Shown here piece by piece: positions 1 to 64,000 of a DNA stretch of 64,000 nt. Origin of the DNA: Prevotella sp. (lineage in GTDB: Bacteria > Bacteroidota > Bacteroidia > Bacteroidales > Bacteroidaceae). The notes under the pieces are model-generated. The model ran no database searches. It was not told the DNA's origin and saw only the letters and a list, made by a program, of their open reading frames with translations. Position numbers and translations under genes: made by a program. The stretch's first letter is position 1; every line of letters begins with the position of its first letter. The DNA lies in contig JAFZIZ010000015.1 of NCBI GenBank assembly GCA_017554145.1, forward strand, positions 310,001 through 374,000. Reading direction: 5' to 3'.

Positions 1-309
1 AAGATGCGTGAATTAATTCGCAATGAGCGTCGTCTTGAACTCTGTTTCGAGAATCATCGTTTCTGGGATCTCCGTCGTTGGAATCTCAAGATTGACGAGG
101 CTGCCAAAGGTGTCAGCATTACGACAGATGCTGAAACAGGTAACGCAAAGTATCAATTTATTACTGTAGAGCCTCGTGACTTTAAGGATTATATGATTTA
201 TGGACCTCTTCCTTATTCTGAAATCCTCAAGTACGATGCTCTTCGCCAGAATGATGGTTGGCCAACTGTTGTCCATGAAGATGCAACAGAGAATGTAGGT
301 GAAGAATAA
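1..309 (+). CDS. SusD/RagB-family nutrient-binding lipoprotein, C-terminal fragment
   Basis: This is the last ~103 residues of a SusD-like protein whose start lies before the window; the frame is open from base 1. The stretch IRNERRLELCFENHRFWDLRRW is the conserved C-terminal signature of the family, where the new-chain end packs against the TPR fold. SusD proteins are outer-membrane lipoproteins that cap a SusC channel and bind the glycan. The next gene is a DUF1735 lipoprotein 27 bp downstream, so this is the end of a polysaccharide-utilisation locus whose SusC should lie just upstream. The substrate cannot be told from this fragment. Confidence 0.93.
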   Translation, partial: KMRELIRNERRLELCFENHRFWDLRRWNLKIDEAAKGVSITTDAETGNAKYQFITVEPRDFKDYMIYGPLPYSEILKYDALRQNDGWPTVVHEDATENVGEE

Positions 310-336
310 TCAAACAATGTAAAATTTAAAAGAAAA

Positions 337-1332
337 ATGATTATGAAACGTAAAATATTAATGTTCATCTCTGGAATGGGAATTCTTTGCAGTCTCTGGT
401 CTTGCAAGAATGGTGACATCAGTTTCCCAGACTATGAGAATGGAACGACAGCATATTTTGCTTATCAGTATCCTGTTCGTACCATCGTACTTGGTACCGA
501 TGAGTATGATACTACGCTTGACAAAGAGCATAAGTGTCAGATATATGCTACATTCGGTGGTTCTTACAATGGTTCTAACGGAACTTTAGAGATTGCCGTT
601 GATGAGACATTGGTGAATAACCTGTATTTTGATGAGGAGTTTGAAAATCCCGTGAAGGCAATGCCTCGTAATTATTACGAACTGTCTTCCAACACGATGC
701 CTTTCAATGGTACGATGAATGGTATTGTGACAGTTCAACTCACTGATGCATATTTCGCTGATCCCAATTCTGTGAAAGAGACTTATGTGATTCCTGTTGT
801 TATCACAGGCCAGACAGGTTTTGGCTCTATTCTCACAGGTACACCTGTGGAAGGTCAGAATGGTCCCCGTACAGATGCGTCTGCATGGGAGGTGCAGCCT
901 AAAGACTATGTTCTTTATTGTGTGAAGTATCAGAACAGATACGCTGGCTTTTGGCTGACCAATGGAAACATGTCAACGGAGAATATTGAGAAAGCCAATA
1001 TTGTGGAGATTAAGACTAAGTCTTTGAATCAGGCTGTTTATCATTTCTCTGATCAGGATGGTGCGACGCTTTATGATGCAGACTTACTCTTGGATTTCAG
1101 CGGTGACGACTGCAAAATCTCTTGCATGACAGATAATGCAACTGTTACAGGCTCTGGTTCTTTCGGCGAGAAATCTGAGAAGAAAGCATGGGGCAACAAG
1201 GATCGTGACGGTCTGGAGTTGAACTATACTATCAAGTTTGCTGACGGCTTTACAAAGTCTGTTCATGAGAAACTGGTTTGGCAGCGTAGTGGTGTTACCA
1301 TTGAGGAGTTTGCGCCAGTTTATAAGAAGTAA
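337..1332 (+). CDS. DUF1735-type surface lipoprotein of a SusCD locus
   Basis: A 331-residue protein with a lipoprotein signal peptide: basic start, hydrophobic stretch and a lipobox ending in Cys at about residue 23 (LWSC). The N-terminal half (about 30-165) resembles the DUF1735 (BT_3987-like) domain found in accessory proteins of Bacteroidetes glycan loci; the C-terminal half resembles the beta-sandwich partner domain often paired with it. Likely role is binding glycan at the cell surface, inferred from family and from its place directly after the susD fragment. ATG at 337 and ATG at 343 are both possible; MKRK at 343 gives the more typical signal peptide. No catalytic motif was recognised. 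Confidence 0.82.
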   Translation: MIMKRKILMFISGMGILCSLWSCKNGDISFPDYENGTTAYFAYQYPVRTIVLGTDEYDTTLDKEHKCQIYATFGGSYNGSNGTLEIAVDETLVNNLYFDEEFENPVKAMPRNYYELSSNTMPFNGTMNGIVTVQLTDAYFADPNSVKETYVIPVVITGQTGFGSILTGTPVEGQNGPRTDASAWEVQPKDYVLYCVKYQNRYAGFWLTNGNMSTENIEKANIVEIKTKSLNQAVYHFSDQDGATLYDADLLLDFSGDDCKISCMTDNATVTGSGSFGEKSEKKAWGNKDRDGLELNYTIKFADGFTKSVHEKLVWQRSGVTIEEFAPVYKK

Positions 1333-1417
1333 GTAAAAACACTGAGACGGGAAAGTTCTCTTCCCGCCTCGGTAAAGATATACCCAATGGGTAATTTTTA
1401 GAACTTTACATTGTGGG

Positions 1418-1455
1418 GAGCCCGGGTCTGGGAAGATCCGGGCTCTTTTTTATTT
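1418..1455 (+). terminator. Rho-independent terminator after the first SusD locus
   Basis: An 11-bp stem (arms 1418-1428 and 1435-1445, one G-U pair) with loop TGGGAA is followed by six T. It ends the plus-strand locus; the convergent glycosyltransferase gene ends inside the T tract. A second, T-poor hairpin lies at 1344-1370. Confidence 0.85.
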
Positions 1456-2211
1456 GATGATGCTACGGATGACGAACCAGACATGCAGGAAGAAGGTTTG
1501 TATCCCACCATAATGATGGCACATCACTTGATAGCGTTCTTTCAGTGATGCCCAATGATTCTGTGTCGTGTTACCACCTTCCATGAAGTCGGCAAGGACA
1601 GCATAGGTGTTGACTATAGGCAGTTCCATTTGCTCTGCTTGTTTCATCACACGGATACACCAGTCGACATCTGCCGAATGGCGATATTGTAGATCGTATT
1701 CCTGTCCTTTAGCGATATCCGTACGTACATAGAAAGCCTGATGACAGACAAGCATACCTTGACGGAACGATTTCCAGTTAAGTTGTTGGGGTGGGCGTAG
1801 GCGGCGCAAATGAAGGAACTTGCCATTTTCATCTGTGACAGCTGTATCGCCGTACATGATGGCTGGCAGTTGGCTTTCAGCAGTTGGCTTTTGACTTTTG
1901 ACAATTATTTCAAGGGTGTTGTCGGCATGAAGGATGTCTCCTGCATTCAGAAACACCAGATAGTCACCCGTCGCTTTGCGTAGTCCTTTATTCATCGCGT
2001 CATATAGTCCTTTGTCAGGTTCCGACTGGATGACGACTTCATAGGAACATTGCGCTTGGTAGGTCTTAGCAATGGCAATAGTATCGTCTTTTGAAGCACC
2101 GTCGATGATGAGGTGCTCAATTTGCTGCCACGTCTGTTCCTTCACACTGTTGAGGGTGCGTTGCAATACGCTGGCAGCGTTATAGGTGACGGTGATGATG
2201 GTAATCTTCAT
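1450..2211 (-). CDS. Glycosyltransferase family 2
   Basis: A 253-residue inverting GT-A glycosyltransferase. It begins MKITIITVTYN, the typical GT2 nucleotide-binding strand, followed by IIDGASKDDT and the VFLNAGD segment that takes the place of the DxD metal motif. A longer reading from 2307 would place 32 unrelated residues before this conserved start, so ATG at 2211 was chosen. It overlaps the end of the upstream GT4 gene by 32 bp in another frame, which suggests coupled translation. The donor and acceptor sugars are unknown; the pair probably acts in surface polysaccharide or LPS assembly. Residues about 103-117 are encoded by heptamer repeats (see separate entry). Confidence 0.9.
   Translation of the reverse strand: MKITIITVTYNAASVLQRTLNSVKEQTWQQIEHLIIDGASKDDTIAIAKTYQAQCSYEVVIQSEPDKGLYDAMNKGLRKATGDYLVFLNAGDILHADNTLEIIVKSQKPTAESQLPAIMYGDTAVTDENGKFLHLRRLRPPQQLNWKSFRQGMLVCHQAFYVRTDIAKGQEYDLQYRHSADVDWCIRVMKQAEQMELPIVNTYAVLADFMEGGNTTQNHWASLKERYQVMCHHYGGIQTFFLHVWFVIRSIIK
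1863..1904. repeat. 7-bp tandem repeats inside the GT2 gene
   Basis: Six consecutive 7-bp units (CTGGCAG, TTGGCTT, TCAGCAG, TTGGCTT, TTGACTT, TTGACAA) lie in frame and encode a Ser/Gln/Lys/Pro-rich segment. The unit resembles those in murA and in the lutC-lutB gap. Confidence 0.7.
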
Positions 2212-3448
2212 AAACTTCCATATATCGTTTGGCAACACTCTGTTGAGAGTAGTTGCGAGCCACTTTCTGCAAACATGCTTTCTTGATTTCCTCCTTATTG
2301 GATTCATTCAGAGTCCATCGGATGCCTCTTGCCAAATCGGTGGCATCCCGATAGTCAGCCACATAGCCGTTCTGCTGATGGTCAATCTCCTCAGGGATTC
2401 CTCCGATGTGGAAGCCCACACTGGGGATACCGCAAGCCATCGCCTCCATGATGGTGTTAGGAAGATTCTCGGAGAGCGAGGGGAGTACAAACACATCAGC
2501 GGCATTATAGACCTTCACGATCTGGTGCTCATCGTTAATATAACCCAAGGCATGTGTTTGGAAAGGCAGTTTACCCATCAGTTCCTCGGCATGTCCCCCT
2601 AAGATGGCAACGGAAGTGTCGTTCGCCATATCAGGATATTGTTCCATCAAGAGGTTGCAGGCATCTATCAGATACTGCATGCCTTTATTGGGATTCGTCA
2701 CCCGTTGCGACACAAACAGGATGATATGCCCTTCTGAGGGTAATCCTAAATCTTTACGAGCCTTCTGTTTGTCAATAGGGCAGTAGATATGCGTGTCGAT
2801 AGGGTTGGGAATATTGGTGATATGCTGGTCTTTCAATAGTGCACTCTTCTTTGCTTCCTCAGCAAGCCATTGGCTGCAAGCCACGAAGGAGATATGTTGT
2901 CTTTCCAGCATCTTCTGTTTTTTACGCCAGATGTTGGCGGCTAGGTCGTTCGAAGAACCGCCTCTGGGCAACAGACGGCATTGACAGCATTGCGTCTCGA
3001 ACTGTCGGCAGTCCATTGTCAGATGACAGATAGCCGTAGCGGGCCAGATGTCATGCATTGTCCATACCACCCGTTTACCACTTTCCAATATCTTTCGGAT
3101 ATCCTTAAGCGACAGCATCCCTTGGTTGATCCAATGAAGATGGATGATGTCTGCCTCTTGAAACTCACGCAGCTGAGTGATATCCGTTCCCGTGTTGGCA
3201 ATATCTATCTCAAAGAGATGCGTGCGCTGCAGATGAAGGCTTAACCAGATGCGGAAACGCTCCCAAAGGAAGTTCCAGTGCAGTTTCCAACTCTTTGGTA
3301 GGGTGGAAACTGTGATATGGTCTGTCTCCTTGTCACGAACCAGCATCTTCGCCTTGACACCGTTGTTGTTCAGTGCCTCCATCAGTCGGTTGGCAGCAAC
3401 AGCGGCACCACCTGTCCGTTCACTGGTATTGACAATCAGTACTCTCAT
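2180..3448 (-). CDS. Glycosyltransferase family 4
   Basis: A 422-residue GT-B retaining glycosyltransferase. The N-terminus MRVLIVNTSERTGGAA is the Rossmann strand with Gly-rich loop; the C-terminal half has SLSENLPNTIMEAMACG, the conserved E-x7-E type donor-binding region of GT4. A reading starting 12 codons earlier is ruled out because ATG at 3448 sits 5 nt below a well-formed promoter. First gene of a two-gene unit with the overlapping GT2. The product sugar is not identifiable from sequence. The C-terminus is His-rich (EDYHHHRHL), in the overlap zone. Confidence 0.9.
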   Translation of the reverse strand: MRVLIVNTSERTGGAAVAANRLMEALNNNGVKAKMLVRDKETDHITVSTLPKSWKLHWNFLWERFRIWLSLHLQRTHLFEIDIANTGTDITQLREFQEADIIHLHWINQGMLSLKDIRKILESGKRVVWTMHDIWPATAICHLTMDCRQFETQCCQCRLLPRGGSSNDLAANIWRKKQKMLERQHISFVACSQWLAEEAKKSALLKDQHITNIPNPIDTHIYCPIDKQKARKDLGLPSEGHIILFVSQRVTNPNKGMQYLIDACNLLMEQYPDMANDTSVAILGGHAEELMGKLPFQTHALGYINDEHQIVKVYNAADVFVLPSLSENLPNTIMEAMACGIPSVGFHIGGIPEEIDHQQNGYVADYRDATDLARGIRWTLNESNKEEIKKACLQKVARNYSQQSVAKRYMEVYEDYHHHRHL

Positions 3449-3453
3449 ATTGA

Positions 3454-3485
3454 CAAAGGTACGAATAAGTGAAGAGATAACCAAA
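3454..3485 (-). promoter_or_regulatory. Bacteroidetes-type promoter of the GT4-GT2 unit
   Basis: Reading the minus strand: TTTG (3482-3485), 20-nt spacer, TACCTTTG (3454-3461). The box ends 5 nt before the ATG at 3448, so the predicted transcript starts at or next to the start codon. Confidence 0.8.
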
Positions 3486-3595
3486 TAAAATGAATAAAAT
3501 CATCATTTAAGCGAACATTTTATGCTGTTTGCGGACACAATCCGTTGATTTAGGTCAAGAATGATGGATTTTTACAAACTTTATACATTAAATCC

Positions 3596-3626
3596 ATTGC
3601 AGATTCAAAAAATCGTCGTACCTTTG
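3596..3626 (+). promoter_or_regulatory. Promoter of the candidate structured RNA
   Basis: ATTG (3596-3599), 19-nt spacer, TACCTTTG (3619-3626). Predicted start is near 3631. No coding region of any size follows on this strand before the terminator at 3898. Confidence 0.65.
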
Positions 3627-3630
3627 CAAT

Positions 3631-3931
3631 GTCAAAAGACAAGAGGTCTTAAATTGACATTCGGTTAATAGATTGTTTTAGGTTAGTAGTAATATTTATA
3701 GTTTTAGGTTTTTAGTTATTGGTATTAAGAAAGTTTTAAATGTGTTAGGATAACAGTGGTCGCCGTGAGGCTCCCATAACTTTCTTTTTAAAACGAAAAG
3801 GTTAGTATTAGTTAAATATTCCTATCGAAAGATAGGCTTCCTGCTGGATAGCAGGATTCATTAGAAAAGGATTTTTAGTTAAACATAGGCTTTGGATGTC
3901 GCTGCTCGTTGAGAGTGGCGGCATTTTTTTT
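3631..3931 (+). ncRNA. Candidate structured non-coding RNA of about 300 nt
   Basis: This 497-bp gap between two minus-strand genes holds a plus-strand unit with its own promoter and terminator and no open frame of note. Visible hairpins: a 5' stem (GTCAA plus AAGAC at 3631-3640 with GTCTT at 3646-3650 and TTGAC at 3654-3658); a 9-bp stem 3727-3735 with 3778-3786 enclosing a GTGA-tetraloop hairpin at 3756-3777; CCTATC-GAAA-GATAGG at 3821-3836; CCTGCT-GGAT-AGCAGG at 3840-3855; then the terminator. By eye it lacks the hallmarks of RNase P RNA, SRP RNA, tmRNA and 6S RNA. The linkers are A/T-rich with TTTTAGGTT-like motifs (3676-3712). Function unknown. Confidence 0.55.
3898..3931 (+). terminator. 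Terminator of the candidate RNA
   Basis: A 10-bp stem (3898-3907 with 3913-3922, some G-U pairs), loop GTTGA, then A and eight T (3924-3931). The T tract is on the plus strand only, so it does not serve the minus-strand bglX gene. Confidence 0.85.
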
Positions 3932-3970
3932 ATTACATCTCGAAGTCAGATGTCTGTTTCGAGATGTAAT
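3932..3970. repeat. Perfect 13-bp inverted repeat across the bglX stop codon
   Basis: ATTACATCTCGAA at 3932-3944 and its exact complement at 3958-3970, separated by 13 bp that hold the bglX stop codon. There is no T tract on the minus strand, so it is not a classical terminator for bglX. Confidence 0.8.
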
Positions 3971-6153
3971 GGGAGGTCCTTTGATGAGCCACCAACTTGT
4001 ATGATGGCTTTTCCTGGTTCCAACATCCACGTCTGCGCTGCTTCGTCCCAATGACAGAGATCGTTACGACGTATTGGAATGGTGATTTCCTTACGTTCAC
4101 CAGCCTTCAAAGCTACCCGCTTAAAGCCTTTAAGTTCCTTTACTGGGCGTTCGATGTTAGACAGAGGGCGTGATACATAGACTTGTGTCACTTCCTCAGC
4201 ATCGATAGAAGAGGTGTTGGTGAGCATAAAGTGCACATCCAGTCCTTCTGCCGTAGGGGTGATCTTGATGTCACTGTACTGGAAGTTCGCATAGGAAAGA
4301 CCATAACCGAAAGGATAGGCTACAGGAACATTTTTGCAATCGTACCATCTGTAGCCCACCATGTCTTCTTCCGCATAGTTGGCAATGAGTTGTTGACGAC
4401 GGTCGTTGCTCTGATTATGAACTAACCCCACGAAGATATCACCCTGATTGTTGTTTTCAACGTGTTGCGGATAACTACCTGTAGCGTATGCAGGAACGTC
4501 CTCCAAACGTTTTGTCCAGGTCATAGGCAGTTTGCCTGACGGGGAAATCTTACCAGTAAGTACTTCGGCAAGCGCCTGTCCACCCATAGAACCATTAAAC
4601 CATGAAACCATAAGTGCACCCGATACTTCATCGACGGTACTGATATCGACGGGTCCACCCGATACGATAACAGTAATCAACTGCCTGTTCGCTTTGGCGA
4701 GGGCAATGGCCAGTTCATCCTGTCCAGAGGGTAGGGTGATGCTCTTGCGGTCGGACCCCTCAGTCTCCACCTCACGATTGTCGCCTGCAAAGTAGATGAC
4801 GAGGTCGGCTTTTTTAGCTGCTTTTACAGCTTGTGCCATCAGTTGAGCATCAGCCTTCTGCTGTGGACTAAGGCGCTTATTGCGGCTGTCGCGATCGAAA
4901 CTCTTATATCCTGGTTCATAGATCAGCTTGACACTGTTGCCAACGAATGCCTGCAAACCTTCAAGCGGTGTGATTTCCTGACGAGTCTTCACGCCAGCAC
5001 CGACACCGCCCAATGCCATCTTGGTAACGGCATTCTCACCGATTACGGCGATGCTCTTGATACGTTTGGTGTCGATAGGAAGCAAATTTTCGTTCTTCAG
5101 TAATACGATAGAGCGGCGAGCAACCTCCAAGGCTGTGGTCATCTCCTCGGGATTACCTACAGGCAGACGACTGGCATCCTCCTTGGCAATGGGCTTGACG
5201 GTGAATCTGACACGCAGAATTTCACGCACTCGCTGGTCGATCACTGCTTCACTCACCTTACCAACCTTCACGGAATCAATCAATGCCTGCCCCATAAACC
5301 GACTACCAGGCATCTCGACATTCATACCTGATGTGACGGCATCGACAGTAGAATGAACACCGCCCCAGTCACTAATCACCATACCAGGAAAGCCCCATTG
5401 CTTACGTAATACGGTGTTCAGCAAATATTCATTCTCAGAACACCAACGTCCGTTCACCTTGTTATAGGCCGCCATCACACCCCAGGCATCGGCCTCGCGT
5501 ACAGCCATCTCGAAGGGACGCAGGTATATCTCATGCATGGCACGGTCAGAGATATGCACATCCACAAAGCCACGATAGTCTTCCTGATTATTCAGCGCAT
5601 AGTGCTTTAGGCAGACTGCTGTCCCGTCGTCTTGTGCACCACGCGTATAGGCTACGGCAAGCGCACCACTAAGCATAGGGTCTTCGCTCAGATACTCATA
5701 GGTTCGTCCACCTGTTGGAATACGCTGGATGTTGATGGCTGGTCCCAGAATCATATCTTTTCCGCGCAAACGAGCTTCGCGACTCATACCACGTCCATAG
5801 GCGTAAGCCCATTCTGTACTCCACGTAGCAGCCAGTGCAGAACCAGTAGGGAAGAAGGTTGCCGAGTCTGTAGTCAGATGTGCCGAGTTCCATGAGTGGG
5901 GTTCCATCTCTTCACGGATGCCGAAAGGTCCGTCGGCATATTCGATGTCGGCAATGCCCAATCGCTCAATACCTGCTGACGAGAACATATTTTTACCATG
6001 AAGCATCGCCACCTTCTCTTCCAATGTCATGCCCTTGATGATGCTCTCAATCTGTGATTCGTTGTCGAGTAGGCGTGTCGGGTATTTCTGTGCCTGTATT
6101 GCTGTGGCTGCACCCAAGGCAACTATAGTGATAATCGTTCTGATTCCTGTCAT
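3946..6153 (-). CDS. bglX: Secreted beta-glucosidase, glycoside hydrolase family 3
   Basis: A 735-residue GH3 enzyme that removes terminal non-reducing beta-linked glucose or related sugars. A signal peptide ends near residue 22 (AIQAQ), so it acts in the periplasm or at the surface. The N-terminal barrel carries GMTLEEKVAMLHG (about 41-53), KHYALN (183-188) and the nucleophile Asp262 in VISDWGG. The second sandwich domain and a C-terminal fibronectin-III-like domain (from about 640) complete the BglX-type layout at the usual length. It lies 13 bp after the secreted protein 6167-8065 in the same direction, so both are probably one operon. The natural substrate is not deducible. Confidence 0.93.
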   Translation of the reverse strand: MTGIRTIITIVALGAATAIQAQKYPTRLLDNESQIESIIKGMTLEEKVAMLHGKNMFSSAGIERLGIADIEYADGPFGIREEMEPHSWNSAHLTTDSATFFPTGSALAATWSTEWAYAYGRGMSREARLRGKDMILGPAINIQRIPTGGRTYEYLSEDPMLSGALAVAYTRGAQDDGTAVCLKHYALNNQEDYRGFVDVHISDRAMHEIYLRPFEMAVREADAWGVMAAYNKVNGRWCSENEYLLNTVLRKQWGFPGMVISDWGGVHSTVDAVTSGMNVEMPGSRFMGQALIDSVKVGKVSEAVIDQRVREILRVRFTVKPIAKEDASRLPVGNPEEMTTALEVARRSIVLLKNENLLPIDTKRIKSIAVIGENAVTKMALGGVGAGVKTRQEITPLEGLQAFVGNSVKLIYEPGYKSFDRDSRNKRLSPQQKADAQLMAQAVKAAKKADLVIYFAGDNREVETEGSDRKSITLPSGQDELAIALAKANRQLITVIVSGGPVDISTVDEVSGALMVSWFNGSMGGQALAEVLTGKISPSGKLPMTWTKRLEDVPAYATGSYPQHVENNNQGDIFVGLVHNQSNDRRQQLIANYAEEDMVGYRWYDCKNVPVAYPFGYGLSYANFQYSDIKITPTAEGLDVHFMLTNTSSIDAEEVTQVYVSRPLSNIERPVKELKGFKRVALKAGERKEITIPIRRNDLCHWDEAAQTWMLEPGKAIIQVGGSSKDLPLHLETDI

Positions 6154-6166
6154 TTTTTTGAATGTT

Positions 6167-8065
6167 TTAATATCCTAATCCAATATAACTATGTGCAGGC
6201 AGTTGCACGTCGAAAACGGTCTGTCCGTCGTCATAGCCAAAGAAGCGACTCCGGAAGAACATCCCCTGCGGTTGTACCTTTTCTGCAGGTTTCAGTTGCT
6301 CGTCCGTCAAGAGGTTGCGCAGGGAGTTCACTTTGGCATTCACCACCACACGCAGACTGACAGGATGATCGTTGAAGTTCTCTATAACTAAGGTCTTGTT
6401 GTCATAAGGGAATAATGCTACTTTTGACGGACCTTCGATATAGGCTCCCACATCTTTGCTCATCACCTTGCGAATGACATTGAGGGCAGGGGCAGGATAG
6501 TCATAGAGATTACCAAAATCGTCAGGAATGGTTAATACGAAGAGGATGCCTTTTGAATAAGTGTCACGTAACAGGATAGGATAGCCTGATACGCCACCGT
6601 TAAGCGGTCTGCCGGCACTGACTACTTCCCATGCGTCGTTGGTGAAGTATTTCACCTGTGGGATGATAAACTCACGTTCTGATTTACCAAACCAGCCGAA
6701 GTCGTTGACGATAGCTTTGAGATCTCCACAATAGAGTTCGCAGACATCTGCCAACTGGTCTTTGATAACCTTTAGCAAACCTGTAGTGATGATGACATCC
6801 CCACCGTTTTTCAGTTGTTGCTTGATCTTCTCTACAATCTTGGGATCTTTGGCGGCTTGTTCTGTCAAAAGGATTTGCTGTTTTCCGTTGATCCATTGGG
6901 GATGCATGTCCATTGGCAGACCAATCATTCCGAGGTAGTTCTGCAAGAATTCCTCACCCGAGGAGTGGTAAGGCTTGTAAGAGACGAGTCCGACAGGCTT
7001 TCCTAAAAGACTTATCAGTTTGTCTGTCTCATGAAGTGTCACGTTGGCAAAGCGTGCCATTGTGGTAGGTGTGATAGTCTTCCCGTTTTTGGTGAAAGGA
7101 GCCACCATCTCATCGTAGCGGAAGCTGTTGCCACCTGCTGCCTGCCAAGCGGCTCGCATATTGGGCGTAATCTTCACCTCGTACAACTGCATATAGTTCC
7201 AGAGAATAATCTCGGGCGTCTTCGACAACATGGTGAGGTGTAACTGTTCCGCATAGCGATCCATACTCATGTGAATACCTCCGGCATCCACCCATCCACC
7301 GCCGTTGCGTCCTGGTGCGATATTGTCGAAATAGCGAACGATATTATAACTCAGGTAGTTCTGTAGGTGTTGTGCAGAACCAGGGTCACGTGTTTCCGTT
7401 CCTGTCCATATCCCATCAAAGTAAGTTGGTTCCTCTTCCAGATTGAAGCCTAATCCATGGAAATGGTCATACCAGTTTGGATATTTAATGATGACCTTTA
7501 CTTTGGGATTGACAGCCTTGGCAGGCTTCATCACCAGTTCACGACCAGCTTCCGCCATCAACTTAAGTCGGTATTCCGTCCAACTCTTACTGCCTTTGGC
7601 GGCAATCTCGTCATCGTTCTTCAGGTCGATGAAGAAGAAGTCGTCGAGGATAAAGTCGTCAAAGTATTTGGCAGTGAACTCGGAAATTTGCTTCACCTGT
7701 TGACGTTCTTCCTCTTTCGCATAACTGTAGGTCTCGAAATCAGTGGGTTCTGAGCGCGTAAACGTAATGCCGCCACCTACCTCAAGACCTTTCGACAGGA
7801 AGAATTTCTTGACCTTGAGCAGTGTCTTCTCGGGAACTGTAAATGCATCGCGATGGGTCTCGAGATAAATCTTGTCAAGGTCCACCTGGCTACTCACCGT
7901 TTCCCAAGTAGATTGCAGAAACTTGTCATCATCCATCCGTGCCACATCCTGTGCCCGGATATAGGTTGACACCTTAAAGTTTTTAAAATGTCCTGCTTGC
8001 ATGTTGGACACTGTCAGTAGAACGATAGCTACTAACAGGATTCTTCTGAACTGGTAGTATTTCAT
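6167..8065 (-). CDS. Secreted putative glycosidase-like protein of unrecognised family
   Basis: A 632-residue exported protein with a signal peptide (MKYYQFRRILL start, cleavage near SNMQA). I do not recognise a named family. The middle has features of a TIM-barrel hydrolase: FDDFILDDFFFID, KVIIKYPNWYDHF and YFDGIWTGTETRD, with several clustered Asp/Glu; the last ~100 residues look like a small beta domain. It is the first gene of a unit with bglX, which suggests joint action on a beta-linked glycan; this is inference. The start at 8065 was chosen because an earlier ATG at 8089 lies inside the promoter box. Confidence 0.72.
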   Translation of the reverse strand: MKYYQFRRILLVAIVLLTVSNMQAGHFKNFKVSTYIRAQDVARMDDDKFLQSTWETVSSQVDLDKIYLETHRDAFTVPEKTLLKVKKFFLSKGLEVGGGITFTRSEPTDFETYSYAKEEERQQVKQISEFTAKYFDDFILDDFFFIDLKNDDEIAAKGSKSWTEYRLKLMAEAGRELVMKPAKAVNPKVKVIIKYPNWYDHFHGLGFNLEEEPTYFDGIWTGTETRDPGSAQHLQNYLSYNIVRYFDNIAPGRNGGGWVDAGGIHMSMDRYAEQLHLTMLSKTPEIILWNYMQLYEVKITPNMRAAWQAAGGNSFRYDEMVAPFTKNGKTITPTTMARFANVTLHETDKLISLLGKPVGLVSYKPYHSSGEEFLQNYLGMIGLPMDMHPQWINGKQQILLTEQAAKDPKIVEKIKQQLKNGGDVIITTGLLKVIKDQLADVCELYCGDLKAIVNDFGWFGKSEREFIIPQVKYFTNDAWEVVSAGRPLNGGVSGYPILLRDTYSKGILFVLTIPDDFGNLYDYPAPALNVIRKVMSKDVGAYIEGPSKVALFPYDNKTLVIENFNDHPVSLRVVVNAKVNSLRNLLTDEQLKPAEKVQPQGMFFRSRFFGYDDGQTVFDVQLPAHSYIGLGY

Positions 8066-8086
8066 ATTCGTATAGTTTAGTTTCTG

Positions 8087-8118
8087 CAAAGATATAGATT
8101 ATTTCAGAAAGTTGCAAG
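8087..8118 (-). promoter_or_regulatory. Promoter of the secreted protein-bglX unit
   Basis: On the minus strand CTTG (8115-8118), 20-nt spacer, TATCTTTG (8087-8094). The leader to the ATG at 8065 would be about 17 nt. Confidence 0.65.
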
Positions 8119-8133
8119 AATTAAAATAAAATA

Positions 8134-8165
8134 TTTGGCAGAATAGAAAGAAAAAAGTAATTTTG
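8134..8165 (+). promoter_or_regulatory. Promoter upstream of the HU-like gene
   Basis: TTTG (8134-8137), exactly 20 nt, TAATTTTG (8158-8165). Predicted start near 8170, giving a leader of about 155 nt before the HU-like ATG that contains the whole 21-bp repeat array. Confidence 0.7.
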
Positions 8166-8179
8166 CAGAGAGAAAAGTT

Positions 8180-8275
8180 ATGTTCACGGTCTGTGAACAT
8201 AAGTACACGGTCGGCGAACATGTATTCAAAGCCTTTGAACATAAGTTCAAGGTGCATGAATATAAAATGGTATGA
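8180..8275 (+). CDS. Possible 31-residue heptad-repeat leader peptide
   Basis: ATG at 8180, about 10 nt below the predicted transcription start, opens a 31-codon frame ending in TGA at 8273. It reads as four related seven-residue units such as FTVCEHK, YTVGEHV, FKAFEHK and FKVHEYK. Because the DNA repeat is 21 bp, a multiple of three, an open frame can persist by chance, and the opposite strand is open here too. It may therefore be only a side effect of the repeats. No Shine-Dalgarno-like sequence is evident. Confidence 0.25.
   Translation: MFTVCEHKYTVGEHVFKAFEHKFKVHEYKMV
8182..8265. repeat. Four tandem 21-bp imperfect palindromic repeats
   Basis: Units at 8182-8202, 8203-8223, 8224-8244 and 8245-8265, each exactly 21 bp and each with dyad symmetry, e.g. 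GTTCAC-GGTCT-GTGAAC in unit 1 and TTCAAA-GCC-TTTGAA in unit 3. They lie in the leader of the HU-like gene. The 21-bp step equals three 7-bp units or two helical turns. Confidence 0.85.
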
Positions 8276-8324
8276 ATAGAAAAGCAATAATTGTAGAATC
8301 AAAATAATAGAAAGGATTAGATAT

Positions 8325-8954
8325 ATGGCAAATTATGTTTTACAGGAACTTCCTGAGGAGTTGTCGGATGGGAAGAAAATAGTATATCCTAAGATGCAGA
8401 CGTACTCGTTGCACGACTACGAAACAGTAATCAAACACATGCGTGACTATGCTGGCAACTTCAGCGAAGGCATGATTCGTGGTGTCTTTGACGCCTTGGT
8501 GTCTGTGATGGAAAGTTGGATGCCTTTGGGACATACGATAAAAATCGACGGATTAGGTGTATTCTCGCTGTCGTTAGGCTTTGACGAATCTGCTCCGTCA
8601 GAGAAGAATCCTAAGGATAAGACGAAATACAGACATGTTTGTATCAAGGGCATTAACTTCAAGCCCGATACGGAGTTGCTGAAGGAAATGAATAAGCAGG
8701 CGACATTCGATCGTGTAGCGACTGATGTCAAAGTGCCACAGAAAACGAAGCTCAGTCGCGAGGAACGTTTGGCGAAGGCCAAAGAGATGATAGACAAAAA
8801 CGGGTATATGACGCTCTCTGACTATGCCAACGCTACAGGGCAAAGCCGATCTGCTGCCTCGACAGACCTCAGACAGATAGTAGCTGATGCCGATTCTGGC
8901 ATCGCCGCTCGTGGCGCCCATTCACATAAAGTGTGGGTAGCTGCCAAGAAGTAA
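8325..8954 (+). CDS. HU-like DNA-binding protein (HU-HIG type)
   Basis: A 209-residue protein. Residues about 1-125 match the Bacteroidetes histone-like HU family: a helical start, VMESWMPLGHTIKIDGLGVFSLS forming the beta-arm base, and a following strand region. Residues about 130-209 form a second, basic and possibly winged-helix domain (SREERLAKAKEMIDKNGYMT, then QSRSAASTDLRQIV), which is not part of classical HU. It should bind DNA in the cytoplasm; the target is unknown. A purine-rich AAAGGA lies 7 nt before the ATG. The long leader with 21-bp palindromes hints at self-regulation, which is inference. Confidence 0.82.
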   Translation: MANYVLQELPEELSDGKKIVYPKMQTYSLHDYETVIKHMRDYAGNFSEGMIRGVFDALVSVMESWMPLGHTIKIDGLGVFSLSLGFDESAPSEKNPKDKTKYRHVCIKGINFKPDTELLKEMNKQATFDRVATDVKVPQKTKLSREERLAKAKEMIDKNGYMTLSDYANATGQSRSAASTDLRQIVADADSGIAARGAHSHKVWVAAKK

Positions 8955-9031
8955 CAACAAGAACTAAATAATGATTATGTTAAAAAGGTAAAAACTATGG
9001 TGAAAATATAATACAACTTAGAAATTTAATG

Positions 9032-9039
9032 TATATTTG
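9032..9039 (+). promoter_or_regulatory. Possible -7 box upstream of the M6 protease
   Basis: TATATTTG lies 36 nt before the ATG at 9076. No good TTTG partner is present at the usual distance, so this is a weak call. Confidence 0.4.
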
Positions 9040-9075
9040 CTCCACTTATTATTCACCCATTAAAACCTAAAAACA

Positions 9076-12000
9076 ATGAAAAGAGAATGGGAAAAGAGAA
9101 TAGGATGGCGTTGCATGATGTTTGTAGCGTTCCTGTGTATGGCTGTGCAGCTGTTTGCCGAGCCTGCTAAGCCTGGCTTGAAGCGCACCCTCACGCTCAC
9201 TGATGGCTCCACAGTAGTGGCACAGTTGGTGGGCGACGAGTTTGGACACTACTGGTTAGCTGACAATGGCAAGGCTTACTGGGCAACGGATGCCACAAGA
9301 CTGTACCGAGAAGTAGACAAACAGGCGATTCAGAAACGTGCCGCCAAACAGCGCAATGAGGTCTATGAACGCCGATGTGCCCTAATGGAGGCGCGCAACG
9401 GTAAGTCGCGCAGGGTTGGTACTATCATGTCTGGGCTGACAGGCAAGAAAAAGGGATTGTTGATTTTGGTGAACTTCAGTGATGTATCCTTTGGTGCGGG
9501 GCACACCCGCGACGTGTTCAACGACATTGTGAACAAGAAAAACTATACGGAGGGTAGTTTCAAAGGCTCAGTGTATGACTATTTCTATGCCCAGAGTCGC
9601 AATGAGTTTGAATTAACCTTCGACGTGGTGGGACCTGTAACCTTGTCTCAAACCCGTTGGTACTATGGTCACGACAGTTCTGATTCATACAATGTGAATG
9701 CGAGAGAAATGATTAGTGAAGCATGCAGCCTAGTGGATAATGATGTAGATTTTTCTGATTATGACTGGGATGGCGACGGTGTGGTGGATTTGCTTTATGT
9801 CATCTATGCGGGCGAAGGGCAAGCTGATGGCGGCAGTGATGAAACGGTTTGGCCTCATTCTTGGGACTTCCCCGAGGATTCTCGTCCAAAACACGACAAT
9901 AAGGATATTGTCCATTATGCTTGTGGACCTGAGTTGAAAGGTGGAACCACCAACCTAAAAGGTATCGGTACCATGTGCCATGAGACAAGTCATGTGTTTG
10001 GATTTCCCGATTTCTACAACGTGGACTATACAGGCGGTAATCACCCACATAGTTGGGACATCATGGCTGGAGGTAGCTATAATGATGATGGCTACCAACC
10101 ACCCTGCTATACCAGCTATGAGCTTAACGAAATCGGATGGGGAAGCATCATGGAAATCGAGACATCCACTAAGGTATGGGATGTGAAGTCGATAGCAGAG
10201 GGAGGCAGAGGCTTTTTGATTCGTAACGATGCTAACGAAAACGAGTACTTCCTGCTCGAAAACCGCCAAAAGACAGGATGGGATGCTGGTCTACCAGGAT
10301 CAGGTTTACTGATTTTCCGTGTGAATTATGATGCAGATGTGTGGAGACATAATAAAGTCAATGTAACAACAACCTACCATTATACAGATATAGATAGAAT
10401 TGTTCCTGGATTCATGCGTATGGCGTTGATGCCGACAACGAAGAGTGTTAAAGATAAAGAAACAGATGCATGGCCCTCCAATAATGTTGACTTTTTCTCC
10501 AAGAACACGCCGGGAACCAATACAATGTTCTATAATAACACCCAAAACGGAACTAAATATTCAGACTATGCTGTCACAGACATCACCCAAAACAGCGATG
10601 GTACAATGACATTTATAGTAGTGCGTGATGGAGATGGTTTTAAGGGCACTGTCTCTCTTACGTCAGTCAACCCTACCCCTGGCTCATGGGTGTACTATGA
10701 CTTGGAGGGCGAGGTGGCTCAGTTGAAGGCGAAAGGAGCCGTCATCGAGGCACAATGGCAACGCCGTTCAAAAAACAGTAAATGGATAAATGTAGAAGGA
10801 AATAAGACAAGCAGTGGAGAAGATGTGTATCAGGTGTGGGCAGAGGATGTAGACCAGTACTTGCGTGTGAAAATCTCGGTAGAAGGCTATACGGGTAGCA
10901 TCGTCAGTTCGGAAATCTTTGTGAAAAAAAACAAGAATATTAGCACGGTGGTGGCGCCTACGCTAATGGTGTCGAACAACCAAGTGCGTGTGACTAACCC
11001 GAAGGACGATCAAGAATACCTTATTTTCAATCATAAGAAAGACATTGCCTCTTTGACAGAAAGCGACTGGGAAAACGCAAAAGCCTTGGGCAAGAATGAT
11101 GCCTTCCTTTTCTTGGGCGGTACCAAGAATTCCGTCAACTATGTCTATACCCGTAAGGCAGAAACCCCCACGATATACGCTGGCACCGAAGTGTGTATGG
11201 CGTCTATTTATTTGGGAGAGACGATATATACGCAGAACATTGAGATAGAAGTGAAAGGCATAGTGCAAAACGGAATGGGGAAACCTCAATATGTCGATTT
11301 ACCGCAAGAGTACGGTGCATATTACTGCAAGGTTGGTGAAGTGCTTCGGATTGTAGCCTCTCCTATCCCTGCCGATGCCACTAACTTTAACGGCATCTAC
11401 TATGACAACTGGATTAACAACTCGAAGAGTGGTACTTTCTATGCCGATCGTGCCTGCACTAGTCCATTGCTGAGCGGACAGTCTTACAAGACCGTCTATT
11501 TCAAACCTACAAAGCAATGTAACTTTGCCGATATTTCCGCACAGTTCACCAAAGGTTATAATGATATTGCTCGCGATGCCTTCAGTCTGCACATCGCGGA
11601 TACCAACGGTAATATTCTGGCGAACTCCATATCTGGCGACCGTGCTATTGTCCGAAAGGGAGAGAAGAAGAGCGGCTTTGACATTTCAACCTATCCCCTC
11701 AAGGCTTCACTGAACAACATCACCATCTCGCTGAACAAAGGAACGGGCATTGCACCGACTCTCACAGTGGATGCGGAAAGCCGTACATTCTCTGTGGACG
11801 CATCGAGTGCCACCAAGGGCACGTTCTATTACAATGTTTCTCAGAAAGGCAATGAAGTTGTCGGCGGATTCACCGTGGAAGTCACCACACCTGCTGTGGA
11901 GGAGGTGTATATTACCCCTAGTGTGATAACTGATGCTGAGCCTGGACAGGAATACAAACTGGAACTGACCGTCTTTCCAGCTGGTGTGGAGGAGAATATT

Positions 12001-12876
12001 TACTGGACGAGTAACAACACTACAGACTTCCCAGTGGACGAGAACGGGATAGTCAAAGTTGCTTCAACAGCTGATATTGGTGCCAGTGGAACTATTTTCG
12101 CGTCAGTAGGCGATAAGACTGCTTTCTGTGATATTACTGTCGCCGGTCAGAAGTTTGACCTTTGGGTAGCAGGTCAGCAGGTGACCACTCGAAACATGGA
12201 TGACATTCTAGGTGACGGAAAGGTGACCTTTGACGGTGTGAAGACATTGACACTGAACAACGCTACCATCAATGCGGAAAGCTCGAAGCCAGGCGTGAGG
12301 TTCAACCAGAGCGGCATGGTGTGCCAAGTGGTGGGCGACTGCTATATCAACAGTAAGGAGAACGACGGAATCTCGCTGACGCAGAGCATCTTCATTTCGG
12401 GCGACGGCAAACTAACCGTCAGTGGCGGTGACTGTGGTATTGTATTTAACGAACTTAATCCAGCAAATGTCTGCCTGACAATCTACGAAACCAATGTGAC
12501 GGCAGAAGGCGGAAAATATGGTATCTATGGAGGTGACGATGGCTTGACCATGATTCGCTCGTTAGAGGTGAACAAATCAACCGTAAAAGCCAAGGGTGGC
12601 ATAGGCGCTGTGTGCAACTGGACAGGCGGCATTAGTATGCACTATTGCAGCACAAAAGAGCCTAAAGGGGCAGAGGTTTTCTCAGAGTATATTGGAACTG
12701 CTACTACTCCTGCCACTGAGGTGTTGATTCTGCCAGAACAGGAAACGAGCATCGTCGAGGTGATGGCAGAGGATAACAAGGATGGCTGGTGCATGCTGAA
12801 CGGTACTCGGCTTGCCAAGCGGCCTACAACATCAGGCATCTACCTGCATGGCGGAAAAAAGGTGGTGATAAAGTAG
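9076..12876 (+). CDS. Secreted M6-family metalloprotease with T9SS-like C-terminus
   Basis: A 1266-residue exported protease. An unusually long charged N-terminus precedes the hydrophobic signal segment (cleavage near LFAEP, about 29). The M6 (immune inhibitor A-like) catalytic domain spans about 110-370, with zinc motif HETSH at 302-306 followed by GFPD, and a Ca-binding-like DYDWDGDGVVD at 228-238. The middle holds several beta-sandwich/Ig-like segments; about 1050-1220 looks like a right-handed beta-helix or repeat region. The end GIYLHGGKKVVIK resembles a type IX secretion signal as seen in Prevotella, so the protein is probably exported through the PorU/PorV system encoded 0.5-5 kb away. 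An A8 run at 10924-10931 is in the frame. Confidence 0.88.
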   Translation: MKREWEKRIGWRCMMFVAFLCMAVQLFAEPAKPGLKRTLTLTDGSTVVAQLVGDEFGHYWLADNGKAYWATDATRLYREVDKQAIQKRAAKQRNEVYERRCALMEARNGKSRRVGTIMSGLTGKKKGLLILVNFSDVSFGAGHTRDVFNDIVNKKNYTEGSFKGSVYDYFYAQSRNEFELTFDVVGPVTLSQTRWYYGHDSSDSYNVNAREMISEACSLVDNDVDFSDYDWDGDGVVDLLYVIYAGEGQADGGSDETVWPHSWDFPEDSRPKHDNKDIVHYACGPELKGGTTNLKGIGTMCHETSHVFGFPDFYNVDYTGGNHPHSWDIMAGGSYNDDGYQPPCYTSYELNEIGWGSIMEIETSTKVWDVKSIAEGGRGFLIRNDANENEYFLLENRQKTGWDAGLPGSGLLIFRVNYDADVWRHNKVNVTTTYHYTDIDRIVPGFMRMALMPTTKSVKDKETDAWPSNNVDFFSKNTPGTNTMFYNNTQNGTKYSDYAVTDITQNSDGTMTFIVVRDGDGFKGTVSLTSVNPTPGSWVYYDLEGEVAQLKAKGAVIEAQWQRRSKNSKWINVEGNKTSSGEDVYQVWAEDVDQYLRVKISVEGYTGSIVSSEIFVKKNKNISTVVAPTLMVSNNQVRVTNPKDDQEYLIFNHKKDIASLTESDWENAKALGKNDAFLFLGGTKNSVNYVYTRKAETPTIYAGTEVCMASIYLGETIYTQNIEIEVKGIVQNGMGKPQYVDLPQEYGAYYCKVGEVLRIVASPIPADATNFNGIYYDNWINNSKSGTFYADRACTSPLLSGQSYKTVYFKPTKQCNFADISAQFTKGYNDIARDAFSLHIADTNGNILANSISGDRAIVRKGEKKSGFDISTYPLKASLNNITISLNKGTGIAPTLTVDAESRTFSVDASSATKGTFYYNVSQKGNEVVGGFTVEVTTPAVEEVYITPSVITDAEPGQEYKLELTVFPAGVEENIYWTSNNTTDFPVDENGIVKVASTADIGASGTIFASVGDKTAFCDITVAGQKFDLWVAGQQVTTRNMDDILGDGKVTFDGVKTLTLNNATINAESSKPGVRFNQSGMVCQVVGDCYINSKENDGISLTQSIFISGDGKLTVSGGDCGIVFNELNPANVCLTIYETNVTAEGGKYGIYGGDDGLTMIRSLEVNKSTVKAKGGIGAVCNWTGGISMHYCSTKEPKGAEVFSEYIGTATTPATEVLILPEQETSIVEVMAEDNKDGWCMLNGTRLAKRPTTSGIYLHGGKKVVIK

Positions 12877-12901
12877 TACTAATTTAAAGGGGAATAAAGA
12901 A

Positions 12902-13375
12902 TTATTTCTCAATCAAGGCGACGGCATAGGCGGAGATTCCTTCTTCTCTGCCTGTGAAACCGAGTTTCTCTGTGGTGGTAGCCTTAATGGAGATACAATC
13001 GGAATCGCAGCCGATGACTTGTGCCATACACTGCTGCATAGCAGGGATATGAGGATTCATCTTCGGACGCTCAGCACAGATGGTGGCATCGATATTCACA
13101 AGATGATAGCCTTTGGTAGCAATGAGGTCGATGGTTTTCTTCAGGATAATCTTGCTGTCCATCCCTTCTGTTTCCTTGGAAGTGTCGGGGAAGTGATAAC
13201 CGATGTCGCGCATATTAGCAGCACCAAGGATAGCATCACAGATGGCGTGTATCAGCACATCGGCATCGCTATGGCCCAAGAGTCCTAACGTATGTTCCAG
13301 TTTGATGCCACCCATCCACAGTTCCCTATTGGGAACCAACTGGTGGACATCATATCCCATTCCGACTCTGATCAT
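12902..13375 (-). CDS. ispF: 2-C-methyl-D-erythritol 2,4-cyclodiphosphate synthase
   Basis: A 157-residue full-length IspF, the cytoplasmic MEP-pathway enzyme that converts CDP-ME 2-phosphate to MEcPP and CMP. Zinc-site residues are visible in GYDVH (Asp8, His10) and in GHSDADVLIHAICDAI; the C-terminal ATTTEKLGFTGREEGI is the conserved nucleotide-binding loop. Its start overlaps the porV stop by 4 bp (ATGA type), so it is translated with the type IX genes. Together with dxr at 24426-25583 it shows that isoprenoids are made by the MEP route. Confidence 0.97.
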   Translation of the reverse strand: MIRVGMGYDVHQLVPNRELWMGGIKLEHTLGLLGHSDADVLIHAICDAILGAANMRDIGYHFPDTSKETEGMDSKIILKKTIDLIATKGYHLVNIDATICAERPKMNPHIPAMQQCMAQVIGCDSDCISIKATTTEKLGFTGREEGISAYAVALIEK

Positions 13376-14538
13376 CTCTTAAACAGGTCTTTGATGCCGT
13401 CCATATCGAAGGCAAGGGTGAAACGAAGTGTCTGGTCAAGAGGATTACTCTTGGAAGTGGCAATCACATAACCTACATCTAATGAGAAGACACTCATGCG
13501 GAAACCGCCACCCACGGTGAAGTACTTCAGGTTACCCTTGTTCTCGCTTTGGTGGTGGTAACCGGCACGGAGAGAGAATTGATCGTGGTACACATATTCG
13601 GCACCTACGCTCCATTGTATCTCTTCCAACTCTTCCTTGAAGCCGCCAGGGGCATCGTGGAAACTCTTGAAGATACCGGCAATAGAACCGACATCGTTGT
13701 ATTCCTCAATGACGCGCTCCTCGTAATGTTCCTTCGACTCTCCCTCTTCCTGCTTGGGAACGGTAGGTACCAACAACTTATTGGCATCGGCAGCAATCGA
13801 GAAACGGTTGTATTCGTTGATAGGAATCATCAGCGAGGCACCCAGTCGCATGTTAGCTGGCAGGAAGTTAGAACGGTCATCGCCGAAGTAGGTAATCTTA
13901 CTACCCACATTGGAGATATTCAAACCAATGCCCAACTGGCACTCACGCTGTCCGATGTTAAGGTAGTTGTTATAGTAGCAGGCAATGTCTGCAGCAAAAG
14001 CAGACGCAGGTGATGCATCTTCTGTATAGTCATAGCGGAGGTCGCTAAACAACCAACGGATGGCAGCAGCCAACGAGAATTTTTCACTGAGCATCAGCGA
14101 ATAAGCAACGTCTAATGACATCTCGTAAGGCTTCACCGTCAAGGCGTTATCGTCCATAGAGGTCATCACTTCACCTAAAGAGAAATAACGCAGTGAACCG
14201 GAGATGGCAGAATAGTCACCGATACGATAGTATCCTGACACATACGCCAAACTGATGTCGTTTACCAACTGACGCAACCAAGGCGTATAGTTCAGTGAGA
14301 TACCTGCACGACTGATGCAGAACGGATATTTGGCAGGGTTCCAGTATTGGGAGTTGACATCTGGATCAGTAGCTACACCTACATCACCCATACCTGCTGC
14401 ACGGGCATCTGGCGCGATGGTCTGGGAGACAACGGCATGTTCAATCGGGTTGAACTGGCTCTTCGTATCCTGTGCCTGTACCGTAATGGCCAGCCATAGG
14501 AGTGTGATAGTTGTATATATCTTATTTGCTTTCATCAT
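13372..14538 (-). CDS. porV: Type IX secretion outer-membrane protein PorV
   Basis: A 388-residue outer-membrane beta-barrel of the FadL-like PorV/LptO family. The signal peptide ends near TVQAQ (about 23). The conserved N-terminal segment ARAAGMGDVGVATDPDVNSQYWNPAKYPF is typical of PorV. In the type IX system PorV binds exported cargo and shuttles it from the translocon to the PorU sortase at the surface. It directly follows porU, as in Porphyromonas, and overlaps ispF. ATG at 14535 is an equally good start. Confidence 0.95.
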   Translation of the reverse strand: MMKANKIYTTITLLWLAITVQAQDTKSQFNPIEHAVVSQTIAPDARAAGMGDVGVATDPDVNSQYWNPAKYPFCISRAGISLNYTPWLRQLVNDISLAYVSGYYRIGDYSAISGSLRYFSLGEVMTSMDDNALTVKPYEMSLDVAYSLMLSEKFSLAAAIRWLFSDLRYDYTEDASPASAFAADIACYYNNYLNIGQRECQLGIGLNISNVGSKITYFGDDRSNFLPANMRLGASLMIPINEYNRFSIAADANKLLVPTVPKQEEGESKEHYEERVIEEYNDVGSIAGIFKSFHDAPGGFKEELEEIQWSVGAEYVYHDQFSLRAGYHHQSENKGNLKYFTVGGGFRMSVFSLDVGYVIATSKSNPLDQTLRFTLAFDMDGIKDLFKR

Positions 14539-14559
14539 CTTACAAAACGCAATGCTTGT

Positions 14560-17500
14560 TTATTTATTGCTTATGATAATTAATTTCTTAGCCTTCGACG
14601 TCTGACCAGAACCGTTGCTACTGATGCGGACGCGATAGAGATAGACACCTGTGTGTAACCGTCTGCCGCCGTCGACACAGAGGTCCCAGTTGATGGTATA
14701 GCTGTTGTCAACGGGGGTCGCATGCTCTGTATGCTGCCATAGGTGATGACCTGCCATATCGAAGATATCGAGCACAATATCCATATTACTGCCTACACGG
14801 TCGTGGATGATGCGGAAACCAGTAGTGGTAGTGGCAGGATTCTGCGTGCATTCCACATCAAAGAATTCTGGTGACAGCTCCTTCGATACTTGGAAGTTCA
14901 GTTCCTTCGTTGTCGAGTTGTTGAGCACATCCCATGCACGGAACTGCAAGCGGTGGTTGCCTTCGCTGAGTTCTGGGATACTGAATCCCACCGTTCCCTT
15001 GGTATGACTGCCGAAGTCATACTGGAAATAGTCGTTCAACGTATAAGTGCGTGCCAGTTCTCCGTCGATAATCAGTTGCAGGTCGTGTCCGATACCGTTG
15101 CCCGTCGAGTTGATACCACTGGAGTCAGCGAGTTCGGCAATGAAATATGGAGTAGGATTGACGACGCCACCATCGACGAAAGAACTACTGTTGAGATAAC
15201 AGAATACGGAAGGTCCGTCATGGTCGCCACCTTCATGTCCTGTGCCTCCAAACACGACACAGTCGGTATATCCGCTGGCTTCCTGCTTTTTGTCGTTGCT
15301 GACAGCATAGATATTAATAAGTCCTGTGGCATCGGAGTAACTGATATCACGGGGAACAGTGAAGGAGAACGAGAAGCGTCCTTGACGCACACTATCGCTA
15401 CCCTGATAGAGCACCTTCGTGCGGTCGGTATAGGTATAAGGAAACTCTGCCTCAGAAGTATCATTCTGTCGACAGACAACCTTCTCGGCAGCATCACGTA
15501 CAGTAGCCGTCATCTCTCCGTTGAAGTTACTGTCAATAGCTCCTTCCTGGGTGGCGATATGCCCACTGATGGTCAATGTCTCGCCTGCTCCGATATGCAG
15601 ATTCTCTGTCATGGAGGTGAGCTCCTGCTGATTGATGGCATCAATCACAATGGGAACAGTAGGCATTGCCAGCAGGAGGGCAGGGTCTCCCAATAGCGTG
15701 TATTGCAATTTGTTGGTAGAGAGGTCACTGCCTGTATTCACCAGTTCGTTCTTTGCGCGTCTGACAGCCTCGCCGATAGCGATGCGTTCAGAACCGAACA
15801 GATGGTGTGTGAAGGCGAGATTCATCACGATGTTATACGATTGATAGACGGTACGTGTCGTTCCATAGAAAGCGATAGCACCACCGTTTTTGTTAAAGAT
15901 GGAGGCTTCTCCGATATTATCTTCCTGTCCGTCGAAAGGCATGATATCACAAGAGGCTGTTACCCATAACGGAAGGCGAGGGGATACGGTTTCCTCAAAA
16001 TCCTGTAAGGTCAGCACATACTCGTGTGAGAAAGCATTGGCAGCACCGTGTCCAGAGTAGTTCATCACCAACGTGCCACTTGCCATTTGTTGGCGAAGGA
16101 GACGGGTGACATCCGGATAGCGGTTGCCCGTAGCTGTTGTCGTGCGTGGATAAGCATCCCACATGACACGTTTTACCTGCATGGCAGGACGCAGTTTCTC
16201 AATCTGCTTAGCTACATCGTCAGCGTCTTTCATGTGTTGGTTACCATTGCCGTCATCACCCATCACGCAGACCGTATTCTGCCAGGCGCCAGCCTGCTGG
16301 TTGTTGACATAGTTCTCAATCTTATCAACCATCACGGATGCTTGTTCTACAGTCCGGACAGGGAAGCGGCCTACGGCAACGTCAGGTTTATCGGTCTTTA
16401 ACATATTGCCACCTTCATTATCGTCCAACAGACAGAAATAGTCGTCAGTAACATAACAATCCGTACTGCTGCTGGAATTCTCACTCTCATAACAGAGCAG
16501 GAAATCGTCGGGTGTCTCATTCTTCCAAGCGGATGAAAGCATTCGGTTGTCCCACGCACCATCACCAAAGAGCAACAGGTAACGAGGCATATCGTTCTCC
16601 GTCGTTGCCTTGTCATAGAGCATCTTCAGGTAACGACGATAAGCGTTGGCATCGGGTGTACCACTGCTGAACTCGTTATAGAGCTCATTAGCAGGGATGA
16701 TACGGATGCGAGAAGAGTCTATTGCTTCGTGGATGGCTTTGATTCGCTCTGCTTGTTTCTCCAGTTTCCTACTGGTAGGAATGATAATCACCATATCCAC
16801 TGCTTCGTCGGCATGATGGTCTTGATTGGCAACAGCCTCTACATATTCAGGAACAGGGAAATTACCTGACGATAAATCTGGGGCAGCCATCGGTTGCTCA
16901 CTATATAAAGAGATGTAGTCAAGATGCAAGGTAGCATCACTGTTGGAGTGACTGATTCTTACCTTGTTGCTTGCAGCCAGATTGTCGATAGCGAATGTCT
17001 TCGTGCTCGTCCGCATCGCATCGTATTTGCCGGGTGCAGAAATGTTGAGGCTTCCAACACTCTTGTCGTTCACACTCACGGATACAGTAGTTGCTTTATT
17101 GGCTGTAACGGACACTGTGATAGAGCCTTTGGTGGAGCGCCCGGAAGCCCTGAGCGTATAATCATGATGTGTGTTTGCTATCAATACCTCGGCATCATAG
17201 AGGTTGCGCCCTCCTTGATACCAGGCGAAGTTGTCCACTTCATAGAGTGTGTTATAGTCATCGTCTGAGGGATGATGGCTGGCAAGGAACTCTTCCTGAC
17301 TGACAGACAATGGCGCACCCTCGCTCTCTGTCAAGAAATAATAGCCGTAACTGGAATATGGATTACGGATACGTCGATGATTCTCGTCCCAGGTAACAGG
17401 TCCGACGGCATAGAACAAGCGATGACTTCCTACGGTACAGGTAGGCACTTCCTTCAGGTCATCTGTGTTCGTCAGATAATCGGGTGTCAGTTTCTCAGGT

Positions 17501-18084
17501 TGTAAGGCACCGCCATAGCCATAGATTTTTACATTACTGCTATTGGAGAAACCTGCTTTCTGAATGAGGTCGTTGCTGAGTTGGTAGATACCCGTCTCAG
17601 GAATACGTATCTTCACCCATGTTCCTTCTGCCAATACCGAATGGTCGGCATACCGCTTTCCGTCGGCAGACCTTTTGGCGAGATGTTTCTTGCTGATAGC
17701 CTTCGACTCGACCTTCAGCATGAAACTTACTAGTTTCTGGTATTTCTTATTGCGATAGACCAGTGGTACGAGTGAGATTTCCAACGATGCCTTCTTACGA
17801 GAGATACTGATCTGCTGTTGTACCTTCGGCAGTTTGGGCAACGGCTCCTTCGTGATGGCATAGTAACTCTGCACGTCATGATTGCTCATCGAGATAAACT
17901 CCGGATACTCGATACTGACGGTATAGGTGGAATCCGCATAGTTGTGGAAGAGGGGAATAGAGTAGGTGACTTGTGGTAATACCGAGTCAATCTTGACTTG
18001 CGGAGCAGTCAAGTTAAAGAACCGTTGCGCCTCCATGCATAAGCAGGAGAGCAACAGCAACAGACTCAGTATGTATTTCCTCAT
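14560..18084 (-). CDS. porU: Type IX secretion sortase PorU (gingipain-like C25 cysteine protease)
   Basis: An 1174-residue surface protease that removes the C-terminal signal of type IX cargo and attaches it to anionic LPS. The signal peptide ends near CMEAQ (about 20). The caspase-like C25 domain holds the catalytic His at about 679 in MNYSGHGAANAF and Cys at about 712 in WVTASCDIMPF. The C-terminal end (GVYLYRVRISSNGSG, then KAKKLIIIS) is itself T9SS-signal-like, as expected for PorU. The next gene on the strand is porV, 21 bp away. The start abuts the stop of the upstream FAH-family gene. Confidence 0.95.
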   Translation of the reverse strand: MRKYILSLLLLLSCLCMEAQRFFNLTAPQVKIDSVLPQVTYSIPLFHNYADSTYTVSIEYPEFISMSNHDVQSYYAITKEPLPKLPKVQQQISISRKKASLEISLVPLVYRNKKYQKLVSFMLKVESKAISKKHLAKRSADGKRYADHSVLAEGTWVKIRIPETGIYQLSNDLIQKAGFSNSSNVKIYGYGGALQPEKLTPDYLTNTDDLKEVPTCTVGSHRLFYAVGPVTWDENHRRIRNPYSSYGYYFLTESEGAPLSVSQEEFLASHHPSDDDYNTLYEVDNFAWYQGGRNLYDAEVLIANTHHDYTLRASGRSTKGSITVSVTANKATTVSVSVNDKSVGSLNISAPGKYDAMRTSTKTFAIDNLAASNKVRISHSNSDATLHLDYISLYSEQPMAAPDLSSGNFPVPEYVEAVANQDHHADEAVDMVIIIPTSRKLEKQAERIKAIHEAIDSSRIRIIPANELYNEFSSGTPDANAYRRYLKMLYDKATTENDMPRYLLLFGDGAWDNRMLSSAWKNETPDDFLLCYESENSSSSTDCYVTDDYFCLLDDNEGGNMLKTDKPDVAVGRFPVRTVEQASVMVDKIENYVNNQQAGAWQNTVCVMGDDGNGNQHMKDADDVAKQIEKLRPAMQVKRVMWDAYPRTTTATGNRYPDVTRLLRQQMASGTLVMNYSGHGAANAFSHEYVLTLQDFEETVSPRLPLWVTASCDIMPFDGQEDNIGEASIFNKNGGAIAFYGTTRTVYQSYNIVMNLAFTHHLFGSERIAIGEAVRRAKNELVNTGSDLSTNKLQYTLLGDPALLLAMPTVPIVIDAINQQELTSMTENLHIGAGETLTISGHIATQEGAIDSNFNGEMTATVRDAAEKVVCRQNDTSEAEFPYTYTDRTKVLYQGSDSVRQGRFSFSFTVPRDISYSDATGLINIYAVSNDKKQEASGYTDCVVFGGTGHEGGDHDGPSVFCYLNSSSFVDGGVVNPTPYFIAELADSSGINSTGNGIGHDLQLIIDGELARTYTLNDYFQYDFGSHTKGTVGFSIPELSEGNHRLQFRAWDVLNNSTTKELNFQVSKELSPEFFDVECTQNPATTTTGFRIIHDRVGSNMDIVLDIFDMAGHHLWQHTEHATPVDNSYTINWDLCVDGGRRLHTGVYLYRVRISSNGSGQTSKAKKLIIISNK

Positions 18085-18702
18085 TTACTTACAATTGAAT
18101 TCCAATACTTTATGTTCTTCCAACCAGCCTTCCAGATGGTCGTCGATATGAACGGGACCTACACCCACTGGCGTTCCTGTATAGAGCAAGTCGCCCGTCT
18201 TGAGGGTGAAGAATTGTGAGATATAGGCTATCAACTCGTCCACCTTATAGAGCATATCGCTCGAACAGCCTTCCTGCACCGTCTTGCCATTGATGTCGAG
18301 GTGGAAGTGAATCGTCTGGATGTCACGGAACTTCTGGATGTCAACCCATTCTCCAATGACAGCGGACCCGTCGAAACCCTTGCAGATCTCCCAGGGGTGT
18401 CCCTGTTGACGGGCTTCCTCTTGCCAGTCGCGCGCTGTGAAGTCGATACCTACCGTCACTGCATCGTAATAACGATGAGCAAAGCGCTCAGGAATACTCT
18501 TTCCCAAGCGACAGATACGCACTACCAGTTCTGTCTCATAGTCCACCTGTTTACTCCAGTCGGGAATGAAGAAGGGTTTGTGGTCCTTCAACAATGCCGA
18601 GTCGGCCTTCGTGAAGATGACAGGTTTCTCTGGTTTATATAACGCTCCATCCAGTTCTTTATTGTGCTGGATATAGTTCATACCTACTGCAAATATCTTC
18701 AT
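18085..18702 (-). CDS. Fumarylacetoacetate hydrolase-family protein
   Basis: A 205-residue cytoplasmic protein of the FAH fold. Metal-binding acidic residues are visible in DYETELVVRI (about 55-62) and the catalytic segment TVGIDFTARDWQ, followed by the KGFDGSAVIGEW and LYTGTPVGVGP signatures of the family. Members act as acylpyruvate hydrolases, oxaloacetate decarboxylases or hydratases; the substrate cannot be assigned here. It is the first gene of a run FAH-porU-porV-ispF with no gaps, so it is likely co-transcribed with the type IX genes although unrelated in function. Confidence 0.9.
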   Translation of the reverse strand: MKIFAVGMNYIQHNKELDGALYKPEKPVIFTKADSALLKDHKPFFIPDWSKQVDYETELVVRICRLGKSIPERFAHRYYDAVTVGIDFTARDWQEEARQQGHPWEICKGFDGSAVIGEWVDIQKFRDIQTIHFHLDINGKTVQEGCSSDMLYKVDELIAYISQFFTLKTGDLLYTGTPVGVGPVHIDDHLEGWLEEHKVLEFNCK

Positions 18703-18722
18703 GTCTTTTTAATTTTGTGGCA

Positions 18723-18760
18723 CAAAGATAAGGATTTTTTTCTTAAAATGATTATCTTTG
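18723..18760. promoter_or_regulatory. Divergent promoter pair between the FAH gene and a secreted protein
   Basis: Two TATCTTTG boxes point away from each other: 18723-18730 on the minus strand (20 nt before the FAH ATG) and 18753-18760 on the plus strand (9 nt before ATG 18770). Neither has a clear TTTG at the usual distance. Confidence 0.6.
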
Positions 18761-18769
18761 TACCCAACT

Positions 18770-19753
18770 ATGGGAAAAAAGTTACTCATCTTATGCCTGT
18801 TGCTTCTGGGAATTACCAGTGCTCAGGCCCAGAAAGACACCCGTTGTATGGACTTCATGGGCATTCCGTTGGAAGGCCCAGTAGATTCCTTTATCGTTGC
18901 CTTGAAGGGTAAGGGTTTTACGGAATGGGGTAACTCTGACGATGGGGAAGATCTTTATTTCCGTGGTGACTATTATGGTATCCGTGCCAAGGTGATGGTC
19001 AATATACAACTGCCCAACCGTTTCGTACAGTCAGTCTATGTCACTGTTGGTCCTTATCGCACCAAGGCTTTGCTTTCCCGCAATCATTCTTATTTCCTGA
19101 ATAAGTTAGAGACAGAATATGGAAAGTATGTCACTCGTGGCGGGGCAGAGTATTTCTTCAGCGATTATGGAGATATCAAAGTGTCGGAGACAGAGAACGA
19201 CGGGGGGGCTACAGACCTGAATTTCTTCTATATGCCTTCTACCCCTTATTATAAGGATGCGCTGCTTTTTGGTTTGAAAGGTCATGTACAGGAAGTCGTT
19301 ACGGAGAATGCAGTGTCGGAGAATCCTTTGGAGCGTTTTGCCAGAAACGGGAAGATGGAGAATCCGGATATCACAGAGCGCCAGTATGACGTGTATGGTT
19401 ACTTAAGACAAGGCAAGATGCTGGAACGTCAGGGCATGAGTATCATCGATTATGAGTACGACAAACAGAATCGTCTGGTGAAACGTACGCTGACCAATAA
19501 GGCAGCGAATATCACCTATGTCCACGAATATACCTATAATGAGAATGACGAGATACTAAATCTGAGTCAGAAGGTATATGACGAGCATAACGAGTGCCTG
19601 ATGTCTGTCAATATGCGAAACAACTATGAAGAACACGACGAGACTGGTAACTGGACGCGTAATGCATTGAATATCGTCTATTGGGAGAAGGATGCGCAGA
19701 GTCAGTCGACCAATGTCGTACAGACTCGTAAGATTCGATATTGGGATGAATAA
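18770..19753 (+). CDS. Secreted protein of unknown function
   Basis: A 327-residue exported protein; signal peptide MGKKLLILCLLLLGITSAQAQ. I recognise no family for the first two thirds. The last third has YDVYGYLRQGKMLERQGMS and YEYDKQNRLVKRTL, which resemble the YD-type short repeats of RHS-like or toxin-associated beta cages, but too few are present to call one. Start 18770 was chosen because the earlier TTG start lies within the promoter box. A run of seven G at 19202-19208 lies inside the frame. It faces tsf across a shared terminator. Function unknown. Confidence 0.7.
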   Translation: MGKKLLILCLLLLGITSAQAQKDTRCMDFMGIPLEGPVDSFIVALKGKGFTEWGNSDDGEDLYFRGDYYGIRAKVMVNIQLPNRFVQSVYVTVGPYRTKALLSRNHSYFLNKLETEYGKYVTRGGAEYFFSDYGDIKVSETENDGGATDLNFFYMPSTPYYKDALLFGLKGHVQEVVTENAVSENPLERFARNGKMENPDITERQYDVYGYLRQGKMLERQGMSIIDYEYDKQNRLVKRTLTNKAANITYVHEYTYNENDEILNLSQKVYDEHNECLMSVNMRNNYEEHDETGNWTRNALNIVYWEKDAQSQSTNVVQTRKIRYWDE

Positions 19754-19786
19754 AAAACGCTGACTCATTGGAGCCAGCGCTTTTTT
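19752..19786. terminator. Bidirectional terminator between the secreted protein and tsf
   Basis: Nine-bp stem CGCTGACTC/GAGCCAGCG with one mismatch and loop ATTG (19758-19779), flanked by six A on the left and six T on the right, so it can stop transcription from both sides. Confidence 0.85.
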
Positions 19787-19808
19787 ATGATAGAGAAACT
19801 TTTCTTAA

Positions 19809-20807
19809 TTACTCTGCAACGAGTGTGAAACGCTTGAAGTCTACGATCTTCAGCTCCTTGTCCTGCTGGGCAAGCCACTGAGAAACGGTAGCCTTGTCGC
19901 CATCACCAAACTGGAACTCCTGGTCTACCAAGCAGTTTTCCTTCAAGAACTTCTGTACACGACCCTTGGCAATGTTCTCGATCATGTTGGGGTTCAGGGT
20001 AGCAGCCTTCTCAGCAGCAGCCTTCTCCTTCAACTCACGAGCCTCTTTTGCCTGCTCCTCAGTGAGCCAACCCTTCTTGATGTTGCTCTCGATGTGATCC
20101 TCAGAGTCAACGAGGTTGGGGTTGATACCGGCCTTCTTCAGGACAACCTCTACGTACTTCTCTACCTGCTCGAGTTTAGTCTTCTCAACGGCAGTCTTGT
20201 ACTCCTCGTCCAGAATCTTCTGGTCAACGCTCTCTGCATTCAGGGCAACGGGCTTCATGGCAGCAACCTGCATGGCAATCTTGTGACCTACCTCAGCAGC
20301 AGCTTTGTTGGTCTGTACCATAGTAGTCAGTGTGTGCTTACCCATGTGGTCGTAAACCTCGATGTTCTCACCCTCGAGTACGAGGTAACCGTCGAGTTCC
20401 ATCTTCTCACCAGTGATACCAGAACGCTGAGTAACAGCATCCTGAATCTTCTGACCGTCAGCCAGTGTCAACTCCTTCACAGTCTCGATGTCCTTCGCCT
20501 TAGCAGCGATGGCAGCGTCGAGGATGTTCTGAGTCAGTGCGATGAAATCAGCACCGTTGGCAACGAAGTCTGTCTCACACTTCAAGGCGATGGTAGCAGC
20601 AAAGCCGTCAACAGCCTTAACGAGTACACAACCATTAGATGTCTCACGGTCACTGCGCTTAGCAGCGATGGCAAGTCCACGCTCACGGAGCAGTTCCTTA
20701 GCCTTGTCGAAGTCGCCCTCAGCCTCAGTCAGAGCCTTCTTTACGTCAGCCAGACCAGCACCGGTCATTGCGCGCAACTTCTTGATATCGTCTATAGAAA
20801 TAGCCAT
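19809..20807 (-). CDS. tsf: Translation elongation factor Ts
   Basis: A 332-residue guanine-nucleotide exchange factor for EF-Tu, cytoplasmic. The N-terminal UBA-like part (MAISIDDIKKLRAMTGAGLADVKKAL) and the signature CETDFVAN are both present. It is somewhat longer than the E. coli protein because of an enlarged middle and C-terminal region, usual for Bacteroidetes. It is the last gene of the rplM-rpsI-rpsB-tsf operon, after rpsB, with a 39-bp gap made almost wholly of 7-bp repeats. Confidence 0.97.
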   Translation of the reverse strand: MAISIDDIKKLRAMTGAGLADVKKALTEAEGDFDKAKELLRERGLAIAAKRSDRETSNGCVLVKAVDGFAATIALKCETDFVANGADFIALTQNILDAAIAAKAKDIETVKELTLADGQKIQDAVTQRSGITGEKMELDGYLVLEGENIEVYDHMGKHTLTTMVQTNKAAAEVGHKIAMQVAAMKPVALNAESVDQKILDEEYKTAVEKTKLEQVEKYVEVVLKKAGINPNLVDSEDHIESNIKKGWLTEEQAKEARELKEKAAAEKAATLNPNMIENIAKGRVQKFLKENCLVDQEFQFGDGDKATVSQWLAQQDKELKIVDFKRFTLVAE

Positions 20808-20817
20808 AATCTATTTA

Positions 20818-20849
20818 ATTGATAATTTAAAATTGATAATTGAAAATTA
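20818..20849. repeat. 7-bp A/T repeats in the rpsB-tsf gap
   Basis: Units ATTGATA, ATTTAAA, ATTGATA, ATTGAAA, then ATTA; the array runs into the rpsB stop codon (20847-20849). Confidence 0.75.
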
Positions 20850-21731
20850 CTCAGCAGCAGCTTCTTCAGCCTTCTCTTCGGCTTTCTCCTCAGCCTTAGG
20901 AGCCTCCTCTACAGGAGCCTCGGCCTTCTCTTCAGCCTTTGCCTCAGCAGCCTTGCGGGGCTTGCGAGTAGCACGCTTGGGCTTTACCTCTTCTACTTCT
21001 GCCTCAGCCTGAGCATCAGCAGCCTTCTCGTCAGCCTTCTCAACCTTACGCTCCTCGAGACCCTCGTTGATGGCGTTGCAGCAAGCGGTGAGAATAGTCT
21101 CTACGCTGTCCTTGGCGTCGTCGTTAGCGGGAATTACGAAGTCGATGTTGTTAGGATCAGAGTTGGTGTCTACGATACCGAATACGGGGATACCCAGACG
21201 GTTAGCCTCGTGAACGGCAATCTGCTCCTTCAGTACGTCAACGACGAAGAGGGCAGAAGGCAGACGTGTCAGATCAGCGATAGAACCGAGGTTCTTCTCC
21301 AACTTAGCACGCTGACGGGTAATCTGCAGCAACTCACGCTTTGAAAGGTTAGCGAAAGTACCGTCCTGCATCAGTTTGTCGATGTTCGCCATTTTCTTAA
21401 CGGCCTTGCGAATCGTTGGGAAGTTGGTCAACATACCACCGGGCCAACGCTCGATAACGTAAGGCATACCAACGCTGGTTGCTTTGTCAGCGATGATTTC
21501 CTTCGTCTGTTTTTTAGTAGCGACGAACAGGATTTTCTTACCACTCTTGGCAATCTGCTTCAGGGCGTCTGCAGCCTCGTCGATCTTGACTACAGTCTTG
21601 TGGAGGTCGATGATGTGGATACCATTGCGCTCAGTGTAGATATACTGTGCCATGGCAGGGTTCCACTTACGCTTCAGGTGGCCGAAATGACAGCCAGCCT
21701 GCAGTAACATATCAAAATTTGTTCTTGACAT
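20847..21731 (-). CDS. rpsB: 30S ribosomal protein S2 with long acidic/basic tail
   Basis: A 294-residue S2. The core (about 1-225) is standard: FGHLKRKWNPAMAQYIYTERNGIHIIDLHKT near the start and the PVFGIVDTNSDPNNIDFVIPANDD signature near 175-200. Residues about 228-294 form an extra tail rich in Ala, Glu and Lys (repeats such as EEKAEAPVEE and KAEEKAEEKAEE) absent from E. coli S2; such tails occur in Bacteroidetes. Lies between rpsI and tsf. A short perfect hairpin (21823-21837) is present in the 117-bp gap upstream. Confidence 0.97.
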   Translation of the reverse strand: MSRTNFDMLLQAGCHFGHLKRKWNPAMAQYIYTERNGIHIIDLHKTVVKIDEAADALKQIAKSGKKILFVATKKQTKEIIADKATSVGMPYVIERWPGGMLTNFPTIRKAVKKMANIDKLMQDGTFANLSKRELLQITRQRAKLEKNLGSIADLTRLPSALFVVDVLKEQIAVHEANRLGIPVFGIVDTNSDPNNIDFVIPANDDAKDSVETILTACCNAINEGLEERKVEKADEKAADAQAEAEVEEVKPKRATRKPRKAAEAKAEEKAEAPVEEAPKAEEKAEEKAEEAAAE

Positions 21732-21848
21732 TGTCTTAATACTTTAAATTGTTGTTTACTTTCTTTTTTAATTCTGTTTGTTAGAATCAGCCACTGGGTA
21801 ATTGACAATTCAAGTCTCAGCGGTTTAGATACTAAACTGTTCAGTATA

Positions 21849-22235
21849 TTAACGCTTACTGAACTGGAAGCGACGACGAGCCTTGGGCTGACCTGGCTTC
21901 TTACGCTCAACCTCACGAGCATCGCGGGTGAGGAAACCCTGGTCCTTCAAAGCCTTCTTATCATCAGCATTCACCTTTACCAGTGCACGGGCAATGGCGA
22001 GGCGGAGAGCCTGGCTCTGACCAGTGAAACCACCACCGTCCAGGTTTGCCTTGATGTCATATTTCTCAGCCACCTCGAGCAGGTTCAGCGGCTGCTTAAC
22101 CACGTACTGCAGGATAGCTGAAGGGAAATACTCGGTTAAATCCTTTTTGTTGATCGTGATCTTGCCTGTGCCTTCGCTCAGGTAAACGCGAGCTACAGAG
22201 CTCTTACGACGACCGATTGCATTAATTACTTCCAT
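21849..22235 (-). CDS. rpsI: 30S ribosomal protein S9
   Basis: A 128-residue full-length S9, starting MEVINAIGRRKSSVARVYL and ending with the conserved basic tail KKPGQPKARRRFQFSKR whose last Lys-Arg reaches the P-site tRNA. The GGGFTGQSQALRLAIARAL motif is intact. It starts 11 bp after the rplM stop and is co-transcribed with it, the universal L13-S9 pair. Confidence 0.98.
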   Translation of the reverse strand: MEVINAIGRRKSSVARVYLSEGTGKITINKKDLTEYFPSAILQYVVKQPLNLLEVAEKYDIKANLDGGGFTGQSQALRLAIARALVKVNADDKKALKDQGFLTRDAREVERKKPGQPKARRRFQFSKR

Positions 22236-22246
22236 CTTCTATCTTA

Positions 22247-22714
22247 TTATTTATACTGGTTAATATCAATTGCTTTTGGCTTCTGAGCCTCGTGATTGTG
22301 CTCAGTACCCTCGTAAATATAGAGGTTGTCTAACAGGCTGCGTCCCAGAGGACCTTTTGGCAGCATGCCCTTGACAGCGTGCTTCAGGAAACGCTCTACG
22401 CCGAATTTCGTCTTACGGAGTTCGGCCGGAGTGCTGAAACGCTGACCACCGGGATAACCAGTATAACGGGTGTATACCTTGTCTGTCTCTTTGTTGCCAG
22501 TGAACTTCACTTTGGCAGCGTTGATAATGATCACATTGTCTCCACAGTCCTGGTTAGGAGTGAAGTTGGGCTTGTACTTTCCGCGAATCAGTTTCGCAAC
22601 CTTAGAAGCCAGACGGCCCACTACCTGGTCGGTAGCGTCGATGACCACCCACTGCTTCTGCTCACGGGCAGCTTCCTTTGATACGGAAACGGTCTTGTAA
22701 CTTAAAGTGTTCAT
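22247..22714 (-). CDS. rplM: 50S ribosomal protein L13
   Basis: A 155-residue L13. The conserved opening MNTLSYKTVSVSKEA and the WVVIDATDQVVGRLAS and MLPKGPLGR motifs are present. A reading extended to 22774 would add 20 unconserved residues taken from the leader, so ATG at 22714 was chosen. First gene of the ribosomal operon; preceded by about 200 nt of structured leader and a TACCTTTG promoter box. Confidence 0.97.
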   Translation of the reverse strand: MNTLSYKTVSVSKEAAREQKQWVVIDATDQVVGRLASKVAKLIRGKYKPNFTPNQDCGDNVIIINAAKVKFTGNKETDKVYTRYTGYPGGQRFSTPAELRKTKFGVERFLKHAVKGMLPKGPLGRSLLDNLYIYEGTEHNHEAQKPKAIDINQYK

Positions 22715-22920
22715 TTTTACTTTTAATTTTACTACTAAAAAACAATTTCTTTCTTTTCTCTTATACACAAACAAACACCACGGCAGAGAGTCTAACGCTC
22801 TGCAGTAGTCTAACGTCTGTGCCTTTCGGCTGAATCGTGATTCACAAACCGCTATGCCCGGCCAAAGACATCGCTATTTACACACGGTTCACGGGGATTC
22901 TAAGTCTCTCCCCAGTAATC
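22715..22920 (-). promoter_or_regulatory. Structured mRNA leader of the L13-S9 operon
   Basis: About 206 nt between the predicted start and the rplM ATG. On the minus strand, visible elements are a hairpin GGGGA/TCCCC (22893-22913), a GCC-GAAA-GGC hairpin (22821-22830), a GCAGAG/CTCTGC hairpin (22783-22803) and a repeated CGTTAGACT. I recall that L13 leaders have been described in Bacteroidia; whether this one belongs there needs a covariance search. Likely an autoregulatory site for L13 or S9. Confidence 0.5.
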
Positions 22921-22926
22921 GGACTG

Positions 22927-22934
22927 CAAAGGTA
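22927..22934 (-). promoter_or_regulatory. -7 box of the rplM operon promoter
   Basis: TACCTTTG on the minus strand, giving a start near 22920. A TTTG lies about 25 nt further upstream (22960-22963), longer than the usual 19-20. Confidence 0.55.
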
Positions 22935-22959
22935 CTGCTTTTCTATTGAATAAGGAGCA

Positions 22960-23008
22960 CAAAAAACTGGATAAGTATAACATTTAATATTATTTAACTT
23001 ATCCAGTT
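22960..23008 (-). terminator. Terminator of the tsaB-rseP operon
   Basis: Perfect 12-bp stem (22997-23008 with 22965-22976), 20-nt loop, and a run of six T on the minus strand. It separates rseP from the rplM promoter. Confidence 0.85.
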
Positions 23009-23032
23009 CTCTATGCGTACCTTATATATATA

Positions 23033-24403
23033 TTACATATACCCCAACCATCGTAGGATATCGTTCAGGTTTGCCACCACCATGAGTAGGATTAGGATGC
23101 CGAAGCCGACATACTCCGCCTTGATCATGAAGTCCTCCGAGGGCTTGCGACGTGTGATGATCTCATACAACAAGAACAGCACGTGGCCACCATCGAGGGC
23201 AGGAATAGGCAGGATGTTCATGAAGGCAAGGATGATACTCAGGAAAGCTGTCATCTTCCAGAACATATACCAGTCCCACATCGGGGGGAAGAGACTGCCG
23301 ATGGCACCGAATCCTCCGAGAGATTTTGCTCCGTCAGCCGTAAAGATGTATTTCAGATCGTCGACATACGAGGCGAGCACATTCCAGCCGTATTTGATAC
23401 CAGCAGGAATACTTTCCAAGAAACCGTATTCCTTCGTAATGGGTTGATACAGACCAGCAATACTCGTTACCACGAAGCCGAGTTTCAAGTCGGGTGTGAG
23501 TTGCGTAGTCACTGTGTCTTTCTTGCTCTCATTACCAAAGACAATCGTTACCGTTCTTGCCTTCAGACTGTCTGCCGATGAGTTGGCAGTATCGAGCATA
23601 TCCTGACGACGACCTAATAGGTCGACAAACTCATTATAACTATCCACAGGACTACCGTTCAGCGCAAGGATATGATCACCCGCCTTCAGACCGATTTTCT
23701 CAGCAGGAGTGCCAGGCACCACGCTGTCTACCTTTGCAGGAATCAGTGGACGCACAAACGATGGGTCTGCCTTCATCATACCCAACAGGTTCAGGTCACC
23801 AGGCAGGTTGATACTCATCTTCTTGTTGTTACGGATGATATCCACACGCTTAGCTTCCGAGATATCACGATAGAGGTCGGCAGAGAAATCCTTGAACTCT
23901 CCCTTCTCCGTTCCTACGAGGATATCACCGTCTTTGAATCCGTACGATTTTGCCTCTTGGTTGAACTTCATACCCAGCGACATGTCCTTCACAGGGATAT
24001 AGGTATCTCCCCAGTAGAACAGAATCATCGAGTAGATCAGCAGAGCGAGGAGGAAGTTTACCAACACACCGCCAATCATAATCAGCAGACGCTGCCAAGC
24101 AGGCTTCGAACGGAACTCCCATGGTTGCATAGGTTGCTTCATCTGTTCCGTATCGAAACTCTCGTCAATCATTCCCGCTATCTTACAATAGCCACCGAGG
24201 GGCAACCAGCCGATACCGTATTCCGTATCGCTGCCTTTAGGTTTGAATTTAAAAAGACTGAACTTCCAGTCGAAGAAGATATAGAATTTATCTACGCGCA
24301 CCCCAAAGAGTTTGGCGAAGAAGAAATGCCCTCCCTCGTGGAGAAATACCAACAGGGAAATGGCAAGGATAAACTGTAATACTCTAATTAAAAATACTTC
24401 CAT
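23033..24403 (-). CDS. rseP: Site-2 intramembrane zinc protease RseP
   Basis: A 456-residue inner-membrane metalloprotease. The catalytic HEGGH (22-26) sits in the first membrane helix; the second zinc ligand motif is in NILPIPALDGGHVLF near the C-terminus. Two PDZ-like segments lie in between (GLKAGDHILALNG near 240). Family members cut anti-sigma factors and signal-peptide remnants inside the membrane. Last gene of the overlapped run tsaB-DUF4290-murA-rimM-dxr-rseP; 22 bp after dxr. Confidence 0.96.
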   Translation of the reverse strand: MEVFLIRVLQFILAISLLVFLHEGGHFFFAKLFGVRVDKFYIFFDWKFSLFKFKPKGSDTEYGIGWLPLGGYCKIAGMIDESFDTEQMKQPMQPWEFRSKPAWQRLLIMIGGVLVNFLLALLIYSMILFYWGDTYIPVKDMSLGMKFNQEAKSYGFKDGDILVGTEKGEFKDFSADLYRDISEAKRVDIIRNNKKMSINLPGDLNLLGMMKADPSFVRPLIPAKVDSVVPGTPAEKIGLKAGDHILALNGSPVDSYNEFVDLLGRRQDMLDTANSSADSLKARTVTIVFGNESKKDTVTTQLTPDLKLGFVVTSIAGLYQPITKEYGFLESIPAGIKYGWNVLASYVDDLKYIFTADGAKSLGGFGAIGSLFPPMWDWYMFWKMTAFLSIILAFMNILPIPALDGGHVLFLLYEIITRRKPSEDFMIKAEYVGFGILILLMVVANLNDILRWLGYM

Positions 24404-24425
24404 TATTATTGTTTACTTTTCATTT

Positions 24426-25583
24426 TTACTTTAGCATTGCAGATGCTATGCGTCTTGCCTCTGCATCCGTAGCGACATACGTGTCGTACGTTGGATTGGC
24501 GTCGAAGGTACATTTCACCATTGTCTCTGCAATGATATCACTCATCTGTAGGAAACTGCACTTATCCTCCAGGAAGCCACGATTGACAATCTCGTTGGCG
24601 GCATTCACGATACACGGCATATTACCGCCTTTCTGTATCGCCTCGAAGGCAAGGGCAAGACAACGGAACTTCTTCAGGTCGGGCTCAAAGAAATCCAGAT
24701 GCTGGGCGGCAAAGAGGTCGAGTCGCTCACTGGAGAGCGTCAGTCGCTTCGGATACGAGAACGCATATTGTATGGGCAGTCGCATATCGGGAACACCGAG
24801 TTGCGCCTTCACGGCACCGTCTTCAAACTGTACGGCACTATGTACGATACTCTGTGGGTGTACCAGCACCTCTATCTGCGACGCCTTCACGCCAAACAGC
24901 CATTTCGCCTCAATCACCTCAAAGCCCTTGTTCATCATCGTCGCCGAGTCGATGGTGATCTTCGCTCCCATGTCCCATGTCGGATGACGCAGGGCATCGT
25001 CCTTCGTCACCTTGGCAATCTGTTCCATAGACATATTACGGAAAGGACCACCACTGGCTGTCAACAATATCTTCTCGATGGGGTTATGGTCTTCACCCAC
25101 CAGACTCTGGAAGATAGCAGAATGCTCACTGTCAACGGGCAGGATAGGGGTGTGGTACTGTGTGGCGAGCGCCTGAATCAGTTCTCCAGCCACCACCAGT
25201 GTCTCTTTATTGGCAAGGGCGATAGCCTTCTTCGCCTTGATGGCGTGTATCGTAGGTGAGAGACCTGCGAAACCTACCATCGCTGTCAGCACCATATCGA
25301 TGGGATTCGCCTCTACAATCTCATCGAGCGCCTGCTTACCTGCATACACCTTTACGTCGGGCATGTCGTCCATCAGCCGTTTCAGTTCGTCGTAACGCTC
25401 CTCGTTGGCGATGACGATGGCGGCAGGATTGAATCGATGGGCTTGTTCTGCCAGCAGTTCCACCTTATTATTGGCAGTTAGACAATACACTTCATAGAGG
25501 TCGTTATGCTCCTCGATGACCTGTAGCGCCTGTGTACCAATAGAACCTGTAGAGCCGAGTATGGCAATTTGTCTTTTTTTCAT
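24426..25583 (-). CDS. dxr: 1-deoxy-D-xylulose 5-phosphate reductoisomerase
   Basis: A 385-residue cytoplasmic enzyme making 2-C-methyl-D-erythritol 4-phosphate from DXP with NADPH. The dinucleotide motif GSTGSIGTQAL starts at residue 9; metal and substrate residues are in LPVDSEHSAIFQ and the ASGGPFR motif is present. The start overlaps rimM by 4 bp. Shares the MEP pathway with ispF at 12902. Confidence 0.98.
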   Translation of the reverse strand: MKKRQIAILGSTGSIGTQALQVIEEHNDLYEVYCLTANNKVELLAEQAHRFNPAAIVIANEERYDELKRLMDDMPDVKVYAGKQALDEIVEANPIDMVLTAMVGFAGLSPTIHAIKAKKAIALANKETLVVAGELIQALATQYHTPILPVDSEHSAIFQSLVGEDHNPIEKILLTASGGPFRNMSMEQIAKVTKDDALRHPTWDMGAKITIDSATMMNKGFEVIEAKWLFGVKASQIEVLVHPQSIVHSAVQFEDGAVKAQLGVPDMRLPIQYAFSYPKRLTLSSERLDLFAAQHLDFFEPDLKKFRCLALAFEAIQKGGNMPCIVNAANEIVNRGFLEDKCSFLQMSDIIAETMVKCTFDANPTYDTYVATDAEARRIASAMLK

Positions 25584-26086
25584 ATATCTAATAATCCTTC
25601 TGGGATTTGCATGGTTATCGTTCTTTTCTGCATATCAACCCGAGTAATCAGATCGTCTGTGGCAGGAATCAGTTTTCCGTCTTCCAACTCAAAGAGGATA
25701 TTGGCAGTACTGTCGTCAATGGAGGCGATGGTGCTGATGGTCTCTCCCGTTTTTGCTTCGACTAATTCGAAGCCTACGAGACTTGAGAGAGAGGGCATGT
25801 CTTCCTCTTCTGCCAGTTCACGAGGGAAAAACACGTTGCAACCTGTCAACTCAGCGGCACGTTGCTGCGTGTCGATATCGCAGAACTTCACCAGTGCCAG
25901 CGAGTCAGAGCGGAAGCGGTATTCCTCCATGAAGAACGGTACAAGGATGCCGTCAATCTCGAGGACGAGATAGTCGTTGTCTGTACGGTCGAAGATATCA
26001 TCGTCAAACTGGAAGGTGATCTCCCCCTTGACTCCGTGCGTCTTACCCAGCCTGCCTATCTTGTAAACCTCTTCTTCTCGTATCAT
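25580..26086 (-). CDS. rimM: 16S rRNA processing protein RimM
   Basis: A 168-residue ribosome maturation factor that binds S19 during 30S assembly. The N-terminal KIGRLGKTHGVKGEITFQF and the C-terminal PRC-barrel segment (SSLVGFELVEAKTGETI through IPATDDLITRVDMQKRTITMQIPEGLLD) are typical, with the final EGLLD motif intact. It overlaps both murA and dxr by 4 bp, so translation of the three is coupled. Confidence 0.96.
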   Translation of the reverse strand: MIREEEVYKIGRLGKTHGVKGEITFQFDDDIFDRTDNDYLVLEIDGILVPFFMEEYRFRSDSLALVKFCDIDTQQRAAELTGCNVFFPRELAEEEDMPSLSSLVGFELVEAKTGETISTIASIDDSTANILFELEDGKLIPATDDLITRVDMQKRTITMQIPEGLLDI

Positions 26087-27402
26087 ACTCTCTCAATCTT
26101 CGCTCCTAAGGCATTCAGTCGTCCCTCGATGTTCTCGTAGCCACGGTCTATCTGTTCAATATTACTGATGAGGCTGGTGCCGTTGGCACTCAGTGCTGCA
26201 ATCAGCAGAGCGATACCTGCGCGGATATCAGGACTCGACATACGCTGTGCACGAAGCGTCAACTTACGGTCATGTCCTACGACAACAGCGCGATGAGGGT
26301 CGCAGAGGATGATTTGTGCACCCATATCGATGAGTTTGTCGACGAAGAACAGACGACTTTCAAACATCTTCTGATGGAACAGCACAGAGCCGCGAGCCTG
26401 TGTAGCCACGACGATGAGCACACTGAGCAAGTCAGGTGTGAGTCCTGGCCAAGGGGCATCTGCCAGCGTCATGATGGTGCCGTCGATAAACGAGTCCACC
26501 ACAAGGTGTTTCTGACGGGGGATATAAAGGTCATCACCATCTGTCTCCACCTTCACACCCAGTCGGCGGAAGGCATCGGGGATGATGCCGAGGTCTTTCA
26601 GTGATACGTTCTTGATGCGGATACCGTTGCCCACCATCGCTGCCATACCGATAAACGAGCCCACCTCAATCATGTCGGGCAGCAAACGGTGTTCCGTACC
26701 ATGCAGGCTCTTCACGCCATCGATGGTCAACAGGTTACTGCCAATGCCATTGATCTTGGCACCCATATTGTTCAGCATGTGACAGAGTTGCTGGAGATAA
26801 GGTTCACAGGCAGCGTTATAGATGGTGGTCATACCTTCTGCAAAGACGGCAGCCATTACGATATTCGCCGTACCCGTTACGGAAGCTTCGTCGAGCAACA
26901 TATATGTGCCCTTCAGTTTCTTCGCCCCAATCTCATAGACGTTACGTTCGTCGATATGGCGGAACTTCGCACCCAGATATTTGAATCCCAAGAAGTGGGT
27001 GTCCAGTCGACGACGACCTATCTTGTCGCCACCGGGCTTGGTGATAATCGCCTTACCCATACGAGCCAACAGCGGACCGATCATCATCACGGAGCCACGC
27101 AGTGCAGCACACTTATGTACGAACTCGTCGCTCTCCAGATATTTCAGGTCCAACTCGTCGGCTTGGAAAGAATAACTATTCGCTTTTGGCTCTTGGCTTT
27201 TGGCTTTCTTTACCTTTACGCCGATATCCTTCAGCAGTTGGATGAGGTTATTGACATCGCGGATGTCAGGGATATTGTGAATCACCACCTTCTCATGCGT
27301 CAGCAGCGTGGCACAGATCACCTGCAGTGCCTCGTTTTTCGCACCCTGTGGGGTAATCGTGCCGCTCAGCAAGTGTCCGCCCTCAATCTTGAATGATGCC
27401 AT
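26083..27402 (-). CDS. murA: UDP-N-acetylglucosamine 1-carboxyvinyltransferase
   Basis: A 439-residue cytoplasmic enzyme catalysing the first committed step of peptidoglycan synthesis with PEP. The start MASFKIEGGHLLSGTITPQGAKNEAL matches the family, including the Lys of the KN motif. In place of the usual PEP-binding Cys loop the segment around 105-125 reads ARMGKAIITKPGGDKIGRRRLDTH, with no Cys at the expected spot, which would fit the Asp-type, fosfomycin-insensitive class. Residues about 65-77 (KKAKSQEPKANSY) are encoded by heptamer repeats and look like an insertion in a variable loop. Confidence 0.95.
   Translation of the reverse strand: MASFKIEGGHLLSGTITPQGAKNEALQVICATLLTHEKVVIHNIPDIRDVNNLIQLLKDIGVKVKKAKSQEPKANSYSFQADELDLKYLESDEFVHKCAALRGSVMMIGPLLARMGKAIITKPGGDKIGRRRLDTHFLGFKYLGAKFRHIDERNVYEIGAKKLKGTYMLLDEASVTGTANIVMAAVFAEGMTTIYNAACEPYLQQLCHMLNNMGAKINGIGSNLLTIDGVKSLHGTEHRLLPDMIEVGSFIGMAAMVGNGIRIKNVSLKDLGIIPDAFRRLGVKVETDGDDLYIPRQKHLVVDSFIDGTIMTLADAPWPGLTPDLLSVLIVVATQARGSVLFHQKMFESRLFFVDKLIDMGAQIILCDPHRAVVVGHDRKLTLRAQRMSSPDIRAGIALLIAALSANGTSLISNIEQIDRGYENIEGRLNALGAKIERV
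27183..27210. repeat. 7-bp tandem repeats inside murA
   Basis: Four units CTTTTGG, CTCTTGG, CTTTTGG, CTTTCTT, in frame. The same unit sequences recur in the lutC-lutB gap (59875-59895). Confidence 0.85.
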
Positions 27403-27413
27403 ATCTTCTGGGG

Positions 27414-28022
27414 TTATTTTTTCCGTTTTCCGTTTCTCTTTCCGTTCTCATTACCAGCCGACATAGGGATATTGTCGAAGCGGAACGTGTTGAGGTCAAT
27501 CTGTATCTTACCGTCTGTAAAGCGGGCGAGATCGTCAGCCACCTTCTCATCATCCATCGAACCATGACCCCATGCAGCGAGATTACGCTTCATCTGATTC
27601 GCTGTCAGGCGTACCAGTTCATCACGCTCTTCTCCCTCAGGCATCGTCTTAAGTTTGTCGAAGACTTCCTCCAACAGATGTCCGTAGTGGCGCAAATGGG
27701 TGTTTCCCTGTGGAAGTTCCATCGGTGCGGGCTTCGAGTGAATCTTCTCTGCCTCACTCACGTCGAAAGGCCAGTCAATATCCAGTTGTTGATGACTCAT
27801 CAGGTAGAGATGGTCCCACAGCGTCTGCTCGTAGTCTGTACTCTCATGCAGTTGTGGGTTCTTGCTCTCCATCAGTCGTACGATAGTCTTGGCACATTTC
27901 AGTCGCTCCGCCTTGTCGGGCAGACTGACCGCATGGTCTATCATCTTCTGAATCTCCCGTCCGTATTCGGGCATCAGCAACTTCTCTCGTTGCGTGTTGT
28001 AATCTAATCCTTCTATATTCAT
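27414..28022 (-). CDS. DUF4290 family protein
   Basis: A protein of about 202 residues that matches the DUF4290 family found across Bacteroidetes next to murA: LDYNTQREKLLMPEYGREIQKMIDHA at the start, then LWDHLYLMSHQQLDIDWPF. No enzymatic motif is visible and it has no signal peptide, so it is cytoplasmic. The tail ends in a run of Lys/Arg/Asn (NENGKRNGKRKK). The first ATG of the frame is 28034, but the one at 28022 lies just past a repeat array that fills the gap and fits the family start better. Function unknown; the context suggests a link to envelope or translation. Confidence 0.85.
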   Translation of the reverse strand: MNIEGLDYNTQREKLLMPEYGREIQKMIDHAVSLPDKAERLKCAKTIVRLMESKNPQLHESTDYEQTLWDHLYLMSHQQLDIDWPFDVSEAEKIHSKPAPMELPQGNTHLRHYGHLLEEVFDKLKTMPEGEERDELVRLTANQMKRNLAAWGHGSMDDEKVADDLARFTDGKIQIDLNTFRFDNIPMSAGNENGKRNGKRKK

Positions 28023-28024
28023 AT

Positions 28025-28048
28025 TAACTTTCAACTTTCATCTTTCAA
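28025..28048. repeat. 7-bp repeats in the tsaB-DUF4290 gap
   Basis: About three and a half units related to AACTTTC, ending next to the tsaB stop codon. Confidence 0.7.
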
Positions 28049-28738
28049 CTAAATCAGCGGTTTCGCCTTGATGGCTACAAAATCCTTCAGGTAGAAAGGC
28101 ACGAAGTAGGCGACATCCTCCGTCTGCCCGTTCAGCAGACGCTTCTCAGCCAATGGCTGCATCCACTTGGCGATAGGCTCAATACCGTCGATATAGTGGG
28201 CATTGGGATGATTGATGGTCTCCATACACTTCTTCGCACCGTTACCAAAGAAGTACACAGGGTGCTCGTCGAGCCACTGCTTATAAGTCTCCGCCGTCAC
28301 CACATCGGCACTCACAGGACGTACTTCCTTTAGTGCTCTGTCGTAGAGGGCAGCATATACCTCCATCCTCCGTGCATCCAGCATCGGACAGAGTAGAGCA
28401 TCATCTTCTGGAATTTCGCGCAACAGGACGGGCACACAGAGCAGTTCCAATGTTGGTACGGCTATCAGTTTCAGGTTACGCCCATAACAGATACCCTTCG
28501 CCATCGACACACCGATGCGCAAACCCGTATAGGAACCTGGTCCGCAACTCACGGCAACAGCATCAAACGGGATGGCGTGACTGTCTGTAAACGACAGCGC
28601 CTCGTCCACCATCGAGCCTAGTCGTTCCGCATGGTTCGGACCGCTATGGTCCTCCTCATGATAGATGCAGTGGCTGTCTTCCGAAACGGCGACAGAGCAT
28701 ACCGACGTGCTGGTCTCTATATGTAGTATGCACGACAT
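28049..28738 (-). CDS. tsaB: tRNA threonylcarbamoyladenosine biosynthesis protein TsaB
   Basis: A 229-residue ASKHA-fold protein of the complex that makes t6A37 in ANN-decoding tRNAs. HIETSTSVCSVAV at the start, PNHAERLGSMVDEAL and AVSCGPGSYTGLRIGVSMAKG are the family's signatures. It partners with TsaD and TsaE, not encoded here. First gene of the murA-dxr-rseP operon, with a textbook promoter 28 nt upstream. Confidence 0.96.
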   Translation of the reverse strand: MSCILHIETSTSVCSVAVSEDSHCIYHEEDHSGPNHAERLGSMVDEALSFTDSHAIPFDAVAVSCGPGSYTGLRIGVSMAKGICYGRNLKLIAVPTLELLCVPVLLREIPEDDALLCPMLDARRMEVYAALYDRALKEVRPVSADVVTAETYKQWLDEHPVYFFGNGAKKCMETINHPNAHYIDGIEPIAKWMQPLAEKRLLNGQTEDVAYFVPFYLKDFVAIKAKPLI

Positions 28739-28766
28739 TTCTTCTTTTCTTGTTGATTATAAGGTG

Positions 28767-28798
28767 CAAAATTACTACATTTTTTGCAGGTCACCAAA
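28767..28798 (-). promoter_or_regulatory. Promoter of the tsaB-rseP operon
   Basis: On the minus strand TTTG (28795-28798), 20 nt, TAATTTTG (28767-28774). Confidence 0.75.
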
Positions 28799-28860
28799 TT
28801 TTCGTCCCGATTTTGTCCCTCCGCTATCGTTGAGGAGAGGGCAGGCAGTGTTCGTCCTCT

Positions 28861-29784
28861 TTATTTCACCGTAAAAGTATAGTCGAAGCTATAGGTGCGC
28901 ACGTAGGCAAGACCATTACGGATGACCACATCGTTCACCATCTTCTTTACAGGAATCTTTTGTACACGCTGACCACTGTATTTGTCGAGTACATAGAGAT
29001 TGTCAGCCTCGCCAGTGAATCCGTAGCCGCAGATGATAGAGTTATTGTAGATGGTAAACTGTGAGTTACAGGTCAGTGGCTGTGTCGTCCAGATAATCTC
29101 TTCGTTTTCCATGTCGAAGGCAGTGATATAGCCAGTCTGATAACCTGCACCGTCGGAATAACCGTTAGAGCCGTGAGCCACATAGAGGATGTTGCCTTCA
29201 ATCATGAAGTCCTCCACGCTTTGGTAGTTACCCATCAGCGTCGTTTTCGGAGAGAACTTGTAGTTCACGAAATCGTAGGCAGCATAGAGCGTCTGCTGCT
29301 GCTCGTCGGTAATGACGACTTTCATCGTATAACCCCAGTGTTCGCCATAAGTGGTAATGAGATATCCGCCAGTCTTATAACTAAAACGGGGTCCGAACAC
29401 ATCCATAGGTGTCTCGACGCGCTGTTTGCGACGAGTCAAGTCGTTGTTGAGATACCAGTCATCGTCGTCGATAATCTGGTTCGCTTTGCAAGACTGCTGT
29501 TGCAGTCTTACCTGCTTACGATTCATATCACGCTTCAGAACATGACCTGTGAAATCGGGACCAGGCACAATCGTATAGTTGATCTGTTCTATATTTGCGG
29601 CATTAAATGCGCCTTTGGCAGTCAACTTATAGTCTGCCTTAAACGCTTCGTCACGCTGCGGATAGGTCTTCAATTGTGCTGCAGGCTTTTTCTTCGCTAC
29701 CGCTTTCTTCTGTGCATACAAGGGAGCGGGCAACATCAGACATGCCAATGCTAATGTGGAAAGGATTCTTGCTGTTCTTTTCAT
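28861..29784 (-). CDS. Secreted beta-propeller-like protein of unknown function
   Basis: A 307-residue exported protein; signal peptide ends near PLYAQ (about 25), followed by a Lys-rich stretch (KKAVAKKKPAAQLK). The C-terminal half has repeated propeller-like segments: EGNILYVAHGSN, TGYITAFDMENEEIIWTTQPL, YVLDKYSGQRVQKIPV and NGLAYVRTYSFDYTFTV, recalling PQQ/BamB-type blades, but only three or so are visible, too few for a full propeller. No catalytic site was found. It stands alone between tsaB and the divergent nhaC; a TACTTTTG box lies at 29820-29827 on its strand. Confidence 0.65.
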   Translation of the reverse strand: MKRTARILSTLALACLMLPAPLYAQKKAVAKKKPAAQLKTYPQRDEAFKADYKLTAKGAFNAANIEQINYTIVPGPDFTGHVLKRDMNRKQVRLQQQSCKANQIIDDDDWYLNNDLTRRKQRVETPMDVFGPRFSYKTGGYLITTYGEHWGYTMKVVITDEQQQTLYAAYDFVNYKFSPKTTLMGNYQSVEDFMIEGNILYVAHGSNGYSDGAGYQTGYITAFDMENEEIIWTTQPLTCNSQFTIYNNSIICGYGFTGEADNLYVLDKYSGQRVQKIPVKKMVNDVVIRNGLAYVRTYSFDYTFTVK

Positions 29785-29855
29785 AATGGTTTTGTTTTAA
29801 GTTTGAATAATCCCTGCTGCAAAAGTAATAAAAAAAGATGAGAAACAAAAAATTC

Positions 29856-29887
29856 TTTGGATTTCTGTTCTTTTAATCGTATCTTTG
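29856..29887 (+). promoter_or_regulatory. Promoter of nhaC
   Basis: TTTG (29856-29859), exactly 20 nt, TATCTTTG (29880-29887). The box ends 5 nt before the ATG at 29893, so the mRNA should be leaderless. Confidence 0.8.
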
Positions 29888-29892
29888 CATCC

Positions 29893-31320
29893 ATGAAACG
29901 GACAGACATTATCCCTCATCCCCTTGTTGCACTCATTCCAGTAGTGGTGCTTATTGTCTTCCTTGCCGTGGTGATTTCCCTTTTCGGGAGTGAATCATTG
30001 AGTGGAGGCAGTCAGATCGCCTTATTGATGGGAATGGCAGTCTGTGTGAGTGTCTCGATGGCGTTCTATCGGGTGAAGTGGAAGACATTTGAGCAACAAA
30101 TCAAGGCAACGTTGGGCGAGGTATCCATTACATTATTGATCCTGTTGTGTGTGGGTATGCTATCTGGTTCGTGGATGATTAGTGGTATTGTTCCTACCTT
30201 AATCTATTATGGGGTACAAATCATGTCTCCTCAGTTCTTTCTCGTGTCGGCATGTGTCATCTGTGCATTGGTATCCCTGTTGTCGGGTAGTTCATGGACT
30301 ACCATCGCTACTATAGGTGTTGCCTTACTGGGTATCTCCCATGCACTTGGTATCTCTGAGGCATGGACAGCAGGAGCAATTATCTCAGGTGCTTATTTCG
30401 GAGATAAGATGTCACCGCTGAGTGATACCACTATCCTCGCCTCATCGACCACGGGAACAGACCTCTTCGTGCATATCCGTTATATGATGCTTACCACCAC
30501 GCCGACATTTCTCATTACTCTCGCCATCTTCTTCGTAGCAGGGCTGGGCAATGGAAATGGGGCGGAATTGCAGATAAACCAATATACCGAAGGACTGTCG
30601 CGCACATTCAATATATCATTATGGACATTGCTCGTGCCGTTGCTGACAGGTATTTTAATAGCCAAACGGGTGCCTTCGCTCATCGTTCTCTTTGCCTCGT
30701 CAGTGATGGCAGGTATAGTTGCCCTGATACTCCAGCCGCATGTTCTTACGGAGATCGGTGGTGGATTGGTTCGTGCACTCGCCATTACTTATTATGGAGC
30801 AACGGCAGTAGATAGCGGTAATACATCGCTCAACGAACTAATCTCTACAGGTGGTATGGCCGGTATGCTCAATACCATCTGGCTCATTCTTTGTGCTATG
30901 TGTTTTGGGGCGTCGATGGTAGCAAGTCGTATGATTGAGAGTATCACACAGGTGATTATCCATTGGGTACGTAATAGGGTGAGTCTGGTGTCTTCTACCG
31001 TCGGTACGGGCATCTTTCTCAATATCACCACTGGCGACCAGTTTATCTCTATCGTGTTGAATGCCGATATGTATAAGGAAGTGTATCGTGAACAGGGCTA
31101 TGAGTCGCGTCTGTTGAGTCGTTCCTGTGAGGATTCAGCCACTGTTACTTCCGTATTGATTCCTTGGAACACCTGTGGAATGACACAATCTACTGTCCTC
31201 GGTGTTCCCACGCTGACCTATCTTCCGTATTGTTTCTTCAATATCATCAGTCCCTTCATGAGCATCTTCATTGCTGCTCTTGGCTGGCGAATATTTAGGA
31301 AGCCCTATCAGGAAACATAA
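29893..31320 (+). CDS. nhaC: Na+/H+ antiporter of the NhaC family
   Basis: A 475-residue inner-membrane protein with 11-12 predicted helices. Signature segments of the family are SGSSWTTIATIGVALLGI, AGAIISGAYFGDKMSPLSDTTILAS (conserved Asp residues of ion binding) and the late SRSCEDSATVTSVLIPWNTCG. It would swap cytoplasmic Na+ for H+. A longer reading from 29857 would overlap the promoter, so ATG 29893 was chosen. Single-gene unit ended by a perfect hairpin. Confidence 0.94.
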   Translation: MKRTDIIPHPLVALIPVVVLIVFLAVVISLFGSESLSGGSQIALLMGMAVCVSVSMAFYRVKWKTFEQQIKATLGEVSITLLILLCVGMLSGSWMISGIVPTLIYYGVQIMSPQFFLVSACVICALVSLLSGSSWTTIATIGVALLGISHALGISEAWTAGAIISGAYFGDKMSPLSDTTILASSTTGTDLFVHIRYMMLTTTPTFLITLAIFFVAGLGNGNGAELQINQYTEGLSRTFNISLWTLLVPLLTGILIAKRVPSLIVLFASSVMAGIVALILQPHVLTEIGGGLVRALAITYYGATAVDSGNTSLNELISTGGMAGMLNTIWLILCAMCFGASMVASRMIESITQVIIHWVRNRVSLVSSTVGTGIFLNITTGDQFISIVLNADMYKEVYREQGYESRLLSRSCEDSATVTSVLIPWNTCGMTQSTVLGVPTLTYLPYCFFNIISPFMSIFIAALGWRIFRKPYQET

Positions 31321-31346
31321 AAAAGAGAGGCAAGAACCTCTCTTTT
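31321..31346. terminator. Bidirectional terminator between nhaC and tRNA-Lys
   Basis: Perfect 10-bp stem AAAAGAGAGG/CCTCTCTTTT with a 6-nt loop; the stem ends supply T-rich tails in both directions. Confidence 0.8.
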
Positions 31347-31349
31347 CCG

Positions 31350-31422
31350 TGATCCGTTTGGGGCTCGAACCCAAGACCCCAACATTAAAAGTGTTGTGCT
31401 CTACCAACTGAGCTAACGGATC
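31350..31422 (-). tRNA. tRNA-Lys (anticodon TTT)
   Basis: A complete 73-nt cloverleaf on the minus strand: acceptor GATCCGT/ACGGATC, D-arm with AGCTCAGTTGGTAGAGC, anticodon loop CTTTTAA, and T-arm GGGTTCGAGCCC. CCA is not encoded. It is transcribed toward the nhaC terminator. Confidence 0.97.
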
Positions 31423-31527
31423 GACCTTTATTTTAAGGGTGCAATGATGGTGCAAATCGAGTGCAAAAAGCAGGCTTTTTGCCGAGGTGCAGCCCATCAT
31501 CGCAGGCGATTTCATCGAAATCGGCTG

Positions 31528-31559
31528 CAAAGTTACAATGATTTTTTGAATCTGCCAAA
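31528..31559 (-). promoter_or_regulatory. Promoter of tRNA-Lys
   Basis: On the minus strand TTTG (31556-31559), exactly 20 nt, TAACTTTG (31528-31535). The precursor would carry a leader of about 100 nt with an 8-bp hairpin (31465-31484) before the mature 5' end. Confidence 0.7.
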
Positions 31560-31579
31560 TTTATCGGAAGTTTTTTCTC

Positions 31580-32788
31580 TTAGTGCTCGTGCAGATGCCA
31601 TACGCTAAGTACTTTTCGGCGAATGGCAACATAGTTGAGAATACCTACTAACAAATAGAGTGCCAGTCCTGTGAAAAGGGCAGGGGTAAGGCTGGAAGCA
31701 CTGAAACTGGGATAGAGTTGTCCGAAGAGGGGAAGATAGTAACTTCGCAGCGAGAGGACGATAACAATGGAGAGTATTAATACCAGTGTATTGAGACTAA
31801 TGGTTAGCAAGTGGTAGGGGCGTGCTACTGCCTGAGGGGAATAGCCGATGAGCAGGAGATTATCGATTTTCTCAGTATTCTTCTGCAGCAACAGGAAGAT
31901 GCTGAGTAGAAGGACATAGAAGGCGAGGGCACTGATGATAAGTCCCACGACAAGGACAATGCTGATGATGATACGCAGGAAGTATGCCGTACGGGCTGCT
32001 TCGGCATCATCCGCTTCTGTCTCGTAACTATTGCTCTTCAGGAACTTGTCGATCTGTTCATCAGCAGGATTGCTGACGGTGACGATAAGGCGTGAGGGCT
32101 CCGGCTGGCGGTTGGGCGACAGCTTCGCATTCATCACGTCCATGAAATGCTGGGGTACGAGGATGGTGTTGAGCTTCTTGGAGAAGGCCACTACATGTCC
32201 GGAGAGTTCGCGACGATCTGCAGTCCCCCTTAAATAGAAACGTATCTTCACCATCGATACGAGACTCTCGGAGAGAGCGGGAAGCCCCTGACTGCTGGCA
32301 AAGCCGAAGTTATAAAGGTTGAGGTAGTTGCGGGGCAGGATGATGGGCACTTCCTCGTCACCTTCCTGCCACTTCCAATGGGAGAGGTCGACATCGATAA
32401 ACTCGTCGGGTACTGCCTCGAAGAACATCTCCGTAGAGAACTGTACACCCAACCGTTGGCTGCCAAGGGTGGCAACAACACTGAAAAGGGAGGGTGTAAA
32501 GGTGCCTACATTACTGACAAACGACTGCTTCCGTACATCGTCAATCTCCTCGGCGGTGAATGTGGGTGCTTTGCCTGTCAGGGTACGAACGGTGCTCACA
32601 TGCTTAGCCATCACCATCTGTCCTGGTTTCATGAAGCTGTCGCTGCCCGTAAACATCGGAATGATGTCCGTAGCAAACTGGATAGCTGCCAGAACGATTG
32701 TCATACCACAGAGGTTGGCGAGCACGAAGCCCGCCAACTGTCCTGCGTTCATATGTCGGCTTAAAAGCCTGTAGAGCAAATTGTTCAC
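31580..32788 (-). CDS. FtsX-like permease without a visible ATPase partner
   Basis: A 402-residue inner-membrane protein. One helix near residues 17-45, a periplasmic domain of about 220 residues, then three helices (about 273-305, 325-350, 365-390) form the MacB/FtsX topology. No ABC ATPase gene lies in the window, so either a distant ATPase serves it or it acts alone. It begins 6 bp after the DUF4836 lipoprotein stop and is probably co-transcribed with it. The exported substrate is unknown. Confidence 0.8.
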   Translation of the reverse strand: MNNLLYRLLSRHMNAGQLAGFVLANLCGMTIVLAAIQFATDIIPMFTGSDSFMKPGQMVMAKHVSTVRTLTGKAPTFTAEEIDDVRKQSFVSNVGTFTPSLFSVVATLGSQRLGVQFSTEMFFEAVPDEFIDVDLSHWKWQEGDEEVPIILPRNYLNLYNFGFASSQGLPALSESLVSMVKIRFYLRGTADRRELSGHVVAFSKKLNTILVPQHFMDVMNAKLSPNRQPEPSRLIVTVSNPADEQIDKFLKSNSYETEADDAEAARTAYFLRIIISIVLVVGLIISALAFYVLLLSIFLLLQKNTEKIDNLLLIGYSPQAVARPYHLLTISLNTLVLILSIVIVLSLRSYYLPLFGQLYPSFSASSLTPALFTGLALYLLVGILNYVAIRRKVLSVWHLHEH

Positions 32789-32794
32789 TGGGAA

Positions 32795-34210
32795 TTACAT
32801 GTTCTTGAGAGCCATGTCTATGAAGAATTCGATAGGATCCTTGTCGGCATCCTTGAACTTCAGGATGAGCTCACCTTCGGTGTCGCTGGTGTCGTAGAGC
32901 TCAGCAGTCTTGATGACTTCGCTAGCACTTTTGGCACCTTCGGCTGCCTGACCGTTAATCATACCAGCCAAACCGGCAATCAGTTCAACGTCACAGAACA
33001 TATAGAAACGACGGCCGCTGACAACGCTCTTGTCGAACTTGGCACTTGCCTCCTTGAAGGCATCAGTTCCTACAGCAATATAGGTGGCACCGTCCTTATA
33101 GCCGAAGTCGACACCTTGATCACCAGGCTTCAGACCCTGCTCTTTTACCAAGTCGGTGATAGCCTGGTCCTTGGTCTTCAGATAAGCTGCAACCTGAGGC
33201 ATAGAGCCCTTAATCTCGCCTACACCGAGTGCGAAGTCACCATCGATAGTCTCGATAATCTTCTTGGCGATATCAACCTGCCCCTCCATACCTGCCTTCT
33301 TGAAGAGGCCCTTCTTATCCAACATCTCAAACAGTTTCTTGCCATTGAAGTTTGCATACATCATGATAGCGCCCTTCGGGAGGAATTTCAGATAGTCACC
33401 ATCGATTTTCCCGCTGATCTCGGAGCTTTCCTTGATATATTTCTTCCATGCGTCAGACTTGGCGATGCACTCGAAAGCTAACTTAGCCTCACCCTTAGAG
33501 GTAGAGAGATCCAGGATGATGCTGAGGTCTTTTAGCTCTGCACCCTCTGGCAGCATACTTTTAGCGTCACCAATTTGTCCCTCAGCAATAGCCATTGGGA
33601 TGAGGGCCTTGATAAAGCCTTTGTTATCTGCGAGCTTGCCAAAGTCGTCGCTCTCTGCCATCGTGCCCTTGGTGTCGTCGTTCTTGAACTTAGCAATGGC
33701 GTCATCGAGTTTCTTGCTTTCTGAAGCAAAGAAGGTGGCATCGTCGAAGACAATAACAGTACCATCGCTCTCCCAATACTGGAAACCGTCTTTCTCCTTA
33801 ACAGCCACTGAACCGGCTTCTTTGCCAACAGTGTTCAGCACCTCTGTGAAGTCACCCTTGTCAAGGATAGAACCTACGATACCCATGTCCTTGCTGTCGG
33901 CAGTTGCAAAGAGAAACAATGGCTCGCTCAAATCAACACCGCCCTTCGTGGGATCATCAACAATTTTCTTAAACAGATCTTTGGTCTCCTGATTCTTGGC
34001 ACCCTGCTCAATGCTCTCCAGCAGTTTCTTCTTAGCCTCGGCATTGTCAGCAATCTTGCCTTTCTCGAGCATCTGCTTCACGTCGATACTGATGACAACG
34101 GCGTTGTCGGGAATGAACTTCGCGCTCTTCTGAGAAGATTTCGAACACGATGAGAGTACGAATACTGCCATCAGCAGCAAGTACAACAGATTGAATTTCC
34201 TTTGTTTCAT
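32795..34210 (-). CDS. DUF4836 family lipoprotein
   Basis: A 471-residue lipoprotein: signal MKQRKFNLLYLLLMAVFVLSSC with Cys22 as lipidation site. The rest matches the DUF4836 family of Bacteroidetes: FIPDNAVVISIDVKQMLEKGKI at the start, then a repeated two-lobe alpha/beta layout. No catalytic motif. First gene of a unit with the FtsX-like permease; together they could form an envelope transport or lipoprotein-handling pair, which is inference. Confidence 0.85.
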   Translation of the reverse strand: MKQRKFNLLYLLLMAVFVLSSCSKSSQKSAKFIPDNAVVISIDVKQMLEKGKIADNAEAKKKLLESIEQGAKNQETKDLFKKIVDDPTKGGVDLSEPLFLFATADSKDMGIVGSILDKGDFTEVLNTVGKEAGSVAVKEKDGFQYWESDGTVIVFDDATFFASESKKLDDAIAKFKNDDTKGTMAESDDFGKLADNKGFIKALIPMAIAEGQIGDAKSMLPEGAELKDLSIILDLSTSKGEAKLAFECIAKSDAWKKYIKESSEISGKIDGDYLKFLPKGAIMMYANFNGKKLFEMLDKKGLFKKAGMEGQVDIAKKIIETIDGDFALGVGEIKGSMPQVAAYLKTKDQAITDLVKEQGLKPGDQGVDFGYKDGATYIAVGTDAFKEASAKFDKSVVSGRRFYMFCDVELIAGLAGMINGQAAEGAKSASEVIKTAELYDTSDTEGELILKFKDADKDPIEFFIDMALKNM

Positions 34211-34257
34211 AAGTTTGTTTTTTGGGTTAAAGTTGGAAAATATTTATAATCATGGCA

Positions 34258-34316
34258 CAAAGATATAAAATAAATCTTAATATATCACACTTTATTATCA
34301 TTTTTTTGTATTTTTG
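34258..34316. promoter_or_regulatory. Divergent promoters for DUF4836 and rsmI
   Basis: TATCTTTG on the minus strand (34258-34265), 48 nt before the lipoprotein ATG, and TATTTTTG on the plus strand (34309-34316), 8 nt before the rsmI ATG. Upstream TTTG elements are poor on both sides. Confidence 0.6.
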
Positions 34317-34324
34317 CATCCGTC

Positions 34325-35002
34325 ATGGGCATTTTGTATATTGTACCCACGCCTGTAGGTAATATGGAGGATATGACGCTCCGTGCCATTCGTGTTCTGA
34401 AAGAGGCTGATTTGGTGTTGGCAGAGGACACGCGGACATCGGGCATCCTGCTGAAACATTTTCAGATTCAGCAGCATCTCCTTTCTCATCATAAGTTCAA
34501 CGAACACGGCACTAGTGCCGCAATCGTGGAACGTCTGCAGGCAGGACAGACGATAGCCCTGATTAGTGATGCGGGTACACCGGGCATCTCCGACCCAGGT
34601 TTCTATTTGGTGCGTGAGGCTGTCCGTGCAGGAATTGAGGTGCAGACGTTGCCTGGAGCAACAGCTTTCGTTCCGGCTTTGGTAAGTAGTGGACTGCCCT
34701 GCGATCGTTTCTGTTTCGAGGGTTTCCTGCCTCAGAAGAAGGGTAGGCAGACGAAGATACAGAGCCTGGCGGAAGAGGAACGTACGATGGTGTTCTATGA
34801 ATCGCCTTACCGCGTACTGAAGACCTTGCAACAGTTTGCCGAGGTGATGGGTAAAGACCGTCAGGTATGTGTGTGCCGTGAAATCAGTAAGGTGCATGAA
34901 GAGAGTGTTCGTGGCACGTTGGAAGAAGTCATCGCCCATTTTACGGAGCATGAACCGCGAGGGGAATTTGTAATCGTCCTTGCGGGGCGAAATAAAGTTT
35001 AA
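34325..35002 (+). CDS. rsmI: 16S rRNA (cytidine-1402 2'-O)-methyltransferase
   Basis: A 225-residue SAM-dependent methyltransferase of the tetrapyrrole-methylase fold. LYIVPTPVGNMEDMTLRAIRVLKEAD, AEDTRTSGILLKHF, ISDAGTPGISDPG and FYESPYRV are diagnostic. It methylates C1402 in the 30S decoding centre. Somewhat short against the E. coli enzyme because it lacks the C-terminal extension, usual in this phylum. Its mRNA leader would be only a few nucleotides. Confidence 0.97.
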   Translation: MGILYIVPTPVGNMEDMTLRAIRVLKEADLVLAEDTRTSGILLKHFQIQQHLLSHHKFNEHGTSAAIVERLQAGQTIALISDAGTPGISDPGFYLVREAVRAGIEVQTLPGATAFVPALVSSGLPCDRFCFEGFLPQKKGRQTKIQSLAEEERTMVFYESPYRVLKTLQQFAEVMGKDRQVCVCREISKVHEESVRGTLEEVIAHFTEHEPRGEFVIVLAGRNKV

Positions 35003-35028
35003 AGTTGATAGTTTAAAGTTTAAAGAGA
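34994..35028. repeat. 7-bp repeats between rsmI and the coiled-coil lipoprotein
   Basis: Units AAAGTTT, AAAGTTG, ATAGTTT, AAAGTTT, AAAGAGA; the array starts within the last codons of rsmI. Nearly the same array, inverted, lies at 62073-62100. Confidence 0.85.
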
Positions 35029-35035
35029 AAAATAA

Positions 35036-35896
35036 ATGAAAGATATGAAAAAGTTATTTATTTTGGCACTCAGTGCCGTAGCATTGGTAGCCTGCAATCA
35101 GCAGCAGGGAGAGAAAGCGGATTTGATGATGCAGCAGCAGGCTGATTCGCTGAACCGCATCATCCAACAGAAAGACAATGAGATCAACGACATGATGGGA
35201 ACACTCAATGAGATAGAAGAAGGTTTCCGTATTATTAATGCTGCTCAAGATCGAGTGACTCTTGCTAAAGCAGGAGAGGGTTCAAACAGAACGGAGCGTA
35301 TCCGTGAGAATATCGCCCAGATCCAGCAACAGATGCAGCAGAACCGTGAGCTCATTAATAAACTGAAGAATCAATTGCGCACAAGTTCTGTAAAGGGGGA
35401 CGAGTTGCGTAAGACGATTGAGAATCTGGTGAAGCAGATGGAGGAGAAAGACAAAGAGATCAACCAGCTGCGTCTGGATCTGAAGTCCAGGGATATCCGT
35501 CTGGCAGAGCTGGGTAACGAGGTAGCTGATCTCACCGTAGAGACTTCTCAGCAGAAAGCAGAGATTTCCCAAAAGGCAGAGACCATTTCTGCTCAGGATA
35601 AGCAGTTAAATACCGCTTGGTTTGTATTTGGAACCAAGAAGGAACTGAAAGAGCAGCATATCATCGAGAACGGAAAGGTGTTGCAGTCAAACTTCAATCG
35701 TGAGTACTTCACGAAGATTGACATCCGTGTCGACAAGGAAATTAAACTGTATTCCCGTTCGGCTCAGTTGTTGACGGCTCATCCTTCTTCCAGTTATGTG
35801 TTGGAGCGTGATGCCAACAAACAGTATGTACTACGTATCACCAATCCCCAGCTGTTCTGGTCTACCAGCAAGTATCTGGTGGTTCTCGTGAAGTAA
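35036..35896 (+). CDS. Coiled-coil lipoprotein of unknown function
   Basis: A 286-residue lipoprotein with lipobox LVAC at about 17-20. Residues about 25-200 are Gln/Glu/Lys-rich with heptad spacing (e.g. IQQQMQQNRELINKLKNQL and VKQMEEKDKEINQLRLDL), a long coiled coil. The last ~90 residues (from WFVFGTKKELKEQ) form a small conserved-looking beta domain. It may span the periplasm as a spacer. Start ATG 35036 or 35045. It follows rsmI across a repeat-filled gap and may share its mRNA. No named family recognised. Confidence 0.72.
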   Translation: MKDMKKLFILALSAVALVACNQQQGEKADLMMQQQADSLNRIIQQKDNEINDMMGTLNEIEEGFRIINAAQDRVTLAKAGEGSNRTERIRENIAQIQQQMQQNRELINKLKNQLRTSSVKGDELRKTIENLVKQMEEKDKEINQLRLDLKSRDIRLAELGNEVADLTVETSQQKAEISQKAETISAQDKQLNTAWFVFGTKKELKEQHIIENGKVLQSNFNREYFTKIDIRVDKEIKLYSRSAQLLTAHPSSSYVLERDANKQYVLRITNPQLFWSTSKYLVVLVK

Positions 35897-35919
35897 TAAA
35901 CGTTATCGATAAAAAAATG

Positions 35920-35953
35920 ACTGGCAGTGTCTTGGACATTGCCAGTTTTTTTT
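35920..35953 (+). terminator. Terminator after the coiled-coil lipoprotein
   Basis: 12-bp stem (35920-35931 with 35935-35946, one G-U), loop TTG, followed by eight T. Confidence 0.88.
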
Positions 35954-36081
35954 ATCATCATAGTACAACTTATAAATCATAACAAATTGGAAGTTTTTAA
36001 GAAAAAAATAATGCGAAGTGGACGAAAAAGACTCTAAAACGTTAAAATCTCGCATAAAAATGTATGTTTTTAAAAATTTTA

Positions 36082-36113
36082 TTTGTCGTTTGCAAAAAAA
36101 TGTTGTATCTTTG
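36082..36113 (+). promoter_or_regulatory. Promoter of the susCD locus
   Basis: TTTG (36082-36085), exactly 20 nt, TATCTTTG (36106-36113). The leader to the ATG at 36241 is about 122 nt; it holds an inverted repeat ATGTAC-AC-GTACAT at 36161-36174. The rest of the 35954-36240 gap shows nothing further. Confidence 0.8.
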
Positions 36114-36240
36114 CAAGGTGTTTTTTTAAAAGCAAGAGAGAAAAGAGACTTTATATAATAATGTACACGTACATCTAATAAATGTATGGTGTTGGCATTA
36201 ATACAATTTTTAATAGTTAATTATAATCAAGAGAGTGTTT

Positions 36241-39200
36241 ATGGAAAAAAGACTAACGTTGTTTTTGGCGTGTCTGTTCCTGAGTCTGGGAATGGCAATC
36301 GCCCAAACTAAAGTTAATGGTACCGTTATCGCTCAGGAGGACAACGAGCCCGTTATCGGCGCTTCAGTCCTCGTAGTAGGTACAAACGTAGGTACCGTAA
36401 CAGATGTAAATGGTCAGTTCTCGTTGACAGTTCCTGCCGGCAAGAACACCTTGCGTATCACTTATGTAGGTATGGAGCCTATCGAGGTTAGTGCTCGTGC
36501 CAATATGCGCATCTTGCTGACCAGCGACCAGAAAGCCTTGGACGAGGTGATTGTGGTTGCATACGGTACAGCCAAGAAAGCATCTTTTACCGGTTCTGCT
36601 GAAAGTGTAAATGCAGAGGATATGGAACTTCGTCCTATCACTTCTGTAACAAAGGCTCTGGAAGGTAATGTATCTGGTGTCCAAGTGACTTCAGCTTCTG
36701 GTCAGCCAGGTTCTTCTCCTTCTATCCGTATCCGTGGTTTCGGTTCTATCAATGCTTCTAACAGTCCGCTGTACGTAGTAGATGGAATTCCTTACGATGG
36801 CAGCCTTGCTACTATCAACCCGTCGGATATTGAGAGCATGACAGTCTTGAAGGATGCTTCTTCTGGTGCTCTGTATGGTGCCCGTGGTGCCAATGGTGTT
36901 GTGATGATCACCACCAAGAAGGGTAAGGAAGGTAAAGTTAACGTTACATGGCGTTCAAATATCGGTTGGTCAAACCGTGCCACCAAACGCTATAGTCATG
37001 TTAGTCAGAAGGATTATGTCCAGTTGACTTACGAGGCTCTGCGTAATGCCGCATGGGATAAGGGTTCTTCTTGGTCTGATGCTGAGGCAGTTGCCCGCCA
37101 ATCATTAGGAAAGACTCTTGGCGGTGAGATGTACAACCCGTTCAAGAACTATACTTGGGATACTATTATCGATCCTACTACTGGTCAGGTTCGTGCTGAT
37201 GCTCAGTCTGCATGGGATGAGGATTGGTTGGATGCAGTTACTCGTAACAACGCTTTCCGCCATGAGCATCAGTTCTCTGCTTCTGGTGGTAATGATAGAA
37301 TCAAGTATGCTTTGTCTCTCGGTTATCTGAATGAGGATGGTATTCTGGAGACTACTGCTTACCAGCGTTATACAGCCCGTGTGAATGTGGATACGAAAAT
37401 CACCGACTGGTTCAAAGCTAATGTAGGTTTGAATGTGGCTCATGCCATTTCTAATTTCAGCGACTATGATGGTTCTTCATACTCTAACGTATGGTATACC
37501 GCTCAGTTTATCAACCCATTGTTCCCTGTATATCTGAAGGATGCAAATGGTCAATCTATCTATAAGAATGGAGAGATTGAGTACGACTGGGGTGAGGCTC
37601 GTGAGGATGGCAGTAAGCGTCCGGGCTCTTTGAGCGACCATAGCTCTCTGGGTATGCTGATGCTCGATCAGACAGAGACGCTTAACGATGTTGCTGGTAT
37701 GCGTGCTGGACTGGTATTTGGTAGTGACAGCGACAACATGGGTTGGGCAAAGGGTCTGAAACTGGCTATTAACTTTGGTTTCGACTATAACACTGCCAAC
37801 AAGTCGAACTATATGAATATGGAGCATGGTAACCAGGCTGCACAGGGTGGTTTGTTGGAAAAGGAAAACGGCCGCACGCAGAGTTACACTTTCAACCAGT
37901 TGCTCACTTGGAACCGTACTTTTGGTAAGCACAATTTCGATGTGCTCTTCGGACACGAGTACTATGCATATAGCTACAAATATCTGGGGGCTACCCGTAC
38001 AGGTTTGATGGCAGGTATTCTGGAGCTTCGTCCAGGTGCTACGCTGAAGGATGCAGACTCTTATTCTTCTAAATATCGTATCAATTCTTGGTTGAGCCGT
38101 TTCAACTACAGCTATGATGATAAGTACTACTTCTCTGCTTCTCTGCGTTCTGATGCTTCTTCTCGTTTCAAGAAGGGCAACCGTACAGGTACGTTCTGGT
38201 CATTAGGTGCCAACTGGCGTATCTCCCAGGAGAACTTCATGAAGGATATCAAGTGGATTGACAACCTGTCGTTCAAGGTAAGCTATGGTGAGCAAGGTAA
38301 CGATGATATTGGTTCGTACTATGCATGGCAAGGTCTTTCCAGCGTTTCTTATCCGAATGCTAACGCTGCTGGTGCTGTGCTCTCTACTTTGGAGAACTCA
38401 GACCTCTCTTGGGAGAAGAACGGTAACTTCAATATCGGTTTGGAGGGTACACTGCTGAATCGTCGCATTCGCTTCAGCGCTGAGTACTATCATCGTAAGA
38501 CGACTGATATGTTGCTGAACTACCCGATGGCTGTATCTACCGGTTTCGGTGGATATGACGCTAACGTAGGTAACATGGTCAACCAAGGCTTCGAGTTCGA
38601 GGTTTCTGGTACTCCTGTTCGCACGAAGGACTTTGAGTGGAATCTGACTTGGATGGGTTCTACCATCAAGAATGAGGTAACCAAGCTGACTGCTGAGTCT
38701 CCTGAGATTCTGACAGGTAGCTATATCATCAAGGAGGGTCTTCCTCTGAATACTTTCTATCTTCGTAAGAGCGCCGGTGTAGATCCTTCAACAGGTAAGG
38801 AACTCTGGTGGGCATACGACAAGGACGAGGATGGCAACATCATCAACGAGCACATCACCTCTAAATACAAAGAAGCAGCTTCATGCCGTTATGAGATGGG
38901 CTCTCGTATCCCAGACCTCTATGGTAGCATTGGTACAGATTTGAACTATAAAGGCATCAGCCTGTCAATCCTGACTACTTACTCTATTGGTGGTAAGGTG
39001 CTGGATGGTCTATACTACAGTGACATGAATATGACTTATCTGAGTGGAACATGGAGCACCAATGCATTGCGCCGTTGGCAGAAGCCTGGTGATATCACCG
39101 ATGTTCCTCGTATGGAAATAAAAGCTGATACCTATGTCACAGATCGTTATCTGATAAACGCTTCTTATTTTGCCATCAAGAATATCACGTTGTCTTATTC

Positions 39201-39384
39201 CCTTCCTTCATCTATCGTAAGACACCTTCGTCTGAACGGTATCAAGGTTTATGGTTCTTTCGACAACGTCGCTCTCTTCAGTCATCTGGACGGTATGGAT
39301 CCGCAGTACAACTTTAGCGGTGGTACCACTTATGCTTATGCACCCAACAAGACTCTTTCATTTGGTGTTGAGGTTAATTTCTAA
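36241..39384 (+). CDS. SusC/RagA-family TonB-dependent outer-membrane transporter
   Basis: A 1047-residue outer-membrane channel. Signal peptide to about residue 22 (GMAIAQ), a carboxypeptidase-regulatory-like domain (about 25-100, VNGTVIAQEDNEPVIGASVLV), a TonB-box region (DEVIVVAYG), the plug with PSIRIRGFGSINASNSPLYVVDGIPYD, then a 22-strand barrel ending FGVEVNF. It imports oligosaccharides or peptides with its SusD lid. ATG 36241 fits the signal peptide; a GTG six bases earlier is less likely. No glycosidase gene follows, so the substrate is open. Confidence 0.97.
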   Translation: MEKRLTLFLACLFLSLGMAIAQTKVNGTVIAQEDNEPVIGASVLVVGTNVGTVTDVNGQFSLTVPAGKNTLRITYVGMEPIEVSARANMRILLTSDQKALDEVIVVAYGTAKKASFTGSAESVNAEDMELRPITSVTKALEGNVSGVQVTSASGQPGSSPSIRIRGFGSINASNSPLYVVDGIPYDGSLATINPSDIESMTVLKDASSGALYGARGANGVVMITTKKGKEGKVNVTWRSNIGWSNRATKRYSHVSQKDYVQLTYEALRNAAWDKGSSWSDAEAVARQSLGKTLGGEMYNPFKNYTWDTIIDPTTGQVRADAQSAWDEDWLDAVTRNNAFRHEHQFSASGGNDRIKYALSLGYLNEDGILETTAYQRYTARVNVDTKITDWFKANVGLNVAHAISNFSDYDGSSYSNVWYTAQFINPLFPVYLKDANGQSIYKNGEIEYDWGEAREDGSKRPGSLSDHSSLGMLMLDQTETLNDVAGMRAGLVFGSDSDNMGWAKGLKLAINFGFDYNTANKSNYMNMEHGNQAAQGGLLEKENGRTQSYTFNQLLTWNRTFGKHNFDVLFGHEYYAYSYKYLGATRTGLMAGILELRPGATLKDADSYSSKYRINSWLSRFNYSYDDKYYFSASLRSDASSRFKKGNRTGTFWSLGANWRISQENFMKDIKWIDNLSFKVSYGEQGNDDIGSYYAWQGLSSVSYPNANAAGAVLSTLENSDLSWEKNGNFNIGLEGTLLNRRIRFSAEYYHRKTTDMLLNYPMAVSTGFGGYDANVGNMVNQGFEFEVSGTPVRTKDFEWNLTWMGSTIKNEVTKLTAESPEILTGSYIIKEGLPLNTFYLRKSAGVDPSTGKELWWAYDKDEDGNIINEHITSKYKEAASCRYEMGSRIPDLYGSIGTDLNYKGISLSILTTYSIGGKVLDGLYYSDMNMTYLSGTWSTNALRRWQKPGDITDVPRMEIKADTYVTDRYLINASYFAIKNITLSYSLPSSIVRHLRLNGIKVYGSFDNVALFSHLDGMDPQYNFSGGTTYAYAPNKTLSFGVEVNF

Positions 39385-39403
39385 TATAAATAAAGGATAA
39401 AAT

Positions 39404-40939
39404 ATGAAAGCAATATATAAATATACACTGTTGAGCCTTCTGGGCGTGGGTATGTTTACCGCTTGTTCAGAAGACCTTCTGGAGACAAGTCCTACGACTG
39501 CTGTTGCCACCAATGAGGTGACACTGACCAGCAGCAAGGCCATTTCAGCCATCGAAGGTATGTACCGACTGCTTTATAGAACTGGTTATACCAGCAGTTG
39601 GGAGTATGAGGAATTTGGCTTGTCAGCCTTCACACTAACCGCTGACCTGATGGGTGAAGACCATATTCAGCAGGCGATGGGTAGCGGATGGTTCTGGTAT
39701 GATTATCTTTATGATGTAAAAGGTGACTATACGGGCAACGCCGGTCGCCCTTATGGTGTATGGAACCTTTTCTATACACTGATTTCCAACGCCAACTATG
39801 TAACGGCTGCAGAAACCACCATGGAAGGTGATGCCTCTGATGTGAAATATATAGTTGGTCAGGCATACGCTATTCGTGCCTTCAGCTATTTCATGCTCGC
39901 ACAGTGGTATGCCCGTACGTTGGTAGGTCATGAGAATGAGCCTTGTGTGCCTATCTATACAGAACCAACTGATAAAACTACTCAGGGTAAGAAGCGTGAG
40001 ACGGTGGCTGAAGTCTATAAACGAATTGATGAAGATATTGTTAAGGCTGAGGAACTGTTGAGTGCTTCTGGAAAAGTACGTTCAAGCAAGTCACATTTCA
40101 GTCTTGCCGTAGCTTACGGATTGCATGCCCGTATTGCTCAGGTAGAAGAGAATTGGAATGCTGCTCTTGACTATGCGACCAAGGCTATTTCCGAGGCTAA
40201 GAAGGAAGATATCGATATCGCCAGTGTTAGCCAGTTCTTAGGTTTGAATAGCGTAGCAGCCCAGAATGTAATGTGGGGCGTAAAGATTATCTCCGACCAG
40301 ACAACTAGTTATGCCAGCTTCTTCACCCACATGGATGCTGATTTAGGTAAATATGGTGCTGATGCCCGTCAGCAGATTACTCGTTCCCTCTATGCCAAAA
40401 TGGGTGACAAGGACGAGCGTCGTGCTTGGTGGAATCCTGAGGATAGCCACAATGATAAAAATGGCTACCAGCAGGAGAAGTTCAAGTTCCTGAACTATCA
40501 GACTTGGGAAGGCGACTATATCTTTATGCGTGTGGAGGAGATGTACCTGATCAAGGCTGAGGCTGAATGTATGCTTGGTCATGATGAAACTGCCCAGCAG
40601 ATACTGACCGCTCTTATCCAAACCCGTGATAAGGATTATGAGTGCACCAGGACAGGTAATCTCTTGGGTACTTTGACCAGTGAGTTTACTGGTTCTCTGC
40701 GTGAAGAGATTATCAACCAGCGTCGTATTGAGCTATGGGGTGAGTTCGGACGTATCTATGACATCCGCCGCCTGCACCAAGGTTTCATGCGTACTGAAGA
40801 CGACGGACATCCCAGTGATGCTATCCTTGAAGACACCGATGATCCTGAGAGTTATAGGTGGGTCATGGTTATTCCACAATCTGAGTTTGACGGAAATGTT
40901 AACATGGATGATGATAAGGACCAGAATCCTTTTGATTAA
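39404..40939 (+). CDS. SusD/RagB-family nutrient-binding lipoprotein
   Basis: A 511-residue outer-membrane lipoprotein with lipobox FTAC at about 18-21. The SusD signature blocks are present: SSKAISAIEGMYRLLY, the TPR segment GQAYAIRAFSYFMLAQWY, MRVEEMYLIKAEAE, and the C-terminal LREEIINQRRIELWGEFGRIYDIRRL. It caps the upstream SusC channel, 19 bp away. Specificity cannot be read from sequence. Confidence 0.97.
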   Translation: MKAIYKYTLLSLLGVGMFTACSEDLLETSPTTAVATNEVTLTSSKAISAIEGMYRLLYRTGYTSSWEYEEFGLSAFTLTADLMGEDHIQQAMGSGWFWYDYLYDVKGDYTGNAGRPYGVWNLFYTLISNANYVTAAETTMEGDASDVKYIVGQAYAIRAFSYFMLAQWYARTLVGHENEPCVPIYTEPTDKTTQGKKRETVAEVYKRIDEDIVKAEELLSASGKVRSSKSHFSLAVAYGLHARIAQVEENWNAALDYATKAISEAKKEDIDIASVSQFLGLNSVAAQNVMWGVKIISDQTTSYASFFTHMDADLGKYGADARQQITRSLYAKMGDKDERRAWWNPEDSHNDKNGYQQEKFKFLNYQTWEGDYIFMRVEEMYLIKAEAECMLGHDETAQQILTALIQTRDKDYECTRTGNLLGTLTSEFTGSLREEIINQRRIELWGEFGRIYDIRRLHQGFMRTEDDGHPSDAILEDTDDPESYRWVMVIPQSEFDGNVNMDDDKDQNPFD

Positions 40940-40959
40940 TAACTAAAAAGTTCACAAAT

Positions 40960-42714
40960 ATGAAAATCAACAAGTATATATTAGGACTTGCGGTTGCAGT
41001 GTTAGGAGGTCTTTCCTCTTGTAACACTGACGCGGAAGGTACGCTTTACAACTCCGATTTGGAGCATGTAACCTTCGATGGTACCTCCACCAGTGTATCG
41101 CTGAGTGTTGACGAGTCGTCAACAACGATACCTGTGACGATTAACCGTGGTGTTGTAGCTAATGCGTCTACAATAACCTTTAAGGCAGAGGCAAGTGAGG
41201 AGGGCATCTTCAGCAATGATGCCAACGGTACGGTTACTTTCGCTCCTGGACAGAACACCGCTACATTTAATGTAACGGCTGCTAATCTGGAGAAAGAAAA
41301 GTCGTACACTTATACACTAAGTCTCTCTGATGCCGCTATCGCTACAGCTGATACCATTACCAAAGTGACGCAGAACAAGGTTTACACCATCAAGGTGAAA
41401 CGTGAGGGCGACTGGACTGCATGGGAAGAGTGGAATGAAAAAGGAACGGCTGTCTATAAGTATTCTGGTATTATTTCTGTGCTCTCTGGTGATCAACCAA
41501 ACTTGAAATTCACTTATCGTCATAATGTTTTAAATGAGAACCTCATGCAGTTCAAATTAGAGGCTTGGGGGAAAAATGTAGAATTAATTCTCAACTACGA
41601 CAAGTCTACAGGTGTTGTATCATGTGCACCTCAGTTTACTGGTGTCGTGTCATCAGATTATGGTGATGTGTACATATCTGATATTCCTTCTTATTTCCCA
41701 CCAGAAGATGTTACTCCTGAAGACTATGGATCATTTGATGAGGAGCAGGGTATTATTAAGATTCCTATTGTCTACTTCGTAGATGCAGGTTATTTCGGAT
41801 GGGGTTCTGAGTATGTTTACATCGACGGCTATGAGCGTTCAGACTACTCAATGACTGTTGCTTACTTTGGTAAGTTGACAACTTCTGAAGACCAGAACTT
41901 CCTATTGGCAGACATTACCTTTGCTAAGGATGTAGAGTATGTTCTCTATGCTTTGGCAACTGCAGATAAGGCTGATGCTACGCTTGCTGGTTTGATCGAT
42001 GGTAGTATTGCAGGTGAGAAACTGAAAGAGTCTGGTCGTGTACAAGTTCCTGTTACTGAGCCAGGTACTTACTATCTCATTGCTGTTGCCTTCGCAGGTG
42101 GCAAGGCTGTCAACTCTGAAGCTGCCAAGATTAAGTTTGGTGTGGTAGAAGAGACATGGACACCTAAGTTTATTGGAGAGTATGAATATACTGTTAAAGA
42201 CTATACTGATGATGGCGAAAGTGAGCCATGGGGCGGTTGGTATCCAGCCGGTACAAAGGTTGATGCCATCCTTTACCAGAGCGACAGTGACGAAACTCGT
42301 TGGAAGATTGCTCCTTGGGCCGATTTGGAAGGTGAGGAAGGTCTGATCTTTACAATGGATGAAAATACTGGTATTGTGACCGTTGACCAAGTCTATACAG
42401 GTTATACAAGTGCAAAGAATGGTGAATTCTTTGCTTCTGACTTTGTCACTTATGGTGTTGGTAATTACCCCAGCGGTTATGATGATGGAGTTTTCTACTT
42501 CAACTTAGCATATCATAATGTAGAAGAACCTTTCTGCCTTGTAATGGATACCTTCACTCTCACAGGTGCTTACGAGGCCTCTTCTCGTGCAGCCAAGGCT
42601 ATCAGCAAGGCTAAGAGAAGCAACCACAAGATGACTCTTAGACGCGGTTGCAAACTGGCTCCCCAGTACTTCGCTCCTATATTGAAGAACAAATCTACTC
42701 TTAAAAAGAAGTAA
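40960..42714 (+). CDS. Surface lipoprotein of the susCD locus (glycan/ligand-binding candidate)
   Basis: A 584-residue lipoprotein, lipobox LSSC at about 18-21. Residues about 35-130 resemble a Calx-beta-like or SusE-like Ig domain (VSLSVDESSTTIPVTINRG, ATFNVTAANLEKEKSYTYTLSLSDA). The remainder is made of two similar-looking beta blocks near 150-300 and 400-545 (WTAWEEWNEKGTAVYKYSG and WTPKFIGEYEYTVKDYTDDG starts). It is third in the susC-susD operon, the usual place of a surface glycan-binding protein. The C-terminus (SRAAKAISKAKRSNHK) is strongly basic, which is unusual. Confidence 0.78.
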   Translation: MKINKYILGLAVAVLGGLSSCNTDAEGTLYNSDLEHVTFDGTSTSVSLSVDESSTTIPVTINRGVVANASTITFKAEASEEGIFSNDANGTVTFAPGQNTATFNVTAANLEKEKSYTYTLSLSDAAIATADTITKVTQNKVYTIKVKREGDWTAWEEWNEKGTAVYKYSGIISVLSGDQPNLKFTYRHNVLNENLMQFKLEAWGKNVELILNYDKSTGVVSCAPQFTGVVSSDYGDVYISDIPSYFPPEDVTPEDYGSFDEEQGIIKIPIVYFVDAGYFGWGSEYVYIDGYERSDYSMTVAYFGKLTTSEDQNFLLADITFAKDVEYVLYALATADKADATLAGLIDGSIAGEKLKESGRVQVPVTEPGTYYLIAVAFAGGKAVNSEAAKIKFGVVEETWTPKFIGEYEYTVKDYTDDGESEPWGGWYPAGTKVDAILYQSDSDETRWKIAPWADLEGEEGLIFTMDENTGIVTVDQVYTGYTSAKNGEFFASDFVTYGVGNYPSGYDDGVFYFNLAYHNVEEPFCLVMDTFTLTGAYEASSRAAKAISKAKRSNHKMTLRRGCKLAPQYFAPILKNKSTLKKK

Positions 42715-42730
42715 TTATATGTTCTAATAG

Positions 42731-42784
42731 AGAGACTCCTGCCAGACAATGGCTGTCTGATAGGAGTCTCTTTGTATTTTTATA
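42731..42784 (+). terminator. Terminator of the susCD locus
   Basis: Perfect outer stem AGAGACTCCT/AGGAGTCTCT (42731-42740 with 42762-42771), inner stem CAGACA/TGTCTG, followed by TTTGTATTTTTAT. It lies just before the C10 protease start. Confidence 0.88.
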
Positions 42785-42790
42785 AAACAG

Positions 42791-44473
42791 ATGATGAGAA
42801 AGATAGCTCTTTCATTACTCTTCCTGACTGTTGCCGTTTTCACAGTTTCAGCAGCAGAACGCTCAGTGGCTAAGATGCGTCAGGCTGCCCTGCGCTCGCT
42901 GAACAGCACCAAAGCAGAGTGCGTTCTTAATAAAAAGACACTAGAAGTCTTTACTGATGGCAACCGCTTCTCTATCGTCAGCCGTGATGACCGCTTTCCC
43001 GCTGTCTTGGCGTACGGTAATGGTAACTTTGATGTGAACAATATGCCTTCCAATGTGAAGTGGTGGCTGGAACATACCCAGCGCTGCATGGAACTTGCCA
43101 TCGAAGGAAAGGCATCTGTTCGTGCGCCCAAGACCTATACCCCAGTGGCTCCGTTAATGACTACCAAATGGGGACAGGACTCTCCTTATAATGACATGTG
43201 TCCTCGTATTAGTGGTGATGAAAAGGATCAAGATTCACCCCGTGCCTCTACGGGATGTGTCGCTACAGCTATGGCGCAGATTATGAATTATCAGCAGTAT
43301 CCCGCTACTGTTCATTTTAACGGAGCTTCCTATTTGGGAGACGAATTGTATGAAGAAAGAGAAATCCAGTCTATATATTCATGGCCCTATCTGATTGCTT
43401 ATGGTTCCTATCTTCCTGATGGTTATACTTCTATGAAAGATATTAAGAGCCAAAGTTATAGTGTAATCCAAGGTAAGCACGTCGCTACGCTACTTCGTGA
43501 CTGTGGCTATGCAGTGAATATGGAATATACGGAAGAGGGTAGCGGTGCCGTAGTAGTAGATGCTAGTAATGCGCTCGTGAATAAGTTTGACTATCCCAAG
43601 CAGTCGGTGAAGTATTATTATAACTCCTTTTATACAGCAGAAGAGTGGATGGATATCCTATATGCGGAACTCGTCAATGGGTGCCCAGTATTATATAGTG
43701 GAACAGATGAGCAATCTGGCGGTCATGCTTTTGTGTTACATGGTATGGATGCCGATGGACTGGCGTATGTCAACTGGGGCTGGGACGGTCTGTACGACGG
43801 CTATTACGCTGTAAGTATGCTGACGCCTGGAGGTGAAGATTGTAATTTCTCCGAGGTTGGAGTAGATATGATAACGGGCATCCGTCCTACAGTTTTGTCG
43901 ACGGATATTATCCTATCATTATTTGCTACAGATAAGCCTTATCAGTTCGGGTATGATAACGATACACATAAATTATCGCTCACTTTGAGCGCAGCTTTGT
44001 ATAATATGACTAGTCGCGATTTCAAAGGCAGATGGTGTCTTGTCATTGAAAATGTGAATAATCCTGAAGACATAGAATATGAGGATTTGATGGAAGAAGG
44101 GGATATCGTCAAATATTGGAGCGGCTATGATGCTCAGACAGTAACTTTTGATGCGACATTTATTAAAGGAACCTATCATATTTATATGGCAACATTAGAC
44201 GAAGGTGAAACTGCATGGCAGTATGTCCGTACGGTAGGCGGTGCATTCTACTATGACTTAACCGTTGATGACAAAGGGAAAGCAACGTTCGCTGAAACTC
44301 CGACATTCATCACAGGTGGAACATCACCCACGGCGATTCGTTATATCCGTCAGCAGCCGAACGACAATTCCGTTCGTTACTATAACCTGCAAGGTCAGGA
44401 GGTGAACAGCTCTACTAAGGGTTTGATCATCCGCAAGCAGGGCAATGAAATGAAGAAGGTGATGGTGAAATAA
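42791..44473 (+). CDS. Secreted C10-family (streptopain-like) cysteine protease with T9SS-like C-terminus
   Basis: A 560-residue exported protease. Signal peptide ends near TVSAA (about 22); a propeptide of about 100 residues follows. The catalytic Cys156 is in RASTGCVATAMAQIMNY and His312 in SGGHAFVLHGMD, then VNWGWDG, all typical for family C10 (SpeB, interpain A). The end STKGLIIRKQGNEMKKVMVK looks like a type IX secretion signal of Prevotella type. It starts ~10 bp after the susCD terminator. Probably degrades peptides outside the cell; its neighbour upstream could import products, which is inference. Confidence 0.93.
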   Translation: MMRKIALSLLFLTVAVFTVSAAERSVAKMRQAALRSLNSTKAECVLNKKTLEVFTDGNRFSIVSRDDRFPAVLAYGNGNFDVNNMPSNVKWWLEHTQRCMELAIEGKASVRAPKTYTPVAPLMTTKWGQDSPYNDMCPRISGDEKDQDSPRASTGCVATAMAQIMNYQQYPATVHFNGASYLGDELYEEREIQSIYSWPYLIAYGSYLPDGYTSMKDIKSQSYSVIQGKHVATLLRDCGYAVNMEYTEEGSGAVVVDASNALVNKFDYPKQSVKYYYNSFYTAEEWMDILYAELVNGCPVLYSGTDEQSGGHAFVLHGMDADGLAYVNWGWDGLYDGYYAVSMLTPGGEDCNFSEVGVDMITGIRPTVLSTDIILSLFATDKPYQFGYDNDTHKLSLTLSAALYNMTSRDFKGRWCLVIENVNNPEDIEYEDLMEEGDIVKYWSGYDAQTVTFDATFIKGTYHIYMATLDEGETAWQYVRTVGGAFYYDLTVDDKGKATFAETPTFITGGTSPTAIRYIRQQPNDNSVRYYNLQGQEVNSSTKGLIIRKQGNEMKKVMVK

Positions 44474-45112
44474 ATGGAACTCACCGTACAGATTCTGCGT
44501 GACTGGTTTGGACAGTTCAATGTCCGCTATTTCGGCAATGAACTGCCCGAACCTTGTTTTGTAGTCAATAAGGCGCGTAGAATGTTGGGGCAATTCTCTT
44601 GCAAAAGGGTACGTCAGGGTTTGTTTCGTAGCTATAAGACGGTGGGTTATACCATCAAAGTAAGCGAATACTATGATTTGTTGGAACATGAATACCAGTC
44701 GACGTTGCTCCATGAGATGATACATTATTATATTGCGTACGCGCGCGAGAAGGATACCTCTGCTCATGGTGTTCTGTTTCGTCAGTGGATGCAACGTATC
44801 AACCAGGACGGGTGGGAGATTACTATCAGTTCCAAGACCGCTGGCTATACGATACGTAATCAGCAGAAGAATGCGCAGTATCTGCTGCTTGCCATCAAGA
44901 CAAAGGATGGGAAGCATTACCTCTCTGTCGTCTCTCCATCGTATAGGAAATACATAGAGCGGCAGATAATGCTTTCTTCTATGATTATTGACCATCACTG
45001 GGTGGTTTCTTGCGACCAACAATACGCTAACTGGTCGAAAGTTCGTTCGTTACGTGGTAAACGTGTCACAATGGAAGAATATGAGCGTATTATAGGTGAA
45101 AATCAAGGTTGA
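44474..45112 (+). CDS. SprT-like zinc metalloprotease-domain protein
   Basis: A 212-residue cytoplasmic protein of the SprT/Spartan-like group. Zinc motif HEMIH at 80-84 within STLLHEMIHYYIAYA; N-terminal WFGQFNVRYFGNELPEPCFVV is the family's opening. No signal peptide and no zinc-finger tail. Spartan relatives repair DNA-protein crosslinks, but the bacterial role is not settled. Its ATG directly abuts the C10 stop codon with no spacer, so the two genes must share an mRNA despite different cell locations. Confidence 0.85.
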   Translation: MELTVQILRDWFGQFNVRYFGNELPEPCFVVNKARRMLGQFSCKRVRQGLFRSYKTVGYTIKVSEYYDLLEHEYQSTLLHEMIHYYIAYAREKDTSAHGVLFRQWMQRINQDGWEITISSKTAGYTIRNQQKNAQYLLLAIKTKDGKHYLSVVSPSYRKYIERQIMLSSMIIDHHWVVSCDQQYANWSKVRSLRGKRVTMEEYERIIGENQG

Positions 45113-45190
45113 AACTGATATTTATCAAGAAAAATACACATTTAATAGCAGTTTTTAAACATTTTTCATTGTCAATTCAATTATTAATTC

Positions 45191-45198
45191 TATTTTTG
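45191..45198 (+). promoter_or_regulatory. -7 box of the outer-membrane barrel gene
   Basis: TATTTTTG with ATTG at 45168-45171 (19-nt spacer); leader of about 35 nt to the start codon. Confidence 0.6.
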
Positions 45199-45235
45199 CA
45201 GCAGATTTAATTCACTTTTATTCACTTAAATAGAA

Positions 45236-45853
45236 ATGATTATGAAGAAAATGATGATGATCGCTGCTATGATGATTGCAGCAATTAGTGCAAATGCACA
45301 GAATGAAGTTGGTCAGGTAACTCTGAAACCTATGGCTGGTATCAACCTTGCTACTATGACAAAGACAAACGACTCTAAGTTACGTGTAGGTCTTGCCGCT
45401 GGTGTTGAGGCAGAGTATGGTGTTGCTGAGAATTTCGGCATTAGTGCTGGTGTTCTTTATTCTATGCAGGGGGTGAAGTTCTCAGAGCAACTTCTTGGAG
45501 GTAAACTCGATCTTACTTACAAAATGGATTACATTAACATTCCCGTTTTGGCTCAGTACTATGTCGTTCCTGGCTTGGCCATCAAGGCTGGTATCCAACC
45601 GGGTTTCAAGGCTTCTGCTAAGGTAACAGCTAAGGGTTCTGCAGATGGTCAGACAGCTAAGGACTCTGAAAACCTTGAAGATGTTCAGGGCTTTGCTCTT
45701 TCTATTCCCTTCGGTCTTTCTTACGAATATGAGGGCTTCGTTTTCGATGCACGTTATAACCTCGGTGTAACCAAGGCTTTCAAGGACTCATGGGGAACTA
45801 ACTCTAAGCACTCTTGGTTCATGTTCACTATTGGTTACAAGTTTGCTCTCTAA
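45236..45853 (+). CDS. Small outer-membrane beta-barrel protein (porin-family, OmpA-barrel type)
   Basis: A 205-residue exported protein; signal peptide MKKMMMIAAMMIAAISANAQ. The rest alternates polar and apolar residues in about eight strands (LKPMAGINLATM, LRVGLAAGVEAEYGV, YKMDYINIPVLAQYY, SIPFGLSYEYEGFVFDARYNLGV) and ends in an aromatic-hydrophobic strand (WFMFTIGYKFAL). This is the outer-membrane beta-barrel domain pattern common in Bacteroidetes. Start 45236 or 45242; the latter gives the standard signal. Single gene with its own promoter and terminator. Function unknown. Confidence 0.88.
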   Translation: MIMKKMMMIAAMMIAAISANAQNEVGQVTLKPMAGINLATMTKTNDSKLRVGLAAGVEAEYGVAENFGISAGVLYSMQGVKFSEQLLGGKLDLTYKMDYINIPVLAQYYVVPGLAIKAGIQPGFKASAKVTAKGSADGQTAKDSENLEDVQGFALSIPFGLSYEYEGFVFDARYNLGVTKAFKDSWGTNSKHSWFMFTIGYKFAL

Positions 45854-45883
45854 TCAATTAGAAGTATTATTGAAACAAAATAG

Positions 45884-45910
45884 TGCGCTCCCAATGGGGG
45901 CGCATTTTTT
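45884..45910 (+). terminator. Terminator after the barrel protein
   Basis: Stem TGCGCTCCC/GGGGGCGCA (one G-U), loop AAT, then six T. Confidence 0.88.
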
Positions 45911-45918
45911 GTAGGTTG

Positions 45919-46494
45919 TTAATAGAACAGTAGGAGTCCCGCTATTGCACAATAGCAAATCATGCGGATGGGATTTATTTTCAGATAGCCTGTGCCAAAA
46001 GCTGTTGCAATGAATAAGGCTACACTGATATAGAATTGCCATGGATTCTCAGAAGGCGAAGAGAAGTTGTCTTGTGTACATAATAATAAGGTGGCAGCGG
46101 CAAGCAATCCTACTACAGCTGGGCGAAGTCCAGAGAAGACAGATTGAACGGATCGGGTGTTCATATACTTCATGAACATCTTACTGATTAATACCATTAG
46201 AATCAATGAAGGCAGTATCAGTGCAAAGGTAGCTGTTGCAGAACCGAGAATGGCAAAGGAGGCGCTATAGCCTGCTTCCTTCACTGCCATATAACCACAA
46301 TAGGTAGCAGAATTGATACCGATGGGTCCTGGTGTCATCTGTGAGATAGCAACGATATCTGTAAACTGACTTGCCGTCAACCAGTGCCAGTGCTCTACCG
46401 TCTCGTTTTGTATCAACGATAGCATACCGTATCCTCCGCCAAAACCGAAGAGTCCGATTTCAAAGAATGTTATAAATAGCCAAAGGAAAATCAT
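45919..46494 (-). CDS. Chromate transporter half-subunit (second copy)
   Basis: A 191-residue membrane protein of the short-chain CHR family. FEIGLFGFGGGYGMLSLIQNE and ISQMTPGPIGINSATYCGY are the two halves of the family signature. Short-chain members work as pairs in opposite topology. ATG 46494 overlaps the stop of the first copy by 4 bp; a longer reading to 46602 would only run back into the neighbour. Chromate is the family name; the true anion is unproven. Confidence 0.9.
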   Translation of the reverse strand: MIFLWLFITFFEIGLFGFGGGYGMLSLIQNETVEHWHWLTASQFTDIVAISQMTPGPIGINSATYCGYMAVKEAGYSASFAILGSATATFALILPSLILMVLISKMFMKYMNTRSVQSVFSGLRPAVVGLLAAATLLLCTQDNFSSPSENPWQFYISVALFIATAFGTGYLKINPIRMICYCAIAGLLLFY

Positions 46495-47024
46495 ACGGCA
46501 ATCCTCCCATAAATATAGCCTCCCATACCAGCTGCAATGATAATCCAGATGGGTGATACACCCAATAGCCAAATCAATAGGGCAGATACGATAGGAATCC
46601 AAAACGTGTACCAGTTCAGTTGGGCACGTTGCGCCAAACGGAAGGTAGGAACGGCAATCAAGGCGACAACGGCAGGTCGGATACCCTTAAACATAGCAGC
46701 AATCACTTTGTTCTCCTCAAACTGGTGGAAAAAGATAGCGATAGCAAGGATAATCAGGAAAGATGGGAGTGCCGTACCCAGAGCAGTAGCAATGGCTCCA
46801 GATATCTTTCTGAGTTTATAGCCTATGAAGATAGAGACATTGATGGCAAACACGCCTGGACAACTCTGGGCAATAGCAGTCAGGTCGAGCATTTCTTCCT
46901 TGCTCACCCATTTATGCTTGTTGACCACCTCTTCCTCTATCAAAGGAATCATGGCATATCCACCACCTAAGGTGAACATGCCAATCTTAAAGAAAGTTTT
47001 AAATGAATCCCAGTAGATATTCAA
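46491..47024 (-). CDS. Chromate transporter half-subunit (first copy)
   Basis: A 177-residue short-chain CHR-family membrane protein: FFKIGMFTLGGGYAMIPLIEEE, AIAQSCPGVFAINVSIFIGY, and four or more later helices. It pairs with the overlapping second copy. It starts 12 bp after the purL stop in the same direction, so purL transcription may read into both copies; the link with purine synthesis is probably only positional. Confidence 0.9.
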   Translation of the reverse strand: MNIYWDSFKTFFKIGMFTLGGGYAMIPLIEEEVVNKHKWVSKEEMLDLTAIAQSCPGVFAINVSIFIGYKLRKISGAIATALGTALPSFLIILAIAIFFHQFEENKVIAAMFKGIRPAVVALIAVPTFRLAQRAQLNWYTFWIPIVSALLIWLLGVSPIWIIIAAGMGGYIYGRIAV

Positions 47025-47050
47025 TTTTTGAATTCTTTAATTTTTCAATT
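47022..47050. repeat. 7-bp A/T repeats between purL and the chromate transporter
   Basis: Degenerate units related to AATTTTT and TTCAATT span the purL stop codon (47037-47039). Confidence 0.6.
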
Positions 47051-50000
47051 TTTCCTCGACCCACTTACGTGCATTGACGAAGGCCTCAATCCAAGGTGTT
47101 ACCTCGTCGTTGCGACGGTCAGCGGGATACCAGGCATTCTGCCAAGGGAATACGGCACGCTCCAGATGAGGCATCATACAGAGATGACGACCATCAGCAG
47201 AGCAGATACCTGCCACATCATAGTCAGAGCCGTTAGGATTAGCTGGATAACCATGATAGTTGTATTTCGCTATGACATTATATTCGCTTTCTGCCTCAGG
47301 CAATGAGAACTTTCCTTCTCCGTGAGCCACCCACAGGCCAAGCTTGTTGCCGCTCAGTGAGCCGAACATCACGCTGTTGTTCTGAGGAATGTTCAATGAG
47401 ATGAACTCACTCTCGAACTTATGGCTATCGTTGTGAAGCATCTTAGCGCCCTTAGCACCAGTAAGTCCAAGCTCAACCATCAGCTGACATCCGTTACAGA
47501 TACCCAGTGAGAGAGTGTCTTTGCGGTCATAGAACTTATCAAGAGCCTCCTTGGCTTTGGGGTTGAAGAGGAAGGCGCCAGCCCAACCCTTAGCTGAACC
47601 AAGTACGTCAGAGTTAGAGAAACCACCGCAGAAGACAATCATATTGATATCCTCGAGTGTCTCGCGACCAGAGATGAGGTCGGTCATCATCACATCCTTC
47701 ACGTCGAAGCCTGCAAGGTAGAGGCAGTAAGCCATCTCACGCTCACCATTGGTACCCTTCTCACGGATGATAGCGGCCTTCATGCCAGTCTTTTCGCGAC
47801 GATCTGCAGAGATACCATACTGTGCCAGCTTACCAGTGAAGTCCTTGTTGAACTTCATTTCCAGTGGCTGTTGCTTGTAGTTCTCGAAACGCTCCTTCGC
47901 CTTGCCGTTGAAGCTCTGTTTACGATCAAGCAAATATGAGGTCTTATACCAAACATCGCGCAGGGCGTCGATGTCGAAGGTCAAATCCTTATCGCCAGCC
48001 TTCACTACGATGCTGCGGCTGTCCTCAACGGGATAACCAATCTTAGCAAAGCCTACACCTTGCTCCTCCATAAACTCCTTGAACTCTTGCTTATGCTCGT
48101 CGCTTACCTGTATTACTACACCTGGGTTCTCAGCGAACAGAGCTTTTACCACGTCGCCATCCTTGCAGATGTCGTGCAGGTTGATGTGCATACCGCCCTT
48201 CTGGTTGGCGAAACACATCTCCAGCAGAGTGGTGATGAGACCACCGGCAGAGATATCGTGACCAGCCAGAATCCAACCCTTCTCAATCATCTGCTGTACA
48301 GCCATGAAGGCGTCAGCAAAGTATTCTGCGTTCTTCACCGTAGGCACATCGTCGCCAACCTTACCCAGGCTTTGGGCGAAGGCAGAACCACCAAGGCGCT
48401 GCTCGTCGAACGAGAAGTCGATATGATAGAGTGATGCGTTCTTATCGTTTACCAAAACGGGACTTACCACCTTTTTGATATCAGAAACCTCACCACCAGC
48501 ACTTACGATCACTGTTCCCGGAGAGATAATCTTCTCACCATTAGGATACTGCTGACTCAGAGAGAGCGAGTCCTTACCTGTAGGCACGTTGATATGCAGG
48601 TCGCAGCAGAAATCACTCAGAGCCTTCACACCAGCATACAGACGAGCATCCTCACCCTCCTGAGAACGACAGGGCCACATCCAGTTGGCTGATAAAGAAA
48701 GGGAATCCATACCATCAGCAAGGGGAGCCCAAACGATGTTGGTCAGTGCCTCTGCAACAGACAAAACGCTACCTGCCTCTGGAGAAGCAAGACCTGCCTG
48801 AGGAGCATGGCCGATAGCGGTGGCAATACCTTTACGTCCACGATAATCGAGGGCAACGACACCACAGTCACTCAGTGGCAACTGAATCTCACCCTGACAT
48901 TGCTGGCGAGCAATCTTACCTGTTACACTACGGTCAACTTTATTTGTCAACCAGTCCTTACAAGCTACTGCTTCCAACTGAAGCACACGTTGTAGATAGT
49001 CTTCTATCTTATCCTGTGAATACTCTACATTTTCATATTTGCGCTCAACGGTATTATCGCGCATGATGGTCTTCGGTGAATGTCCGAACATTTGGGCAAC
49101 GTCGAGGTCGAATGGCTTCACGCCGTCGCCCTGCTTGAACGAGAAGTGGGCATCGCCAGTTGTCTCACCAACGACATACAGCGGAGCACGCTCGCGCTCA
49201 GCAATCTTGCGTACATGTTCAATGTGCTTCTCGTCAATGAGCAAGCCCATACGCTCCTGACTCTCATTGGCAATGATTTCCTTAGAACTCAGTGTCTTGT
49301 CGCCAATAGGCAACTTGGTCATATCAATCTCACCACCGCACTCCTCAACAAGCTCTGAGAGGCAGTTCAGGTGACCGGCAGAACCGTGGTCGTGGATAGA
49401 GACAACGGGGTTCACATCCTCCTCGCAGAGGGCACGAACGAGGTTATAGGCACGCTTCTGCATCTCAGGGTTAGCACGCTGTACGGCGTTCAACTCGATA
49501 CCATTGCTATAGCGTCCTGTATCCACAGAGGATACTGAGCCGCCGCCCAGTCCGATACGATAGTTATCACCACCGACAACGACTACCTTATTACCTGCCT
49601 GTGGCTCTTTCTTCAAGCAGTCACGTTTGGTACCGTAGCCTACACCACCTGCCAGCATGATAACTTTGTCGTAGGCATATTTCTCTTTTCCTTCCTGATG
49701 CTCAAAAGTCAATACAGAACCAGTAATCAACGGCTGTCCGAACTTATTGCCAAAGTCAGATGCACCATTCGAAGCCTTGATAAGAATTTGCTCAGGCGTC
49801 TGATAGAGCCACTCACGAACGGGCAAGATGTCCTCCCAGTCACGTCCCTCGTCTTCGATTCTCGGATAAGCAGTCATATAAACAGCAGTACCGGCAATTG
49901 GCCATGAACCTACGCCACCACCCATACGGTCGCGGATCTCACCACCAGTACCTGTAGCAGCACCATTAAATGGCTCTACGGTGGTGGGGAAATTATGTGT

Positions 50001-50741
50001 TTCAGCCTTCAGTGAAATCACGCTTTCAATATCCTTTATCTGGAAATAGTCGCTGGTGCTTTGGTCTTTCGGTGCAAACTGCTCCACAACGGGACCTTGT
50101 GCGAAGGCTACATTATCCTTATATGCTGAGAGAATCTTATTCTGGTTCTCCTGTGTAGTTTTCTTAATCATGGCGAAGAGCGAACTTTCCATCTCCTTGC
50201 CATCAATAATAAAGGTACCACCGAAAATCTTATGACGGCAGTGCTCTGAGTTGATCTGGGCGAAACCGAAGATTTCAGAGTCTGTCAATGGGCGACCGTT
50301 CTGCTTCTCCAGTCCGTGTAGATACTCTATCTCCTCGGGGCTCAGCGCCAGACCTTCCTGCTCGTTATATTCTTCCAGGTTGTCCACATACTTGATGGGC
50401 TCTGGCTTGATATTGATAGTAAAAATGTCCTGATTCAGTCCTTCGTACATGCGTTGCAGCATTTCGTCGTGCTCAGCATCTTTACTGTCCACGGGGAAAT
50501 ATTCCTCGATACGACTGATACCTTTGAGTCCCATATTCTGAGTAATCTCAACGGCATTTGTTGACCAAGGAGTTACCATTTCGCGACGTGGACCGACGAA
50601 GAATCCCTCCATAGTCTGGGCGTCAATAGGCTCGGCATTGCCATAGAGCCAACAAAGTTCTTGTACTTCTGTCTGTGTGAGTTGATGGTCCACTTGTGTG
50701 GCAATCACGCTCTTTTGGGGTGTCTTGAAAAAGAGAATCAT
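47037..50741 (-). CDS. purL: Phosphoribosylformylglycinamidine synthase, single-chain form
   Basis: A 1234-residue cytoplasmic enzyme converting FGAR, glutamine and ATP to FGAM in purine synthesis. The N-terminal PurS-like part, two AIR-synthase-like halves (GGGVGSWPIAGTA, ASGASDFGNKFGQP-like region and LSLSANWMWP) and a C-terminal glutamine amidotransferase with the nucleophile Cys in LGICNGCQLMVELG and the His in MPHLERAVFPWQ are all present. This is the long form known from gamma-proteobacteria and Bacteroidales. A good promoter lies 35 nt upstream. Confidence 0.97.
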   Translation of the reverse strand: MILFFKTPQKSVIATQVDHQLTQTEVQELCWLYGNAEPIDAQTMEGFFVGPRREMVTPWSTNAVEITQNMGLKGISRIEEYFPVDSKDAEHDEMLQRMYEGLNQDIFTINIKPEPIKYVDNLEEYNEQEGLALSPEEIEYLHGLEKQNGRPLTDSEIFGFAQINSEHCRHKIFGGTFIIDGKEMESSLFAMIKKTTQENQNKILSAYKDNVAFAQGPVVEQFAPKDQSTSDYFQIKDIESVISLKAETHNFPTTVEPFNGAATGTGGEIRDRMGGGVGSWPIAGTAVYMTAYPRIEDEGRDWEDILPVREWLYQTPEQILIKASNGASDFGNKFGQPLITGSVLTFEHQEGKEKYAYDKVIMLAGGVGYGTKRDCLKKEPQAGNKVVVVGGDNYRIGLGGGSVSSVDTGRYSNGIELNAVQRANPEMQKRAYNLVRALCEEDVNPVVSIHDHGSAGHLNCLSELVEECGGEIDMTKLPIGDKTLSSKEIIANESQERMGLLIDEKHIEHVRKIAERERAPLYVVGETTGDAHFSFKQGDGVKPFDLDVAQMFGHSPKTIMRDNTVERKYENVEYSQDKIEDYLQRVLQLEAVACKDWLTNKVDRSVTGKIARQQCQGEIQLPLSDCGVVALDYRGRKGIATAIGHAPQAGLASPEAGSVLSVAEALTNIVWAPLADGMDSLSLSANWMWPCRSQEGEDARLYAGVKALSDFCCDLHINVPTGKDSLSLSQQYPNGEKIISPGTVIVSAGGEVSDIKKVVSPVLVNDKNASLYHIDFSFDEQRLGGSAFAQSLGKVGDDVPTVKNAEYFADAFMAVQQMIEKGWILAGHDISAGGLITTLLEMCFANQKGGMHINLHDICKDGDVVKALFAENPGVVIQVSDEHKQEFKEFMEEQGVGFAKIGYPVEDSRSIVVKAGDKDLTFDIDALRDVWYKTSYLLDRKQSFNGKAKERFENYKQQPLEMKFNKDFTGKLAQYGISADRREKTGMKAAIIREKGTNGEREMAYCLYLAGFDVKDVMMTDLISGRETLEDINMIVFCGGFSNSDVLGSAKGWAGAFLFNPKAKEALDKFYDRKDTLSLGICNGCQLMVELGLTGAKGAKMLHNDSHKFESEFISLNIPQNNSVMFGSLSGNKLGLWVAHGEGKFSLPEAESEYNVIAKYNYHGYPANPNGSDYDVAGICSADGRHLCMMPHLERAVFPWQNAWYPADRRNDEVTPWIEAFVNARKWVEEKLKN

Positions 50742-50775
50742 ATCTTTAATACCTTATTTATTTTATTTTGGGCTA

Positions 50776-50807
50776 CAAAGTTAGTATAATTTAAGCGAAA
50801 TACCAAA
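50776..50807 (-). promoter_or_regulatory. Promoter of purL
   Basis: On the minus strand TTTG (50804-50807), exactly 20 nt, TAACTTTG (50776-50783). A second TATCTTTG on the same strand at 50860-50867 may be a distal promoter. Confidence 0.75.
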
Positions 50808-50843
50808 TTTATTTGAGTATTTCCGAGACGTAGCCTAACTTCA

Positions 50844-50859
50844 ATTATAAGCTTATAAT
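50844..50859. promoter_or_regulatory. Perfect 16-bp palindrome in the purL-MATE gap
   Basis: ATTATAAGCTTATAAT is its own reverse complement. It lies between the divergent promoters and directly beside the distal minus-strand TATCTTTG box. It may be an operator. Confidence 0.4.
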
Positions 50860-50907
50860 CAAAGATACACAAATAATTCGTTTTACTCAGTAATTCAATT
50901 AAATAAA

Positions 50908-50939
50908 TTTGTTTTTTCGCTCACTTATTTGTATCTTTG
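50908..50939 (+). promoter_or_regulatory. Promoter of the MATE operon
   Basis: TTTG (50908-50911), exactly 20 nt, TATCTTTG (50932-50939); leader of about 20 nt. Confidence 0.8.
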
Positions 50940-50963
50940 CAAAAGATTATGAGATGATATTGC

Positions 50964-52322
50964 ATGGAAAATAAGCAAGCAACACTTGAGTTAGGTACAA
51001 AGCCTGTGGGAAGGCTGTTGACGCAATACGCCCTTCCCGCTATCGTGGCTATGACAGCCTCAAGTCTATATAATATTATTGACCGCGCCTTTATTGGACA
51101 GATAGTGGGTCCGGAGGCGATTGCCGGCTTGGGTATCACGTTCCCCTTTATGAACCTCAGTGCAGCCTTTGGAGCAGCTGTAGGTGTGGGAGCCTCAACG
51201 TGTATTAGCGTAAAACTGGGTCAGAGAGACTATAAGAGAGCGCAGCAACTGTTGGGAAACACTGTGACGCTCAATCTGATTATAGGTTTCCTCTTCATGG
51301 TGGTGTGCCTTATCTTCCTCGATCCTATTCTGCGTTTCTTTGGAGCGTCGGATGTGACACTGCCATACGCCCGTGAGTTCATGATCGTTATCCTATTGGG
51401 TAACATGGTGACTCACATGTATTTCGGAATGAATGCCGTACTCAGGGCAGCAGGTAAACCCCGTCACGCGATGTATGCCACGCTCTTCACGGTGGGTATG
51501 AATATCATCTTGATTATCGCCTTCGTATGGTGGTTCCGTTGGGGTATCCGAGGAGCCGCTCTTGCCACGATTACTTCTCAGACGATGGCGATGTGTTGGC
51601 AACTTTGGATATTCTCGGATAAGAAAGAGTTGCTACACCTGAAGCGTGGAATCTATAAGTTAAAAGCCAATTTGGTACGTAACATCATTTCGATAGGTAT
51701 CTCTCCTTTCCTGATGAATGTCACCTCCTGTATCATCGTTATCTTCATGAACAACCAGTTTGTGCGCTATGGCGGAGACATGGCGGTTGGTGCCTATTCC
51801 ATTGCCAATTCGGTGGTGATGATGTTCTTTATGTTCGTCATGGGTATGATACAGGGTATGCAACCCATCGTAGGATATAACTTTGGTGCAGAGCGTTTTG
51901 ACCGTATGTTCCGTTGTTTGTGGTTGACCATTGCTGCTGCGACTTCTATCCTGTTGGTAGGTTGGGGATTGTCCATGCTCTTCCCGAGCCAAATAGCCCG
52001 TATCTTCACTACCGACCAGACGCTGATTCGTATGGCAGCACGTGGTATCCAAATCGATATGATGGTATTCTTCGTCGTAGGCTCTCAGGCGGTTATCACC
52101 AACTTCTTCCAGTGCATTGGCAAGGTAAAGATTTCTATCTTCCTGAGTCTCTCACGCCAGTTGATCCTGTTGTTGCCAATGGCGTATGTATTTCCCTTGT
52201 TTTGGGATTTGGATGGTGTATGGTATGCGATGCCGGCCAGTGACTTCGGCTCATTTGCGATGACGATTCCTTTGTTAATATGGTATATCAAAAAACTAAA
52301 TAAAAGAAACATCAAAAGTTAA
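50964..52322 (+). CDS. MATE-family multidrug efflux transporter
   Basis: A 452-residue inner-membrane protein with 12 predicted helices in two similar halves (YALPAIVAMTASSLYNIIDRAFIGQIVG and ISIGISPFLMNVTSCIIVIFMNNQFVRYGG starts). The pattern GMIQGMQPIVGYNFGA is characteristic of the MATE family. It would export cationic compounds using Na+ or H+. First gene of a run MATE-kinase-phosphoesterase-rmlB with short gaps and no terminator seen. Confidence 0.95.
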   Translation: MENKQATLELGTKPVGRLLTQYALPAIVAMTASSLYNIIDRAFIGQIVGPEAIAGLGITFPFMNLSAAFGAAVGVGASTCISVKLGQRDYKRAQQLLGNTVTLNLIIGFLFMVVCLIFLDPILRFFGASDVTLPYAREFMIVILLGNMVTHMYFGMNAVLRAAGKPRHAMYATLFTVGMNIILIIAFVWWFRWGIRGAALATITSQTMAMCWQLWIFSDKKELLHLKRGIYKLKANLVRNIISIGISPFLMNVTSCIIVIFMNNQFVRYGGDMAVGAYSIANSVVMMFFMFVMGMIQGMQPIVGYNFGAERFDRMFRCLWLTIAAATSILLVGWGLSMLFPSQIARIFTTDQTLIRMAARGIQIDMMVFFVVGSQAVITNFFQCIGKVKISIFLSLSRQLILLLPMAYVFPLFWDLDGVWYAMPASDFGSFAMTIPLLIWYIKKLNKRNIKS

Positions 52323-52334
52323 TCAATAGAAGTG

Positions 52335-52955
52335 ATGGAGAAAAAGCATATTATCATCAATGTCGGAAGACAGTTAGGCAGTGGCGGACATGATATCGCC
52401 CGTATGCTTGCCATGGACTTCAACGCGAAGTATTATGATCGTGAATTGCTCAACCTTGCAGCGAAGGAGAGTGGTTTCAGCGAGAAGGTTTTTGAGTTGC
52501 ACGACGAACAGCGTGGGTTCTTCAAGTCGTTGCGCCAGTATGTGCCGTTTGTTGGCGATAGTAGTATCTATGCCAATAATATTTCACAAGAGAACCTGTT
52601 TAAGTTTCAGAGTGATGCAATCCGTAAGGCAGCGCAGGAAGGTAGTTGTGTATTTGTTGGTCGTTGTGCCGACTATGTATTGCGCGACTTCGACAATGTA
52701 GTGAACGTGTTCATCTCAGCCTCGAAGCGCTTCCGTATTGACCAGATTATGGCAAAGCAGAAAATCGACAAAAACGCTGCTCTGAAGTTTATCCAGCAGA
52801 GGGAGGCTACACGTGCTGCTTACTATAATTACTATACAGGCAAGAAATGGGGAAGTTCAGAGTCTTATGATCTCTGTATCGATGCCAGTGTTCTTGGACT
52901 ACAAGCCACCGAGAAGTTTATTGCTGACTTTGTTAGAAAGAAATTCGGATTATGA
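52335..52955 (+). CDS. Cytidylate kinase-like family protein
   Basis: A 206-residue P-loop protein. The start IIINVGRQLGSGGHDIARMLA holds a P-loop-like GRQLGSGG; YYDRELLNLAAKESG and VFVGRCADYVLRD follow the cytidylate-kinase-like pattern (AAA_26 group), which is distinct from genuine Cmk. Substrate unknown. GTG at 52332 directly precedes the ATG chosen. It overlaps the following phosphoesterase by 4 bp. Confidence 0.88.
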   Translation: MEKKHIIINVGRQLGSGGHDIARMLAMDFNAKYYDRELLNLAAKESGFSEKVFELHDEQRGFFKSLRQYVPFVGDSSIYANNISQENLFKFQSDAIRKAAQEGSCVFVGRCADYVLRDFDNVVNVFISASKRFRIDQIMAKQKIDKNAALKFIQQREATRAAYYNYYTGKKWGSSESYDLCIDASVLGLQATEKFIADFVRKKFGL

Positions 52956-53446
52956 AGAAGATAGGTATCATCAGTGACACCCATAGTTTTTGGGACGATA
53001 AGTATCTGCACTATTTCGAACCTTGCGACGAGATATGGCATGCTGGTGATATCGGCTCGACAGAAGTAGCAGACCGACTGGCGGAGTTTCGTCCGTTACG
53101 TGCTGTCTGTGGTAACTGCGATGGAGGTGACTTACGACTGATGTATCCCGAAGTGTTGCGATGGAAATGTGAAGACATGGAAGTGCTGATGAAACATATC
53201 GGAGGTTATCCAGGCAATTACGACTATAGCATTCGCGGACAGATCTATGCTTCACCGCCACAACTCTTCATCGCAGGACATTCGCATATCCTGAAAGTGA
53301 AGTTTGATAAGACACTGAACTTGCTGCATATTAACCCAGGGGCTGCAGGTATGCAGGGATGGCATAAGGAGCGGACATTAGTTCGCCTTACCATCGACGG
53401 CAAGGAGTTTAAAGACTGTGAGGTCATCACATTAGGAAAACATTAA
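52952..53446 (+). CDS. YfcE/MJ0936-type metallophosphoesterase
   Basis: A 164-residue cytoplasmic phosphodiesterase. Metal-binding motifs are complete: GIISDTHS, WHAGDIGS, VCGNCDGG, and AGHSHILKV with the NPGAAG end motif. Members hydrolyse simple phosphodiesters in vitro; the natural substrate is unknown. Translationally coupled to the kinase-like gene by ATGA overlap. Confidence 0.94.
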   Translation: MKKIGIISDTHSFWDDKYLHYFEPCDEIWHAGDIGSTEVADRLAEFRPLRAVCGNCDGGDLRLMYPEVLRWKCEDMEVLMKHIGGYPGNYDYSIRGQIYASPPQLFIAGHSHILKVKFDKTLNLLHINPGAAGMQGWHKERTLVRLTIDGKEFKDCEVITLGKH

Positions 53447-53461
53447 AAAGAAAGGAAAGAT

Positions 53462-54649
53462 ATGAAACGTACAATTGTCATTACCGGTGGCGCAGGCTTT
53501 ATAGGTAGTCATGTGGTGCGCCTGTTTGTAAACAAGTATCCCGATTATCACATCATCAATCTTGACAAGTTGACGTATGCTGGCAATCTGGCAAACCTGA
53601 AGGATATCGAGGACAAACCCAACTATGAGTTTGTGAAGATGGATATCTGCGATTTCGATGCCTTCTACAAGCTGATGCAGGACAAGAAGGTAGATGGTAT
53701 CATCCATCTTGCTGCCGAGAGTCATGTAGACCGTTCCATCAAGGATCCATTTACCTTTGCCAAGACCAACGTGATGGGAACATTGTCTTTGCTGCAGGCT
53801 GCCAAACTCTATTGGGAGTCATTGCCTGAGCGTTATGTGATGGTGTCCCCGTCAAACGGGGAAACCCCAGAGGGAAAGGGGCAAAGAATTCCTTGCAGAT
53901 TTTATCATATTAGTACCGATGAGGTGTATGGCGCACTTGAACTGACACATCCAGAGGGTATCGAGCCTCCATTCTCTACGACGGCTTCTTCTTCAGAGCA
54001 TCATCTGGCATACGGTGACAAGTTCTTCTTGGAGACCACGAAGTACAATCCACATTCTCCTTATAGTGCTGCCAAGGCTTCGAGCGATCACTTTGTTCGT
54101 GCCTATCATGATACTTATGGAATGCCCGTCATTGTAACGAACTGTTCGAATAACTACGGACCCTATCAGTTCCCTGAGAAACTGATTCCGTTGTTTATCA
54201 ATAATATCCGTCACCGTAAGCCGTTGCCTGTCTATGGTAAGGGTGAGAATGTGCGCGACTGGTTGTTTGTCGAGGATCATGCCCGTGCCATCGACCTGAT
54301 TTTCCATCAGGGTATGATAGCTGAGACGTATAATATCGGTGGCTTCAACGAGTGGAAGAACATCGACATTATCAAGGTGGTGATTAATACCGTCGACAGA
54401 TTGTTAGGACGTCCTGAAGGTGCAGATATGGATTTGATTACCTTCGTGACCGACCGTGCAGGACATGATCTGCGCTATGCCATTGACTCTACGAAACTCC
54501 AGAAGGAACTCGGATGGGAGCCTTCGTTACAGTTCGAGGAGGGCATAGAGAAGACAGTCCGCTGGTATCTCGACAATCAGGAGTGGCTGGACAATGTGAC
54601 GTCTGGTGACTACCAGAAGTATTATGATAATATGTATGCTAACCGATAA
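53462..54649 (+). CDS. rmlB: dTDP-glucose 4,6-dehydratase
   Basis: A 395-residue short-chain dehydrogenase converting dTDP-glucose to dTDP-4-keto-6-deoxyglucose. NAD motif [14 protein letters not shown], active-site ISTDEVYG and [10 protein letters not shown] (Tyr-Lys), and [14 protein letters not shown] are diagnostic. Residues about 134-146 ([13 protein letters not shown]) form a short extra loop before the conserved [11 protein letters not shown], encoded by a GC-rich self-complementary segment. It feeds the FdtA/FdtB-like enzymes 2-4 kb downstream. No RmlA gene is in the window. Confidence 0.96.
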
Positions 54650-54663
54650 AAACTATATTGATT

Positions 54664-55845
54664 ATGAAGAAGATTCTATTACTGGGAAGTGGTGAGTTAG
54701 GTAAGGAGTTTGTGATTGCAGCCAAACGTGCGGGTGCTTATGTAGTGGCTTGCGATCGCTATAACGATGCGCCTGCTATGCAGGTGGCTGATGAGCGTGA
54801 GGTATTCTCAATGCTCGATGGTGATGCCTTAACGGCTGCCGTCAAGAAGCATCAGCCTGATATCATCGTCCCTGAGATTGAAGCGATTCGTACAGAGCGC
54901 TTGTTCGATTTTGAGAAAGAGGGTATTCAGGTGGTTCCTTCGGCCCGTGCCGTTAACTTCACCATGAACCGTCGTGCCATCCGCGACCTTGCCTCTCGTG
55001 ACCTAGGTTTGCGTACAGCGAAGTATTTCTATGCTAAGACCTTTGATGAGTTCAAGAAGGCTGCCGATGAAATTGGTTTCCCCTGCGTGGTGAAACCTTT
55101 GATGTCGTCTTCTGGTCACGGACAGAGTTATGTGCACAACGATGACGAGTTGGAGCAGGCTTTCCGTGAGGCGATGGAAGGCAGTCGTGGTGATGTGAAG
55201 GAAGTGATCATTGAGGAGTTTATTGACTTCGAGTCAGAGTTCACATTGTTGACGGTAACGCAGAAGAACGCTCCAACCATCTTCTGTCCTCCTATCGGAC
55301 ACGTGCAGAAGGGTGGTGACTATCGTGAATCATGGCAGCCCTATAAGATTTCCGATGAGGCGCTCAAACAGGCTCAGAATATGGCGGACCAGGTGACGAA
55401 AGCGCTCACAGGTTATGGTATCTGGGGTGTAGAGTTTTTCCTTACCCGTCAGGGAGAAGTTATCTTCTCTGAGTTGTCACCCCGTCCACACGATACAGGT
55501 ATGGTAACACTTGGACATACCACCAATCTTTCAGAGTTTGAGTTGCATTTCCGTGCCGTGATGGGCTTGCCGATTGCAGGCATTCATCTGGAGCATGCAG
55601 GCGCCTCTGCTGTTATCCTCTCGCCTGAGGAGAAAGAGGGACCGCTGGATTATAACTTCATTGATGCATTGAAGGAAGACCGTACGCGCATCCGTATCTT
55701 CGGTAAGCCTGAGGCACATAAGGGTCGCCGTATGGGTGTTGTTCTCTGCTATGGTGAGTTAGGTGACGATGTCAATGCACTTCGTGACAAGGCAAAGCGT
55801 CTTGCTGCAACCGTATTAGGTACTGATCCTTATATGAAGAAATAA
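54664..55845 (+). CDS. purT: Formate-dependent phosphoribosylglycinamide formyltransferase
   Basis: A 393-residue ATP-grasp enzyme that adds formate to GAR in purine synthesis. [51 protein letters not shown] and the metal-binding [15 protein letters not shown] segments match PurT. It sits inside the amino-sugar gene run between rmlB and the acyltransferase, an odd place for a purine gene; purL lies 4 kb away on the other strand. Start ATG 54664 replaces an unlikely TTG. Confidence 0.96.
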
Positions 55846-55849
55846 GAGA

Positions 55850-56794
55850 ATGATAGCGACGCTACAATCATTGCGATTTGTGTTTGTTATGTTAATCTTC
55901 CTGTCGCATTTCGCATACAGGGATATTCAAGCATTAGACGCAGGCGGTGATTGTGGCGTTGCTTTTTTCTTTCTGCTTAGTGGTTTTGTACTTTCTTTAG
56001 GCTATGGAAGGAAGATTTATGATGGGACTTTCTGTTATGGACGTTTCCTGAAACGTCGTTTTCTGAAACTCTATCCTCTTCATCTTCTTTGCCTCATCTT
56101 CTTCTTGGTAGTAGGTAAGGTAAGCCTTGACTGGTCCGTTCTTTTGAATGTTTTACTGTTACAGGCGTGGATACCAAATCCTGATTACTATTTCTCTTGC
56201 AATAGTGTGTCGTGGTTTTTGTCTTGCCTGTTCTTCTGCTATATTCTCTTTCCGTTTGCTTATAAGCGTGTATCTGTTAGATGGCTTTCTCTTATTCTTG
56301 TGGGGTATGTGATAGTCTATCTTTTGATTCCCTATGAGAAAGTAAATGCCATTCTTTATGTAAATCCGTTAGTGCGTTTTGTTGACTTCTATCTGGGTAT
56401 GTTTCTATGTCAGGTTTATGAGCGCAGAGGGAAACTTAATGTTCCTCAATGGACAGAACTGATAATCGTACTGTTCTTATTGGCATCATTAGTACTTTAT
56501 CCTTATGTTGATGCCAAATTTCGTAATGCACCGCTATATTGGTTAGTGCTGATGCCATTGATATTTGTCTTTGCACAAGAAAAAGGATATCTGTCCAGAT
56601 GGTTGAAAACGAGATCCATGTTGTTTCTTGGTTCACTGAGTATGCCGTTGTTTCTTACCCATCAGATGTTGATTGGTATCATGTTACGACGACTACCTGA
56701 AATGTCAACCCCAATCATGCTGGCGGCCTGCATCTTTATTACGCTGATGGTGAGTTGGGGCATTCATATAATATTTTCCCGACTTTTACGTTAA
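55850..56794 (+). CDS. Acyltransferase-3 family membrane protein
   Basis: A 314-residue inner-membrane protein with about ten helices. The conserved FLSHFAYRDIQ (active His near 20), the FFLLSGFVLSLGYG and the Arg-rich FLKRRFLKLYPLHLL motifs define the OafA/acyltransferase-3 family, which O-acetylates surface sugars. It is a little shorter than usual. Starts 4 bp after purT, in the amino-sugar cluster. Confidence 0.92.
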   Translation: MIATLQSLRFVFVMLIFLSHFAYRDIQALDAGGDCGVAFFFLLSGFVLSLGYGRKIYDGTFCYGRFLKRRFLKLYPLHLLCLIFFLVVGKVSLDWSVLLNVLLLQAWIPNPDYYFSCNSVSWFLSCLFFCYILFPFAYKRVSVRWLSLILVGYVIVYLLIPYEKVNAILYVNPLVRFVDFYLGMFLCQVYERRGKLNVPQWTELIIVLFLLASLVLYPYVDAKFRNAPLYWLVLMPLIFVFAQEKGYLSRWLKTRSMLFLGSLSMPLFLTHQMLIGIMLRRLPEMSTPIMLAACIFITLMVSWGIHIIFSRLLR

Positions 56795-56801
56795 AAAGTA
56801 T

Positions 56802-57209
56802 ATGAAACAAGACAAAGCAAGGATTATAGACCTTCCGAAGATTGTAGACCCTCGTGGTAATCTGACAGTAGCGGAACAGATGAAGAATATACCATTCGAT
56901 ATTGCACGGGTTTATTGGACGTATGATGTACCATCTGGTGAACGTCGTGGTGGTCATGCTCATCGCACTTGTGAGGAGATTATCATTGCTGTCAGCGGTT
57001 CGTTTGACGTGGAGCTTTTTGATGGCAAAGAGCGTCAGACGTTTCATCTGAATCATCCGTATCAGGGGCTCTATGTGGGGACGGGTGTATGGCGTACGTT
57101 GGAAGATTTCTCAAGTGGATCCGTATGTCTTGTATTAGCTTCGGAGCTGTTTAACGAAGACGAATACATTTATGACTACGACGAATTCCTGCAAATCGTA
57201 AATGGTTAA
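56802..57209 (+). CDS. fdtA: dTDP-4-keto-6-deoxyhexose 3,4-ketoisomerase (FdtA/QdtA-like)
   Basis: A 135-residue cupin. LPKIVDPRGNLTVAEQ at the start, GERRGGHAHRTCEEIIIAVSG with the active-site HAH pair, and the aromatic YQGLYVGTGVWRTLEDF are typical for the FdtA/QdtA group. FdtA gives a galacto product (toward Fuc3NAc), QdtA a gluco product (toward Qui3NAc); the sequence alone does not decide. It uses the product of RmlB and feeds the aminotransferase at 58168. Confidence 0.9.
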   Translation: MKQDKARIIDLPKIVDPRGNLTVAEQMKNIPFDIARVYWTYDVPSGERRGGHAHRTCEEIIIAVSGSFDVELFDGKERQTFHLNHPYQGLYVGTGVWRTLEDFSSGSVCLVLASELFNEDEYIYDYDEFLQIVNG

Positions 57210-57232
57210 TTGTCCAATAGTAAATATCCCAG

Positions 57233-58171
57233 ATGTTTGAGATTGTACGCTATACCCCTGACCGTAAGGACGAGTGGAATGCTTTCGTTGCCAGTTCAAA
57301 GAATGGTACGTTCCTCTTCAACCGCGACTACATGGACTACCATAGCGACCGTTTTGAGGACTTCTCACTGATGTTCTATCGTGAGGGTAGTCTATATGGA
57401 CTGATGCCTGCCAACCGGAAAGGTGATATTTTCCAGTCACATGCTGGATTAACCTATGGCGGACTTGTCATGGATTCCCAAACGACGGTAGCGGCAACAG
57501 TCGAACTGTTTCGTGAACTGAATGATTATTTACGTGATGAGGGTTTCCATCATGTGTTCTATAAGTGCATACCATGGATGTATCATCAGATGGCTGCCGA
57601 GGAGGATCTCTATGCAATTGTTCGAACATGTGACGCCCGACTCGTTAACCGTGATTTGGGAACAGTCATTATTCAGCGTAACGCTATCCGATGGGAGAGA
57701 GTGCGACGCCGTGCACTCAAACGTGCAATCGAGGCAGGCATTACTGTTGAACGCAGCAACGACTATGCTGGTTTCTGGAATGTGCTCTGTGATAATCTGG
57801 CGCAGACCTACAACTCCAAGCCCGTCCACACATTGGCAGAGATAGAACTACTGCATTCGCGTTTCCCAGACAATATCGTGCTCTATGTGGCCAAGAAAGA
57901 TGAGGAAATACTTGCAGGCATCGTCATTTACGTTAGTTCACAGGTGGCTCGTGCACAATATAGTTCCGCCACACCTCTTGGCAAACAATTGGGAGCCATC
58001 GACATCATCTACGATCGCATCATCCATCGCGACTATGCCAGTCTCCCGTATTTCGAGTTTGGCACGTCGGCGCTTGGAGATACGAATGTCATCAACGAGT
58101 CTTTGGTGTTCCAAAAGGAAGGCTTTGGTGGTCGGGGAATATGTTTTGACAGATACGAATGGGAACTATGA
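57233..58171 (+). CDS. FemAB-like GNAT-fold acyltransferase
   Basis: A 312-residue cytoplasmic protein with the double-GNAT layout of the FemAB/peptidoglycan-bridge group: [23 protein letters not shown] at the start, and [22 protein letters not shown] in the second half. Placed between the FdtA-like isomerase and the FdtB-like aminotransferase, and no FdtC-type hexapeptide acetyltransferase is nearby, so it may N-acylate the amino sugar. This role is inferred from position. Its stop overlaps the next ATG. Confidence 0.82.
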
Positions 58172-59271
58172 TGAAATACTTGGATCTGAAAGCCATCAAC
58201 GCCCCCTATGAGCATGCTGCTGACGAGGTATTACAGAGCGGATGGTATCTCAAAGGCGAGGCTACTCGTCGTTTTGAGGAGCATTATGCGGAGTATATAG
58301 GTACGAAATACTGTATCGGTTGCGGCAATGGACTCGAAGCCCTGACGCTTATCTTCCGTGCCTATAAGGAAATGGGCGTGATGCAAGAAGGAGATGAGGT
58401 CATCGCCCCTGCCAACACATATATTGCTTCTATACTTGCTATTACGGAGAATCGCCTGAAGCCTATACTCGTAGAGCCAGACATCAATACACTCCAAATA
58501 GACGACCGCCTCATTGAGCATGCTATCACCCCTCGCACCCGCGCCATCATGATTGTTCATCTCTATGGTCGTTGTGCCTATACCGATAGGATAGGGGATA
58601 TCTGCCGCAAATATAATCTCAAGCTCATCGAAGACAATGCCCAGGCGCACGGCTGTACATATCTCTCACCTCTCACCTCTCATCTCTCCAAAAAAACTGG
58701 CTCCCTCGGCGATGCTGCCGGTCATAGTTTCTATCCCACAAAGAATCTTGGCGCTTTTGGTGATGCAGGTGCTGTGACGACTGATGATACTGAACTGGCA
58801 GAGATTATTTCCGCTTTAGGAAATTATGGAAGTCAGAAGAAATACGTCTTTGACTATCTGGGTCGTAACTCCCGCATGGATGACGTACAAGCTGCCATAT
58901 TGGATGCAAAACTGAAAGATCTCGATGTCGCCAATCAGCGACGTAAAGAGATTGCCGCTATCTATATGGAAAAAGTGAAACATCCCGATATCCTGATACC
59001 ACAGAGTAATCGCGACAGTGTATGGCATATCTTCCCTATATTGTCGCCTCGTCGCGATGTATTGCGACAGTATCTGTTGGAGCATGGTGTAGAAACGGAG
59101 ATTCATTACCCCATACCGCCTCATCAGCAACGCTGCTATCCAGGGTGGAACACGCTTTCGCTTCCCATCACAGAGCGTATCCATCAGCAGGAACTTTCGT
59201 TACCATGCTATCCGGCTATGACAAAAGAAGAGGCCAACCAAGTGGTCAGCCTCCTCAATATATTTCATTGA
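58168..59271 (+). CDS. fdtB: dTDP-3-keto-6-deoxyhexose aminotransferase (FdtB-like, DegT/DnrJ family)
   Basis: A 367-residue PLP enzyme. [30 protein letters not shown] (PLP-binding Asp) and [20 protein letters not shown] with the Schiff-base Lys define the sugar aminotransferase class acting at C3. Residues about 165-178 are an in-frame heptamer-repeat insertion between AHGC and the conserved [14 protein letters not shown] 58168 overlaps the FemAB-like stop (ATGA); ATG 58171 is an alternative. Last gene of the run; convergent with lutC 5 bp away, no terminator seen. Confidence 0.92.
58663..58690. repeat. 7-bp tandem repeats inside the fdtB-like gene
   Basis: Units CTCTCAC, CTCTCAC, CTCTCAT, CTCTCCA in frame, followed by an A7 tract. 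Confidence 0.85.
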
Positions 59272-59276
59272 CTATC

Positions 59277-59864
59277 TCATTCTTCCAATAGTAGCACAGT
59301 GGCACTGCGGGCAGCTTGGGCACCCATGACGAGGACCTGTGCGATGTCGGCGGTCTTCGAGGGACCACTGATAAACGTGCCGTAACCATAGTCGTTGAAC
59401 TCGATTCGTTTATATGCCTCATGCATATTATTTACGATTTGGCTTTTCGGCAACAGGATAACGAGGTTCTCAGAGATAAAGCAGACGGCTTTCTCCTTCA
59501 TCTGCTGGGGAATCCAGATACAGCCGTTCTCGGCAACACCAAACATGCCGCGTATCACACCAACATCCGTACCGTTCAGGTCATGCGCACGACCGACTTC
59601 ATCGGGATTACGCGTGGCAATAGTGATCTCGGGCAGATTCGATGCAATCTCCTTGGCATCGGGATATAGTTCCTTGATGAGCTCGTTGATGTTGCGACCT
59701 TTCTCCACCTCAATGGCATTGCCGCCTACACTTTTCGTCATGTTCATAAACTGAAGCAACGGGTCAGGGTAGCTGATGGCTTGAATATCACTCAAATCGG
59801 GCATGTCGAACTTCTCTCTGATATTTGCCCTGTATTTACTTAATATATCTTCTTTACTTGCCAT
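59277..59864 (-). CDS. lutC: Lactate utilisation protein C (LUD domain)
   Basis: A 195-residue cytoplasmic LUD-domain protein, one of three that together oxidise L-lactate to pyruvate. VGVIRGMFGVAENGCIWIPQ and YGYGTFISGPSKTADIAQVLVMGAQAARS are the conserved LutC motifs. Last gene of the minus-strand lldP-lutA-lutB-lutC operon. Its start is separated from lutB by a 66-bp gap made of 7-bp repeats. Confidence 0.94.
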   Translation of the reverse strand: MASKEDILSKYRANIREKFDMPDLSDIQAISYPDPLLQFMNMTKSVGGNAIEVEKGRNINELIKELYPDAKEIASNLPEITIATRNPDEVGRAHDLNGTDVGVIRGMFGVAENGCIWIPQQMKEKAVCFISENLVILLPKSQIVNNMHEAYKRIEFNDYGYGTFISGPSKTADIAQVLVMGAQAARSATVLLLEE

Positions 59865-59874
59865 AATATTTTAA

Positions 59875-59940
59875 CTTTTGGCTCTTGGCTCTTGGCTCTT
59901 AGCAATGTGCTAACAGCTAACAGCTAATGGCTAATTGCTA
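59875..59940. repeat. Array of 7-bp tandem repeats filling the lutB-lutC gap
   Basis: Nine whole units in register: CTTTTGG, CTCTTGG twice, CTCTTAG, CAATGTG, CTAACAG twice, CTAATGG, CTAATTG, then CTA, which is the lutB stop codon on the other strand. Only 10 bp of non-repeat remain before lutC. Confidence 0.9.
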
Positions 59941-61305
59941 TTTAATCTCCTTAATAATCTCGTGGAACGGTTTCTTGGGGAATTTCATCATCTTATGACC
60001 TTCTGCCCATGGGTTGAGGCTACAGTTCATGAGAGGCGAAGGGATAAAGTTCGCCCAGTGGGAAAGTCCTGTACCGAAGTTGTACAAGCCTGGCGAACCG
60101 TATACCATCGACATGCCCTTACACATCAGCTTCTTCTGCGGATTGGCGGTGCCGAAGTCGTCGAGTTGCTGGCGCCACTGGTATATCTGGTCGCCGAGAT
60201 TCACCTTTACGGGACATACTGTCTGGCAACTCAAACAGAGTGTGCACGCTGAGACGTTGCCGCTATGTTTCTGTGTGTCGCGTAGCATACCGAGGTTGAT
60301 GCCGATAGGGCCTGGGATGAAGTAACTGTAACTATAACCGCCAGAGCGACGATATACAGGACAGGTATTCATACACGAGCCGCAACGGATACACTTCAAA
60401 GCCTCCCAATGCTCGGGATTGGCTATCCATTCGCTACGACCATTGTCTACCAACACGATGTGCATGGGGTTCGCTGTGGGGCGCGCCTTGCGGAAGTGAG
60501 AAGTGTAGGTAGTGGTTGGCTGACCAGTACCTGCTCGACAGAGCATGCGTTGGAATACGGCAAGACACTCGTAGTTGGGAATCACCTTCTCCAGTCCGAT
60601 GGCGACGATGTGCAGTTTCGGACAGGATGTCGACATGTCGGCATTGCCCTCATTGGTGCAAACCACAATATCACCTGTCTCGGCAATACCGAAGTTGGCA
60701 CCCGTCATACCAGCATCTGCTGTCAGAAACTCATTGCGCAGACTTAATCGCGCTCTATAAGTAAGGTACGTGGGGTCGTGGTTGCCCTTCTCGTTCGAGA
60801 TGCCTTTCTCCTCAAACAGCTCACCTACGTCATCGTGGTTCAAATGGATGGCAGGCATCACGATGTGTGAGGGTTTCTGACCTTTCAACTGGATAATACG
60901 CTCACCGAGGTCGGTCTCCACCACTTCGATGCCCTTCGATTCGAGATAGGGATTCATCTCACACTCCTCCGTCAACATCGACTTCGACTTCACCATCTTC
61001 TTCACATGATGGTTCTTCAGAATGCCGTAGACGATATCGTTGAACTCCTGGGCATCTTTCGCCCAGTGTACAATACAGCCGTTTTCTTCTGCTTTCGTCG
61101 CAAACTGGTCGAGGTATTCATCCAGGTGAGTGATGGTGTGGCGCTTGATGGCAGAGGCCTTTTCGCGCAGCTGTTCCCATTCTTCCAATCCGTATGCCAT
61201 GTTGTCGCGCTTGGTGCGCACTGCCCAGAACGTAGCATCATGCCAGTGGGCATATTGCTGGTTCTTTAAGAACTCCTTTGCTGCTTTGCTATGTGATGTA
61301 CTCAT
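59938..61305 (-). CDS. lutB: Lactate utilisation iron-sulfur protein B
   Basis: A 455-residue protein with an N-terminal LUD domain and two [4Fe-4S] ferredoxin-like clusters: CIRCGSCMNTCPVYRR and CTLCLSCQTVCPVKVNLGDQ. A C-terminal domain with SPLMNCSLNPWAEGHKMM follows. It passes electrons from lactate together with LutA and LutC. Lies between lutA and lutC with repeat-filled gaps on both sides. Confidence 0.96.
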   Translation of the reverse strand: MSTSHSKAAKEFLKNQQYAHWHDATFWAVRTKRDNMAYGLEEWEQLREKASAIKRHTITHLDEYLDQFATKAEENGCIVHWAKDAQEFNDIVYGILKNHHVKKMVKSKSMLTEECEMNPYLESKGIEVVETDLGERIIQLKGQKPSHIVMPAIHLNHDDVGELFEEKGISNEKGNHDPTYLTYRARLSLRNEFLTADAGMTGANFGIAETGDIVVCTNEGNADMSTSCPKLHIVAIGLEKVIPNYECLAVFQRMLCRAGTGQPTTTYTSHFRKARPTANPMHIVLVDNGRSEWIANPEHWEALKCIRCGSCMNTCPVYRRSGGYSYSYFIPGPIGINLGMLRDTQKHSGNVSACTLCLSCQTVCPVKVNLGDQIYQWRQQLDDFGTANPQKKLMCKGMSMVYGSPGLYNFGTGLSHWANFIPSPLMNCSLNPWAEGHKMMKFPKKPFHEIIKEIK

Positions 61306-61339
61306 AACTTCAACTCTTTAATTCTTCAATTTTTCAATC
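61306..61339. repeat. 7-bp A/T repeats in the lutA-lutB gap
   Basis: Degenerate units related to AACTTCA, ATTCTTC and AATTTTT fill the whole gap up to the lutA stop codon. Confidence 0.65.
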
Positions 61340-62071
61340 TTACAGCCCAGCTGCCAGAATCTCAACCACATGCTTAAACTTGATATTGAAGCCTTGCTTC
61401 TTAGCCACACCAGCCATGTGCATCAGACAAGAGCAGTCAGGACCAGTGATGTATTCAGCACCCGTTTGCATGTGGCGCTCCACCTTGTCTTTACCCATCT
61501 GGGCGCAGACAGCAGTCTCTTCGATGGAGAACATACCGCCAAAGCCGCAGCATTCATCAGGACGCTCTGGTTCAACGACATCGATGCCGTCCACAAATTG
61601 TAGCAGGTCCTTGATTTTATTAAATGGAGCAATGTGCTCTTCACTGGGTGATGAGAGTCCAAGCTCGCGAACACCATGACAGCTGTTGTGCAGGCTGACC
61701 TTGTGGGGAAATGTACCCAAGCGGCGATCTACCTTCACCACGTCGTGTAGGAATTCCACAACATCTATGCATTTCTTAGCCGTCTCGCACTCGTGGTTAA
61801 GTAGTCGTGGATAATTGATCTTGATAAACGCCGTACAACTGACACTGGGAGCCACCACATAGTCGAAGTCCTTGAATTTCTCCTCAAACTTGTCGGCCAG
61901 AGGAATGGCTTGCTTTTCGAAACCTGCGTTGGCCATTGGCTGACCGCAACAGGTTTGCTTCTCAGGATATGTTACGTCAATGCCCAGGTGTTTCAACAAC
62001 TTGTACGTTGCCACACCCACCTCTGGATAGACTGCATCTACGTAGCAGGGGATAAATAGTCCTACCTTCAT
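61340..62071 (-). CDS. lutA: Lactate utilisation protein A (CCG-domain)
   Basis: A 243-residue protein with two cysteine-rich CCG domains: CCGQPMANAGF with a later NSCHGVREL-type Cys, and CCGFGGMFSI near the C-terminus, which bind an unusual Fe-S cluster as in heterodisulfide reductase and glycolate oxidase subunit F. Second gene after lldP, 25 bp downstream, across a repeat array. Confidence 0.96.
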   Translation of the reverse strand: MKVGLFIPCYVDAVYPEVGVATYKLLKHLGIDVTYPEKQTCCGQPMANAGFEKQAIPLADKFEEKFKDFDYVVAPSVSCTAFIKINYPRLLNHECETAKKCIDVVEFLHDVVKVDRRLGTFPHKVSLHNSCHGVRELGLSSPSEEHIAPFNKIKDLLQFVDGIDVVEPERPDECCGFGGMFSIEETAVCAQMGKDKVERHMQTGAEYITGPDCSCLMHMAGVAKKQGFNIKFKHVVEILAAGL

Positions 62072-62072
62072 A

Positions 62073-62100
62073 TCTTTAAACTTTAAACTATAAACTTTAT
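62073..62100. repeat. 7-bp A/T repeats in the lldP-lutA gap
   Basis: On the minus strand units AAAGTTT, ATAGTTT, AAAGTTT, AAAGA. It spans the lldP stop codon and nearly equals the array at 34994-35028. Confidence 0.85.
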
Positions 62101-63701
62101 ATGACGTGTAGTCCGAGGAATACCATCAAGCCGTTCATCAGAATCCAGAAGATGGCAAATGGCATGGTCTTACGCATGATGTCACCGTCTTGGCCTTCCA
62201 TATCACAGGCAGCTGTCGCAATGGCGATACTCTGTGGAGACAGGAGTTTACCACCCTCAGAGCCTGCACAGTTAGCAGCGGCAAGCCAGTTGGTTTCGTT
62301 ACCACTGACACCGAAGAACGTACCCTGATTCACAAGGCCGAGGTCGCTGGCGGCTGTTGCCTGCAGTTTACCAAAGAGGATATTGGCATTGGTAGCACTA
62401 CCCGTTACGAAGGTGCCGATAGAACCAATCAACGGAGCGAAGAATGGGAAGGCAGCGCCTGTCAGCAGTACAAGACCTTTGGCGATGTCATTGGTCATAC
62501 CCGTATTGTTCATCAGCATGGCCATTGCAACCAAACAGCAGATAGTCACAACCGTCTTCTGTAAGTTGAGAGTTGTCTTACCGAGCAACTTCATCAGATT
62601 TCCAAAACTCATGCCCTGAATCAAACCACCGATGACAGCACCGAGGAAAATCATCAAACCAGCATTTGACAACCATCCGAACTTAAAGGTATTACCGATA
62701 ACGGGCATGTCGAATTTGGTGACCAGCGTCTGGTTCAGCAGTTCATTGACGGGAGGTACAATCTTGCTCGAGATGAGGATAAAGAAGATAATCAGACCAT
62801 AGACGCTCCACGCCTTGAGAGTCTTCACGGTGCCAAACTTCTTCTTCTCGACCACTACCTCGTCGGCAGGATTCTCGTCCTTGATAAACAGCTTGTTGTA
62901 TATCAGCATCGCGATGATGGCTGCTACAGAACCGAGGATGGCAGGAGTCTCTGGACCAATGAAATGAGCACAGCAGAACTGCACGATGATAGAGAAAGTG
63001 CCTACAAAGAGTGCAATCGTGATATTCTTCATAATCTTCTTGCGGTCGGTCATCATCAGGATGAGGAATGGTGTGATGAAGAACATCAGTGAGAGTTGTA
63101 ATATAATAAAGGTAGCCACTTCGCAGAGCTCCTCTGGCGTAGCTACACCACTGGCAGCCACTTGGTTGGCAAGTGTCGTGGCGGGAAGACCAACAGCTCC
63201 GAAACCTACAGCCACTGTATTTGCCACCAGACAGATAACGGCGGAGAACATCGGCTTGAAGCCCAGTCCGATGAGGATGGCGGCAGGGATGGCCACAGCA
63301 GTTCCGAAACCTGCCATACCTTCAAGTACTCCACCAAGACCCCAAGTCAGCAACAATACCAGCAGACCTTTGTCGGAGGTCATCTGGATGAACTGCGTCT
63401 TGATGGTCTCTATCTCTTTCGTCTCACATAGGATGTTGTAACTGAAGATGGCGCAGATGATAATCAGGATGATTGGGAAGCAGGCCTTCAGGAATCCCTC
63501 GATGACAGACCAGAGGGTGATACCGTAGATGCTTTCTGAGACATACTTCTCAGGGATGATGCCCATGGCCGGGACGGCAAACAATGCCAAAAGGATGGTA
63601 ACAATGAGTGTGATGATAGCACTCTTATAACCAGACACTTTAAAGCCCATCATTAGGATAATGAGCAGTAGAATTGGGATAACGGATACTAATGCAGTCA
63701 T
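62097..63701 (-). CDS. lldP: L-lactate permease
   Basis: A 534-residue inner-membrane protein of the lactate permease (LctP/LldP) family with about 12-14 helices. LLLTWGLGGVLEGMAGFGTAVAIPAAILIGLGF and GSATNANILFGKLQ with VNQGTFFGVSGNETNWLAAANCAGSEGGKLLSPQSIAIATAAC are conserved. It imports lactate with H+. First gene of the lut operon; a TATATTTG box lies at 63743-63750 on its strand. The divergent FAD oxidase supports a lactate role. Confidence 0.95.
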   Translation of the reverse strand: MTALVSVIPILLLIILMMGFKVSGYKSAIITLIVTILLALFAVPAMGIIPEKYVSESIYGITLWSVIEGFLKACFPIILIIICAIFSYNILCETKEIETIKTQFIQMTSDKGLLVLLLTWGLGGVLEGMAGFGTAVAIPAAILIGLGFKPMFSAVICLVANTVAVGFGAVGLPATTLANQVAASGVATPEELCEVATFIILQLSLMFFITPFLILMMTDRKKIMKNITIALFVGTFSIIVQFCCAHFIGPETPAILGSVAAIIAMLIYNKLFIKDENPADEVVVEKKKFGTVKTLKAWSVYGLIIFFILISSKIVPPVNELLNQTLVTKFDMPVIGNTFKFGWLSNAGLMIFLGAVIGGLIQGMSFGNLMKLLGKTTLNLQKTVVTICCLVAMAMLMNNTGMTNDIAKGLVLLTGAAFPFFAPLIGSIGTFVTGSATNANILFGKLQATAASDLGLVNQGTFFGVSGNETNWLAAANCAGSEGGKLLSPQSIAIATAACDMEGQDGDIMRKTMPFAIFWILMNGLMVFLGLHVI

Positions 63702-63789
63702 AGGTTCGTAGCAATTTGTGATTATTATTTAAGTTCTGGCTACAAATATACAAAAAAATAATAAGAAGGGTATTATTCTTTGGATTTTT

Positions 63790-63820
63790 TTTGCTTTTTG
63801 TTCTTTTATTCGTATATTTG
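63790..63820 (+). promoter_or_regulatory. Promoter of the FAD-linked oxidoreductase
   Basis: TTTG (63790-63793), 19 nt, TATATTTG (63813-63820), 15 nt before the ATG. The opposite-strand box for lldP is at 63743-63750, so both lactate units share this 134-bp region. Confidence 0.65.
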
Positions 63821-63835
63821 CAAAAACTATACCCT

Positions 63836-64000
63836 ATGAATACATCTATGAATCCAACATCCCAGATTTATGCTGATTTCTTGAGTAGTCTCAAGCAGTT
63901 CGTTTCCAATGACCGTATTTATACTGATGAGCTTCGTACCCTTGGTTGGGGAACGGATGCCAGTTTCTATCGCCAGATTCCGAAGGTCGTTATCCGTAGT
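63836..64000 (+). CDS. FAD-linked oxidoreductase (D-lactate dehydrogenase/glycolate oxidase-like), N-terminal fragment
   Basis: The first 55 residues of a protein that continues past the window. YTDELRTLGWGTDASFYRQIPKVVIR is the opening of the FAD-binding oxidoreductase family, often fused to an Fe-S C-terminal half in Bacteroidetes. Divergent from lldP-lutABC, it would oxidise D-lactate while LutABC handles the L-isomer; this is inferred from position. ATG 63836 sits 15 nt after a promoter box; a later in-frame ATG lies four codons on. Confidence 0.8.
   Translation, partial: MNTSMNPTSQIYADFLSSLKQFVSNDRIYTDELRTLGWGTDASFYRQIPKVVIRS

Follow-up and report, generated by a model that had tools for sequence, protein, structure and literature searches.

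Prevotella and Segatella are prominent bacteria of the gut and the rumen, and to our knowledge their RNA regulators have been little studied. Elsewhere, E. coli FnrS is a small RNA (sRNA) controlled by FNR, and RNAs of the CsrB type are sponges that titrate proteins. The Crp/Fnr family of regulators also includes HcpR.

The closest described systems are found in other Bacteroidota. The FopS sRNAs of Bacteroides thetaiotaomicron (Rfam family RF04319) are described as RNAs of 65–70 nt with an open 5′ end and a terminator, which block translation initiation of SusC-type transporters (PMC11697453). GibS (RF04182) is an intergenic RNA made from the PM2 promoter, mostly open in its 5′ part and then bearing hairpins and a terminator (PMC7366714). 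SnoA of B. thetaiotaomicron is a regulatory RNA tied to HcpR and lies antisense in the hcp promoter (PMC13370916). In Segatella copri, a review states that deletion of the sRNA SrcF alters colonisation and disturbs nutrient-uptake genes, including PULs (PMC11814227).

Here we describe an RNA gene in the window, by which we mean the whole 64,000-nt stretch of a Prevotella sp. genome that was analysed (coordinates are positions in it). An earlier note had taken this locus for an independent RNA gene equipped with a promoter and a terminator of its own, and the analysis supports that reading, with expression presumed. We consider it probable that the gene encodes a trans-acting regulatory sRNA of Prevotella, driven by a Crp/Fnr-type factor, ended by its terminator and pairing with mRNAs. 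The strongest new fact is a fixed FNR-type box upstream, which is common to several small transcripts.

The RNA gene and its anatomy

The plus strand carries ATTG at 3596–3599 and, after N19, the −7 element TACCTTTG at 3619–3626. This is a promoter of the Bacteroidota type, read from the sequence and found just as the earlier note gave it. A scan for E. coli sigma-70 promoters returned none (shuffles 1.8), the −33/−7 type of the Bacteroidota being outside the reach of that scan. The terminator scan returned exactly one terminator in the region, that of the window RNA, where shuffles average 0.2; its T8 at 3924–3931 is the strong terminator claimed earlier. The RNA between them would be about 305 nt long. 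The folding energy of 3626–3932 has a z of −3.38, equalled by none of 100 shuffles. On the strand of the RNA, no frame opened by ATG, GTG or TTG exceeds 7 codons, in keeping with the claim that no open reading frame explains the transcript. The features of the locus are as follows.

3525..3540, no strand: palindrome CTGTTTGCGGACACAA (consensus TTGTTTGCGCACACAA), a putative second regulator site, from the own-genome pattern search
3545..3558, no strand: FNR/Crp-type box TTGATTTAGGTCAA, with its first nucleotide 74 nt ahead of the −7 element
3596..3626, plus strand: Bacteroidota-type promoter, from the sequence and kept in relatives
3627..3931, plus strand: small RNA gene, from promoter and terminator positions and conservation; probable start about 3627–3632, end at the T tract
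3628..3661, plus strand: 5′ hairpin AATGTC...GACATT, a variable insertion missing in most of the 23 aligned relatives
3663..3720, plus strand: cytosine-free core, nearly invariant and without consensus pairing, a putative contact site
3727..3786, plus strand: 9-bp outer stem (AAGAAAGTT with AACTTTCTT) enclosing the GUGA hairpin, invariant in the four closest sequences, without covariation
3756..3777, plus strand: GUGA-loop hairpin, covarying across the genus
3821..3836, plus strand: hairpin CCTATC-GAAA-GATAGG, covarying, in 4 of 23 aligned genomes
3839..3856, plus strand: hairpin TCCTGCT-GGAT-AGCAGGA, covarying, in 4 of 23 aligned genomes
3865..3889, plus strand: second conserved stretch AAAAGGATTTTTAGTTAAACATAGG, without consensus pairing
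3894..3931, plus strand: intrinsic terminator with the conserved top GCUCG..GAGAGU; stem 3894–3926 of 14 pairs, T8 at 3924–3931

The secondary structures pointed out earlier were all recovered: the hairpins CCTATC-GAAA-GATAGG and TCCTGCT-GGAT-AGCAGGA (one pair longer than noted before) at 3821–3836 and 3839–3856, and the 9-bp stem formed by 3727–3735 and 3778–3786 around the GTGA hairpin. As to the earlier coordinates, the RNA unit is real, but the conserved unit starts further upstream, with the FNR-type box.

The RNA lies between two minus-strand genes whose functions were read from their translations, a glycosyltransferase gene on the left, which has an in-frame ATG at 3448, and on the right a gene for a glycoside hydrolase (3946–6153). 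A structured RNA with a terminator could also be a cis-acting 5′ leader or riboswitch, and the next gene downstream is indeed on the same strand in 46 of 98 loci. It is on the opposite strand, however, in the window and in 52 of the 98, so that a leader role cannot be general; we regard this explanation as very improbable.

Conservation in related Prevotella, which the earlier note had named as a check, is far above chance in both BLAST-type and profile searches. The BLAST-type search matched 33 of 60 genomes, comprising 33 of the 36 from the window's genus (own genome included) and none of the 24 from other genera; a few of the matched genomes, such as G015 and G031, match in the promoter part only. 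R1, a profile of the 5′ half of the RNA and the GUGA hairpin, matched 135 of 150 genomes of the genus (completeness at least 80%) and left 15 without a match. In a sample of the family it matched 14 of 201 genomes, all 14 from the same genus (1 of 27 genera), and in a sample of the order 1 of 197, the own genome; the seven base pairs of R1 are misplaced by one column, so that R1 serves as a profile of sequence, and it could miss divergent relatives in other genera. Absence of the RNA outside the genus is less certain than these counts suggest. Among the matches listed for a 25–26-nt core pattern are Prevotella bivia, P. denticola, P. oulorum, P. corporis and P. brunnea, and further Segatella copri, S. 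baroniae, Hallella mizrahii, H. multisaccharivorax and Hoylesella marshii.

Synteny is partial. The same glycosyltransferase gene accompanies at least 87 of 141 RNA loci, ispF at least 47 and either of them at least 100, these counts being lower bounds from fetched stretches of unequal length. In S. copri iA622 the RNA sits between ispF and the same glycosyltransferase gene as in the window. An open reading frame of at least 110 codons overlaps the RNA by more than 60 nt in 2 of 101 loci.

One locus with a tRNA gene (L031, 1501–1546) holds a 46-nt, near-identical copy of the core with no promoter match upstream. Another (L032, about 1486–1546, minus strand) has a short unit of promoter, core and terminator with GTTTTAGGTTTTTAGTTATTGGTA in common with the window RNA, and looks like another short sRNA gene. 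Three IMG/VR contigs (L306, L307 and L308) contain the core pattern.

The commoner form among 23 aligned sequences is about 190–200 nt long, and full-length relatives range from 189 to 322 nt. From its 5′ end the commoner form runs through the start TCGTCAAAAGG, the core GGTTAATAGATTGTTTAGGTTAGTAGTAATAGATTTAGGTTTTTAGTTATT and a spacer to a hairpin whose loop is of the GUGA type, and this is followed by AAAAGGATTTTTAGTTAAACATAGGC and the terminator topped GCUCG..GAGAGU. To this the window RNA and its nearest relatives add a 5′ hairpin, a longer core and the outer stem around the GUGA hairpin. The earlier note had put its emphasis on the stems; they are present, but the 5′ hairpin, the outer stem and the two later hairpins are additions that only some of the relatives have, and the core is the cytosine-free stretch. 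Conservation is highest in about 51 nt of that stretch and in AUUUUUAGUUAAACAUA ahead of the terminator, the hairpins being less conserved. Of 142 loci, 139 have a core free of cytosine, and the consensus fold leaves the core unpaired. When sequences are folded singly, its openness is 0.43 vs. 0.37 for the rest, a slight difference, although the core was above the rest in 21 of 23. Sequence conservation is thus concentrated in a part without consensus pairing, as expected for a site that contacts RNA or protein.

Covariation was found for part of the structure that had been proposed. It is genus-wide for the GUGA hairpin and the terminator and extends to the two later hairpins in four relatives, but the outer stem is invariant in the four closest sequences. 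In the GUGA hairpin (22 sequences) 96.8% of cells are paired, vs. 45–60% in slid versions, and double changes fill 25 cells vs. 10.4 in shuffles, with none of 500 shuffles reaching 25. Counted by pair, double changes affect 5 of 7, which is no excess over shuffles, 115 of 500 reaching this number. In a larger count, an inner-stem filter kept 82 of 131 hairpins, and the four outer pairs alone are free of that selection. The terminator (95 loci) is 95.6% paired, vs. 27–52% in slid versions, with all 14 of its pairs doubly changed in a count made on the alignment from which the structure was derived. The two later hairpins show both-side changes at 4 of 6 and 3 of 7 pairs in the four genomes, with one mismatch.

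Comparison with described RNA families

No Rfam 15 family matched the region at its gathering score. The matches below threshold on the RNA strand were weak, e.g., PyrR at 24.5 bits vs. 54 and GibS at 20.9 vs. 115. A search of Rfam had been proposed earlier, and it returned no family at cut-off for this RNA or for the relatives examined. The housekeeping RNAs (6S, SRP, tmRNA and RNase P), which the earlier note had thought a poor fit, were rejected, with no Rfam or ARAGORN match at the locus. The window has ordinary elements elsewhere, an L13 ribosomal protein leader (22839–22913, minus strand) and a tRNA-Lys gene (31349–31422, minus strand).

The FopS RNAs are Bacteroidota sRNAs with paralogues, a cytosine-poor open 5′ stretch, an intrinsic terminator and the common −33/−7 promoter (PMC11697453), and the window RNA resembles them in all these respects. 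The own genome also holds a bona fide FopS sRNA (RF04319) on the minus strand (L052, 1359–1430; G000:C18 near 202.7 kb). It scores 76.4 bits against a gathering score of 56, which indicates that the Rfam test for FopS works. This FopS has the FNR-type box and its spacing in common with the window RNA. One could therefore think of the latter as a divergent member of the FopS/GibS family, as the weak GibS match and some local similarity between the core and the FopS consensus might also suggest. However, FopS gave no row for the window at E ≤ 10, nor for seven other loci at E ≤ 0.5. The local similarity does not reach significance: for the short form, 106 and 121 of 1000 shuffles did as well, and for the window form 525 and 611 of 1000. 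The RNA is 189–322 nt long here, as against 65–70 nt, its sequence is different, and it has an extra covarying hairpin and a second conserved 3′ stretch. The setting differs too, a protein with an RRM_1 domain (RbpB type) being present in only 4 of 60 genomes of the genus. Descent from the FopS/GibS family is in our judgment improbable. Membership of FopS proper was rejected on the 56-bit gathering score, on the length of about 65–70 nt and on similarity to the 5′ R1 seed.

GibS membership was likewise rejected, since none of 40 genomes of the genus scored above the cut-off and a Bacteroides control did. The window RNA shares the layout of GibS but has a common-type −7 element in place of PM2. 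SnoA is similar in being a regulatory RNA of the Bacteroidota, linked in its case to HcpR. It differs in its place, since it is antisense in the hcp promoter, whereas the window RNA lies between glycosyltransferase and glycoside hydrolase genes.

The upstream box and the transcripts behind it

The promoter is preceded by a box of the form TTGAYNNRNRTCAA, which we take to be the form bound by FNR/Crp-type factors. In 130 of 140 loci the −7 element follows 73–75 nt after the start of the box, the 140 being those with enough upstream sequence in a set of 142 that required a −7 element within one mismatch, with loci lacking that element dropped uncounted. The spacing is 74 nt in 65 loci, 75 in 63 and 73 in 2. 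Several of the ten loci without a box at this spacing keep a decayed copy at the same place. As background, 1420 of 20000 random 260-nt windows of the fetched loci contained the box, real sites included. A palindromic TTGAT-N4-ATCAA-type box at a constant distance from the promoter is what one would look for in a Crp/Fnr-regulated sRNA, and it is present here. Its center near −80 suggests a class-I-like position. The window RNA would in this respect be like FnrS, which is driven from a box of the same type, but the present box is positioned near −80 and common to several small transcripts. We know of no sequence relation between the two RNAs. When three mismatches are allowed, 45 of 63 loci have the second palindrome, TTGTTTGCGCACACAA, which often sits directly ahead of the box and sometimes near the −33 region.

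The box is not confined to this RNA. A strict pattern found five sites in the own genome and none in a reversed control, and all five have TAnnTTTG 74 or 75 nt downstream. They precede the window RNA, the FopS sRNA, a second RNA that carries GTTAGTAGTAA and TTTTTAGTTATTAATAGG, a transcript that holds a frame of 21 codons, and a gene for a lysine/alanine-rich protein. A relaxed box was also sought in 854 kb of own-genome sequence, made up of 40 stretches and the window. Of its 18 strand hits, 5 had the −7 element at 73–75, vs. 4 at 87 other offsets together. All five relaxed boxes with this spacing precede predicted sRNAs or micropeptide transcripts, one of them the FopS sRNA, and further copies with the same spacing were found in several relatives.

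Two of the transcripts behind such boxes contain hydrophobic frames. One (L284/L050; G000:C7 near 47914) has a frame of 21 codons and both palindromes upstream of its promoter. The other (L272; G000:C18:120001-140000), whose box is at minus-strand position 17620, has the related core TTAGGTTAGTAGTTAATAGATTTAAGG and a 31-codon frame followed by a terminator, and is absent from the strict-box list. These frames raise the question of whether the window RNA might itself be the mRNA of a very small protein; its own longest frame stops at 7 codons, and we find the idea hardly credible.

Which protein would read the box? A scan of ten genomes for Crp-type HTH domains found the helix TTSNAIRTL (TTGNAIRTL in one) in five of them. 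A group with IQKFSLLR or a near form was present in six. A third group, with an ESRLNVSR-like helix, was above the cut-off in nine, and the tenth genome has a protein below the cut-off with HESRLNISKML. Judged by distribution only, the last group is the best candidate activator. The pattern ExxSR, which is that of the corresponding helix in E. coli FNR, was in none of the Crp/Fnr helices seen in the ten genomes.

From these observations we tentatively propose, at somewhat short of even odds, that one Crp/Fnr-type regulator acting through the box near −80 drives a battery of small transcripts. This battery would include the genus-wide RNA, its paralogues, FopS and at least two hydrophobic micropeptides, and would replace the RbpB-FopS circuit of Bacteroides, mostly without an RRM protein.

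Mode of action and significance

The expression of the window RNA, its activator, its pairing with mRNAs and the targets are what we infer in the following. A putative activator of the Crp/Fnr family would bind TTGATTTAGGTCAA near −80 and drive the promoter, which is of the Bacteroidota housekeeping type. Transcription would stop at the intrinsic terminator. The cytosine-free core and the AUUUUUAGUUAAACAUAGG stretch may be the contact sites. By analogy to FopS in Bacteroides, the core would most likely pair with A/C-rich translation initiation regions of mRNAs that lack a Shine-Dalgarno sequence. The GUGA hairpin and the terminator would stabilise the RNA. It is the reported action of FopS on SusC-type initiation that favors base pairing for a cytosine-free core.

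Target prediction gave no signal for this pairing. The initiation regions used numbered 618 and belong to ORFs of 120 aa or more that a simple script had called in the 40 stretches and the window. With them the core had a mean duplex energy of −16.37, vs. −16.56 (sd 0.52) for 18 shuffled seeds, and it bound internal gene regions more strongly (−17.39). The 3′ motif gave −8.62 vs. −8.16 (sd 0.41) for shuffles at these regions, yet −10.04 at internal regions. The 5′ end of the own FopS gave −11.35 vs. −10.28 (sd 0.42), yet −11.57 at internal regions. A test of SusC target rank rested on one recognised SusC gene.

The null prediction speaks for another reading, a protein sponge. On this account, which is by analogy, repeated UUAG-type motifs in the cytosine-free stretches would make the RNA a decoy that titrates an RNA-binding protein. 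TTTTTAGTT occurs twice (in 0 of 500 shuffles), GTTAGTA twice (1 of 500) and TTAG nine times (16 of 500), the motifs having been picked after sight of the sequence, and the invariant stretch exceeds the usual length of a seed. Against this, no RRM_1 protein of the RbpB type was found in the own genome (83.5% complete). Because of this, and of the rarity of such proteins in the genus, RbpB is unlikely to be a general partner of the RNA. We hold the decoy to be unlikely, though clearly less so than membership of the FopS/GibS family, and prefer base pairing with mRNAs.

A trans-acting sRNA might already have a name. The window RNA may be SrcF of S. copri (El Mouali et al., 2024) or its orthologue, which would be compatible with a trans-acting role. 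The S. copri iA622 locus described above favors this, as do the reported effects of SrcF deletion. On the other hand, S. copri may have many sRNAs, and the likeness is that SrcF is an sRNA of a species which carries this RNA. We consider the identity possible, with the odds somewhat against it. No description of the window RNA was noticed in the literature searched, a scope outside which the S. copri SrcF paper falls. In sum, the RNA belongs to a family of bacterial regulatory sRNAs that has no Rfam 15 entry and has possibly been described under another name in one species.

If the window RNA is SrcF, the present analysis supplies the family, the structure and the likely control of SrcF. A testable promoter code marks the family together with other predicted sRNA and micropeptide genes. 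If one Crp/Fnr-type factor reads the box, these genes would make up a whole regulon of small transcripts. The sharing of one box by several sRNA genes points to a shared control circuit, based on RNA, in Prevotella.
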